From positions 1 to 45,162 of the forward strand of contig JASJCH010000004.1 in NCBI GenBank assembly GCA_030066075.1: DNA of 45,162 nt, read 5' to 3'. The translations under genes were made by a program, and so were the position numbers. Source of the stretch: Woeseiaceae bacterium. Lineage in GTDB: Bacteria > Pseudomonadota > Gammaproteobacteria > Steroidobacterales > Woeseiaceae. The notes beneath the pieces are model-generated. The model saw only the letters and a list, made by a program, of their open reading frames with translations, had not been told where the DNA came from and did no database searches. Below, piece after piece: positions 1-45,162 of the stretch; the first letter of the stretch is position 1; each line of letters starts with the position of its first letter.

Positions 1-198
1 GTGCTTGACCAGCGAGTAAATCATCACGCCGAAAACGACAATACCGATGGCAACGCACCACCAGAAGACCATCATGTGCAGGTCAAAGGTCTCCTGGCTG
101 AGCTCAGTAACGCCACGCGGCATATTGATCGCCCAGTCGGCACTCGCCGCACTCGCCCAAACCAGGCCAAGCAGGCTCAGAAACAGTTTTCGTAACAT
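1..198 (-). CDS. coxB: Cytochrome c oxidase subunit II, N-terminal part (cut by window edge)
   Basis: Reading the minus strand from the ATG at 198-196 gives 66 codons that stay open to the window edge. The first 20 residues look like a signal peptide (MLRKLF followed by a Leu/Ala-rich core ending ASA-DW). Next come the subunit II hallmark stretch MPRGVTELS and a Trp/Val-rich first membrane helix (about residues 41-63). The family carries the CuA centre in a periplasmic domain, which lies outside the window. The protein should accept electrons from cytochrome c in the aa3-type oxidase. The 194 bases upstream (199-392) separate it from the bioC stop on the same strand and must hold its promoter; I see no convincing -35/-10 pair there. 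The identification rests on the N-terminus only. Confidence 0.85.
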   Translation of the reverse strand, partial: MLRKLFLSLLGLVWASAASADWAINMPRGVTELSQETFDLHMMVFWWCVAIGIVVFGVMIYSLVKH

Positions 199-392
199 CT
201 GATAGTTCACCGTCGTGGCCCCCAAACCGGGGCCGTATATCTCTAATAGGTCTTCTGGTGGAAGGCGCCAGTTGTGACTGAAATTACGCCACCGGCGCAA
301 GAGCGCTCAGTGTACTGAAACGCCACAGGGCATGCAATCCTGTGAAATCCTTAACTGTGAAAATTTATCGTTCTTTTACAACGCGTTACAAG

Positions 393-1139
393 CTATTTGT
401 TACGGCGCCCGATTCGCCCTGCGTCAATGCGGAATTCGCCCCTCGCAGGTGTCTGTCCGGCGCCCCAGCAATGCCCGTAGACGAGCTCGAGTTCGATATC
501 CAGGCTGTCGATGTTCCCGTCCAGGCATGCCCCCGCGCCGATAGCTGCCAGGTCGCGGTCCAGTGACTGCCGGTCGCGGTAGTTCACGGTGAGGTGATCG
601 ATGTCGAGTACCGGGTCGCGCAAACCCGCGCGCACGAGCTCGTCACCCACGTCATGCATGTCGGCGAACGGCTCGTGCCGCAGGCCGGCGAGGCTGTCGG
701 GACCCAGCGTCGAGAACAGGAACAATCCTTCCGCGCGCAGCACCCGAGCTACGTCCGCAAACAGGGGGTCGCGCTGATCGACCCAGGGCAACAGCAGGTT
801 GGAGAAGACGAGATCTACGGAGTGATCCGCGAAGGGCAGTTGCCGCGCGTCGGCCTGCACCGCGGGTCGTTTCGCAAACCACGATCGACGCCGCGTCGAG
901 CGCTGGAGCATCGGCAACGAGATATCGACGGCCACGACCGTGGCGCGCCGAAAGCGCCGCCGCAGCAAGTGCGCCGATGCGCCCGTTGCGGAGCCGAGGT
1001 CGATGATCGTGCTCGCGTCTACGGTCATCGGCTCCAGGCGGTCGAACAGGCCGTCCCGCGTTACCGCGTGCACGAAATCGGCCGAATCGAAAGTTTCGGC
1101 GGCCCGGTCGAAGTGCTGCCGTGCGTCGCGGGTATCCAT
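393..1139 (-). CDS. bioC: Malonyl-ACP O-methyltransferase, biotin synthesis
   Basis: A class I SAM-dependent methyltransferase of 248 residues. It has the BioC-like opening (MDTRDARQHF then FDRAAETFDSADFVH), SAM-binding motif I DLGSATGAS, the acidic loop VVAVDISLPML, and motif LPFADHSVDLVFSNLLLPW. The C-terminus ELVYGHCWG resembles the BioC tail. BioC methylates the free carboxyl of malonyl-ACP so that fatty-acid synthesis can build the pimeloyl chain of biotin. I chose the ATG at 1139 rather than the upstream in-frame start at 1211 because the family begins a few residues before the FxRAA motif and the extension would run towards comF. It diverges from comF with 84 bases between the starts. 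No other bio gene is in the window. A generic methyltransferase is the alternative. Confidence 0.8.
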   Translation of the reverse strand: MDTRDARQHFDRAAETFDSADFVHAVTRDGLFDRLEPMTVDASTIIDLGSATGASAHLLRRRFRRATVVAVDISLPMLQRSTRRRSWFAKRPAVQADARQLPFADHSVDLVFSNLLLPWVDQRDPLFADVARVLRAEGLFLFSTLGPDSLAGLRHEPFADMHDVGDELVRAGLRDPVLDIDHLTVNYRDRQSLDRDLAAIGAGACLDGNIDSLDIELELVYGHCWGAGQTPARGEFRIDAGRIGRRNK

Positions 1140-1223
1140 GGCCACGCAAGTTACCACGCTTTCTTTTTGTTTCGCGCCAATTACGGCGTGGCCCGGCGCG
1201 CGCACCGCCATCAGAATCGGCCT

Positions 1224-1895
1224 ATGCGATGGGCGCCGTTAACGAGCCGAATGCTGCAGGCCGCTGCGTCCGGCTGGTCGGTGCTGGGGCGTGCGTTGTG
1301 GCCGCCGCGTTGCGCCTTCTGCGGCCAGCAGCAACTGCACCCCGTCTGTGCGCCCTGCCGCGACGACCTGCCATGGCTGGAGCCGCGTTTCGATCTCGAG
1401 CCATTCGCGGTGGCCATTGCGCCGCTTGCCTATGCGTTTCCGGTGGATGCCGCGATACGGCGCTTCAAGTTTCACCGCCGGCTGGCCTACGGCCCGGCTT
1501 TCGCACACCTGCTGCGGCAGGCAGCCGGCTTGCTGCCCGACGACATCGACGCGGTGCTGGCGGTGCCCCTGCACTGGCGGCGACAGGCGCGGCGCGGCTT
1601 CAACCAGGCTGCCGAGATTGCCCGACCGATCTGCCGCCGGACGGGGTTGCCGCAGCTCACCGGGGTCAGCCGTTCGCGAAGCACGCCCTACCAGTCAGGG
1701 CTTAGCGCCGGCCGACGCCGGCAGAATCTGCGCAACGCGTTTCGGCTCCGCGGCGCGGCCGATTACCGCCACGTCCTGGTCATCGACGACGTGATCACGA
1801 CCGGCGAAACCTGTCGCCAGGTTGCAAAAGTGCTGCTGGAGGCGGGCGTCCCTGCCGTGAGTGCTTTGGCTATTGCGCGGGTAGCGCAGGATTGA
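1224..1895 (+). CDS. comF: ComF family phosphoribosyltransferase-like protein
   Basis: 223 residues with the usual ComF plan. An N-terminal four-cysteine zinc finger (C30, C33, C42, C45) is followed by a type I phosphoribosyltransferase fold with the PRPP loop VLVIDDVITTGET near residues 180-192. The family member ComFC is needed for DNA uptake during transformation, where it acts in the cytoplasm on incoming single strands; GntX homologues have been linked to gluconate use. Together with the type IV pilus genes further along, it makes natural competence possible, but this is inference. The start at 1224 (MRWAPL) is preferred; a second ATG lies nine codons later. The open frame continues upstream to 594 across bioC and that part is noise. 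The last 26 bases overlap the tail of convergent ubiA. Confidence 0.88.
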   Translation: MRWAPLTSRMLQAAASGWSVLGRALWPPRCAFCGQQQLHPVCAPCRDDLPWLEPRFDLEPFAVAIAPLAYAFPVDAAIRRFKFHRRLAYGPAFAHLLRQAAGLLPDDIDAVLAVPLHWRRQARRGFNQAAEIARPICRRTGLPQLTGVSRSRSTPYQSGLSAGRRRQNLRNAFRLRGAADYRHVLVIDDVITTGETCRQVAKVLLEAGVPAVSALAIARVAQD

Positions 1896-2781
1896 AGGCG
1901 TAGTGCAGGATGATGCCGATGAATACGACGAGGCCGATGTAATGGTTCTGCTGGAAGGCCGCGAAACACCCGGCCGGCTGCCGGTCGCGCGCCAGCCACA
2001 GGTGATAGGCCATGAGTACGCCGGCGCCCGCCACGGACAGGTAGTACCAGAACCCGAGTTCGGCGCGTAAGCCGATGAACACGAGCGTGGCCAGCATCAG
2101 CAGCTGCAGGCCCGCGATGACGAAGAGGTCGACCTCGCCGAACAGGATGGCCGTCGACTTCACGCCGATCTTCTTGTCGTCTTCGCGATCGACCATGGCA
2201 TAGAAGGTGTCGTAGATGACGGCCCAGATCACCGCGGCGCCGAACACCAGCCAGGCCAGCTGCGGCGTCTCGCCGGTTTGCGCGGCGAACGCCATCGGCA
2301 CCGCCCAGCCGAACGCGGCGCCGAGCACGAACTGCGGTATCGACACCCAGCGTTTGATAAATGGGTAGGCGACCGTCAGGCCTGCCGCGACAATTGCCAG
2401 CATGCGCGCCGGTTCGTTGAGCATCGTCGCGAGGCCGACCGCGATCAGGGACAGGGCGACAAACAGTACGAGAGCTTCGCCCGGGGCAACGGCGCCCGAT
2501 GCGATCGGCCGCGACCGGGTGCGCTCGACATAGGGATCGATCTTGCGATCGACGTAGTCGTTGAGCACGCAACCGGCCGAGCGCATGATAAAGACGCCAA
2601 TCGTGAACACCGCGAAGAGCCACTGGTCCGGGTGGCCGTCGCCGGCCAGCCACAGTGCCCACAAGGTTGGCCAGAGCAGCAACCAGGTGCCGATGGGTTT
2701 GTCGACGCGCATCAGCTTGCCGTAGTTACGCACCTGCGTAATCACACTGTGACGAAGTTGCGGCGAGAGGATGGCTTTCAT
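1870..2781 (-). CDS. ubiA: 4-hydroxybenzoate polyprenyltransferase, ubiquinone synthesis
   Basis: A polytopic membrane prenyltransferase of 303 residues. It has both aspartate motifs that bind Mg-diphosphate: NDYVDRKID at about residues 74-82 and DREDDKKIG near residue 195. It attaches the polyprenyl tail to 4-hydroxybenzoate in the inner membrane, the first membrane-bound step of ubiquinone synthesis. Length and the opening (GKLMRVDKPIGTWLLLWPTLW) match proteobacterial UbiA. It follows recG with a gap of nine bases on the same strand and is probably the last gene of the yicC-gmk-spoT-recG transcript. Its 3' end overlaps that of comF by 26 bases. No ubiC (chorismate lyase) is next to it. Confidence 0.95.
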   Translation of the reverse strand: MKAILSPQLRHSVITQVRNYGKLMRVDKPIGTWLLLWPTLWALWLAGDGHPDQWLFAVFTIGVFIMRSAGCVLNDYVDRKIDPYVERTRSRPIASGAVAPGEALVLFVALSLIAVGLATMLNEPARMLAIVAAGLTVAYPFIKRWVSIPQFVLGAAFGWAVPMAFAAQTGETPQLAWLVFGAAVIWAVIYDTFYAMVDREDDKKIGVKSTAILFGEVDLFVIAGLQLLMLATLVFIGLRAELGFWYYLSVAGAGVLMAYHLWLARDRQPAGCFAAFQQNHYIGLVVFIGIILHYAFNPALPAQ

Positions 2782-2790
2782 CGCGGCGGA

Positions 2791-4878
2791 TTATACCTTT
2801 CCGTAGCGGCCCGCATCGCCGAGCCAGCGGCGCACGATCGCGTCGGCCTTGTCCGGGTCGTCGCGCCGAACGACCTCCGCCGCAGCCTGTACCCCCGGCA
2901 TGAGTTCGGCGTCGCGCACGAGGTTTGCGATGCGGTAATCCGGCAGGCCGGTCTGCCGCGTGCCGAGCAGTTCGCCCGGCCCCCGCAGCTCGAGGTCGCG
3001 CTGCGCGACAACGAAGCCGTCATTGGTGTCACGCAACACGGCGAGGCGACTGCGCGCAAGTTCGCCGAGCGGCGGCTTGTAGAGCAGCACGCAGTGACTC
3101 TGTCGCGAGCCGCGCCCTACCCGCCCACGCAGCTGGTGTAGCTGCGACAGGCCCATGCGTTCGGCGTTCTCGACAATCATCAGGCTCGCATTCGGCACAT
3201 CGACGCCCACCTCGATGACGGTCGTCGCCACAAGCAGCTGGATCAGGCCTTCCTTGAAGGCCTGCATGCCACGCTCTTTCTCCGCCGGCCGCATGCGACC
3301 GTGCACGAGACCGACGCGCAGGTCCGGCAGCGCCTCGGTCAGCATGGCGTAGCTGGCTTCGGCTGCCTCGAAGTCGAGGACCTCGGACTCCTCGATCAGG
3401 GGACACACCCAGTAGGCTTGCTGGCCGGACTGGCAGGCCTCGCGGACGCGGCCGATGATCTCGTCGCGACGAGTCTCGGGTATGGCGATGGTCGTGACGG
3501 GTTCGCGCCCCGGCGGCAGCTCGTCGATTACCGACGTGTCGAGATCGGCATAGGCCGCCATCGCGAGAGTCCGGGGGATAGGTGTCGCCGTCATCACGAG
3601 CTGGTGCGGGTGACCGCGGTCGCCGATGCCTTTCTCGCGTAAGGCGACACGCTGGTGCACGCCGAAGCGGTGCTGCTCGTCGATGACGACCAGCGCGAGA
3701 TCATGAAACTCGACGCCTTCCTGGAACAGGGCGTGTGTGCCGACGACGAGCTGCGCGCTGCCGTCGGCGATGGTCTCGAGGGCCTCGCGCCTGGCCGCGG
3801 CGCGCTGGCTGCCGCTGAGCCAGGCAGGCTCGATCCCGAGCGGCCGGAACCAGTCGCTGAAACTGCGCCAATGCTGCTCGGCGAGCAGCTCCGTCGGCGC
3901 CATGATGGCGGCTTGCACGCCGCAGGCGATGGCCTTGAGGCACGCAATGGCCGCGACGACCGTCTTGCCCGAACCGACGTCGCCCTGGATCAGCCGCATC
4001 ATCGGGTGCGGCTCCGCGAGGTCTGCCAGGATTTCATCGACAACGCGTTGCTGCGCGCCGGTGAGCGTAAACGGCAGCCCGTCGATGAAGTTGCCGACCG
4101 TCTCGCCGCCGCCCGTCAGCGCGGGCGCGCTTTCTGTATTGGCCAGCGCGCGCAGACTGCGCAGGCTCATGTAATGCGCGAGCAGCTCTTCGAACGCCAG
4201 GCGCTGCTGGCACGGGTGCCGGCCGGCGAGCATGCTGTCGACATCGGCGTCGGCAGGCGGTCGGTGCAGGTAGATGACGGCCTCGGCCAGCTGCGGCAGG
4301 TCGAGCTTGTCGCGCACGGCGGCCGGCAGCAGTTCCTCCGGCGGGTGGCGCTGCATCATGTGCAGGGCCTGGTCGGTCAGGCTGCGCAGCCGCCCCTGTT
4401 GCACGCCCTCCGTTGCCGGATAGATAGCGGTCAGGGTTTCGTTGATAGCGGCGTCCTGGTCGTCGCGCAGGAGCCGGTACTCCGGGTGGATCATCTCGAG
4501 CCCGGCCTGGCCCTTGCGGGCCTCGCCGAAGCAGGTCAGGCGCACGCCATTGCGGAACTGCGCAACCTGCTGGCGGGAAAAGTGGAAGAAACGCAGCGTG
4601 AGCTGGCCGGTGCCGTCACTGATCCTGACGAGAAGGTTGCGACGGCCGCGAAACACGGTTTCGGCGAGCAGCACCTCGCCGCTGACGAGACAGCGCTGGC
4701 CGGCCTGCAGCGCGCCAATCCGGACGAGTTGCGTGCGGTCCTCGTAGCGCAGCGGTAGCAGGAACAGCAGGTCTTCGACGCGGAAGAGGTCGAGACGCTC
4801 CAGCTTTTTGGCCAGCGCCGGGCCGACGCCGTTGAGGACGGTCAGTGGCGAGGCAAGGTTAGAGTCCGAGGATTGCAT
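2791..4878 (-). CDS. recG: ATP-dependent DNA helicase RecG
   Basis: 695 residues, the normal RecG length. The N-terminal helix-hairpin-helix-like stretch [16 protein letters not shown] is followed by the OB-fold wedge domain. The superfamily 2 motor shows Walker A GDVGSGKT, the DEQH box ([14 protein letters not shown]), [10 protein letters not shown], and motif [11 protein letters not shown]. The C-terminal signature [15 protein letters not shown] is also present. RecG reverses stalled replication forks and branch-migrates Holliday junctions. The start ATG at 4878 lies inside the last 20 bases of ridA, indicating translational coupling. In E. coli the equivalent slot between spoT and recG holds trmH; here it is ridA. 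Confidence 0.97.
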
Positions 4879-5239
4879 CCGCCTCGACGTCAGCGCCTTT
4901 CGGCAATGAGGCTACACCGATGGCCGCGCGCGCCGGGTACGGTTGCTGGAAGTAGTCTTCCATGACGCTGTTCACGGCGGCGAAGTTATCGAGGTCGGTG
5001 AGAAAAATGGTCAGCTTGACGACCTGGTCCAGGCTGCCCCCTGCGGCCTCGGCCACAGCCTTGAGGTTGTCGAAGACCTGCCGCGCACGGGCCTCGAAGT
5101 CGCCGTCGACGAGCTCCATTGTCTGCGGGTCCAGCGGAATCTGCCCGGACAGGAACACCAGGTTGGCGGAGCGGATCGCCTGGGAGTAGGTGCCGATGGC
5201 GGCGGGCGCGCTGTCGCTGTGAATCGCTACTTTGCTCAT
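4859..5239 (-). CDS. ridA: RidA family enamine/imine deaminase
   Basis: 126 residues, a complete RidA (YjgF/YER057c/UK114) protein. Signature regions include [20 protein letters not shown], the middle part [31 protein letters not shown], and [23 protein letters not shown], whose first Arg is the residue that binds the carboxylate of 2-imino acids in the family. These proteins hydrolyse reactive 2-aminoacrylate and related imines made by PLP enzymes and protect other PLP enzymes. It sits between spoT (gap 19 bases) and recG (20-base overlap), so it is transcribed with the stringent-response genes, as in pseudomonads. Confidence 0.93.
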
Positions 5240-5258
5240 TGTGGTTGCAGTCCTTGTG

Positions 5259-7415
5259 TCAGGCGCAGTCGCGGGTGACGCGTATTACGTTGGGCATGTT
5301 CTTGACGCCACGCATGATCTGCGCGAGGTGGGTGCGGTCGCGCACGAGAATCAGGAACGCGAGCACCGAGCAGTCCTCGTGGCGGCCGAGCACGGACACC
5401 TGCTCGATGTTGGATCCCGCGTCGCCGATGGTCGCTGCGACTTCGGCCAGCACGCCCGGCTTGTTCACGGTCTCGACGTGAATCTGGCTCGGGAACTCGC
5501 GGTCGATGTCTTTTTCCCAGCTGACCGCGATCCACTTTTCGGGCTGCTTGCGAAAGACGCTCAGGTTGCCGCACTTGGTGCGGTGGATGACCACGCCGCG
5601 GCCTGAACTCAGGTAGCCCATGACCTCGTCGCCCGGAATCGGATGGCAGCAGCGCGCGTAGCTGACGACCATGCCCTCGGTTCCGGCGATGACGAGGTTG
5701 GCCGTCCTGGCTTCGAGTTCGCCTTCGTCGTTGACCCCGAGCAGGAAGCGCGCTGTGAGCGGGGCGAGGCGTTCGCCGAGGCCGATCTGTTCGAACAGCT
5801 CTTCATTGGTGTTGAGGCCGAGCTCGTCGAGTGCCGCCTTCATGCGCACCTTGCCGATCTTGCGCAGCGACGAGTCGAGGTCCTTGAGCGAACGGTCGAG
5901 CAGTCGCCGGCCGAGGTCGACGGACTCGCTGGAGCGCATCGACTTCATGTGATTGCGAATGGCGGTGCGCGCTTTGGCCGAGCGCACGAAGGACAGCCAG
6001 TTCGGGTTGGGACGCGCCCCGCGGCTGGTCACGATCTCGACGGTCTGGCCGTTCTGCAGCGGAGTGCGCAGCGGTACGAGACTGCGGTCGATCTTGGCCG
6101 CCACGGTGCGATCACCAATGTCGGTATGTACCGCGTACGCGAAGTCCACGGTCGTCGCGCCTTTGGGCAGCGGCATGATGTCGCCCTTGGGCGTGAACAC
6201 GTAGATCTTGTCCGGGAACAGGTCGACCTTGACGCTCTCGAGGAACTCTTCCGAGGTGCCCGAGCGCTGCAGCTCGGCAAGGTTGGCGAGCCAGTCACGG
6301 GCGCGGCGCTGCGGCGTGGCGTCGGATTTCTCCTCGGCTTTGTACTGCCAGTGTGAGGCGACGCCGCTCTCGGCGACGCGATCCATCTCGCGCGTGCGGA
6401 CCTGCACCTCGAGCGGCTGGCCCTTGGGCCCGAACAGCGTCGTGTGCAGGGACTGGTAGCCGTTGATGCGCGGGATTGCGATGTAGTCCTTGAAGCGGCC
6501 CGGCATCGGCTTGTAGAGACCGTGCACGAGCCCGAGCGTCTTGTAGCAATCGTTCACACTGTCGACGATGATGCGAAAGCCGAACACGTCGACGACGTCG
6601 GAGAGCAGGCGCTTCTTCTCCGACATTTTCTTGTAGACGCTGTACAGGTGTTTCTCGCGGCCGTAGACCTGGCCCTTGATGCCCTCTTCTTCCAGCGTCC
6701 GCTCGAACTGCTCGGAGATCTTCTTCACCATCTGCCGCTGGCTGCCCTTGCTGCGCTTGAGCGCCTTGTCGAGCACGCGATAGCGCATCGGGTACAGGTG
6801 CTTGAAACCGAGGTCTTCGAGCAGCACCTTGAAGCGATTGATGCCGAGGCGGTTGGCGATCGGCGCATAGATGTCGAGGGTTTCACGGGCGATGCGGGCG
6901 CGTTTCTCCGCGGGCATTGCGCCAAGGGTCTGCATGTTGTGAAGCCGGTCGGCGAGCTTGACGAGGATTACGCGAATGTCCTCGATCATGGCCAGCATCA
7001 TCTTGCGAAAGCTCTCGGCCTGCGCTTCGGCGCGGCTGCGAAACTGGATCTGGTCGAGCTTGCTGACGCCGTCGACGAGCCCGGCGACCTCGCGCCCGAA
7101 CTGCTCCTCGATGTCTTCGAGAGATGCCTCGGTATCCTCGACCGTGTCGTGCAGGATGGCCGCCGTGATCGCCTGCGCATCGAGGTGCATATCGGCAAGC
7201 TCCTGCGCCACGGCGACAGGATGGGAAATATAGGGTTCGCCCGACTTGCGTGTCTGGCCCTCGTGGGCGGCGGCGCCAAACTCGTAGGCGCGCATCACGC
7301 CCTCGATGGTGTCTTTCGGGAGGTAAGTCTCGAGCGTTTCTACGAGCTGCCGCAGGCCGTGGTCGCGCCTCGGCGCGCCCGGCAGTTTTGCAAGTAGGGT
7401 GGCAGCGTAATCCAT
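5259..7415 (-). CDS. spoT: Bifunctional (p)ppGpp synthetase/hydrolase
   Basis: 718 residues with the full long-RSH plan. The HD hydrolase domain has [13 protein letters not shown] near residues 85-97. The synthetase domain has [19 protein letters not shown], whose RxKD motif marks the bifunctional SpoT/Rel type rather than the ExDD of monofunctional RelA. A TGS domain ([29 protein letters not shown]), a helical/zinc-finger region with [13 protein letters not shown], and a C-terminal ACT domain ([22 protein letters not shown], written here as the conserved strand-helix unit) follow. It makes and degrades the alarmone (p)ppGpp. It lies downstream of rpoZ (51-base gap), whose product helps RNA polymerase bind ppGpp. 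The ATG at 7415 lacks a strong Shine-Dalgarno at good spacing. Confidence 0.97.
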
Positions 7416-7466
7416 TCCCTGATCATACCGCCGTTGCGCGGAATGTCAGGTGCGGCAGGCCACAGA

Positions 7467-7751
7467 TCAGTCGCCGATCGAGATGCCTCGCAGCGGCGGC
7501 AGCACGTCTTCGGCGGTCTCCGCCTGCATGAATTCCTCCGCGGGCGGTTGCTCGATCTCCTCGAGGATCGCGGGCGAGACCAGGCCGTCCGCAATCTCGC
7601 GCAGCGCGAGCACGGTGGGCTTGTCGTTCTCGAGCTCGACCATCGGGTCGGCGCCATGGGCGATGCGGCGGGCGCGCTTGGCGGCGACCAGCACCATTTC
7701 AAAGATGTTGTCGATGTTGTCGAGGCAGTCTTCGACGGTAATACGGGCCAA
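7467..7751 (-). CDS. rpoZ: RNA polymerase omega subunit, TTG start
   Basis: 94 residues: [20 protein letters not shown], then [19 protein letters not shown] and the conserved [16 protein letters not shown]. Omega wraps the beta-prime C-terminus, helps assembly, and forms one of the ppGpp sites on RNA polymerase. The start codon is TTG (7751-7749). It is supported by a good Shine-Dalgarno AGGAG seven bases upstream and by the exact family N-terminus; no ATG is possible without losing that N-terminus. Codon 1 being TTG may lower its translation. An 11-bp hairpin (7772-7798) sits in the space between gmk and this gene. Confidence 0.97.
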
Positions 7752-7771
7752 GTTGATACTCCTGCGTTATT

Positions 7772-7798
7772 GCAGCGCCAGGAAAATCCTGACGCTGC
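7772..7798 (-). terminator. Stem-loop between gmk and rpoZ
   Basis: Read on the minus strand the RNA folds as GCAGCGUCAGG, loop AUUUU, CCUGGCGCUGC. That is an 11-bp stem with one U-G wobble. No U-run follows (the next bases are AAUAACG), so it is a poor intrinsic terminator and could instead be a processing or stability element that separates gmk from rpoZ expression. The hairpin ends about 20 bases before the rpoZ TTG codon. Confidence 0.55.
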
Positions 7799-7861
7799 GT
7801 CAGTAGCGGGCACAATAGGCCGGTCCGAAGCCTGACAGCAACACTTTATAACTAAAAGTTA

Positions 7862-8482
7862 TTAGCCCAGGATTCCCTTAACCGCGCCGCGCAGGGCCTC
7901 ATCGCTGGTCGCGAGAGCGTCGCCCGCGCCCTGCAGCACCGATTCCAGGTCGACGACGGCCTGGTCGAGGTTGTCGTTGATCACGACGTAGTCGAATTCC
8001 TCCCAGTGCGCCATGTCACTCAGCGCGTCGCGCAGTCGTCGCTCAATGACCTCGTCGCTGTCGGTACCCCGCGAACGCAGGCGCCGCACGAGTTCATCGT
8101 GAGACGGGGGCATGATGAATATGGTGACGCACTCGGGCATCGACTCGCGGACCTGCCGCGCGCCCTGCCAGTCGATCTCGAGGATGACGCTGTGGCCATC
8201 CGCCAGGTGCCGCTCGACCTGCTCGCGACTCGTGCCGTAGAAGTTGTCGAACACCGTGGCGGACTCGAGCATCTTGCCCGCCTCCCGCAAGCGCTCGAAC
8301 TCCTCGACGTCGACGAACAGGTAGTCGCGGCCGTGCGCCTCGTTGCGGCGCTGCTTGCGGGTCGTATAGGAAATCGAGAATCGCAGGTCAGGGTTGTTGC
8401 GGGTGATCGCCTGCACCAGCGTGGTCTTGCCGGCGCCCGAGGGGGCGGCAATGACGAACAGTCTGGAGGCGGCCTCTTGCAT
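7862..8482 (-). CDS. gmk: Guanylate kinase
   Basis: 206 residues, the usual size. The P-loop APSGAGKT is at residues 13-20, followed by the GMP-binding region FSISYTTRKQRRNEAHGRDYLFVD and the lid FYGTSREQVERHLADGHSVILEIDWQGA. The ending WEEFDYVVINDNLDQAV matches the family. It phosphorylates GMP to GDP and so feeds both RNA synthesis and the (p)ppGpp made by the downstream spoT product. No clear Shine-Dalgarno precedes the ATG at 8482. It is the third gene of the minus-strand operon after yicC and a membrane protein. Confidence 0.97.
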   Translation of the reverse strand: MQEAASRLFVIAAPSGAGKTTLVQAITRNNPDLRFSISYTTRKQRRNEAHGRDYLFVDVEEFERLREAGKMLESATVFDNFYGTSREQVERHLADGHSVILEIDWQGARQVRESMPECVTIFIMPPSHDELVRRLRSRGTDSDEVIERRLRDALSDMAHWEEFDYVVINDNLDQAVVDLESVLQGAGDALATSDEALRGAVKGILG

Positions 8483-8511
8483 GGGCGGGATTGTGACAGA
8501 TCAGGCGATGC

Positions 8512-8528
8512 CAGACACCCGGTGTCTG
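8512..8528. repeat. Short palindrome between the membrane protein gene and gmk
   Basis: CAGACACC and GGTGTCTG form 8-bp arms around one base. As RNA on the minus strand this gives a six-pair hairpin with a five-base loop just after the stop codon of the upstream membrane-protein gene. No U-run follows. It may be a weak terminator or an RNA-processing site. Confidence 0.4.
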
Positions 8529-8529
8529 C

Positions 8530-9096
8530 TCAGTATTGTGCGGGCGCCATGGCAATGTACGCGAAGATGGCCATAACGAAGTAAGCGACTGCGATAGCGC
8601 CTTGCAGGCGACGATTCGTGGCGAAGAATCCGGCGATGGCAAGAACGAGAAACGCTGCGACAAGGGCGCCGATCGAGCTCAGCGGCGACATGCCGAACAG
8701 CGACCAGTTCGTCCAGAACGAGAGGCCCGAATATGCGCCGAGGGCGAGAATGGCCCACCGGCCGTCTTCGTCGAAATAATCGAGCAGCCTGTCGTGGTCT
8801 CTCTGCTCGGAAGCGGGCAACACCAGGGCGCCTGCAACGAACAGCAGCAGGGTATGGCTCATCAGGGTGATAAATGCCGCGTGCGTCCACTGCGTCAGGG
8901 CCGTGTTGAGCTCGAACACGGCCCACCAGAACTGCACCTGGTAGATGAAGACACTGGTCGCCCAGACCAGGGGAATCCAGTGAGGCTTGTGTTGTTCACG
9001 TGTACGGAACACGTGCACGAAACCCAGCAGCAGTCGCGTCACACCGAGGCCGAGTACGAAAGAGAGCGCTACCGAAAAAAACTCGAAAGCCGACAT
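8530..9096 (-). CDS. Hypothetical polytopic membrane protein
   Basis: 188 residues that I do not recognise. Hydrophobic segments suggest about six membrane helices: residues 5-27, 41-65 (Trp/Phe rich: VWATSVFIYQVQFWWAVFEL), 72-93, 111-130, 138-158 and 165-185. The cytoplasmic or periplasmic link between helices 3 and 4 carries a charged run (SEQRDHDRLLDYFDEDGRW). It has no enzyme motif. It lies between yicC (16-base gap) and gmk (47-base gap) on the same strand, so it is probably co-transcribed, but nothing ties it to nucleotide metabolism. No Shine-Dalgarno is obvious before its ATG. That it is a real gene rests on the long clean open frame and consistent membrane topology. Confidence 0.7.
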   Translation of the reverse strand: MSAFEFFSVALSFVLGLGVTRLLLGFVHVFRTREQHKPHWIPLVWATSVFIYQVQFWWAVFELNTALTQWTHAAFITLMSHTLLLFVAGALVLPASEQRDHDRLLDYFDEDGRWAILALGAYSGLSFWTNWSLFGMSPLSSIGALVAAFLVLAIAGFFATNRRLQGAIAVAYFVMAIFAYIAMAPAQY

Positions 9097-9112
9097 AAAG
9101 GGGGTTCAGACG

Positions 9113-9979
9113 TTACTCGACGTTCTGGATCTGCTCGCGCATCTGCTCGATCAGCACCTTGAGCTCGACCGCCGCCTTGGTGGTTTCTGCGTCGCCGGAC
9201 TTCGACCCGAGCGTGTTGGCTTCGCGGTTCAGTTCCTGCATCAGGAAGTCGAGCCGCCGGCCGACCGCTTCGTCGCTGCCGAGGGCCTGGCGAATCTCGG
9301 TGATGTGGCTGTCGAGGCGGTCCAGCTCTTCGTCGACGTCGAGCTTCTGGGCGATGAGCGCGAGTTCGACCTCGAGCCGGGCCGGGTCGGCCTCGACGTC
9401 GAGCCTCTCGATCCGTTCGCGCTGCTTCGCGTGAGCGGATTCAAGGACCACGGGCAGGCGTTTGCGAACCGCCGCCGCGATGTTGCCGATGTCCTTGCAG
9501 CGCGTCTCGAGCATGTCGTGAATGCGGTCACCCTCGCTGCGTCGCATCTCGACCATGGACCGCAGCGCCTGCTCGAGCAGCGCGGACGCGTCGGCCACGA
9601 GGGGCTCGGCATCGAACTCGGCATCGGCAATCACGCCCGGCCAGCGGAGAATGTCGAGGGCGCCCGGCGAGGTCGCGTTGGGCAGGGCATTCTGGATTTC
9701 TGTGACCCGGGTACCGAGCAGTGTGAGCATTTCGGGGTTAAGCTTCAGCTCTTCCTGCTGGTTGAAGGCCCGGTTGAAGTGCAGCGCACAATCGACCTTG
9801 CCGCGTCGCAGCACGGAAGCAACCTGCTGCTTGAAGGCCTGCTCGTGAGGACGCAGGTCGTCGGGCAGACGGAACTGGACTTCGAGAAAACGATGGTTGA
9901 CCGCTCGCAGCTCCCACGTCATTGTGCCGGCCGCGGAGTCGGCCGACTGCCGCGCGAAGCCTGTCATACTGTGTAACAT
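9113..9979 (-). CDS. yicC: YicC family endoribonuclease
   Basis: 288 residues from the ATG at 9979; an adjacent TTG at 9982 is also in frame. The N-terminus MLHSMTGFAR is the YicC hallmark, followed by WELRAVNHRFLEVQFRLPDDLR. The C-terminal DUF1732 part ends KSGDAETTKAAVELKVLIEQMREQIQNVE, again a family hallmark. YicC proteins are hexameric endoribonucleases that cleave structured RNAs such as RyhB in E. coli. It starts the minus-strand gmk-rpoZ-spoT operon and diverges from the PP2C gene with only 34 bases between starts. Because RNase PH and an RNA polymerase subunit lie on either side, an RNA-metabolism theme is evident. Confidence 0.93.
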   Translation of the reverse strand: MLHSMTGFARQSADSAAGTMTWELRAVNHRFLEVQFRLPDDLRPHEQAFKQQVASVLRRGKVDCALHFNRAFNQQEELKLNPEMLTLLGTRVTEIQNALPNATSPGALDILRWPGVIADAEFDAEPLVADASALLEQALRSMVEMRRSEGDRIHDMLETRCKDIGNIAAAVRKRLPVVLESAHAKQRERIERLDVEADPARLEVELALIAQKLDVDEELDRLDSHITEIRQALGSDEAVGRRLDFLMQELNREANTLGSKSGDAETTKAAVELKVLIEQMREQIQNVE

Positions 9980-10013
9980 CAATTCATTGTTATTGAACTA
10001 GCACCCATCCGCA

Positions 10014-10763
10014 ATGCAGATCGAATACGCCAAGGTATCCGCGCTTGGGGACCGGACCGACAACCAGGACCGGGCAGCCGTCGTGGTTGCGGAGAAAGCA
10101 GCGCTGATGCTGGTGTTCGACGGCATGGGCGGGCACTCCGATGGCGCGCAGGCGGCCGAGACGGGGCTCAGCGTCGTGCAGGACATCTTCATGAATGCCT
10201 CGATGCCGATATTCGACCCGCAGGGATTCCTGTACATGGCGCTGTCGCGCGCTCACGATGAGGTCGTGGCGCTCGGCCACGACGTGGCCGTCGATTTCCG
10301 GCCACGGGCGACCTGCGCCGTCTGCCTGGTGCAGGAAGGTGGATCATACTGGGCGCACATCGGCGACAGCCGTATCTACCAGGTGCGTAACGGCATCGTT
10401 CTGGAGCGCTCGCGCGACCACAGTCACGTCGAGGTGTTGATCCAGGAAGGCGCGATTACCGAGGAAGAGGCGCAGGACCATCCCATGCGCAATTTCGTGG
10501 AGTGCTGCATCGGCGGTGACGCACCGGTGCCCGACATGAGCATCACGGGCAAGCGCCCCCTGTCGCCGGGCGACGTGCTGCTGGCCTGCTCCGACGGGCT
10601 CTGGTCGGGCCTGTCCGACGACGACATGGCGCAGATCGGCGCGCCGGGCGACAATAACCTCGCCCAGAACCTCAAGGACCTGAGCCTGCAAGCGCTGAGC
10701 GTGAACGCGCCCTACAGCGACAATACGACCGGAACCGCGTTACGCTGGCACGGTTCCGACTAA
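10014..10763 (+). CDS. PP2C-type serine/threonine phosphatase
   Basis: 249 residues with the bacterial PPM/PP2C motifs in order: GDRTDNQDR (motif 1), VFDGMGGHSDG (metal-binding Asp-Gly), ATCAVCLV, WAHIGDSRIYQVRNG, LLACSDGLWSGLSDDDM, and the late metal residue in YSDNTTGTAL. These enzymes are metal-dependent protein phosphatases, usually paired with Hanks-type kinases or with anti-sigma/anti-anti-sigma switches. No kinase is in the window. It begins a plus-strand run with rph (12-base gap), rdgB and hemW, and diverges from yicC. The ATG at 10014 has no clear Shine-Dalgarno. Substrate unknown. Confidence 0.9.
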   Translation: MQIEYAKVSALGDRTDNQDRAAVVVAEKAALMLVFDGMGGHSDGAQAAETGLSVVQDIFMNASMPIFDPQGFLYMALSRAHDEVVALGHDVAVDFRPRATCAVCLVQEGGSYWAHIGDSRIYQVRNGIVLERSRDHSHVEVLIQEGAITEEEAQDHPMRNFVECCIGGDAPVPDMSITGKRPLSPGDVLLACSDGLWSGLSDDDMAQIGAPGDNNLAQNLKDLSLQALSVNAPYSDNTTGTALRWHGSD

Positions 10764-10775
10764 CGGAGAGCATTG

Positions 10776-11486
10776 ATGCGCCCGAGTGGCCGCGCTGCCG
10801 ACCAGATGAGGGTCGTGCGTTTCACCCCTGATTACACCACCCATGCCGAGGGCAGCGTGCTGGCCGAGTTCGGCAATACGCGCGTGCTGTGCACGGCCAG
10901 CGTCGAGAACCGCGTGCCGCCCTGGCTGCGCGGTGGCGGCAGCGGCTGGGTGACGGCCGAGTACGGCATGTTGCCGCGATCGACCAACACCCGCATGGCG
11001 CGCGAGGCGGCGCGCGGCAAGCAGGGTGGCCGCACGCTGGAGATCCAGCGCCTGATCGGGCGTTCCCTGCGAGCAGTGACCGACCTGGCGGCGCTCGGTG
11101 AGCGGACGGTCACGCTGGACTGCGACGTGATCCAGGCGGACGGCGGCACGCGCACGGCGGCGATCAGCGGCGCCTACGTCGCGCTGGACCTGGCCATGCG
11201 CCGCATGGGCAACGCGATTCCCAAGAACCCGCTGCATGGCCGCGTGGCAGCGGTCTCGGTCGGCATCTACGCCGGAAACCCGGTGCTCGATCTCGACTAC
11301 GCTGAAGACTCCGAAGCCGAAACGGACATGAATATCGTCATGAACGAGGTGGGCAATTTTGTCGAAGTGCAGGGCACCGCTGAGGGCCACGCATTCACGC
11401 GCGACGAGTTCGACGCCATGCTCGACCTGGCCAAAAAAGGCATCGACGAGATTATCGCGGCCCAGAGCGAGGCCCTGCGGGCCTGA
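10776..11486 (+). CDS. rph: Ribonuclease PH
   Basis: 236 residues, full length for the family and not truncated as in E. coli K-12 strains. It opens [20 protein letters not shown] and contains the phosphorolytic core [35 protein letters not shown] and [19 protein letters not shown]. It trims tRNA 3' ends by phosphorolysis. The ATG at 10776 follows GGAGAG at a suitable distance; a TTG one codon earlier is less likely. The stop TGA shares its last base with the rdgB ATG, so the two are coupled. Confidence 0.97.
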
Positions 11487-12097
11487 TGCCGACGCGGCCG
11501 GACAAGGTCGTGCTTGCCAGCGGCAATGCCGGCAAGCTGGCCGAAATCGCACGTATCCTCGAGGACATGGATATCACCGTGGTGCCGCAGTCCGCGTTGG
11601 GAGTGAGCGACGCCGATGAGACCGGCACCACCTTTGTCGAGAACGCCCTGATCAAGGCCCGGCACGCGGTCGAAGCGACGGGCTTGCCGGCCATTGCGGA
11701 CGACTCCGGAATCTGCGTCGATGCGCTCGATGGCAGACCCGGCGTTTACTCGGCCCGCTACGCGGGACCCGACGCGACCGACGCGAGCAACATCGATCGT
11801 CTGCTGGCGGAGCTGAAAGGCGTACCGGACGAGCAGCGCGGCGCCGCGTTTCACTGCGTCGCTTGCTTTGTCGCGCCGGGCATGGACGAGCCGGTGATCG
11901 GTGAGGGCGAGTGGCGCGGCCGCATCCTGCAGGAGCGGCGCGGTGACGGCGGGTTCGGTTACGACCCGCTGTTCCTTGTGCCCGAGCTGGACAGGAGCTC
12001 GGCAGAACTCAGCCCGGATGAGAAGAACGCCCGCAGCCATCGCGGCAAGGCCCTGGCCGAACTGAGCCGCAAGCTGCACGATATCGAATGGGACTGA
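11486..12097 (+). CDS. rdgB: XTP/dITP diphosphatase (RdgB/HAM1)
   Basis: 203 residues. N-terminal VVLASGNAGKLAEIARIL, the active-site stretch ADDSGICVDALDGRPGVYSARYAG, and GDGGFGYDPLFLVPE with later SHRGKALAEL are all family signatures. It hydrolyses deaminated purine nucleotides (dITP, XTP) to monophosphates and keeps them out of DNA. It is coupled to rph through TGATG and overlaps the start of hemW by 10 bases. The rph-rdgB-hemW order is common in gammaproteobacteria. Confidence 0.97.
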   Translation: MPTRPDKVVLASGNAGKLAEIARILEDMDITVVPQSALGVSDADETGTTFVENALIKARHAVEATGLPAIADDSGICVDALDGRPGVYSARYAGPDATDASNIDRLLAELKGVPDEQRGAAFHCVACFVAPGMDEPVIGEGEWRGRILQERRGDGGFGYDPLFLVPELDRSSAELSPDEKNARSHRGKALAELSRKLHDIEWD

Positions 12098-13251
12098 CGC
12101 TGCCCGCGGCGCCGCCGCTGTCGCTGTACATCCACCTGCCGTGGTGCGTCCGCAAGTGCCCGTACTGCGACTTCAATTCCTGGACGATGGGCGCGGATGC
12201 GCCGCTCGATCGCTATGTCGATGCCCTGCTGATCGACCTGGCCGCAGAAGCGCAGCGCGCCAGCGGCCGGGAACTCGTGAGCGTCTTCATCGGCGGCGGC
12301 ACGCCGAGCGTGTTCTCGGCGGCGCAGGTCGGCGCGATACTCGATACCGTCGCGGATCGATTCTCGCTGGCGCCTGACATCGAGGTCACGATGGAGGCCA
12401 ACCCGGGCACCGTGGAAGCCGGTGACCCTGCCGGTTATCGCGAGGCCGGCGTCAATCGCCTGTCGCTCGGCGCCCAGAGTTTCTCGCCCGAGGCCCTGCA
12501 GGCGCTCGGCCGGATACACAGTGTGGAAGACATCCGGCGGTCAGTCGATGCGGCGCGGCGCGCAGGTTTCGACAACCTCAATCTCGACATCATGTATGGC
12601 CTGCCCGGGCAGTCCGTCGCGGGGGCGATGAGCGACCTGGCGGACGCCGCCGGCCTGGAGCCCGAGCACCTGTCCTGGTACCACCTGACGCTGGAACCGA
12701 ACACGGTGTTTCACGCACGGCCGCCGCAAGACCTGCCGGATGAGGACACCGTGGCGGAGATCCAGTCGCAGGGTCAGGCCGTGCTGACCAGCCGCGGTTT
12801 CGAGCAATACGAGGTCTCGGCGTATGCACGACCCGGCCGGCATTGCCGCCATAACCTCAACTACTGGACCTACGGCGACTACCTCGCCGCAGGCGCGGGG
12901 GCGCACGGCAAGATCACCGACAGCGCGGGCATCTGGCGTTATGCAAAACCGGCGCACCCGAAACTGTACGTCGAGTTGCTGCATTCCGGTGAGGCGGCGG
13001 CGGAGCCGCGGCTGGTCAGCGAACCGGACAGGCTGTTCGAGTACCTGCTGAACGCGGTGCGTCTGCGGGACGAGGTCAGCGTGGCAGAATTCTCGGCACG
13101 AACCGGCCTGTCTGCCGCGGTGCTGGAACAGCGCATGCAAAATCCGCTCGGGAACGGGCTGGTCGCCAAAAGCGGCCAGGAAAGCTGGCGGGTGACCGCG
13201 CTCGGGCGACGTTTTCTGAACGATTTGCAGGCCGAATTCCTGCCCGATTAG
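12088..13251 (+). CDS. hemW: Radical SAM heme chaperone HemW
   Basis: 387 residues. The radical SAM cluster motif is C20-x3-C24-x2-C27 ([10 protein letters not shown]). It is followed by FIGGGTPS, the SAM-binding ANPGTV region, GAQSF, and [12 protein letters not shown]. The HNxxYW motif that separates HemW from the oxygen-independent coproporphyrinogen oxidase HemN is present ([15 protein letters not shown]). HemW binds heme and inserts it into respiratory enzymes. Many databases still label such proteins HemN-like oxidase; the cysteine pattern argues for HemW. The ATG at 12088 lies inside the rdgB tail. Confidence 0.93.
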
Positions 13252-13472
13252 GGGCGGGCCGGACCCGCAACGACTTATGCGCTTATGCACAAGACCTCGC
13301 GTATGCCTATATTTTCAGTGTAAGACGCGCGTCAATTCATTTTGTGTGTCGCGAAACGCTCGTAACTTATTGTTTCTGCTTGTTTTCTGAAAATGGTCAC
13401 AAAATCGTCAAATTAACGAGGGTTCTTGAAAATCCGCACCTTAGGTTACTCGTTCAAAAATCTTCCACAGAG

Positions 13473-13495
13473 TTATCCACAGGTTCTGTGGATAA
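13473..13495. promoter_or_regulatory. Palindromic pair of consensus DnaA boxes
   Basis: TTATCCACAG (13473-13482) and CTGTGGATAA (13486-13495) are perfect inverted repeats separated by GTT. Each contains the consensus DnaA box TTATCCACA, one per strand. A degenerate third box, TCTTCCACA at 13461-13469 (7 of 9 matches), lies just before. The pair sits at the edge of a 180-base AT-rich tract and 22 bases before the -35 element of the rpmE promoter. Binding by DnaA is inferred from the match to the consensus. Neither dnaA nor mnmG is nearby. Confidence 0.65.
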
Positions 13496-13517
13496 ACAAT
13501 GGCGCAACGGCGGGGGC

Positions 13518-13546
13518 TTGCGGCGATTGGCGCTTCACTATATATT
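13518..13546 (+). promoter_or_regulatory. Predicted sigma-70 promoter of rpmE
   Basis: TTGCGG (13518-13523) and TATATT (13541-13546) are separated by exactly 17 bases. Transcription would start near 13553, leaving a leader of about 37 bases that carries GGAG at 13577-13580 before the rpmE ATG. The DnaA-box palindrome lies immediately upstream. Confidence 0.6.
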
Positions 13547-13589
13547 ACGCGCCCTTTTCGCACGTCCGCGTGCTCCGGAGAGCAAGACA

Positions 13590-13793
13590 ATGAAAGCCGA
13601 CATCCATCCCAACTACAGCGAGATCAAGGTGACCTGCAGTTGTGGTAACGAGTTCACGACGCGTTCGACGCTCGGCGAGGACCTCCTTATCGAGGTCTGC
13701 TCTTCGTGCCATCCGTTTTATACCGGCAAGCAGAAGATCGTCGATACCGGCGGCCGTGTTGACAAGTTCCGCCGCAAGTACGGGATGAGCTAG
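13590..13793 (+). CDS. rpmE: 50S ribosomal protein L31, zinc-binding type
   Basis: 67 residues starting [21 protein letters not shown]. Cysteines at positions 16, 18, 37 and 40 (CSCG and CSSC) make this the zinc-containing C+ form of L31, which zinc-responsive systems often pair with a cysteine-free paralogue. The end [15 protein letters not shown] is the family tail. The ATG at 13590 follows GGAGAG at a distance of about 9 bases. An in-frame open stretch extends upstream to 13344, but it crosses the promoter and DnaA boxes and is not coding. Confidence 0.97.
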
Positions 13794-13795
13794 GG

Positions 13796-13846
13796 ATCAG
13801 CCTCCTAGGGGAAGTCCCGAATTGCCCGCGATTTTGCGAGGCTGAT
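13796..13846. repeat. Inverted repeat after rpmE
   Basis: ATCAGCCTC (13796-13804) and GAGGCTGAT (13838-13846) are perfect 9-bp arms around 33 bases, beginning three bases after the rpmE stop codon. There is no T-run, so termination is uncertain. It lies 77 bases before the gltA ATG and could be an rpmE 3' end structure or a site acting on gltA. Confidence 0.45.
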
Positions 13847-13923
13847 AGTCTGTCAAACGACCCGCACCGCCAGTCACTGGTGGTGTCCTGCTATGCTCGT
13901 GCGGCCAATATGCGAGGAAGAAC

Positions 13924-15216
13924 ATGACCAAGGACGCCTTTCGCCTGATCAGCCCTGACGGCACGGAAACAGCGCTACCCATTCGAGAAGGGACCGTTGG
14001 GCCGTCCGTGATAGATGTCGGCAAGCTCTACAAAGAACAAGGCGTCTTCACCTACGACCCGGGATTCGTTTCAACGGGGAGCTGCGAGTCCGATATCACC
14101 TATATCGACGGGGAGGACGGCGTCCTCATGTACCGGGGCTACCCGGTCGAGCAGCTCGCCAAGCATTCGACCTTCATCGAAGTTGCGTACCTGTTGCTGC
14201 ACGGCGCTTTGCCGACAGCGGCGGAACTCGAAGAATTCGACAACACGATCCGCGTCCACACCATGCTCAACGAGGGCATGCTCAACTTCTTCAAGGGTTT
14301 TCGCTACGACGCCCACCCGATGGCGCAGCTATCGGCCGTGGTCGGGTCGATGTCGGCCTACTATCACGACGAAATGGATGCCAGCAATCCAAAGCATCGT
14401 GACATCTTCGCGCACCGAATCCTGGCCAAGTTGCCGACGATCGCGGCGGCCGCCTACAAGCTCAACATCGGCCAGCCGTTCATGTATCCGCGCAATGACC
14501 TCGATTACTGCGAGAACTTCCTGCAGATGATGTTTGCGGTGCCGGCCGAGCCTTATGAAATCGACCCTGTTGCGGTCGAGGCCATTGACCTGTTGTTCAT
14601 CCTCCATGCGGACCACGAGCAGAACTGTTCGACGTCGACGGTGCGCATGGCGGCCAGCTCCGGCGCCAACCCGTACACCTCGATCGCCGCAGGCATTACC
14701 GCGCTGTGGGGCCCTGCGCACGGCGGCGCCAACGAAGCCGTGCTCGACATGCTCCAGGAAATCGGCACCGTAAAGAACATCAAGAAATACGTCGACAAGG
14801 CCAAGGACAAGAATGATCCTTTCCGCCTGATGGGCTTCGGTCACCGTGTCTACAAGAACTTCGATCCGCGGGCGACGATCATCCGCGAGATGTGTCACAA
14901 GGTGCTGAAGCAGCTCGGCCGCGACGACTCGCCGCTGTTCGAGCTGGCGCTCGAGCTCGAGCAGATCGCGCTCAAGGACGACTACTTTATTGAGAAGAAG
15001 TTGTACCCGAACGTCGACTTTTACTCGGGCATCATTTACCGGGCTCTCGGCATTCCAACGTCGATGTTCACGGTCATGTTCGCGCTCGGTCGCTCCGTCG
15101 GCTGGACCGCGCACTGGCGCGAGATGATCTCGGACCCCCATGTCCGTATCGCCAGGCCGCGGCAGCTCTACGTAGGTCCAGCGCAGCGCGACTACGTGGC
15201 GATCGACAAACGCTAG
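13924..15216 (+). CDS. gltA: Citrate synthase, hexameric (type II) form
   Basis: 430 residues, the size of the Gram-negative hexameric enzyme. The N-terminal beta domain ([20 protein letters not shown]) and [27 protein letters not shown] are present. Catalytic histidines lie in [15 protein letters not shown] and in [15 protein letters not shown], and the late aspartate in YPNVDFYSG. It condenses oxaloacetate with acetyl-CoA at the entry to the TCA cycle. GAGGAAG just before the ATG serves as the ribosome site. Its stop codon lies two bases from that of the convergent gene at 15219. A short inverted repeat (ACGCTA/TAGCGT, 15210-15227) spans both ends and may form a weak two-way hairpin. Type II enzymes are often NADH-sensitive, which sequence alone does not show. 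Confidence 0.97.
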
Positions 15217-15218
15217 GC

Positions 15219-15857
15219 TTATAGCGTCGCGCCCATGGGGCGCTCCAACAGCTCCTCGACCGCCTTGCGGTTCGCCCGTTTCATCGGTTTGCCGTCAACC
15301 GGCGATATCGGCGCCTGGCGAATGCCATCGATGGGGAAGATCGTAGCCTGCACTGCTGCGTGCTCGAGCTGAAATTCGTAGCCGGCAAAGGACTCTGGTC
15401 GCGCGCCCTTGCCGCGGCTGGTCTTGAGGCGGCGTTCATAAGGACGGCAATCGAAACCCAGTGCGTGCAGTTCGAAAGCGATCGCCTCGGGGCTGTCAGC
15501 GAAGACGTGCAGGTTAACGGCCGAGTTGTGATCGGCCGTGCCCTGCAGCACCGGGCCGACGAGCCGCGGAGAGAACGCCGCCAGCATGTCCATCGCCGTG
15601 AGCGCCGCTTCGCGCAACAGCCCCAGGTGACTGGCGTGCGAGTCGCCGCCGAACAGTGACAGGTGGTTGCTGACGGCGAGCTCGATCTCGCCGTTGCCGG
15701 GCAGCGCGCCGCGGCCGCTTATGCCGAGCCGCTCGGCCGCCTTGGTTTTCGCCACGCGAAAGTCACGGATGCCGTGCTCCACGATCAGCCGCGCCGCTTC
15801 CTGCGCCACGGTCTGTCGTACCCGCTCGCCGTTACCACCGTTGCGTTTACCAGGCAT
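15219..15857 (-). CDS. Conserved hypothetical protein, possible nucleotidyltransferase-like fold
   Basis: 212 residues. I recall similar proteins in proteobacteria but know no function. The N-terminal half is helical and basic (AARLIVEHGIRDFRVAKTKAAERLGIS, given here for its charge pattern). The centre holds the strongest motif, RLVGPVLQGTADHNSAVNLHVFADSPE. Its G-T-A-D with a following strand of alternating hydrophobic residues resembles a minimal nucleotidyltransferase core, with IFPIDGIRQ as the later strand. It follows ponA by five bases on the same strand, so the two are co-transcribed. A link to cell-wall synthesis is only positional. The fold assignment is inference from motif shape. 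Confidence 0.72.
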   Translation of the reverse strand: MPGKRNGGNGERVRQTVAQEAARLIVEHGIRDFRVAKTKAAERLGISGRGALPGNGEIELAVSNHLSLFGGDSHASHLGLLREAALTAMDMLAAFSPRLVGPVLQGTADHNSAVNLHVFADSPEAIAFELHALGFDCRPYERRLKTSRGKGARPESFAGYEFQLEHAAVQATIFPIDGIRQAPISPVDGKPMKRANRKAVEELLERPMGATL

Positions 15858-15862
15858 CTGCG

Positions 15863-18463
15863 TCAGAACAGGTCCTCGGGACCTTCCTCTTCCTCTTCTG
15901 CCGGCTCCGGGTCGGTGCCGCTGGCATCATTAAAGAGGTCGGGTAACTCCTCGATGTCCTCGCAAACGGGCACATGCCCCTCGCGGAAGTACTCGAAGAT
16001 CGTATTGCGTTGACCCGCCCGCGCCGGGCAGCCGGTCGCCGGGTCGATACGCACGGACACGATGCCCTCGGGCATCGGCATCTGGTTCTCGGGGACGCCC
16101 CTGAGCGCGAGGCGCATGTACTCGATCCAGATCGGCAAAGCGGTTCGCGAGCCCTCCTCGCCGGGCCCGAGCGGCAGGCTGTCGTCGTAACCGACCCAGA
16201 CGACTGTCGCGATGTCGCTGTTGAAGCCGCCAAACCAGGCGTCGCGCTGGTCGTTGGAGGTGCCGGTCTTGCCCGAAAGGTCACGGCGGCCCAGGGCCAG
16301 GGCGCGGCGCCCGGTGCCGCGGCGGATTACGTCGCGCATGAGATCCTGGATCAGGAAGGCGTTTTGCGCCGTGATGGCGCGCGGCGCCATTTTGACGTCC
16401 TCGAACAGTTCCGGTGACAGTGACGCGTCGGGCTGGAATTCCAGCGCCACGTCGGCCATTTGTTCAAGTGGGAACTCATCGATGGGGTTGCCGTCCTCGT
16501 CGTACTCGATGATGCGGTAAGGATCAGGTTCGGCTTCGCAGGCCGCGCACACGACCAGCGGCTCGGCGCGATACAGCGTCTCGCCGTCGGGTCCGTATAT
16601 TGCGTCGATCACGTGCGGCTGCACGCCGTGGCCGCCATTGGCGAATACCGCATACCCTTGCGCCATGTCCAGCGGCGACGCATTGCCGCCGCCAAGCGCC
16701 AGCGAACCGTTGCGAATCAGTGCCGCATCACCGAAACCGAATTTCGCAATGTGGTTGATGGCGTTACCGAAGCCCGTCTCGAACAACAGCAACCGCACCG
16801 ACACGAGATTCATCGAACGGACGAGCGCGTCGCGCAGGCGCGTCGGGCCATAGAAGCGGCCGCTGTAATTGATCGGCCGCCATACTGCCTCGAGCTCGGA
16901 TGAGCTGATCACGATCGGCGCGTCGAGAATAACCGTGGCGACGGTGTTCCCGTGTTCGAGCGCCGCCGAGTAGATGAACGGCTTGAAGGCCGACCCGGGC
17001 TGTCGGAATGCCTGCGTTGCGCGGTTGTACTTGCTCGTCGTGAAGTCGAACCCCCCGACGAGACTGCTGATCGACCCGTCGGCAGGGTCCAGCGTCACCA
17101 GCGCGCTCTGCGCCTGTGGCACCTGCGCGAGCGCCCAGGTGCCCGCGGCGGTCGGCATGACCAGGATCACGTCGCCGGGCGCCAGCACGTCCGCTACGGT
17201 CTCGGGTTCCGGCCCGGTGGTCTCCAGGTCCACGAACGGCTTGGCCCACGACGAGCCCGCCCACGGTATGGTGAGTTCGGCGCCGTTCCTCGTTACTGCG
17301 ACAGCGCTGTTATCGGATTCCGAAGTGCGGACGACCATCGCAACGGTGAGTCCGCCGGGCGCATACTGCTCCAGCGACTGGCGCAGTTCGAGCGGCCACT
17401 CGGCGAACGGTGTTGCGAGGATTTCCGGTGAGAGCTCGAAGCGGGTGAGCGGTCCGCGGTAGCCGCGGCGGCGCGTGAACTCGAGCAAGCCGTTGCGCAC
17501 CGCGTAATTGGCAGCCTGCTGCAGCCGCGAGTCCAGCGTGGTTACGACCTGGTAACCGTCAGTGGAATACGACTCGCCGAAGCGCTTCAGCATCTCGCGC
17601 CGGACCATTTCGGCGACGTACGGCGCCTCCAGCTCCACGGCCGTGCCGTAAAGCCGGGACTCGAGAGGGATCGCCATGGCTTCGTCATACTGGGCGCGGT
17701 CGATATAGCCAATGTCGAGCATGCGGCCGAGCACGTAGCTACGGCGCTTGGCGGCCTCGTCGACGTCACGGACCGGGTTATACCGCGACGGCGCGGGCAG
17801 AACGCCGGCCAGCGTGGCGGCCTCGGCCAGGTTCAGGTCTGCGAGCGGCTTGTTGAAATAGACCTGTGCGGCGGCGGACACGCCATAGGCGCGTTGCCCG
17901 AAGAACATCTTGTTGAGGAACAGCGCCATGATCTGTTCCTTCGTGAACTCGTTCTCGATACGCACCGCGAGCGCGCCTTCCTTGAACTTGCGTTCAATAG
18001 TGCGATCGAGCGACAGGAAATAGCTGCGCGCGAGCTGCTGCGTGAGCGTGCTGCCGCCGGCCTCGACTTCCCCGGTCGTTACGAGCTGCATGAGCGCCCT
18101 GAGCAGGCCGCGGTAGTCGATACCCGGGTGTTCCCAGAAGCGTTTGTCCTCGGCAGCGATGAACGCGTTGACGACATGCTCGGGCACCTCGTCATAAGTG
18201 ACGAGAATGCGGCGACGCTCGCCGAACTCCGCAACGAGGTGGCCGTCGCGACTGAATACCCGCAACGGAATCTGCAGCGGGATGTCGCGAATCGTTTCGG
18301 CGGCCGGCAGCGACGGCGCTACGTAGAAATACGCGCCGATCACGCCCGCCACGGCGGCGATGAGGCCGCTGACGCCGAGGCCGAGAACGAGGATCAGCCA
18401 GCGAAAAGGCCGTTTCCTCGATTTGTGACGGCCGTTCTTGTGGGTTTTTGCTCGGCTTTGCAT
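15863..18463 (-). CDS. ponA: Penicillin-binding protein 1A, bifunctional peptidoglycan synthase
   Basis: 866 residues. A basic cytoplasmic tail and one membrane helix (about 20-48) precede the GT51 transglycosylase domain, with catalytic E105 in AAEDKRFWEHPGID and GGSTLTQQLAR at 136-146. An OB-like insert at roughly 330-450 is followed by the transpeptidase domain with S491 in GSAFKPF, SMN at 550-552 and KTG at 732-734. The C-terminus is rich in Asp/Glu (EPAEEEEEGPEDLF). It polymerises and crosslinks peptidoglycan at the inner membrane. It diverges from pilM, the arrangement seen in Pseudomonas and relatives. A CAAC motif-like CxxC pair in the transpeptidase domain (residues 639 and 642, CAAC) is unusual and may bind metal or form a disulfide. 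Confidence 0.96.
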   Translation of the reverse strand: MQSRAKTHKNGRHKSRKRPFRWLILVLGLGVSGLIAAVAGVIGAYFYVAPSLPAAETIRDIPLQIPLRVFSRDGHLVAEFGERRRILVTYDEVPEHVVNAFIAAEDKRFWEHPGIDYRGLLRALMQLVTTGEVEAGGSTLTQQLARSYFLSLDRTIERKFKEGALAVRIENEFTKEQIMALFLNKMFFGQRAYGVSAAAQVYFNKPLADLNLAEAATLAGVLPAPSRYNPVRDVDEAAKRRSYVLGRMLDIGYIDRAQYDEAMAIPLESRLYGTAVELEAPYVAEMVRREMLKRFGESYSTDGYQVVTTLDSRLQQAANYAVRNGLLEFTRRRGYRGPLTRFELSPEILATPFAEWPLELRQSLEQYAPGGLTVAMVVRTSESDNSAVAVTRNGAELTIPWAGSSWAKPFVDLETTGPEPETVADVLAPGDVILVMPTAAGTWALAQVPQAQSALVTLDPADGSISSLVGGFDFTTSKYNRATQAFRQPGSAFKPFIYSAALEHGNTVATVILDAPIVISSSELEAVWRPINYSGRFYGPTRLRDALVRSMNLVSVRLLLFETGFGNAINHIAKFGFGDAALIRNGSLALGGGNASPLDMAQGYAVFANGGHGVQPHVIDAIYGPDGETLYRAEPLVVCAACEAEPDPYRIIEYDEDGNPIDEFPLEQMADVALEFQPDASLSPELFEDVKMAPRAITAQNAFLIQDLMRDVIRRGTGRRALALGRRDLSGKTGTSNDQRDAWFGGFNSDIATVVWVGYDDSLPLGPGEEGSRTALPIWIEYMRLALRGVPENQMPMPEGIVSVRIDPATGCPARAGQRNTIFEYFREGHVPVCEDIEELPDLFNDASGTDPEPAEEEEEGPEDLF

Positions 18464-18857
18464 AGTCGCTGACGTTGTTACGGGCTATAGAAAGGGTTTT
18501 GCCGCTGTCGCGACAGTACCGGACCTATATGTAATGAGACGGTGCGCAAATGTCCGTCGGCTGCAGAAAATGTGGCATTTCGAAGGCAAATGCCTCGTGA
18601 ACCCAAGCTTACTGCGGCAGATGATAGCAAGGTGTGCCGCACCCGCAATATGGCCTTGAAACGGGCGTGCTTCGGTCATCGCCTCCGGGTACCGACCAGT
18701 TCACGGAATCGACCTGCCCAGAAGCATATGATGCGTATCGCTGGATCGTGAACAAAGTCACGTTTTATTTAACATTTTGTTGATATATAGTTAAATCGAA
18801 TTGCTGAGGCCGGCGTTATATTTGGCTCGCAACTTACCGACTTGAAAGGAAAAATAC
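18464..18857. other. Divergent ponA/pilM intergenic region
   Basis: 394 bases without a convincing gene; short open frames here lack ribosome sites. It must contain promoters for both flanking operons. The last 110 bases before pilM are AT-rich (around 18760-18800 with TTTATTTAAC and TATATAGTTAAA), the most likely pilM promoter zone, though no -35/-10 pair has good spacing. Two small inverted repeats are visible: GGCATTT/AAATGCC (18574-18580, 18588-18594) and TGCGGCA/TGCCGCA (18613-18619, 18635-18641). Either could be an operator. Nothing else is recognisable. Confidence 0.5.
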
Positions 18858-19919
18858 GTGTTATTCGGCAAAAAATCTCAGCCGCTCCTGGGCCTCGACA
18901 TAACGACGTCGTCGGTCAAGCTGATTGAGCTTTCGCAAAGCGGAAAGCGCTATCGGGTCGAGTCCTACTCTGCGGAGCCCACGCCACCGAGTTCGGTCAG
19001 TGAAAAGGCGATTGTCGATGCCAAGGCCGTCGGTGAAGCCATTCGTCGAGCCGTGAAACGCGCTGGCGCGAAAGCGACCGACGTCGCCGTCGCGATCAGC
19101 GGCGACGCGGCCATTACCAAAGTCATCCAGATGCCGTCGAGCCTCTCCGAGCGAGACCTCGAAGGCCAGGTAGAGATCCAGGCTGACCAGTACATTCCGT
19201 TCCCGATGGAAGAGGTCAGCTTCGACTACGAGATCGTCGGTCCGAATGACAAGGACCCGGAGCTCATGGACGTCCTGCTCGTCGCGACGCGTACCGACAA
19301 TGTCGAGCAGCGCCAGTCGGCGGTCAACGCGGCCGGCCTGGCTACCCAGATCGTCGATGTCGAAGCCTTCGCCCTCGAAAACGCCTGCCAGTTGCTGAGT
19401 CACCAGATTCCCGATGGCGGCATGGGGCAGTCGGTTGCCGTGGTCGACATCGGCGCCAGCTCTACGACGTTCTCGGTCCTGCAGGACCTCAAGGTTATTT
19501 ACACGCGTGACTTCAACTTCGGCGGGCAGCAGCTCACCGAGGAAATCATGCGCACGTACGGCCTGTCGATGGAAGATGCCGGCCGGGCCAAAAAGCAGGG
19601 CGGCCTGCCGAGCAACTACCAGCCGGAGGTGCTCGAACCGTTCATTGATGACATGACGCAACAGGTCAGCCGTTCGCTGCAGTTCTACCTGGCATCGGGT
19701 GGCGGCCGCGAGCAGCCGGACATGATCCTGGTCTGCGGTGGCTGCGCCAACATACCGGGTATCGCCGATGTCATCTCGAGCCGCGTCGGCATCCCGACCG
19801 AGGTCGGCGACCCGCTGGGCCAGATGAAGATTTCATCCAAAGCCAAATCGCAAGGGGTGCACAAAGATGCAACGGCACTTCTCACCGCGTGCGGCCTTGC
19901 ACTGAGGAGTTTTGACTAA
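18858..19919 (+). CDS. pilM: Type IV pilus inner-membrane assembly ATPase-fold protein PilM
   Basis: 353 residues with a GTG start at 18858, supported by GAAAGGA seven bases upstream and by the family N-terminus (LFGKKSQPLLGLDITTSSVKLIEL). The actin-like fold is shown by GLDIT at the start, VAVVDIGASSTTF in the middle, and MILVCGGCANIPG near the end. PilM binds nucleotide, sits on the cytoplasmic face, and holds the N-terminal motif of PilN, coupling the motor to the PilN/PilO/PilP alignment complex. First gene of the pilMNOPQ operon; its stop overlaps the pilN ATG by one base. Confidence 0.96.
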   Translation: MLFGKKSQPLLGLDITTSSVKLIELSQSGKRYRVESYSAEPTPPSSVSEKAIVDAKAVGEAIRRAVKRAGAKATDVAVAISGDAAITKVIQMPSSLSERDLEGQVEIQADQYIPFPMEEVSFDYEIVGPNDKDPELMDVLLVATRTDNVEQRQSAVNAAGLATQIVDVEAFALENACQLLSHQIPDGGMGQSVAVVDIGASSTTFSVLQDLKVIYTRDFNFGGQQLTEEIMRTYGLSMEDAGRAKKQGGLPSNYQPEVLEPFIDDMTQQVSRSLQFYLASGGGREQPDMILVCGGCANIPGIADVISSRVGIPTEVGDPLGQMKISSKAKSQGVHKDATALLTACGLALRSFD

Positions 19920-20488
19920 TGCCACGTATTAATCTGCTCCCATGGCGCGAGGAAGAGCGCAAGAAGCGACAGCGAGATTTCGGTGTCGCGCTGGGCGGCG
20001 GCGTCGTAGCCGCGGTCGCCGTGATATTGCTGACCATGTTCGCCTTTAACCAGATGATCTCGACGCAGGAGTCGCGTAATCAGCGCCTCGAGAACGAGAT
20101 TGCGGAACTGCAGAAGAGCATCACTGAAATCGACGGGCTCGAGCGGCAGAAAGAGCGCCTGCTTGCCCGCATGGAGATCATCGAGGAGCTGCAGAAAAGC
20201 CGCCCCGAGATCGTGCACCTGTTCGACGAGGTGGCGCGGCAAATGCCGGAAGGCGTTTATCTCAACGGCATGAAGCAGACTGGTAGCCGCGTCGAAGTTC
20301 GCGGCGTCGCGCAGTCGAGTACTCGCGTATCGGCGCTGATGCGTCAGATCGACGCTTCCGAATGGATGGGCGGTCCCGAGGTGGAGCGTGTCGAAACCAC
20401 ACAATCGGGTAACTCCCGGCAAGCCGAATTCGTTGTCTACCTGAAGCAGGAATCTCCGGGTAGCCAGGATGAGGAGATGCTGCCATGA
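19919..20488 (+). CDS. pilN: Type IV pilus alignment protein PilN
   Basis: 189 residues. The opening INLLPWREEERKKRQRDF is the PilM-binding peptide of PilN. One membrane helix (about 22-44) follows, then a coiled coil (LENEIAELQKSITEIDGLERQ) and a ferredoxin-like periplasmic domain with EGVYLNGMKQTGSRVEVRG. It forms a heterodimer with PilO in the inner membrane. It overlaps pilM by one base and pilO by four (ATGA), so translation is coupled along the operon. Confidence 0.96.
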   Translation: MPRINLLPWREEERKKRQRDFGVALGGGVVAAVAVILLTMFAFNQMISTQESRNQRLENEIAELQKSITEIDGLERQKERLLARMEIIEELQKSRPEIVHLFDEVARQMPEGVYLNGMKQTGSRVEVRGVAQSSTRVSALMRQIDASEWMGGPEVERVETTQSGNSRQAEFVVYLKQESPGSQDEEMLP

Positions 20489-21084
20489 ACCTCGTCGACG
20501 AACTCAAAAATCTAGACGTCAATGATGTCGGACGATGGCCGCTGGTTTTCCGCGCCGCCGTCATCCTGATCTGCTTCCTCGCTGTCGCGGCCGGCGGAAT
20601 CTGGTTCACGATCATCAAGGACAAACTGCCCTCGCTGCAGCGTGCCCAGGAAGACGAGCAGACCTTGCGCGTCACCTTCGAAAACAAGCAGCGCAAGGCC
20701 GCCAACTACGATGCGTACAAAGCGCAGTTGTCGCAGATCGAGCAGTCGTTCGGCACGATGCTGCGCCAGCTGCCCGGCGAAACGGAGATTCCGAGCCTGA
20801 TCGTCGACATCTCGCAGACCGGCCTGGCTTCGGGCCTGCAGGAAAAGCTGTTCCAGCCGCAGCCCGAGATTCCACGCGACTTTTACGCGGAGAAGCCGAT
20901 TCGAATTCGCTTGTCAGGCGGCTATCACGAAATCGCGAACTTCGTCAGTGGTGTCGCCTCGCTGCCGCGTATTGTGACGCTGCACGACATCAACATCACA
21001 CCGGAAGGCGCGGACGCTTACGACAGACTGAGTCTTGAAGTTACCGCGAAGACATATCGTTACCTGGATGAGGAGGCAGAGTGA
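20485..21084 (+). CDS. pilO: Type IV pilus alignment protein PilO
   Basis: 199 residues: a short cytoplasmic tail, one membrane helix at about residues 22-45 (FRAAVILICFLAVAAGGIWF), a coiled-coil segment, then a periplasmic ferredoxin-like domain with LPGETEIPSLIVDISQTGL and the PilO signature IRIRLSGGYHEIANFVSGVASLPRIV (given here for recognition of the strand-helix unit at about residues 136-160). It pairs with PilN. It overlaps pilN by ATGA and shares one base with the pilP ATG. Confidence 0.96.
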   Translation: MNLVDELKNLDVNDVGRWPLVFRAAVILICFLAVAAGGIWFTIIKDKLPSLQRAQEDEQTLRVTFENKQRKAANYDAYKAQLSQIEQSFGTMLRQLPGETEIPSLIVDISQTGLASGLQEKLFQPQPEIPRDFYAEKPIRIRLSGGYHEIANFVSGVASLPRIVTLHDINITPEGADAYDRLSLEVTAKTYRYLDEEAE

Positions 21085-21614
21085 TGGGTGCCGCTTTGCA
21101 TATCCGTAACACGCTGATCCTCGGGGTCGCAATGATCGGGCTCACTGCCTGTGGCGGTGACATGGATGATCTCGACCAGTACATCAACGAGGTCAAGTCA
21201 CGCCCGGGTGGTCGCATCGAGCCGCTGCCCGAGATTGAGCCGTACGAGGTATTTACCTACGTCGCCGACGCGCAGGGTGTGCGTTCGCCGTTCATACCCG
21301 ACACGCCGCAGGTGGCCGCTTCCGGCGGGACCGGCGGCATCGGTCCCGACCCGGACAGGAGCCCCGAGTTTCTCGAAGGCTTCCCGCTCGACACGCTCGC
21401 CATGGTGGGGACGCTGTATATCGGCGAAACGATGTTCGGCCTGGTGCAAACAAACGACGGCCTGATTCACCGCGTCGTGCCCGGCAATTACCTGGGTCAA
21501 AACGATGGACGAATCTCGAACATAAGCGAATCTGAAATCGAACTTGTTGAAATCATCTCTGACGGGATTGGCGGTTACATAGAACGGGACGCCGCAATCA
21601 GTCTGTCTGACTGA
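21084..21614 (+). CDS. pilP: Type IV pilus lipoprotein PilP
   Basis: 176 residues from the ATG at 21084 (a GTG one codon earlier is also in frame). The signal peptide ends in a lipobox, LTAC, with the lipidated Cys followed by GGD. A flexible Pro-rich linker and a small beta-sandwich domain (LAMVGTLYIGETMFGLVQTN, then VVPGNYLGQNDGRISNISES) match PilP. It links PilN/PilO to the secretin PilQ across the periplasm. It overlaps the pilO stop by one base. Confidence 0.95.
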   Translation: MGAALHIRNTLILGVAMIGLTACGGDMDDLDQYINEVKSRPGGRIEPLPEIEPYEVFTYVADAQGVRSPFIPDTPQVAASGGTGGIGPDPDRSPEFLEGFPLDTLAMVGTLYIGETMFGLVQTNDGLIHRVVPGNYLGQNDGRISNISESEIELVEIISDGIGGYIERDAAISLSD

Positions 21615-21641
21615 GCCTGAATGGAACTGGGAGTAATTGGA

Positions 21642-23831
21642 ATGATGCTCAAAAATACACGGTCGGCCGCAAACAGCATGTTGCTGAAACTGGCCGCAGT
21701 AGCACAGGTAACGCTCCTGTTGTTTGCGGGATCCGCCGCAAACGCCCAGGACGGCAACCGGTTGCAGGACATTCAGGTTCAGAGTCTGCCCGGTCAGCGC
21801 GTGGAGCTGAAGTTGATCATGAGCGGCACGGCACCGGAGCCTCTGGCGTTCACGATCGATGACCCGGCGCGTATCGCGCTCGACCTGCCCGACACCACGC
21901 TCGGGCTGACGTCGCGCCGTCGTGATGTCAACCTCGGGCCGCTGGATACGGTGCTGACGGCGGAGGCCAACGGCCGCACGCGCGTCGTGCTGAATCTCGA
22001 TGCCATGGTCGCCTACGAAACCCGCGCAAGCGGTAACACGGTGACGGTTACGCTCGGAGATGGAGAGGCCTACGATGCTGGAACCACCCAGTTCGCCAGC
22101 TCGGTCGCGCCCACCGCGTCTTCTGCAGCCGTCAGCGGCCGTGCGATTACGAACGTTGACTTCCGTCGCACGCGCGACGGTGGTGGTCGTGTCGTCGTCA
22201 GCCTGACCGACCCGTCGACGCCGGTCGACATTCGCCAGGAAGGCGGTCGTGTTGTCGCGGTCTTCAAAGACACGGACCTGCCGTCGGAGCTGATGCGCCG
22301 CCTGGACGTTATGGACTTCGCGACGCCGGTCACCACGGTAGACTCACTGCGTACGAACCTCGATACCCGCATCGTGATCTCGGCGGACGGCAAGTATGAG
22401 CAGCTTGCCTACCAGTCCGACAACGAGTTTACGATCGAAATCAACCCGGCCGCAGCGCAGGCCGACGAAGGTTCGACGCTGTTCTCCGAAACCAAGGAAT
22501 ACGAAGGCCAGCGCCTGACGCTGAACTTCCAGGACATCGAAACGCGCGCCGTACTGCAGCTTCTGGCTGAAACGTCCGGCCGTAACATCGTTGTCTCCGA
22601 TACCGTGCAGGGCAACGTCACGCTGCGCCTGCGCAACGTGCCGTGGGATCAGGCGCTCGACATCGTCATGACCACCAAGGGTCTCGACATGCGCCAGAAC
22701 GGCAACGTGATCATCGTGGCCCCGGCCGAAGAGATCGCGGCCCGTGAGACGGCTGACCTCGAGGCCAAGCAGGCTATCAGCGAACTCGAGCCTTTGTACT
22801 CCGAGTTCCTGCAGGTCAACTACGCCAAGGCGGCCAACCTGGCAGCGCTGATCAGCGGCGAGTCTGCCGGCGGCAACACATTGCTGTCCGATCGCGGCAG
22901 CATCGCCGTCGACGCCCGCACGAACACGCTGCTCGTGCAGGACACTGCCGAGCGCCTGCAGAATATTCGCCGCATGGTGACAACGCTCGACGTACCCATC
23001 AAGCAGGTGCTGATCGAGTCGCGCATCGTGATCGTCAACGACGACTTCAGCCGCGACATCGGCATCCGCTGGGGTGTAACGGCCATCAACGAGAACAGCG
23101 ATGGTGACGGTGGCCAGTTCCTGACGGGTACCGGTACCGGTTCCGACACGATGGTCAACTCGGCTATCGCCAACCTTGGTGACCCGGCCAACGGCACGAT
23201 TTTCCCGGTGCAGGTGCCGCTGCTCGGTGACCGTTACAACGTCAACGTGCCGATCTCCGATGCGGCGGGCCGAATCGCGCTGGCGGTCCTCGAAAGCGAC
23301 TTCCTCGTCGACCTCGAACTGTCGGCCCTCGAAGCCGAGGGTGCGGGCGAGATCGTATCGACGCCGCGCGTTATCACGGCGAACCAGAAAGAGGCGCGGA
23401 TCGAGCAGGGTGTCGAGATTCCCTACCAGCAGTCGGCATCGTCCGGCGCAACCACGATCCAGTTCAAGAAGGCTGTGCTCAGCCTGACGGTGACGCCGCA
23501 GATTACGCCCGACAACAACATCATTATGGACCTGTCGGTGCATAAGGATAGCGTCGGTGAGATTATCTCGACGGGCGGGCTCGGAGGCACGGTACCGAGT
23601 ATCGACACTCGCCAGGTCGCGACACAGGTTCTCGTCGCGGACGGCCAGACGGTCGTGCTCGGCGGTATCTACGAGACTGAACGTCGCGAGACGATCACGA
23701 AGGTTCCGTTCCTCGGTGACATCCCGGTCGTGGGCCGGCTGTTCAAGAGCACGCAGCGCATCAACAACAAGGCTGAGCTGCTCATCTTCGTGACGCCAAG
23801 GATCCTGGAAGAAGGCTCGAGCATCTACTAG
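21642..23831 (+). CDS. pilQ: Type IV pilus secretin PilQ
   Basis: 729 residues from the ATG at 21642, chosen because GGGAG lies eight bases upstream and because it gives a normal signal peptide ending SAANAQD; an in-frame ATG at 21621 adds seven residues and lacks such a site. Domains in order: two AMIN domains (about 30-110 and 155-265) that bind peptidoglycan, an STN/N0 domain, an N1 domain, and the secretin domain from about 470 onward with VPFLGDIPVVGRLFKS near the C-terminus. It forms the outer-membrane pore through which the pilus passes. Last gene of the operon, followed by a strong terminator. Confidence 0.96.
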   Translation: MMLKNTRSAANSMLLKLAAVAQVTLLLFAGSAANAQDGNRLQDIQVQSLPGQRVELKLIMSGTAPEPLAFTIDDPARIALDLPDTTLGLTSRRRDVNLGPLDTVLTAEANGRTRVVLNLDAMVAYETRASGNTVTVTLGDGEAYDAGTTQFASSVAPTASSAAVSGRAITNVDFRRTRDGGGRVVVSLTDPSTPVDIRQEGGRVVAVFKDTDLPSELMRRLDVMDFATPVTTVDSLRTNLDTRIVISADGKYEQLAYQSDNEFTIEINPAAAQADEGSTLFSETKEYEGQRLTLNFQDIETRAVLQLLAETSGRNIVVSDTVQGNVTLRLRNVPWDQALDIVMTTKGLDMRQNGNVIIVAPAEEIAARETADLEAKQAISELEPLYSEFLQVNYAKAANLAALISGESAGGNTLLSDRGSIAVDARTNTLLVQDTAERLQNIRRMVTTLDVPIKQVLIESRIVIVNDDFSRDIGIRWGVTAINENSDGDGGQFLTGTGTGSDTMVNSAIANLGDPANGTIFPVQVPLLGDRYNVNVPISDAAGRIALAVLESDFLVDLELSALEAEGAGEIVSTPRVITANQKEARIEQGVEIPYQQSASSGATTIQFKKAVLSLTVTPQITPDNNIIMDLSVHKDSVGEIISTGGLGGTVPSIDTRQVATQVLVADGQTVVLGGIYETERRETITKVPFLGDIPVVGRLFKSTQRINNKAELLIFVTPRILEEGSSIY

Positions 23832-23856
23832 GCCTTCGCTGAACTAAGGAACACGG

Positions 23857-23886
23857 AAAGCCAACCTTCGGGTTGGCTTTCTTATT
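23857..23886 (+). terminator. Intrinsic terminator of pilMNOPQ, UUCG loop
   Basis: AAAGCCAACC (23857-23866), loop TTCG, GGTTGGCTTT (23871-23880): a perfect 10-bp stem with the extra-stable UUCG tetraloop, followed by CTTATT. The structure ends only three bases before the aroK ATG at 23890. Confidence 0.85.
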
Positions 23887-23889
23887 AGG

Positions 23890-24399
23890 ATGAAACGACC
23901 TCAAAACGTATTCCTGGTTGGCCCGATGGGCGCGGGCAAATCTGCCGTCGGCCGGCAGCTCGGACGGCTGTTGCACCTCGACTTCATGGATACCGACGAC
24001 GAGATCGAGGCGCGTACCGGAGTGGATATCCCTTTCATCTTCGAGAAGGAAGGCGAGGAGGGCTTTCGCAAACGCGAGGCCCGTGTCATCGACGAGCTGA
24101 CGCGCAAGGAAGGGATCGTGCTCGCCACTGGCGGTGGCGCCGTCATCAACCCCGACAATCGCAGCCACCTGGGTGCGCGCGGCTTCGTGATCTATCTCTA
24201 TACCTCCGTCGAACAGCAGCTCTCCCGGACCAACCGCGGCCGCGAAAGACCGCTGCTCGAGAATGGCGATCGCCGGCAGATCCTCAGCGACCTCATGGAG
24301 CACCGCGATCCACTCTACCGCGAGATTGCAGACCTGACGGTTGATACCGATGGGCGCAAGGTGAAGGCCGTGGCGAACGAGATTCTCGACAGGCTCTGA
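23890..24399 (+). CDS. aroK: Shikimate kinase
   Basis: 169 residues. P-loop GPMGAGKS at 11-18, shikimate-binding MDTDDEIE and FRKREARVI, the LATGGGAVIN motif, and the lid arginine in RTNRGRERPLL. It phosphorylates shikimate at the 3-OH in the pathway to chorismate, which trpE later consumes. The ATG at 23890 is the only start that keeps the P-loop and a normal N-terminus. Its ribosome site is at most AGG directly against the ATG, since the pilQ terminator hairpin ends at 23880. So it must be translated from read-through RNA with an occluded site, or from an RNA starting near the ATG. Confidence 0.96.
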   Translation: MKRPQNVFLVGPMGAGKSAVGRQLGRLLHLDFMDTDDEIEARTGVDIPFIFEKEGEEGFRKREARVIDELTRKEGIVLATGGGAVINPDNRSHLGARGFVIYLYTSVEQQLSRTNRGRERPLLENGDRRQILSDLMEHRDPLYREIADLTVDTDGRKVKAVANEILDRL

Positions 24400-24410
24400 T
24401 CAACATGGTC

Positions 24411-24483
24411 GCGGGCGGGATATTCCTCTCCCTCATGGCTCCCTGCGGTCCGCTTTACTTCGGTCGAGAAACATCCCGCCCGC
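24411..24483 (-). repeat. Palindromic interspersed element, copy 1
   Basis: GCGGGCGGGAT (24411-24421) and ATCCCGCCCGC (24473-24483) are perfect 11-bp arms around 51 bases. On the minus strand the loop contains AAGTAAAGCG followed by a segment ending GCAGGGAGCCATG (24434-24463 overall). It matches the loop of the element at 36931-37017 at 24 of 27 positions from AAG to ATG, while the stems are unrelated. It occupies most of the aroK-aroB gap. Confidence 0.7.
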
Positions 24484-24509
24484 AGCCGCGCTGATGTAAC
24501 CTACCGTCC

Positions 24510-25583
24510 ATGAGCGAGCCACGGACTATCACCGTTGAGTTGGGCGAGCGTAGCTATCCGATTGTTATTGGGAGCGGGCTGCTGGGCGGCGACTTCGACC
24601 TGGGCGCCTACCTTGCTGGCGGCGATTGCCTGGTCGTGACCAACGACACGATCGCGCCGCTCTACCTCGATACGCTGGAAGCGAACCTCTTTGGCAAGTC
24701 CATCGAGACCCTCACGCTGCCGGATGGCGAGGCATTCAAGACGCTGGAAACCATGTCCGGCGTCCTCGACAAGCTCGTCAGCAGCGGCGCCAACCGTGAC
24801 ACGACGCTCGTCGCGCTCGGCGGCGGCGTCATCGGCGACATTACCGGATTCGCCGCGGCCTGTTACATGCGCGGCGTTGCGTTTATCCAGGTGCCGACTA
24901 CCCTGCTCGCCCAGGTCGACTCGTCGGTCGGCGGCAAGACCGGCGTCAACCACGCCCTGGGCAAGAACCTGATCGGGGCCTTCCACCAGCCGCGCGTGGT
25001 GCTGATCGACACCAGGACCCTGGACACCCTTCCCGATCGCGAGCTCAGCGCTGGCCTGGCAGAAGTCATCAAGGCGGGCGCGATCGCCGATGCCGAATTT
25101 TTCGAATGGCTCGAGGACAACATCGGCGCGCTGGTCGCGCGCGACCCGGAGGCCCTGGCCCATGCGGTTCAGCGATCCTGCGAGATCAAGGCCGAAGTGG
25201 TGTCCGAAGACGAGCGCGAGGCTGGCCGTCGGGCGATACTGAATTTCGGCCATACTTTCGGTCATGCGATTGAACATTGCCAGGGCTACGGCGAGTGGCT
25301 GCACGGCGAGGCCGTTGCGGCAGGTATGGTCATGGCAGCCGGGCTGAGCGGGATCGACCAGGCCGATATCGATCGGCTGCAGGCATTGCTGAAGGCCGCC
25401 AACCTGCCGGTTGCTCCCCCCGCGGTCGGGTCGCAGGCGATGCTGGACGCTATGGGCATGGACAAGAAGGTGCTCGACAAGCAGCTGCGATTCGTCGTCC
25501 TCGATAAGCTCGGTCATGCCACCGTTACGAGCGACTATGATCGATCAGTCCTCGATGCAGTGCTGGAAGCGGCGGACGGATGA
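24510..25583 (+). CDS. aroB: 3-dehydroquinate synthase
   Basis: 357 residues. NAD-binding and active-site signatures include [55 protein letters not shown] and metal ligands in [12 protein letters not shown] and [11 protein letters not shown]. It converts DAHP to 3-dehydroquinate, the second step of the shikimate pathway. It follows aroK with a 110-base gap filled by the palindromic element and overlaps dgt by four bases (ATGA). Confidence 0.97.
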
Positions 25584-26704
25584 GCGAACTGGCTCCGTAT
25601 GCCGCCAGTGAGGCGCAAAGTCGGGGCAGGCGCTACGCAGAGCCCGGGGCGCAATACCGTGGCGAGTACCAGCGTGACCGCGACCGGATCATCCACTCGA
25701 CCGCGTTCCGACGCCTTATCTACAAGACCCAGGTTTTCGTCAATCACGAGGGAGACCTGTACCGCACGCGGCTGACGCATTCGCTGGAGGTCTCGCAGAT
25801 CGGCCGCTCGGTCGCGACGGCGCTGGCGCTTAACGAGGCGCTAACCGAAGCAATATGCCTCGCGCACGACCTCGGCCACACGCCGTTCGGACACGCCGGG
25901 CAGGATGAGCTCAACGACTGCATGCGTGAGTTCGGCGGCTTTGAACACAACCTGCAGTCGCTGCGGGTGGTCGACGAGCTGGAGGCGAAGTACGCCGATT
26001 TTCCCGGCCTCAACCTGATGTTCGAGACGCGTGAGGGCATTCTCAAGCACTGCTCGAAGGCCAACGCGCGCCAGCTCGGCGATGTCGGCCGCCGCTTTCT
26101 CGACCGCGAACAGCCGGGCCTCGAGGCGCAGATCGCGAACATCGCCGACGCTATCGCCTACAACAATCATGACGTGGACGATGGCCTGCGGGCCGGCCTG
26201 CTGACGCTGGGGCAGCTGCAGGACCAGCCGCTGTTCTCGGCCGGGTACGAGGAGGTGCAGCGCCTTCATCCGGGCCTCGAGGACCGGCGCCTGATCTACG
26301 AGACCATACGGCGCATGATCGGCACGGTCGTAACGGACCTGATCGAGAACACGCGCGCGAACATCGACGCGGCGGCGCCGCAATCGATCGACGATGTGCG
26401 CAAGGCCGGCAAAGTCCTGGTCGCGTTTTCGGACGAGGTCTACCAACAGCACCTGTCGCTCAAGCGTTTCCTGCAGAAGCATCTCTACTCGCATGAGCAG
26501 AAGCTGGCGATGACGCGGCGGGCGCAGCGCATCGTGCGCGAGCTTTTCGACCTTTACTCGACCGACGTCAGCCGGCTGCCGCCGGAATTTGCACGGCGCG
26601 CCGAGGGCAAGGACCGGGCCGGGCAGGCGCGCGTCGTCGCCGACTATGTCGCCGGGATGACCGACCGTTACGCGATCGCCGAACACGAACGCCTCCTCAG
26701 CTAG
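25580..26704 (+). CDS. dgt: dGTP triphosphohydrolase-like HD protein
   Basis: 374 residues. The HD-domain metal site is clear: [15 protein letters not shown] (His), [13 protein letters not shown] (His-Asp), and the later NNHDVDDGL. The N-terminal [21 protein letters not shown] is the dGTPase signature. It is shorter than E. coli Dgt and matches the class of about 370-450 residues that hydrolyses dNTPs to nucleosides and triphosphate, often with allosteric dNTP activation. It is translationally coupled to aroB, a common neighbour in gammaproteobacteria. Preferred substrate cannot be read from sequence. Confidence 0.92.
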
Positions 26705-26758
26705 GGCTGCTCTGATAGAATGCGCCCGCGCCGGCGTTAGAGACAGAGAGGATTGCGA

Positions 26759-27472
26759 GTGCAGCACAAGGACATTTCACCAAGGGACAGGCTCATATTT
26801 GCGATGGACGTCCCCGATTGCGACCAGGCGCGTGGCCTGGCCGACGAACTCGGCGACGCCGTGACCTTCTACAAGATCGGGCTCGAGCTCATGATGAGCG
26901 GCGGTTACTTCGAGCTGCTCGACTGGATGCTCGAGCGAGACAAGAAGGTCTTCTGCGACCTGAAGTTCTTCGATATTCCGGCAACCGTTGCGTCCGCTGT
27001 TCGCCAGCTCAAGGACCGCGGCGCCACGTTCGTTACCGTGCACGGTAACCAGTCGATCATGGAAGCTGCCGCCGAGAACAAGGGCGACACGCTGAAAGTC
27101 CTCGGCGTGACCGTGCTGACGAGCCTCGACCGTGGCGATCTCGACGACCTCGGCTTCGACTGCGACGTAGGAGACCTGGTGCTGTCGCGGGCGCGCCGCG
27201 CGCTGGAGGCGGGTTGCGACGGCGTCATTTCATCAGGACTCGAGGTGCCGCGACTGCGTGACAACGTTGACGACAAGCTCCTGGTCGTCACGCCGGGAAT
27301 CCGTCCGGTCGACAACAAGCCGGCCGGTGACCAGAAACGCGTCGTCACGGTGGACACCGCGTTTGGGAATGGCGCTGATTACATCGTGGTCGGGCGTCCG
27401 ATTCGCGACGCCGATAGTCCACGCGAGGCCGCCGAGGCCATGCAAGCAACCATCGAAAAGGCGGTCGCCTGA
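26759..27472 (+). CDS. pyrF: Orotidine 5'-phosphate decarboxylase
   Basis: 237 residues from the GTG at 26759, chosen because AGAGGA (26747-26752) is about six bases upstream; the in-frame TTG at 26753 is too close to it. The catalytic Asp-x-Lys-x-x-Asp array is [12 protein letters not shown], with later VTPGIRP and phosphate-binding DYIVVGRPI. It makes UMP from OMP, the last step of de novo pyrimidine synthesis. TAGAAT at 26716-26721 is a possible -10 box without a clear -35. Its stop shares one base with the hemE ATG (TGATG). Confidence 0.96.
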
Positions 27473-28536
27473 TGAAGGAACTCAAAAACGACTTGTTACT
27501 GCGCGCCCTGTTGCGCGAGCCGACCGAGCGCACGCCGCTGTGGATCATGCGCCAGGCCGGCCGCTACCTGCCCGAGTACCGGGCAACACGCGCGCAGGCC
27601 GGCGACTTCATGAGCCTGTGCCGCAACGCGGAACTGGCCTGTGAAGTTACGATGCAGCCGCTGCGGCGCTACAAGCTCGATGCCGCGATCCTGTTCTCCG
27701 ATATCCTGACGGTGCCGGACGCGCTCGGCCTCGGGCTGTATTTCGTGACGGGCGAGGGCCCCAAGTTCGAACGACCGGTGCAGAGTGCCGCCGCGATCCG
27801 CAAGCTCGCGGTACCCGATGTCGCGGACTCACTGGGTTACGTCTTCGAGGCCGTAAGCACGATCCGCCGGGAGCTCGACGGCGCCGTGCCGCTGATCGGT
27901 TTCGCGGGCAGCCCATGGACCGTCGGCACCTACATGGTCGAAGGGGGATCGAGCCGCGAGTTTCCGACCATCAAGGGCCTGGCAAAGGAAGACCCGGCGG
28001 CGCTCGATGCAATGCTGGACATCGTCGTACAGACGACGACCGAATACCTGAATGCGCAGGTCGCGGCGGGTGCGCAGGCGCTGATGATCTTCGATACCTG
28101 GGGTTCCGCGCTCGAACGCGACGACTACCTGCGGTTTTCGCTCGACCCGATGCAGCGCATCGTCGACAACCTCACGCGAGAAAGTGAAGGGCGCCGCGTA
28201 CCCGTGATCCTGTTCACCAAGGGAGCCGGACCGCTACTCACGGACATGGTGGGGACGGGCTGCGATGCCCTGGGCGTGGACTGGACGACGAGCCTCGCCG
28301 ACGCGCGCAAGTACACGGAAGACAAGGTGGCCCTGCAGGGCAATCTCAACCCGGCGACGCTGCGTGAGTCACCTGAAACGATTCGCCAGGGCGTGGCCGA
28401 TACGCTGGCAAGCTACGGCAAGGGCCCGGGCCACGTCTTCAACCTCGGTCACGGGGTTACACCCGATATCGATCCTGATCACGTTGCGGCGCTGGTCGAC
28501 GCGGTGCACGAGCTGAGCCCGCAGTACCACGACTGA
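27472..28536 (+). CDS. hemE: Uroporphyrinogen decarboxylase
   Basis: 354 residues. Both PROSITE-type signatures are present: [17 protein letters not shown] near residues 20-36 and [18 protein letters not shown] near 143-160. Catalytic Asp of the decarboxylase lies in [15 protein letters not shown]. The end [22 protein letters not shown] is typical. It removes four acetate carboxyls from uroporphyrinogen III in the cytoplasm. It is coupled to pyrF. The heme theme recurs with hemW upstream. Confidence 0.97.
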
Positions 28537-28540
28537 GTGT

Positions 28541-28903
28541 CTACTTCAGCTCAACCTCGACGATGTGACACTCCTCGATCACGTTGGCCGTGTCGCCGCC
28601 GTGCGTATTGGCCGGTTGCCAGGCGGGTTCGCCGAACCTGAACGACTCCATGCGCTTGCCGCTGTCGTCTTCGACCATCCAGGCGCACGGGTTGAGGTAA
28701 ACAACGACGCGATCGGGCTGGGACACCAGCGGCGAGGTTTCGCCATTGCGTAAGGTGCGCTTCAGCACGCGCACCTGCTCGTTCTCGAACGCCAGCTCGT
28801 AGATATGCGGGGCCGCACGTAGCGGGTCGAGTGGCGAGGTGGCCGCCATGCCGACGGCGATGCCGAGGACAAACAGTCCAAGGCCGATCAGTATTTTCTT
28901 CAT
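28541..28903 (-). CDS. Small membrane-anchored cupin-like protein
   Basis: 120 residues. An N-terminal hydrophobic helix (KKILIGLGLFVLGIAVGMAA) anchors or exports the protein. The remainder has the strand pattern of a small cupin barrel: YELAFENEQVRVLKRTLRNGE, then PDRVVVYLNPCAWMVEDDSG, then FGEPAWQPANTHGGDTANV. The usual metal-binding His-x-His pair of cupin motif 1 is missing, so enzyme activity is doubtful. It is 39 bases downstream of fadD on the same strand and ends four bases from the convergent hemE stop. Function unknown. Confidence 0.75.
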   Translation of the reverse strand: MKKILIGLGLFVLGIAVGMAATSPLDPLRAAPHIYELAFENEQVRVLKRTLRNGETSPLVSQPDRVVVYLNPCAWMVEDDSGKRMESFRFGEPAWQPANTHGGDTANVIEECHIVEVELK

Positions 28904-28942
28904 GGATTGCTTCGTCGCTGGGCTGCTCGCACTGACGAGGAG

Positions 28943-30604
28943 CTACTCGTCTCTGAGGGCGCGACGCAGGATCTTGCCGACGTTGGTCTTCGGCAATTCG
29001 TCGCGAAATTCGACTTCCCTGGGCCGCTTGTAGTTGGTCAGATTCTCGCGGCAGTGATCGATCACATCCTGCTCGGTCACGCCGGGATCGGTGCGCACGA
29101 CGAACAGCTTCACGACCTCGCCCGACTTTTCGTCCGGCATGCCGATCGCGGCGGCCTCGAGGACGCCGTCCATCTCGACGACGACATTCTCGATCTCGTT
29201 CGGGTAAACATTGAAGCCGGACACCAGGATCATGTCTTTCTTGCGATCCTCGATGTGGGTAAAGCCGTTCTCGTCCATGCGGCCCACGTCGCCGGTCTTG
29301 AGCCAGCCGCCCGGCAGCATGACGTCGGCGGTCTCCTGCGGACGCTGCCAGTACCCTTCCATGACCTGCGGTCCCTTGACGCAGATCTCGCCAATCTCGC
29401 CGATTGGCAGCGGGTTGCCGTCGTCATCAGCGATCATGATGTCCGTGCCCGGCACGGGCAGGCCGATGGAGCCGTTGAAGCCGCTCTTGAACGCGTTAGC
29501 CGTGGCGATCGGTGACGTCTCCGTCAGCCCGTAGCCCTGCAGGATAGGCTTGCCCGTGACCTTCTCCCACTCCTCGGCGATTGCCGGCTGCACCGCCATG
29601 CCGCCGCCGACGCAGGCGCGCAGGCCGCTGAAATCGAGATCCTTGAAGCCCGGTGTGTTCAGGAGCGCAGCGAACAGCGTGTTGACGCCCGTGATCAGGC
29701 TGAACTTGTGCTTGCCGAGTTCGGCGACAAAGCCCTTCGAGTCCCTGGGGTTGGTAATCAGGATGTTCTCGCCGCCCATGGCGCAGATCGTCAGGCAATT
29801 ACCTTGCAGGGCGAAGATGTGGTACAGCGGCAGCGCCGTAATCGCGATGATCCACGGCAGGCCATCGTAGACACCGTCCTGCCACAGCATGATCTGCTGC
29901 ACGTTGCGTACGAGGTTGCGGTGACTCAGCATCGCGCCCTTGGAGACGCCCGTCGTGCCTCCGGTGTACTGCAGGAACGCGATGTCGGCATAGCCCAGCT
30001 CGACATGCTGGAGCCCCTTGTTCTTGCCGGATCGCAGCGCCGCGCGAAACGTCTCGGCGCCGGGCAGCGAGTAGGCCGGCACGGCGCGTTTGACGTAGCG
30101 CAGTACGATATTCGTTACAAGGCCGCGCGGGAAATTCAGCAGGTCGCCGACGCCCGTCGTGATGATGTGGTCCACGGGCGTCTTGTCGATGACGGCCTCG
30201 AGCGTGTGGGCGAAGTTCTCGAGAATCACAATGCAGCGGGCGCCTGAATCTTTGAGCTGGTGCTCGAGCTCGCGCGCCGTGTACAGCGGATTGACGTTTA
30301 CGGCAACCAGCCCCGCCCGAAAGATGGCGGCCAGGGTCACGGGGTACTGCAACACGTTGGGCAACATGATCGCGACGCGTTCGCCGCGCGTCAGCCCGAG
30401 GTCCTGCTGCAAGTGACAGGCGAGCTGCATCGATAGCTCGTCGACCTCGCGATAGGAGAGAGTTGTCCCCATGTTGGTGTACGCGGGGCGCTCGGGCCAG
30501 GCGTCGAACGAGTGCTCGAAAATCTCGCGCACGCTGCGGAACGGAGGCTCCGGTAGTTCGCTCGGGACGCTCTCCGGGTAGGACTTTAGCCAGATCTTTT
30601 CCAA
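28943..30604 (-). CDS. fadD: Long-chain fatty acid-CoA ligase, TTG start
   Basis: 553 residues. The AMP-binding P-loop YTGGTTGVSKGAMLSH, GYGLTETSP, the adenine-contact region GWLKTGDVGRMDENGF, and the C-terminal catalytic lysine in ELPKTNVGKILRRALRDE are all present. It activates fatty acids with ATP and CoA at the inner membrane for beta-oxidation. The start codon is TTG (30604-30602), supported by AGAGG seven bases upstream and by the family N-terminus MEKIWLKSYPESVP. It lies 10 bases after tesA, so thioesterase and ligase are made together. Confidence 0.96.
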   Translation of the reverse strand: MEKIWLKSYPESVPSELPEPPFRSVREIFEHSFDAWPERPAYTNMGTTLSYREVDELSMQLACHLQQDLGLTRGERVAIMLPNVLQYPVTLAAIFRAGLVAVNVNPLYTARELEHQLKDSGARCIVILENFAHTLEAVIDKTPVDHIITTGVGDLLNFPRGLVTNIVLRYVKRAVPAYSLPGAETFRAALRSGKNKGLQHVELGYADIAFLQYTGGTTGVSKGAMLSHRNLVRNVQQIMLWQDGVYDGLPWIIAITALPLYHIFALQGNCLTICAMGGENILITNPRDSKGFVAELGKHKFSLITGVNTLFAALLNTPGFKDLDFSGLRACVGGGMAVQPAIAEEWEKVTGKPILQGYGLTETSPIATANAFKSGFNGSIGLPVPGTDIMIADDDGNPLPIGEIGEICVKGPQVMEGYWQRPQETADVMLPGGWLKTGDVGRMDENGFTHIEDRKKDMILVSGFNVYPNEIENVVVEMDGVLEAAAIGMPDEKSGEVVKLFVVRTDPGVTEQDVIDHCRENLTNYKRPREVEFRDELPKTNVGKILRRALRDE

Positions 30605-30614
30605 GGTACTGCCT

Positions 30615-31226
30615 CTACTTTGCTAACGCTTCGACGATCACGGGCCATGCATTATCCAGCAGAAGCGGCTGTGCTGCAGCATTCGGGTGAATGCCGTCGT
30701 CCTGCATCAGCTCCTCGTTGAGAGCGACGCCCTCCATGAAAAACTCGATCCACGGGGTTTCGTACTGTGTGGCTACCTCGCGAAACGCGGCTTCGAACTG
30801 TTCTATGTAACGCTGGCCGTAGTTTCGCGGGATGGTGATGCCGAGCAATACCACGGCCGCGCCGGACGCCTTGCTGGCGGTGACGATGGTCTCGAGGTTC
30901 TCTTTCGTGCGACTCGGCGGAAAGCCGCGCAGCCCGTCGTTGCCGCCCAGCGCCAGGATCACCAGCGCCGGGCTGAAGGTCTCGATAGCGCTGCCGATGC
31001 GGGTGGCGCCGCCCTCGGTCGTTTCACCGCTGATGCTGGCGTTGACGACGCGATGTTCGTACCCTTGCTCCTGCAGCCGCGACTGCAACAATGACGTCCA
31101 GGATTGGTCAACATCTATTCCGTATCCGGCGCTGAGGCTGTCGCCGAAAACGAGTACAGTCGGCGGTTCCGCACTATCCGCGGTGGCGGCCAGGAACAGG
31201 ATCAAAAAGGCAAAAAGTCTACGCAT
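30615..31226 (-). CDS. tesA: Periplasmic SGNH-family thioesterase/arylesterase TesA
   Basis: 203 residues. A signal peptide (MRRLFAFLILFLAATADSAE) targets the periplasm. SGNH blocks: FGDSLSAGYG with nucleophile S30, the oxyanion Gly in NASISGETT, the Asn block ALGGNDGLRG, and catalytic Asp/His in DDGIHPNAAAQ. TesA hydrolyses acyl-CoA, lysophospholipid and ester substrates. Its start codon overlaps that of ybbA on the opposite strand within the palindrome CATG (31224-31227). The tesA/ybbA/ybbP divergence also exists in E. coli. Confidence 0.95.
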   Translation of the reverse strand: MRRLFAFLILFLAATADSAEPPTVLVFGDSLSAGYGIDVDQSWTSLLQSRLQEQGYEHRVVNASISGETTEGGATRIGSAIETFSPALVILALGGNDGLRGFPPSRTKENLETIVTASKASGAAVVLLGITIPRNYGQRYIEQFEAAFREVATQYETPWIEFFMEGVALNEELMQDDGIHPNAAAQPLLLDNAWPVIVEALAK

Positions 31227-31932
31227 GGAAAATCAATCGACGGCCAGTGCCGCCGTTCTGGCAGTACACGGCATCAGCAAAGAGGTTAGCAGTCCCGAGG
31301 GTACTCTGACCATTCTCGACGACGTCAGTTTCGAAGTCCGGGCCGGCGAAAGCGTCGCGATTGTGGGGCCGTCCGGCGCCGGCAAGTCCACGCTCTTGGC
31401 GCTGCTGGCGGGCCTGGACCTGCCGACCTGCGGCCACGTCGTGCTCAACGGCGCCAACCTGTCCAGCCTGGACGAGGACGGCCGCGCCATCGTGCGCGCC
31501 GAACACGTGGGCTTTGTCTTCCAGTCGTTCCACCTGGTGCCGTCGCTGAACGCGCTCGAAAACGTGATGCTGCCCCTGGAGCTGGCCGGCGGCGAGGATG
31601 CCCGCAAGGCGTCCGGCGACATCATCAACAAGGTCGGTCTGAGCGATCGCTGGAGCCATTACCCGGCGCAGCTATCCGGGGGTGAGAAGCAGCGCGTGGC
31701 GATCGCAAGGGCGTTTGCCACCGAGCCGGCAGTGCTGTTTGCCGACGAACCGACGGGCAACCTCGACAGCCGCACCGGGGCCAACATCATGGAGCTGATG
31801 TTCGACCTGAATCGCAGCAGCTCGACGACGCTCGTCCTGGTCACTCATGATCTCTCGCTCGCCGAACGCTGCGACCGGGTCATCAGCCTCGACGGCGGCA
31901 AGCTCGTCAGCGACACGAAGTCCGCCGCATGA
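31225..31932 (+). CDS. ybbA: ABC transporter ATP-binding protein, YbbA type
   Basis: 235 residues. Walker A GPSGAGKST at 48-56, Q-loop FQSFHLVPSLNALENVMLPLE, signature LSGGEKQRVAIARAF, Walker B VLFADEPTGNLD, and H-loop VLVTHDLSLAERC. It belongs to the LolD/MacB-like mechanotransmission group. The start at 31225 is the only ATG before the conserved fold. The long open frame upstream to 30832 is antisense to tesA and is not coding. It overlaps the permease gene by ATGA. Confidence 0.94.
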   Translation: MENQSTASAAVLAVHGISKEVSSPEGTLTILDDVSFEVRAGESVAIVGPSGAGKSTLLALLAGLDLPTCGHVVLNGANLSSLDEDGRAIVRAEHVGFVFQSFHLVPSLNALENVMLPLELAGGEDARKASGDIINKVGLSDRWSHYPAQLSGGEKQRVAIARAFATEPAVLFADEPTGNLDSRTGANIMELMFDLNRSSSTTLVLVTHDLSLAERCDRVISLDGGKLVSDTKSAA

Positions 31933-34418
31933 AGTCGCTGCGTTTCGCCTTGCGCAGTTTCGGCCGCGAGCTTCGCTCCGGCGAGGTGCTCGTCCTGCTG
32001 GCCGCCGTTGCCCTGGCGGTTGCGGCGCTGACCGCCGTTGGCTTCCTGACCGACCGCATCGGCAAGGCCGTTGCCCGACAGGCCAACGAGGTTCTTGCCG
32101 CTGACCTGCGTTTGCGTTCGCAGGAACCGATACCGGCGAGCTGGAGCGAGATGGCGCAGGGGTACGGCCTGCAGACGGCAGAGACCACCACCTTCCCCAG
32201 CGTGGTATTCGCTGGCGACCTGAGCGCGCTTGCGACGATCAAGGCCGTCAGCGACACCTATCCGCTGCGCGGCAACGTGCGCATCGCGGAGCAGCTGTTC
32301 GGCGAGCAGATCACCGTGGAACATACGCCGGCACAGGGCGAAGTCTGGGCGGACGGCGCCCTGTTAGCCAGGGTAAACGCCGACATTGGCGACCGATTAC
32401 TGGTGGGCAACCTGGAGCTCGAGGTTACGGCCGTGCTGACCTACCGGCCGGACCAGAGCATGGGTTTCGCGTCGCTGGCTCCGTCGCTACTCATGAACAT
32501 CGATGACATCCCGGCGTCCGGGCTGATCATCGAGGGCAGCCGCGTGGGCTACGCATTACTCGTAGCGGGCAACGAGGACGCCGTGAACGAGTTCGACGCG
32601 ACGATCCAGCCGGAACTGCCGGACGCCGTGCGGTCTTCGAACCGCGAGGAGAGCAGCGAGCGCGCATACCGGGCCGCCGATCGCGCGCAGCGCTTCCTGT
32701 CGCTGACCGCCATCATCGCCCTGCTGCTGAGCGCGGTCGCGGTAGCGATGTCGGCGCGGCGGTTCGCGCACCGCCGTATGGACACCGTCGCGCTGATGAA
32801 GAGCCTCGGCGCGACGCAGGGTTTCGTCATCGCGGTGTCGATCGTGCAGCTCGTGCTGCTGGGCATACTCGGCGTGGCTGTCGGCAGCGCCGTCGGCTTC
32901 GCCGCCGAGAAAACGCTCACGATGGTGCTTGCCGACCTGATCGCGAGCGACCTCCCGCCGGTCGGGCCGATGCCGGTCGTGCTGGCAAGTGGCAGCGCCC
33001 TCGTGTTGCTCGTGGGCTTTGCTTTGCCGTCGTTGATCCAGCTACGTAATACGCCGCCGCTGCGCGTATTGCGGCATGACGCGATGCCGCCCGCGCCGTC
33101 GCGGATTCTCGTGGCCGGCCTGTCACTGGCTGCCGTTGCCGCGTTGCTGTATCGCTCGGTCGGGGATGCGCAAATGCTGGTCATACTGCTCGGTGGCATC
33201 ATCGTGATCGCCGCGGCGCTGTATATGGTCGGGCGCGCCCTGGTTGCGACGATGGGCCGCTTCCGTTCCGGTGTCGGTGTTGCCTGGCGCTATGGCCTGG
33301 CGAACGTTGCGCGCCGCGGCCGCGACAGCGCCGTGCAGGTGGTCGCGTTCGGGCTCGGGCTCACGGTGTTGCTGTTATTGACGATCGTTCGCACCGACCT
33401 GCTCGACGGCTGGCGCCAGACTCTCGATGAGAACGCGCCGAATCACTTCATGATCAACATCCAGCCGCAGGAGCGCGAGTCGGTCGCCGACATCTATCGC
33501 TCGGCCGGCGTCGAGCCGCCGGAGTTCATGCCGCTGGTTCGTGCGCGCATGTCCACGATTAACGGCATTTCGGTCAAGGATCGCGAATACCCGGACCCGG
33601 GCGGCCGCTGGATGGCCAATCGCGAGGCCAACCTCTCGTACGCGGCCAGGCTCTCCTCGAGCAACGAGATTCTCGAAGGCGAGTGGTGGCCCGAGGACTA
33701 CGACGGACCGCCGCTGATTTCGGTCGAAGAAGAAGCCGCGGTGGAAACCGGCCTGGTGCTCGGCGACACGCTGGTGTTCAACGTGGCGGGCCGCGAGGTG
33801 GAAGCTACGATTGCGAGCATCCGGAAGATCAACTGGGACTCTTTCCAGCCGAACTTCTTCATGGTGTTCTCACCCGGCGCCCTCGACGGCATGCCGACGA
33901 CCTATATCTCCAGCCTGCGGCTGGCGCCGGAAGAGCGGCCCGTGCTCGTGGATCTCGTGCGCAAGCACCCGAGCATTTCGGTCATCGACCTCGACGCCAT
34001 CCTGCAGCAGGTGCGTGGCATCGTGCAGAAGGCGAGTCTCGCTGTGCAGGCCGTGTTCGTGTTCACGCTGGCGGCAGGCATTGCTGTGCTGTTTGCAGCC
34101 GTGCAGTCCACGATCGATGAGCGCCGTTTTGAAAGCGCCATGCTGCGCGCCCTGGGCGCCCGCAAGCGCATCGTGTTTTCCGGCGTCATGGCCGAATTCG
34201 CGGCGCTCGGCGCCGCGGCCGGTGTGCTGGCCTCGGCCGGCGCGTCGATCCTGGCCGCGATCGTTGCGGTACGCCTGTTCGAACTGCCCTACGAGTTCAA
34301 CCCCTGGCTCTGGATAGCGGGGGTTGGCGCAGGCATCTTCGTCGTCTGCATCAGCGGCTACATTGCGGCGCGCAGCGCCGTCAACGCCGCGCCCGTCGAC
34401 GTGCTGCGGGCGGCCTGA
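31929..34418 (+). CDS. ybbP: ABC transporter permease, YbbP type (FtsX/MacB fold)
   Basis: 829 residues, matching YbbP-like permeases of about 800. The first helix is at about 18-40, followed by a large periplasmic domain, then FtsX-type membrane blocks near 255-360 (with the coupling segment RRMDTVALMKSLGATQGFV), a second periplasmic domain at about 485-690, and final helices at 700-825 with DERRFESAMLRALGARKR, the repeat of the coupling motif. The internal duplication is typical of YbbP/LolCE-like proteins. Substrate unknown; in E. coli it is linked to lipid or hydrophobic compound handling only by proximity to tesA. The stop shares one base with the Nudix ATG. Confidence 0.92.
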   Translation: MKSLRFALRSFGRELRSGEVLVLLAAVALAVAALTAVGFLTDRIGKAVARQANEVLAADLRLRSQEPIPASWSEMAQGYGLQTAETTTFPSVVFAGDLSALATIKAVSDTYPLRGNVRIAEQLFGEQITVEHTPAQGEVWADGALLARVNADIGDRLLVGNLELEVTAVLTYRPDQSMGFASLAPSLLMNIDDIPASGLIIEGSRVGYALLVAGNEDAVNEFDATIQPELPDAVRSSNREESSERAYRAADRAQRFLSLTAIIALLLSAVAVAMSARRFAHRRMDTVALMKSLGATQGFVIAVSIVQLVLLGILGVAVGSAVGFAAEKTLTMVLADLIASDLPPVGPMPVVLASGSALVLLVGFALPSLIQLRNTPPLRVLRHDAMPPAPSRILVAGLSLAAVAALLYRSVGDAQMLVILLGGIIVIAAALYMVGRALVATMGRFRSGVGVAWRYGLANVARRGRDSAVQVVAFGLGLTVLLLLTIVRTDLLDGWRQTLDENAPNHFMINIQPQERESVADIYRSAGVEPPEFMPLVRARMSTINGISVKDREYPDPGGRWMANREANLSYAARLSSSNEILEGEWWPEDYDGPPLISVEEEAAVETGLVLGDTLVFNVAGREVEATIASIRKINWDSFQPNFFMVFSPGALDGMPTTYISSLRLAPEERPVLVDLVRKHPSISVIDLDAILQQVRGIVQKASLAVQAVFVFTLAAGIAVLFAAVQSTIDERRFESAMLRALGARKRIVFSGVMAEFAALGAAAGVLASAGASILAAIVAVRLFELPYEFNPWLWIAGVGAGIFVVCISGYIAARSAVNAAPVDVLRAA

Positions 34419-34834
34419 TGAGCGAGCCTTTTCTCTCCTGCGGGGTGGTGCTGGCCCGGCAAACCGACGACGGCTGGATGACGCTGCTGCTGCGCGCTTA
34501 CCACCATTGGGATTTTCCCAAGGGGCTGCAGGAAGACGGCGAACAGCCGCTGGAGGCGGCGATTCGCGAGGTTCATGAAGAAACGAGCATCGACCAGCTC
34601 GAATTCGACTGGGGCGATCGCTTCATGGAGACCGGGCCTTACAGCCGCGGCAAGACGGCGCGTTACTACCTCGCCAGCACCAACCAGGCTACCGTGGTCA
34701 TGGGGCCGTCCCCCGAAACCGGCGAACCCGAGCACCACGAGTGGCGCTGGGTCAGCTTCGATGAGGCTTACGACATGACGGCGCCGCGCGTGCGCAGCGT
34801 CGTGCAGTGGGCGCGGCAGGTCATCGGGGCCTAG
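34418..34834 (+). CDS. Nudix hydrolase, diadenosine polyphosphatase-like
   Basis: 138 residues. The Nudix box runs from G36 to I58: G-x5-E-x7-REVHEETSI. The usual Gly before the last hydrophobic residue is Ser (TSI for TGU), while the catalytic glutamates are intact. The opening SCGVVLARQTDDGWMTLLLRAYHHWDFPKG and the Arg-Gly-Lys-Thr-rich centre (YSRGKTARYYLA) resemble Ap4A hydrolases of the NudF/HINT-like small class. It is translationally coupled to ybbP through TGATG. Its stop and that of the convergent dehydrogenase overlap within CTAG. Substrate is inferred from family resemblance only. Confidence 0.88.
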   Translation: MSEPFLSCGVVLARQTDDGWMTLLLRAYHHWDFPKGLQEDGEQPLEAAIREVHEETSIDQLEFDWGDRFMETGPYSRGKTARYYLASTNQATVVMGPSPETGEPEHHEWRWVSFDEAYDMTAPRVRSVVQWARQVIGA

Positions 34835-35790
34835 ACGATCCGGTTGCGTTCTTCCCCGTTGAGGAATGCGGCGACGTTCGCCGCCAACTCCTCGATTGCT
34901 TCCTGCCGGGCGCGGTCGGTGCTCCAGGCAATGTGCGGCGTCACGACCAGGTTGTCGCCTTCGTAATCGAGTAGCGGGTCGCCGTCGACGGGCGGCTCCT
35001 TGGGCAGCACGTCGATCGCTGCCGCCGCGATCTCGCCGCTCTGCAGCGCCGCGGCCAGCGCGGCCGTATCGACCAGGGCGCCCCGCGCCGTGTTGATCAG
35101 AATTGCCGAGGACTTCATCTTGCTGAACTCGCTCTCGCCGAACAGGCCCTGCGTGTGTTCGTTGAGCGGGCAATGCAGCGAGATGACGTCAGCTCGTTCG
35201 AGCAGTTCGTCGAATGTAACGCGGCCTTCGGGTACCTGGGTTTCGCCGGGTCGCACCGAGACGATCACGTCCATGCCGAAATGGCGGGCAGTCGTCGCCA
35301 CGGAACGGCCGAGTTCTCCCAGGCCAACGATACCCAGCGTCATGAGCGAGAGTTCACGCACCGGGTAATCGAGCATGCAAAAGTCGCCAGCCCGGCTCCA
35401 GTCGCCGCGTTGCACCGCGGTCGCATACCTGGCGAGGTTGTGCGTGAGCATCAACAGTACGCCGAACACGTGCTCGGTGACCGACTGGGTGCAATAAGCG
35501 CGAATGTTGGCAACGGCAACGTCATGCCTGGCCGCGCTGTCGGTGTCGATGTTATCGGTGCCGGTTGCAGTAAGGCCGATGAAGCGCAGCTTTGGCGACT
35601 GCTCGAGCAACGCATCGTCGAGTCGGATTTTGTTGACGAAGACGAACTCGGCGTCGCGGATGCGTTCGGCGACCTGGTCGTCGCCGGTCGCAGCGAAGAT
35701 CTGCAGGTCGGGAAGGAGATCGGTCAGGGGCGTGAGATCGAGGCCGTCGCCCATTGTCGAGTAGTCGAGAAACACGGCCGTCATTGCCAT
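34831..35790 (-). CDS. D-isomer-specific 2-hydroxyacid dehydrogenase
   Basis: 319 residues. NAD-binding GIVGLGELGRSVATTARHFGM, the conserved ISLHCPLNEHTQGLFG, catalytic Arg in INTARGALVDTAAL, catalytic Glu in AIDVLPKEPPVDGDPLL, and catalytic His in VVTPHIAWST. Best fit is the glycerate/hydroxypyruvate reductase branch, since VFLDYSTMGDGLDLTPL at the start is typical of it. It reduces 2-oxo acids such as hydroxypyruvate with NAD(P)H. Two ATGs (35790, 35784) are possible starts; the choice changes two residues. Its 3' end overlaps the Nudix gene by four bases. Confidence 0.92.
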   Translation of the reverse strand: MAMTAVFLDYSTMGDGLDLTPLTDLLPDLQIFAATGDDQVAERIRDAEFVFVNKIRLDDALLEQSPKLRFIGLTATGTDNIDTDSAARHDVAVANIRAYCTQSVTEHVFGVLLMLTHNLARYATAVQRGDWSRAGDFCMLDYPVRELSLMTLGIVGLGELGRSVATTARHFGMDVIVSVRPGETQVPEGRVTFDELLERADVISLHCPLNEHTQGLFGESEFSKMKSSAILINTARGALVDTAALAAALQSGEIAAAAIDVLPKEPPVDGDPLLDYEGDNLVVTPHIAWSTDRARQEAIEELAANVAAFLNGEERNRIV

Positions 35791-35822
35791 TTGCCCCGGT
35801 CTCTGTCACAAAGTGCCTGACG

Positions 35823-36254
35823 ATGACCGATGCCTACTGGAAACGCAAATCACTGTCCGAGATGACGGACGAGGAGTGGGAAGGCCTCTGTGACGGCTGC
35901 GCGCTGTGCTGCATGCACAAGCTCGAGGACGAGGAGACGGGCGAGGTCTATTACACCGACGTCGCGTGCCGCCTGCTCGATCTCGAGACCTGTCGCTGCG
36001 TCGATTACGCCAGGCGGGCGAAGGAAGTTGCCGAGTGTTTCGTCTTGTCAGCCGACGAACCCGAGATGTTCGCCTGGCTGCCGGCCACCTGTGCCTACCG
36101 CCGCCTCGCCAACGGCCAGGACCTGCCAGAGTGGCATCCGCTGATCACGGGCGATCCCGAGTCGGTTCACAAGGCCGGCATCTCCGTGAAAGGCAAGGCC
36201 GTGTCCGAGAACGAGACCCGGCTCTATACCGTGTTGCAGAAACTGGGTGACTGA
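35823..36254 (+). CDS. ycgN: YcgN family cysteine-cluster protein (UPF0260)
   Basis: 143 residues. The cysteine array begins [11 protein letters not shown] (about 27-37), continues with [21 protein letters not shown], and ends with [22 protein letters not shown]. This matches the YkgJ/YcgN family proposed to bind a zinc or iron-sulfur cluster; the role is unknown. The start ATG at 35823 gives the family N-terminus ([16 protein letters not shown]). It is followed after two bases by the deiodinase-like gene, so the two share a transcript. A small gap of 32 bases separates its start from that of the divergent dehydrogenase. Confidence 0.92.
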
Positions 36255-36256
36255 AC

Positions 36257-36931
36257 ATGAGTGACTACCCGACCGTGCCGCTCGCCGGCTTCGAGGAATA
36301 CCCCGTGGACGAGATGCGCCGCCGCGCCGAAGCGTTCTACGCCGAGGTCGATCGCCGCCGGACCGTGCGCGAGTTCTCGGACCGGCCGGTGCCGCTGGAC
36401 ATTATCGAGAACGCATTGAAAGCCGCGAGCACGGCGCCAAGTGGCGCCAACCTGCAGCCCTGGCACTTCGTCGTGGTCAGCGGCGCAGAAACGAAGAAGA
36501 AGATCCGCGAGGCGGCCGAGGTCGAGGAGCGCGAGTTCTACGAGCACCGCGCGTCGGGCGAATGGCTCGAGGCGCTGGCGCCGCTGGGAACCGACTCGAA
36601 CAAGCCTTTCCTAGAGACGGCGCCGTACCTGATCGCGATCTTCCTGCAGAAATACGGGACGCTTCCCGACGGCCGCAAGGTGAAACACTACTACCCGACG
36701 GAGTCGACGGGCATCGCGACCGGTATTCTGATCACGGCGCTGCACCACGCAGGGCTGGCCACGCTCACGCACACGCCAAGCCCGATGAAGTTCCTCAACG
36801 AGATCCTCGGCCGGCCCAAAAACGAACGACCGTTCCTGCTACTGGTGGCGGGCTACCCGGCCGACGACGCCAAGGTCCCGGACATCAAGCGCAAGAACCT
36901 CGACGAATTTGCGAGTTTTTCTGAGGAGTAG
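36257..36931 (+). CDS. Nitroreductase-fold flavoprotein, iodotyrosine deiodinase-like
   Basis: 224 residues. FMN-phosphate binding [14 protein letters not shown] near 33-46 and [17 protein letters not shown] near 58-74 are of the iodotyrosine deiodinase (IYD) branch of nitroreductases. The three substrate-lid residues of IYD have counterparts E91, Y95 and K116. The spacing of 4 and 21 residues equals that of the mammalian enzyme (E157, Y161, K182 in human numbering). Later [26 protein letters not shown] is also typical. Bacterial homologues reductively dehalogenate halotyrosines with FMN. It lies two bases after ycgN, whose cysteine cluster could conceivably supply electrons, but that is speculation. 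Confidence 0.88.
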
Positions 36932-37017
36932 CGGTTCGCGGCGGAGAAGCCGCTTACCGGAAGTAAAGCGCAGCGCAGCGAGCCATGAAGGTAAGCGGCT
37001 TCGCAGTCGCGAGCCGC
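36931..37017 (+). repeat. Palindromic interspersed element, copy 2
   Basis: Nested arms: outer GCGGTTCGCG (36931-36940) with CGCGAGCCGC (37008-37017), one mismatch that pairs as G-U in RNA, and inner GAAGCCGCTTACC (36946-36958) with GGTAAGCGGCTTC (36990-37002), perfect over 13 bp. The 31-base loop carries AAGTAAAGCG and GCAGCGAGCCATG, the same core as the minus strand of 24411-24483. It starts on the last base of the deiodinase-like stop codon and fills the gap to the convergent TraB-like gene. It could also act as a two-way terminator. Confidence 0.75.
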
Positions 37018-37032
37018 GGCGCATCGCGAGCT

Positions 37033-37932
37033 TCAGAGATTATCGAGGTTCTTCCGCGGTTCGCCGCGGTCCCCGTCGCCGAGCTGCCAGGCGTCGACCC
37101 AGTCGGTGCTCTCCCATTCCAGATCCAGCTGGTCGAAGAGGCGCTCTTCGATGTCAGGCATGTGGGCAACGCCGTAAAAGATGCCGATGCGCCTGGCGCC
37201 GGCTTCAATCTCGCGCTTGAGCACGTCGACGGCGCGCTGGTTCCTGGCGCCGATAACGGCGTTGGTCGAGTCGTCGCCGAGCATTTCCTCGACCGAGTCG
37301 AGATTGGTCATCTCGTAGGCGATCATCACCTTGAACGAATCGTCCTGCCCGGAGCTGAGCATCCCGGACAGCATCTGCATATCGCGCAGGCCCAGCGGGT
37401 CTTTCGCGTACTCGTTGAGCGTGGCGAAGAAGATGCGCCAGAAGTAGACGTACAGCGACTCGCCGCGCTCCTCCATGCTGGCGCGCAACTCGGTTGGCGT
37501 CAGGTCGGCGTGGACAAAGTTCGCCGCGTCGTAGTCGACCTCGTCGAGCTGGAATGACAGGTCCAGCATCTTGGTCATGCCGATCTGCGTCGACGACAAA
37601 AGGCCCTTACGCTTTTCGAGCTGGTTGCCGCTGACGCCGCCCTCCGGCGCGATGAGTTCGTACAGCAACACGTCGTAGTCGCGAAACCGCTCGTTGAGTT
37701 CGGCGTAATACGCCGGGTCGCCTATGTGGATGGCGCCGACGAGATCAACTTGCAGCAGCCCGTCGCCAGAAACGGGCACGTAACTCGCGATGGACATCTG
37801 CAGCGCCCGCGGGCGCTGGTCGGCGTCATGGTCTACACGGGCGAACTCGGGCGCCGTCTGCTGGGCCGCGGCGGCACAGGAGAGCGCCAGCAGCCCGAGG
37901 GTAACGAAACGGATGCGCTTCAAAGCGTACAT
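37033..37932 (-). CDS. TraB/Tiki-like protein with signal peptide
   Basis: 299 residues. A signal peptide (MYALKRIRFVTLGLLALSCAAAAQQ) sends it to the periplasm. The TraB core is recognisable: VDLVGAIHIGDPAYYAELN (GxxH motif), RDYDVLLYELIAPEG (conserved Glu), and late ARNQRAVDVLKREIEAGARR followed by IGIFYGVAHMPDIEERL with the second GxxH. Members of this clan (TraB, PrgY, Tiki) are proposed metalloproteases that remove or degrade peptide signals. Co-transcription with ppc (nine bases upstream on the same strand) is likely but functionally unexplained. Confidence 0.82.
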   Translation of the reverse strand: MYALKRIRFVTLGLLALSCAAAAQQTAPEFARVDHDADQRPRALQMSIASYVPVSGDGLLQVDLVGAIHIGDPAYYAELNERFRDYDVLLYELIAPEGGVSGNQLEKRKGLLSSTQIGMTKMLDLSFQLDEVDYDAANFVHADLTPTELRASMEERGESLYVYFWRIFFATLNEYAKDPLGLRDMQMLSGMLSSGQDDSFKVMIAYEMTNLDSVEEMLGDDSTNAVIGARNQRAVDVLKREIEAGARRIGIFYGVAHMPDIEERLFDQLDLEWESTDWVDAWQLGDGDRGEPRKNLDNL

Positions 37933-37941
37933 CCGGCCATT

Positions 37942-40641
37942 CTACCCCGTATTTTGCAGCCCCTGTGCGATGCCGTTCACGCTTGCAAGCAGCGCGTCAA
38001 GCAGATCCTGGTCCTCGCGACCCGAATCTCGCCAGCGGGCCAGCAGGTCGATCTGCATCAGGCTCATTGGGTCGACGTAAGGATTGCGCAGCATGATTGC
38101 GCGCTGCAGCGTGGAGTCGCCCTCGAGCAACAGGTCGCGGTCCGAGTACTCGAGTATCAGGTCCCGCGTCAGGTTATGTTCAGCCTCGATAATTGGGTAG
38201 AACTGCTCGTGCAGATCGCCGGCGAGCTCGGAGTACAGTCGCGCGATCCCGAGGTCCGCCTTCGCCAACACCATCTCGGCGTCGGCCGTCAGGGCGCGCA
38301 TGAAATACCACTCGGCGAACATATCGCGGAACGCATCGTCGTCGAACTCCTTGGCCGCCTTCGCCAGCCCCGAGCCGATGCCGTACCAGCCCGGCAGCAT
38401 GCAGCGTGACTGTGTCCAGGAAAAAACCCACGGGATGGCGCGCAGATCCTCGATGCCTTGCTGTGAGCGTCGCGAGGACGGCCGCGAGCCAATGCGCATG
38501 CGCTGGATCAGGTCGATGGGCGTCGCCAGCTGGAAATAGTCGTAAAAGCCCGGCGTTTCGTACACCAGCTTGCGATAGGCGCGCCGGCTTTCGTCGGCGA
38601 TGACGTCCATCATGTCGTGCCACTCGGGCATGTCGTTGCCGCGGTGGGTCGGCATCGCGGTGGCCAGCGCGACCGAGCCCGTCACCTGTTCGAGCGTGCG
38701 CAGCGCGATGGCCCTGAGGCCGTACTTCTCATTGATGATCTCGCCCTGTTCGGTGACGCGCAGCCGCCCGTTGACCGTCCCCGGCGGCGCGCCCAGCACG
38801 GCGACGTGCGTCTTCGAGCCGCCCCGGCTGATCGTGCCGCCGCGACCATGGAACAGCGTGAGCTCGACGTCCTCCGATTCCACGGCGTTGACGAGCATGA
38901 CCTCCGCGTTCTGTAGTGCCCAGCGGGCTGACGCGAGGCCACCGTCCTTGTTGGAGTCGGAGTAGCCAATCATCACCGTCTGCCGGTTGTCGCGTCGCTC
39001 GAGGTGCTCGCGATACTGCGGCGTTGCGAGGAGTTCCTTGAGGATCTCGCGGCCGCGCTTGAGGTCGTCTACGGTCTCGAGCAGCGGCGCAACGTCGAGC
39101 GGAATCTCGAAACGCTTGTTGTGCAGCTCGCCCCACTGCGCGAGCAGCAGCACCGACAGGATGTCATCCGCTCCCTGGGTCATGCTGACGATGAAAGGGC
39201 CGATCGCCCGCTTGCCGTACTTGCGGCGGCAGAACGCAATGGCCTGGAAAACGGCGATCGTCTTGCGCGCCTGGGTGCTGAGCGACTCTGGCATGCTTTC
39301 GCGGCTTTCCAGGGCCTCGAGAATGCGCGCGCTGCGATCGGCCGGCGACCACTCCTCCCAGTCGTCTTCGCCAAGGCATTCGCCCACGACGCTGCGATGC
39401 ACCTCCGCATCCTGCCGCACGTCGAGCGTGATCAGGTGAAAGCCGAAGGTATCGATGCGCCGGAGCAGGCGGTTAACGGCGAACAGCCCGGCGCTCTCGC
39501 CCTTGTTAGCCGTCAGGCTGTCGGCGATCAGCCGGATGTCGGCGCGCAGCTCGCGGAAGTTTTCGTACGGGAAGATGTCATCGTCATACGTCGACTGCAG
39601 CCGCTGCTGGATCAGCCTCAGGAACACGCGATACGGCATGTTGCGATGGCGCGCGGGGACGGCGTGGTAAGCGTTCTGGAACACGCCGTGGTACTCGTCC
39701 ATCCTGGCGATCATGCGCTCGTCGAAGGTTGCGCGCTCAGTCGACTGGCTGAGCTTGGCGGAGAGGGTGGCGCACTCCTTGTAATACAGGTCGAGAATCA
39801 GGCCGCGCTGGCGCGCCAGCGTGGCGCGGATGGTCTTGGCATTGACGTTCGGGTTGCCGTCCATGTCGCCGCCCACCCAGGACGCGAACTTGAGGATCGA
39901 CGGGATCGTGATTTTCTCCGCTTCCTCGCCATAGATGCGTCGCACGGCCATCATGATGTCTTCGTAGAATGGCGGCGCGGACCGATAGAGCACGTCGGTC
40001 ATGAAGAACAACACGTGCTCGAGCTCGTCGGCTACCGACATCTGCTCCGACGGGTGCTCTTCAGTCTGCCAACCGGTCGTGATCAGCAGGCGAATGTTCT
40101 CGAGGCAGGCGTGGCGCTCCTGCGCCGTCATCGTCGGGTTGAGCAGGTCGACGAGGTAGCGAACGATATTCTGTTCCTTGCGCAGGATCGTGCGGCGCGT
40201 GGGCTCGGTCGGGTGCGCCGTGAATACGGGTTCGATGCTGAGCGTGTCGATCAGCGCCTGTAATTCGTCGATCGTCATGCCCGAGGCCTTGAGCTTGACG
40301 AGCGTGTCTTCGAAACCGCCGGGCTGGTAATGCCCGACTTCCCGCAGGTATTCGCGGCGCCGACGGATGCGGTGCACCTTCTCGGCCGTATTCACCATCT
40401 GGAAGTAGGTCGAAAAACTGCGGATGACCTGCAGTGCGAGCGCCGGGCTCAGGTTCTCGACAAGCTTCGACAGCTCCTCACCCGGTAACTCGTTGTCTTC
40501 ACGGCGTCGAATCGAGCGCCGACGGGCGTTCTCGACGAGTTCGAAGAGTTCCTCACCGCCTTGCTCGCGGATCAGGTCGCCGACCATCGTGCCCAGCGTG
40601 CGAACGTCGTCGCGCAAGGCCTGGTCCTTGTCCTCGAACAT
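37942..40641 (-). CDS. ppc: Phosphoenolpyruvate carboxylase, variant glycine loop
   Basis: 899 residues from the ATG at 40641, chosen because AGGA lies five bases upstream and the N-terminus (MFEDKDQALRDDVRTLGTMVGDLI) fits the family; an ATG at 40683 adds 14 residues without a ribosome site. Catalytic signatures: VFTAHPTEPTRRT, WVGGDMDGNPNV, and the loop FHGRGGTISRGGSKTH, whose two arginines are kept but whose usual IGRGG-GP reads ISRGG-SK. The C-terminal GLQNTG, part of the aspartate-inhibitor site, is intact. It carboxylates PEP to oxaloacetate, refilling the TCA cycle for gltA. Allosteric behaviour is inferred only from the conserved tail. Confidence 0.95.
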   Translation of the reverse strand: MFEDKDQALRDDVRTLGTMVGDLIREQGGEELFELVENARRRSIRRREDNELPGEELSKLVENLSPALALQVIRSFSTYFQMVNTAEKVHRIRRRREYLREVGHYQPGGFEDTLVKLKASGMTIDELQALIDTLSIEPVFTAHPTEPTRRTILRKEQNIVRYLVDLLNPTMTAQERHACLENIRLLITTGWQTEEHPSEQMSVADELEHVLFFMTDVLYRSAPPFYEDIMMAVRRIYGEEAEKITIPSILKFASWVGGDMDGNPNVNAKTIRATLARQRGLILDLYYKECATLSAKLSQSTERATFDERMIARMDEYHGVFQNAYHAVPARHRNMPYRVFLRLIQQRLQSTYDDDIFPYENFRELRADIRLIADSLTANKGESAGLFAVNRLLRRIDTFGFHLITLDVRQDAEVHRSVVGECLGEDDWEEWSPADRSARILEALESRESMPESLSTQARKTIAVFQAIAFCRRKYGKRAIGPFIVSMTQGADDILSVLLLAQWGELHNKRFEIPLDVAPLLETVDDLKRGREILKELLATPQYREHLERRDNRQTVMIGYSDSNKDGGLASARWALQNAEVMLVNAVESEDVELTLFHGRGGTISRGGSKTHVAVLGAPPGTVNGRLRVTEQGEIINEKYGLRAIALRTLEQVTGSVALATAMPTHRGNDMPEWHDMMDVIADESRRAYRKLVYETPGFYDYFQLATPIDLIQRMRIGSRPSSRRSQQGIEDLRAIPWVFSWTQSRCMLPGWYGIGSGLAKAAKEFDDDAFRDMFAEWYFMRALTADAEMVLAKADLGIARLYSELAGDLHEQFYPIIEAEHNLTRDLILEYSDRDLLLEGDSTLQRAIMLRNPYVDPMSLMQIDLLARWRDSGREDQDLLDALLASVNGIAQGLQNTG

Positions 40642-40753
40642 GATGTCCTGACGACGCAGTGTTTTGTGTGCCCCGTTACCCATGGCAATTAGGAAGTTGT
40701 TTGCAAAATCTGATCAAGCCGCCCAGATACGCGAGCAGCGCGCGGAGAGGACG

Positions 40754-41959
40754 ATGCCGAAAATGCCGAAGATGGCTGTTTCCCGGGATCATACTCTTTT
40801 AGGTGCCAACACGGAACGCGGCGTGACGCTGGCCGCGGACGCGATGTTGCTGGCCGAATCGCCGGCGGCAGCGGAGCACTTCGTGCAACAGGCGCTCGAC
40901 GTCCTCGTCGCAAACCGGCCGCTGGCCGTGTCCGTGCTACCGACCGGCGCGACCGTTGCGGGCGTCACGGCGGTTGGCGCCCTGTTGCGCGAGGCCCTGG
41001 CGGCGGCCGATGCAGACCCGGGCGACGTGGCGCTCACCGTGCCGGCAGGTCATGTGCCGGTGCAAACGCTCTGGCGCCTCCGCTGCGACGCCCTCGGGGC
41101 GGGGCCCATGTTTTTCACGGGCGGGCCCCGCGACGCCGAAGCGGACTGGCGAGTGCTTTGGGGATTGCGAACCGAGCCGCATGTGCGGCTTGCCGCGGCG
41201 ACCGAAGTCACGTCGGCGTGCCGGCTGTTGACGGCGGAGCACGCGGCTGCGGTCGTGCCAGGCATCGAGTTGCAGGCGCCCGTCGCCTCGGCATGGGTCC
41301 GCTGCGAGATCGGTCTGCCGGATTTCATCGATCGCAGCGGGAGGGTCGACGAGCCGCAACTGCTGTCGGCTGCAGACCGTGCGGTCGAGACGGCGGACGC
41401 CGAACTGGCGTGCGCCGAGTGGCCGACACCCAGGATGCGTCACGATGCCTGGCTCAACCGCCGCCTCGCCATCGAGGTTACGGGTATCGGCACGCTGGTC
41501 GCGGAGCGGGGCCTGGATCCGGCGGATTTTGGCACCTTGCTGGATGTCGGCCGACTGGTCGCGCGCCTGCGCAGCGTGCTGGTTCGAAAGTCCCGTCGGC
41601 TGGCCGCGGCACGGGGTGCACTGCCGGCGCTCGAGCAGGCGGGCCGCATGGCGCCCCTGCAGGACCGGCGCTTGCAGGATGGCTGGCAGCGGCACTGGCG
41701 CCGGGCTGTCGACGCCGCGGCCGTGCGCCATCGTAACCTGCTGGTCATTTCGCCCTGGTCGCTGTTCCCGGCCGGCGAGACAGCGTCGTACCCCTACGCG
41801 AACCTCGCCCCCGTGCTGCGCCACGCCGATGCCTGCACATTTCCGGCGCCGCCGGATCTGTCCGCCTGGACGTTCGGGGAGTTCGTTAATTTCCATCGCC
41901 AGGTCGCGGCAGTCCTACAGCAAAGAATTCACCAGCGCCAGATTGCGGAGCCAGCCTGA
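40754..41959 (+). CDS. Hypothetical protein, no family recognised
   Basis: 401 residues from the ATG at 40754, preferred over 40682 because GGAGAGG (40744-40750) lies just upstream. I do not recognise a family. The N-terminal half is Ala/Leu/Val-rich with an alternating hydrophobic strand-helix pattern: PLAVSVLPTGATVAGVTAVG, DVALTVPAGHVPVQTLW, GAGPMFFTGGPRDAE. The C-terminal part is helical and Arg-rich (RLRSVLVRKSRRLAAARG, LQDGWQRHWRRAVDAAA) with a conserved-looking end, NLLVISPWSLFPAGE and WTFGEFVNFHRQVAAVL. No signal peptide or membrane helix. It diverges from ppc and ends 20 bases before the transporter gene. GC-rich codon use argues that it is a real gene. Confidence 0.72.
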   Translation: MPKMPKMAVSRDHTLLGANTERGVTLAADAMLLAESPAAAEHFVQQALDVLVANRPLAVSVLPTGATVAGVTAVGALLREALAAADADPGDVALTVPAGHVPVQTLWRLRCDALGAGPMFFTGGPRDAEADWRVLWGLRTEPHVRLAAATEVTSACRLLTAEHAAAVVPGIELQAPVASAWVRCEIGLPDFIDRSGRVDEPQLLSAADRAVETADAELACAEWPTPRMRHDAWLNRRLAIEVTGIGTLVAERGLDPADFGTLLDVGRLVARLRSVLVRKSRRLAAARGALPALEQAGRMAPLQDRRLQDGWQRHWRRAVDAAAVRHRNLLVISPWSLFPAGETASYPYANLAPVLRHADACTFPAPPDLSAWTFGEFVNFHRQVAAVLQQRIHQRQIAEPA

Positions 41960-41979
41960 TCTAAGATACGGTGCTGGCG

Positions 41980-43809
41980 ATGACCCCCGACGCTCATGGC
42001 ATCGCCGTCCTGGTCCTGACGATACTCGCGTTATTCCTGTTCACGCGTGACAGGATCCCGCTCGAGTCCTCGTCGCTAGCCATCCTGATCATCCTCGTCG
42101 TCGGTTTCGAACTCGTTCCCTATTACAGGGATGGCGAACGTGCACTGGCGCCTGCAGACTTCTTTATCGGCTTCGGTAACGAGGCACTGGTCGCGATTTG
42201 TGCGCTGATGATGGTCGGCAAGGCGCTCGAGACCACGGGCGCACTGCAACCACTTGCGAATGTCGTCGGCAAAGCCTGGGCGACGCGCCCGGTTATGGCG
42301 TTGCTGACGACGCTGGTTGCAGGCGCCGTGCTCAGTGCGTTCATGAACAACACGCCGATCGTCGTGCTACTGATGCCGATCCTGGTTGGCGCATCGCTGC
42401 GCTCGAAATTCCCGGTGTCGGAAGTCATGTTACCGATGGGGCTGGCGACCATCGTCGGCGGCATGTCGACCACGATCGGCACCTCGACCAACCTGCTGGT
42501 TGTCGGCATCTCGCAAGACCTCGGCATGCACCAGTTCTCGATGTTCGAGTTCGTGCTGCCGGTCACGATCGTCGGCGGCGCCGCCATCCTGTTCCTGTGG
42601 CTCGTGGCGCCGCGACTGTTGCCCGACCGCACGCCGCCGATGGCGGACACGACGCCGCGCATTTTCAGCGCCCAGCTGCACGTCAAGGAAGGCGGCTTCG
42701 CCGATGGCAAGAAGCTCTCCGAGGTCCTCGCCAAGTGCGACGGTCACATGCGCATCGACAAGATCCAGCGCAGCGAATCCCTGCAGCTTGCCAAGCTGCC
42801 CTCGGTGGTGCTGCAGCCGGGCGACAGGCTGTTCGTCAAGGACTCGCCGGAGAACCTCAAGCACTTCGAGCAGCTTATCGGGGCGACCCTGTTCAACATC
42901 TCGGACATCGAGCACCCGGTCGACGAGGAGACGCCGCTCAAGGCCGAAGGCCAGCAGCTGGCGGAGGTCGTCGTTACGCGCGGGTCGCCGCTCCATCTGC
43001 GCAGCCTGGCCGCGGCACGTTTCTCGAGCAGCTACGGGCTGATGCCGCTGGCGTTGCACCGCGCCCGCGCGCCGAGCTCCCAGGTGACGGGCGACCTCAA
43101 CATGATCCGCCTGCGCGCCGGCGATGTGCTGCTGGTCCAGGGTTCGGGCGAGGCCATTTCCAGGCTCAAGGACAGCGGCTCGATGCTCGTGCTTGACGGT
43201 ACGACCGACCTGCCGCACACGCACAATGCGAAACGCGCGCTGGCAATCATGGGCTTCGTCGTGGCGGCCGCAGCGCTCGGCATCATGCCGATCTCGGTCA
43301 GCGCAATGGTTGGCCTGGGCCTGATGATCGTTACGGGCTGCCTGAGCTGGCGCGACGCCACAACCGCCCTGTCCATCCCCGTCGTGATGATCATCGTCGC
43401 CTCGCTCGCGCTCGGTAAAGCCCTGGTCGGCACCGGCATGGCGAACTTCGTCGCCGAGGGTTTCGTCGGGTCCGTATCGGCCCTGCCGACGCCGATGATC
43501 CTGAGTGCGTTCCTGCTGCTGATGACGGTGCTGACTAATATCGTCTCGAACAACGCGGCGGCGGCGATCGGCACGCCGATCGCGATCGGTATCGCCCAGC
43601 AGCTCGGGGTGAGCGTGGAGCCCTTCATCCTCGCTGTGCTGTTCGGCGCCAACATGAGTTTTGCCACGCCGTACGGTTACCAGACGAACCTGCTGATTCT
43701 GAGCGCCGGCGGCTACAAGTTTGCGGACTTCCTCAGGGTCGGTATTCCGCTCACCATAATCATGTGGATCGGCTTCTCCCTGGTGCTGCCGATGATGTAC
43801 GAGCTGTAA
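41980..43809 (+). CDS. SLC13-type anion transporter with two RCK_C domains
   Basis: 609 residues from the ATG at 41980; a GTG three codons earlier (41971) is also possible. Two membrane halves of about five to seven helices each flank a soluble middle with two TrkA-C/RCK_C domains (about 228-310 and 320-405; VLQPGDRLFVKDSPENL and RLRAGDVLLVQGSGEAIS are their matching turns). Substrate-loop motifs are TTIGTSTNLLVVG in the first half and FATPYGYQTNLLILSAGGYKFADF in the second, plus SNNAAAAIGTP. Relatives carry sulfate, dicarboxylate or other anions with sodium; the RCK_C domains probably sense a ligand. Substrate not readable. It follows the hypothetical gene by 20 bases. Confidence 0.92.
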   Translation: MTPDAHGIAVLVLTILALFLFTRDRIPLESSSLAILIILVVGFELVPYYRDGERALAPADFFIGFGNEALVAICALMMVGKALETTGALQPLANVVGKAWATRPVMALLTTLVAGAVLSAFMNNTPIVVLLMPILVGASLRSKFPVSEVMLPMGLATIVGGMSTTIGTSTNLLVVGISQDLGMHQFSMFEFVLPVTIVGGAAILFLWLVAPRLLPDRTPPMADTTPRIFSAQLHVKEGGFADGKKLSEVLAKCDGHMRIDKIQRSESLQLAKLPSVVLQPGDRLFVKDSPENLKHFEQLIGATLFNISDIEHPVDEETPLKAEGQQLAEVVVTRGSPLHLRSLAAARFSSSYGLMPLALHRARAPSSQVTGDLNMIRLRAGDVLLVQGSGEAISRLKDSGSMLVLDGTTDLPHTHNAKRALAIMGFVVAAAALGIMPISVSAMVGLGLMIVTGCLSWRDATTALSIPVVMIIVASLALGKALVGTGMANFVAEGFVGSVSALPTPMILSAFLLLMTVLTNIVSNNAAAAIGTPIAIGIAQQLGVSVEPFILAVLFGANMSFATPYGYQTNLLILSAGGYKFADFLRVGIPLTIIMWIGFSLVLPMMYEL

Positions 43810-43824
43810 TTACATTCGCAACCG

Positions 43825-43852
43825 TTGACCTGCACCCGGGTCGCGGTAATAC
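43825..43852 (+). promoter_or_regulatory. Predicted trp promoter
   Basis: TTGACC (43825-43830) and TAATAC (43847-43852) with a 16-base spacer make the best sigma-70 match in the window. The expected start point, seven or eight bases after the -10 box, falls on the A of the leader-peptide ATG at 43860. Confidence 0.75.
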
Positions 43853-43859
43853 TCGCCGC

Positions 43860-43919
43860 ATGAACGCTCGTCGCAACAACTGGTGGTGGCTGTCCTCGAA
43901 GGAGGGGGCGGCTGGCTGA
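43860..43919 (+). CDS. trpL: trp operon leader peptide (MNARRNNWWW type)
   Basis: A 19-codon open frame, too short for most gene finders: MNARRNN, three consecutive Trp codons (43881-43889), then LSSKEGAAG and TGA. It lies directly before an attenuator and trpE, so it is a classic transcription-attenuation leader: when charged tRNA-Trp is scarce, the ribosome stalls at the Trp codons and lets the antiterminator form. No Shine-Dalgarno precedes it, and the predicted transcript begins at its ATG, so translation would be leaderless. Function rests on established attenuation knowledge plus the sequence layout. Confidence 0.88.
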   Translation: MNARRNNWWWLSSKEGAAG

Positions 43920-43976
43920 CCATTAGCTGAGCGACATTCCAGGCCCATCTCCGCGATCGTGGTGATGGGTTTTTTT
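43901..43976 (+). terminator. trp attenuator: antiterminator and intrinsic terminator
   Basis: Terminator: CCCATC (43944-43949) pairs with GATGGG (43964-43969), extended inward by CC/GG across a mismatch, and is followed by seven T (43970-43976). Antiterminator: GGAGGGGGCGGCTGG (43901-43915) can pair with CCAGGCCCATCTCC (43939-43952), with bulges, and would remove the terminator's left arm. A competing short 1:2 stem is CCTC/GAGG (around 43894-43905), just after the Trp codons. The pairings were drawn by eye, not by energy calculation. Confidence 0.85.
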
Positions 43977-43980
43977 ATGG

Positions 43981-45162
43981 GTGACAAAGTTGGAAGCACC
44001 GTTTGACATAGCAGCAGATCTCGACACGCCGGTATCGGCGTACCTCAAGCTGCGCGACCTGCAGCCGCGGTTCCTGCTCGAGAGCGTCGAGGGCGGCGAA
44101 CGCCTGGCGCGCTACTCCTTTCTCGGCTTCGGCGAGGCCCTCGAGGTGCGCATGGACGACCAGGCCCTGCACATCAATGGCCAGAGCGCCGCGCGGCCGT
44201 CTGATCAGCAGGAGTACCTCGACGCACTGCGCAGCGCCCTCGCCCAGGCGCCACGACCGGGTCCGGAGGTCGACGGGCTGCCATTCGCAGGCGGACTCGT
44301 CGGCGTATCGGGCTACGACGTCGTGCGCCTGTTCGAGAGACTGCCGCGCAGCGTCGACGTGCAGTCCGACATACCCGATGCGGCATTCGTCGCGCCGGCG
44401 TCGCTGCTTGTCTTCGATCACCTGACGCGCCGCGTCGCCCTGCTGCACGACGGCCCCGAAGGCGAGCGGCAGGCACTGCGGAACGAGGTCATTCGTTGCC
44501 TGCGCGGACCGGTCCCGAACGGCAACGGCGCCGTCGAGATTTCGCCTGCCAGCGCCAGCTTCACCGAGGAAGAGTTCTGCGAGAGGGTCGACGCGTGCAA
44601 GGAGTACATCGCGGCGGGCGATATTTACCAGATAGTGATATCCGTCCTGTTCAAGGGCCGCAGCAATGTCTCCCCGTTCGAGGTCTACCGCGCGCTAAGA
44701 CTGCTCAACCCGTCGCCGTACATGTTCTTCCTCGAATTCGGCGACCTCAAGGTCGTAGGGTCCTCACCGGAGGCGCTCGTCAAGCTCAACGGCAGCACGG
44801 CGTCGCTGCGCCCCATCGCCGGCACGCTGCCGCGCGGCGAGACGCCGCAAGAAGACCGGGCCAACGAGGCCGCGCTGCTCGCCGATCCCAAGGAAGCGGC
44901 CGAGCACGTGATGCTCGTCGACCTGGCGCGTAACGATCTCGGCCGGGTGGCGTCGCCCGGATCGGTCGAGGTCGACCCGTACCGCGCGATCGAGCGTTAC
45001 AGCCACGTCATGCACATCGTGAGCGGTGTCAAAGGCGAGCTGGCCGAAGGGCGCGACCAGTTCGACCTGTTTGCGGCCAGCTTCCCGGCCGGGACGCTCG
45101 TTGGCGCGCCCAAGGTTCGCGCCATGGAGATCATCGAGGAGATGGAGCAGGTCGGCCGCGGC
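43981..45162 (+). CDS. trpE: Anthranilate synthase component I, 3' end beyond window
   Basis: A GTG start at 43981 opens 394 codons without a stop up to the window edge. LLES at residues 32-35 is the motif that binds feedback-inhibiting tryptophan. The chorismate-binding domain shows EYIAAGDIYQIVIS, PSPYMFFLEFG, SSPEALVKL, RPIAGTLPRG, HVMLVDLARNDLGRV, SHVMHIVSGV and GTLVGAPKVRAMEII. It makes anthranilate from chorismate and glutamine-derived ammonia with TrpG. The GTG begins only four bases after the attenuator T-run, leaving little room for a ribosome site. An ATG at 43977 opens a nine-codon out-of-frame peptide overlapping the start. Control is by attenuation plus probable Trp feedback. Confidence 0.96.
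   Translation, partial: MTKLEAPFDIAADLDTPVSAYLKLRDLQPRFLLESVEGGERLARYSFLGFGEALEVRMDDQALHINGQSAARPSDQQEYLDALRSALAQAPRPGPEVDGLPFAGGLVGVSGYDVVRLFERLPRSVDVQSDIPDAAFVAPASLLVFDHLTRRVALLHDGPEGERQALRNEVIRCLRGPVPNGNGAVEISPASASFTEEEFCERVDACKEYIAAGDIYQIVISVLFKGRSNVSPFEVYRALRLLNPSPYMFFLEFGDLKVVGSSPEALVKLNGSTASLRPIAGTLPRGETPQEDRANEAALLADPKEAAEHVMLVDLARNDLGRVASPGSVEVDPYRAIERYSHVMHIVSGVKGELAEGRDQFDLFAASFPAGTLVGAPKVRAMEIIEEMEQVGRG

Follow-up and report, generated by a model that had tools for sequence, protein, structure and literature searches.

In Escherichia coli, the trp leader peptide gene trpL is leadered and has a ribosome site, and TrpR acts in addition. The trpL RNA of Sinorhizobium meliloti starts at its own AUG (PMC7298713, PMC10117765); rnTrpL of this species targets a separate trpDC mRNA, and the leader peptide acts on smeR (PMC7298713). 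The trpL of Streptomyces lividans has also been mapped as leaderless (PMC8079986). Searches of open-access papers turned up no leaderless trp leader described from Gammaproteobacteria. Here, we describe a trp locus from Woeseiaceae, placed by NCBI in the Gammaproteobacteria (Woeseiales). The original prediction had likened this locus to trpL of S. meliloti, and the resemblance is correct as architecture. The trp operon is very probably under the control of a ribosome-mediated transcription attenuator whose leader peptide gene is leaderless; its exact 5' end, leaderless initiation, and response to Trp are what we infer.

The trp locus and the predicted start of its transcript

The window, by which we mean the whole 45,162-nt stretch of DNA analyzed, corresponds to contig C93 in an assembly of 2.58 Mb with 80% completeness, and the promoter, leader, and trpE features described here are on its plus strand. 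The gene order runs from a transporter gene through the promoter, trpL, and a terminator-like hairpin to trpE, and the 3' end of the transporter gene (43809) lies approximately 15 nt ahead of the -35 element. The trpE gene (anthranilate synthase component I, 43981-45162) matches TIGR00564 with an E-value of 1.7e-120, has a GTG start, and is truncated at the contig end; the nearest relatives of its product are TrpE proteins of Woeseiaceae, with identities of up to 91%. The GTG at 43981 is located 4 nt past the T run of the terminator, without an evident Shine-Dalgarno sequence in 43970-43981, and an out-of-frame ATG at 43977 occurs just ahead of it. At another locus (L007), the T run extends to 2487 and so overlaps the TTG start at 2486, and in other relatives the distance from the T run to the trpE start extends up to about 200 nt.

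The -35 element TTGACC is located at 43825-43830, and its TTGAC is invariant in 70/70 Woeseiaceae loci (70 of 71 were scored, as the contig of the 71st does not hold the region). The original prediction gave correct coordinates for the promoter and trpL, and its TTGACC stands, but its -10 register (TAATAC after a 16-nt spacer) is one base off. The string TAATACT covers 43847-43853, and the -10 element is read here as AATACT at 43848-43853, with a 17-nt spacer; [A/G/T]ATACT is found in 64/70 loci, and the spacer is 16-18 nt across the 70 scorable loci and 17 nt in 59 of them. A promoter scanner chooses the AATACT register too, and the interval 43500-44100 holds no other promoter-like site (shuffle mean 0.2).

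The -10 element and the trpL ATG are separated by 6 nt in the window, by 6 nt in 16/70 Woeseiaceae loci, and by 7 nt in 54/70. Spacings of 5 and 8 nt never occur, which is informative because the matching rule admitted 5-8 nt. The base before the start codon is C or T in 65/70 loci, and a pyrimidine at -1 with A at +1 is the usual preferred context for transcription start. With the conserved -10 register, the A of the trpL ATG (43860) is therefore itself the predicted +1, in line with the earlier proposal of a start on or next to it. There is no Shine-Dalgarno sequence ahead of this ATG, and a Shine-Dalgarno core of at least 4 nt is absent in 62/70 Woeseiaceae loci. The TTG of the -35 element was also considered as an upstream trpL start and was rejected, being out of frame in the window and 35 nt from the ATG.

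At the sequence level, then, a promoter that would place +1 at the start codon is combined with a missing ribosome site, and the comparison of upstream regions across related genomes (invariant TTGAC, and only 6-7 nt from -10 to ATG in 70/70 Woeseiaceae loci) supports the earlier reading of trpL as leaderless. The pattern TTGAC-N19-ATACT-N6,7-ATG occurs a single time in the whole genome of the window, at trpL, and has 14 matches across 59 genomes of the order, at least 10 of which are at trp leaders.

It is possible, if rather unlikely, that transcription starts near the ATG and not at it, leaving a 5' UTR of 1-5 nt, or that several starts are used; trpL would still be effectively leaderless, with no ribosome site. 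The 7-nt spacing at 54 of the 70 Woeseiaceae loci agrees with such a start, as do distances of 8-10 nt from -10 to ATG in some other families of the order, where 9-10 nt would leave a 5' UTR of 1-3 nt. The prevalence of a pyrimidine before the ATG, with A as the preferred first base, argues for a start on the ATG itself.

Attenuator structure and proposed mechanism

The leader ORF trpL (43860-43919) comprises 19 codons for MNARRNNWWWLSSKEGAAG and a TGA stop codon at 43917-43919. Three consecutive Trp codons, TGG TGG TGG (43881-43889), would serve as the sensor; relatives carry leaders at the corresponding place, in which the Trp codons are likewise tandem or near-tandem. A short ORF with tandem Trp codons is found between the promoter and trpE, and it is followed by the mutually exclusive antiterminator and intrinsic terminator of an attenuator.

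Pairing was expressed as the percentage of paired cells in an alignment of 65 Woeseiaceae leaders. Strand 1 (GGCUGUCC, 43888-43895) pairs with strand 2 at 43906-43913 (92.3%). Strand 2 (GGAGGGGGC, 43901-43909), which lies within the leader ORF, is the antiterminator partner of strand 3 (GCCCAUCUCC, 43943-43952; 94.8%), and the 3:4 hairpin with its T run forms the intrinsic terminator (43941-43976; 96.5%). Slid controls for the three pairings gave 37-56%. Three-way covariation (G-C-G to A-U-A) links alignment columns 60, 134, and 146, as is expected where alternative pairings have strand 3 in common. Counted by cells with changes on both sides, each of the two alternative structures exceeds every one of 500 shuffles. 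The aligned leaders thus support a classic attenuator with 1:2, 2:3, and 3:4 pairings. The terminator of the window reads CCCATC...GATGGG-T7 and ends at 43976, so that the predicted terminated RNA (43860-43976) would be 117 nt long; the motif CCCAUCUCC...GGGAUGGGU reappears across the order, and a terminator-like hairpin with a T run is present in 47/50 order genomes. A further helix, in which GCUCG of the 5' end (from 43866) would pair with CUGAGC after the stop codon (43927-43932), is tentative, with 71.5% paired cells against 24-37% in slid controls and no convincing covariation.

At four loci (L023, L032, L037, and L068), the leader ORF ends right after the Trp run (e.g., MNARLANVWWWQLS and a stop codon), before strand 2. 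The RNA sequence of strand 2 is kept at these loci despite the earlier stop codon; for this reason, conservation of the KE(G/R)AAG tail of the peptide is driven by RNA and is explained by the antiterminator.

We propose that RNA polymerase would begin on the A of the trpL ATG, or no more than about 3 nt away from it, and that the ribosome would initiate on the 5'-terminal AUG. When Trp-tRNA is scarce, the ribosome would stall on the UGG triplet and mask strand 1, allowing strand 2 to pair with strand 3 as the antiterminator and transcription to continue into trpE. When Trp-tRNA is plentiful, the ribosome would reach the stop codon and mask strand 2, so that 3:4 pairing would stop transcription in the T run and release an RNA of about 117 nt. 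The predicted folding energies of the 2:3 region alone (-20.5 kcal/mol) and the terminator (-19.1 kcal/mol) suggest that kinetics would decide between them. Because it takes no account of transcription order, a masking fold of the finished 117-nt RNA retains the terminator whichever state is modelled.

TrpR (TIGR01321) did not exceed the curated cut-off in any of 60 genomes, while the E. coli control was detected. With no classical TrpR detected, the trp operon is probably controlled mainly by attenuation. A weak TrpR match (L292:1471-1776) was set aside as a TrpR-related protein of the YerC/YecD family encoded directly upstream of a hisG-like gene, and it is probably a regulator of histidine rather than tryptophan genes.

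Distribution within and beyond the order

To assess the spread of the architecture, a promoter matrix derived from the Woeseiaceae loci and blind to both start codons and Trp codons was scanned along 450 nt of sequence ahead of trpE. The best site leads into a Trp-rich short ORF in 50/50 genomes from the order of the window (the 30 loci nearest to the TrpE of the window plus 20 chosen to cover families), with 6-10 nt between the two in all 50 and 5-8 nt in 44. Thirty-four of these genomes are outside Woeseiaceae and were not used to train the matrix. Among genomes of other gammaproteobacterial orders, sampled as the best TIGR00564 scorers only, such that rarer cases may be missed, 4/110 were positive and one of these is plainly spurious. 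Scores above the 99% shuffle level were obtained in 39 of the 50 order genomes and in 0/110 of the others. The original prediction had called a leaderless trpL unexpected in a gammaproteobacterium, and the low count elsewhere in the class bears this out; the architecture is, in turn, not unique to Alphaproteobacteria, as trpL of Streptomyces is leaderless too (PMC8079986).

A divergent follow-up batch of 16 genomes gave nine clear leaders, two ORFs with a single Trp codon, one leader that was not at the top-scoring site, and four genomes in which no leader was found, namely G278 and three members of family f181, in which TrpE identity is down to about 47%. An RNA covariance model, trained solely on Woeseiaceae leaders, gave matches in 69/97 order genomes, in most cases immediately ahead of trpE, and missed 28. 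Beyond the order, its matches reached no more than 37 bits, with many on both strands, and these weak matches were rejected as generic terminators. The predicted leaderless trp leader is widespread in the order and is not universal.

Several individual loci deserve mention. Outside the order, L163 (G210) holds a possible leaderless Trp leader, TTGATT-N18-TATACT-N6-ATG, encoding MNTFFQILAANARWRWFA and a stop codon. Two contigs labelled Phycisphaerae and Planctomycetota (L080 and L081) encode TrpE proteins 61-62% identical to that of the window and have Trp-rich leaders; gene transfer or a binning error may account for them. In genus g243, both trpE matches (G353:C24:44298-45476 and G300:C1:2834295-2835470) hold one in-frame TGA.

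Possible trans action and comparison with known systems

The original prediction also raised the possibility that the released attenuator RNA, the leader peptide, or both act in trans as in S. meliloti, which we consider improbable. The shared architecture, the absence of TrpR from the 60 genomes, which may leave transcription constitutive as in S. meliloti, the stable and structured RNA predicted for the leader (-53.8 kcal/mol, z -3.67), and some synonymous excess in the codons before the Trp run (replacement ratio of 0.36 in 42 close pairs) would be compatible with such a role. However, the synonymous excess fades beyond the closest pairs, with a ratio of 0.74-0.80 once wider sets are compared, the 65-leader alignment shows poor conservation of the linker that precedes the terminator, and the peptide tail is conserved as RNA, as the four leaders that stop before strand 2 indicate. 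Moreover, five genomes (G327, G336, G361, G319, and G341) carry trpE, trpD, and trpB on the same strand in a stretch of about 6 kb, which argues that a separate trpDC mRNA target of the S. meliloti type is absent; trpE-G-D-C are contiguous in L007, and the genome of the window itself has its trpD and trpB on a different contig (C78), close to a contig break. The proposal of a trans-acting RNA or peptide is therefore unsupported by the present comparison. It is similarly doubtful that the 117-nt RNA or leaderless peptide has a conserved trans role throughout the order that is independent of the rhizobial system and directed at different targets.

Least probable of all is a leadered attenuator expressed from a promoter further upstream or by transporter readthrough, with the apparent promoter incidental: the transporter gene ends so close to the -35 element that readthrough from it could add leadered transcripts, but 600 bp hold just one promoter-like site, TTGAC is kept at every scored locus, and an upstream start would gain little where most loci lack a Shine-Dalgarno core.

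The leaderless attenuator of the window would make this gammaproteobacterial order of abundant marine sediment bacteria a third lineage, beside rhizobia and Streptomyces, with a trp leader start predicted to be free of a ribosome site, and its leader defines an RNA family missing from Rfam. It makes testable whether a 5'-terminal AUG start suits attenuators, for instance because the leading ribosome would be tightly coupled to the polymerase. It also appears to separate the leaderless architecture from the trans-acting function linked to it in S. meliloti.

Like trpLE(G) of S. meliloti, the locus has a 5'-terminal AUG, here predicted, at the promoter start point, a leader with a Trp run, a terminator before trpE, and no evidence of TrpR control. 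In S. meliloti, trpE(G) is fused and trpDC forms a separate operon targeted by the sRNA, whereas trpE of the order described here is an unfused gene in a cluster with trpG, trpD, trpC, and trpB, and trans action of the kind known for rnTrpL and peTrpL is improbable for its leader. Promoter-to-start spacing at rhizobial trpE(G) loci is similar to that in the window, and the -10 consensus is ATACT here versus TAAC/TAAT-like there. Among 36 alphaproteobacterial loci, a Trp-rich leader accompanies 6/6 fused trpE(G) genes, and no convincing Trp leader was found at the 30 loci with unfused trpE; a leaderless trpL is therefore not general in Alphaproteobacteria. With TrpL1 of Streptomyces lividans, the locus shares a leaderless MFAHSTRNWWWTAHPAAH leader upstream of trpE and a terminator, whereas TrpL1 is actinobacterial and its trpE monocistronic, and no detectable sequence kinship is claimed. 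Tandem Trp codons, alternative 1:2, 2:3, and 3:4 hairpins, and a terminator are features in common with the trp leader of E. coli, but no Rfam leader family or other Rfam covariance model matches the leader of the window, even at E-values of up to 5. Alphaproteobacteria and Streptomyces were already known to have trp leaders of the leaderless kind, and what is new is the conservation of such a predicted leader across a gammaproteobacterial order.
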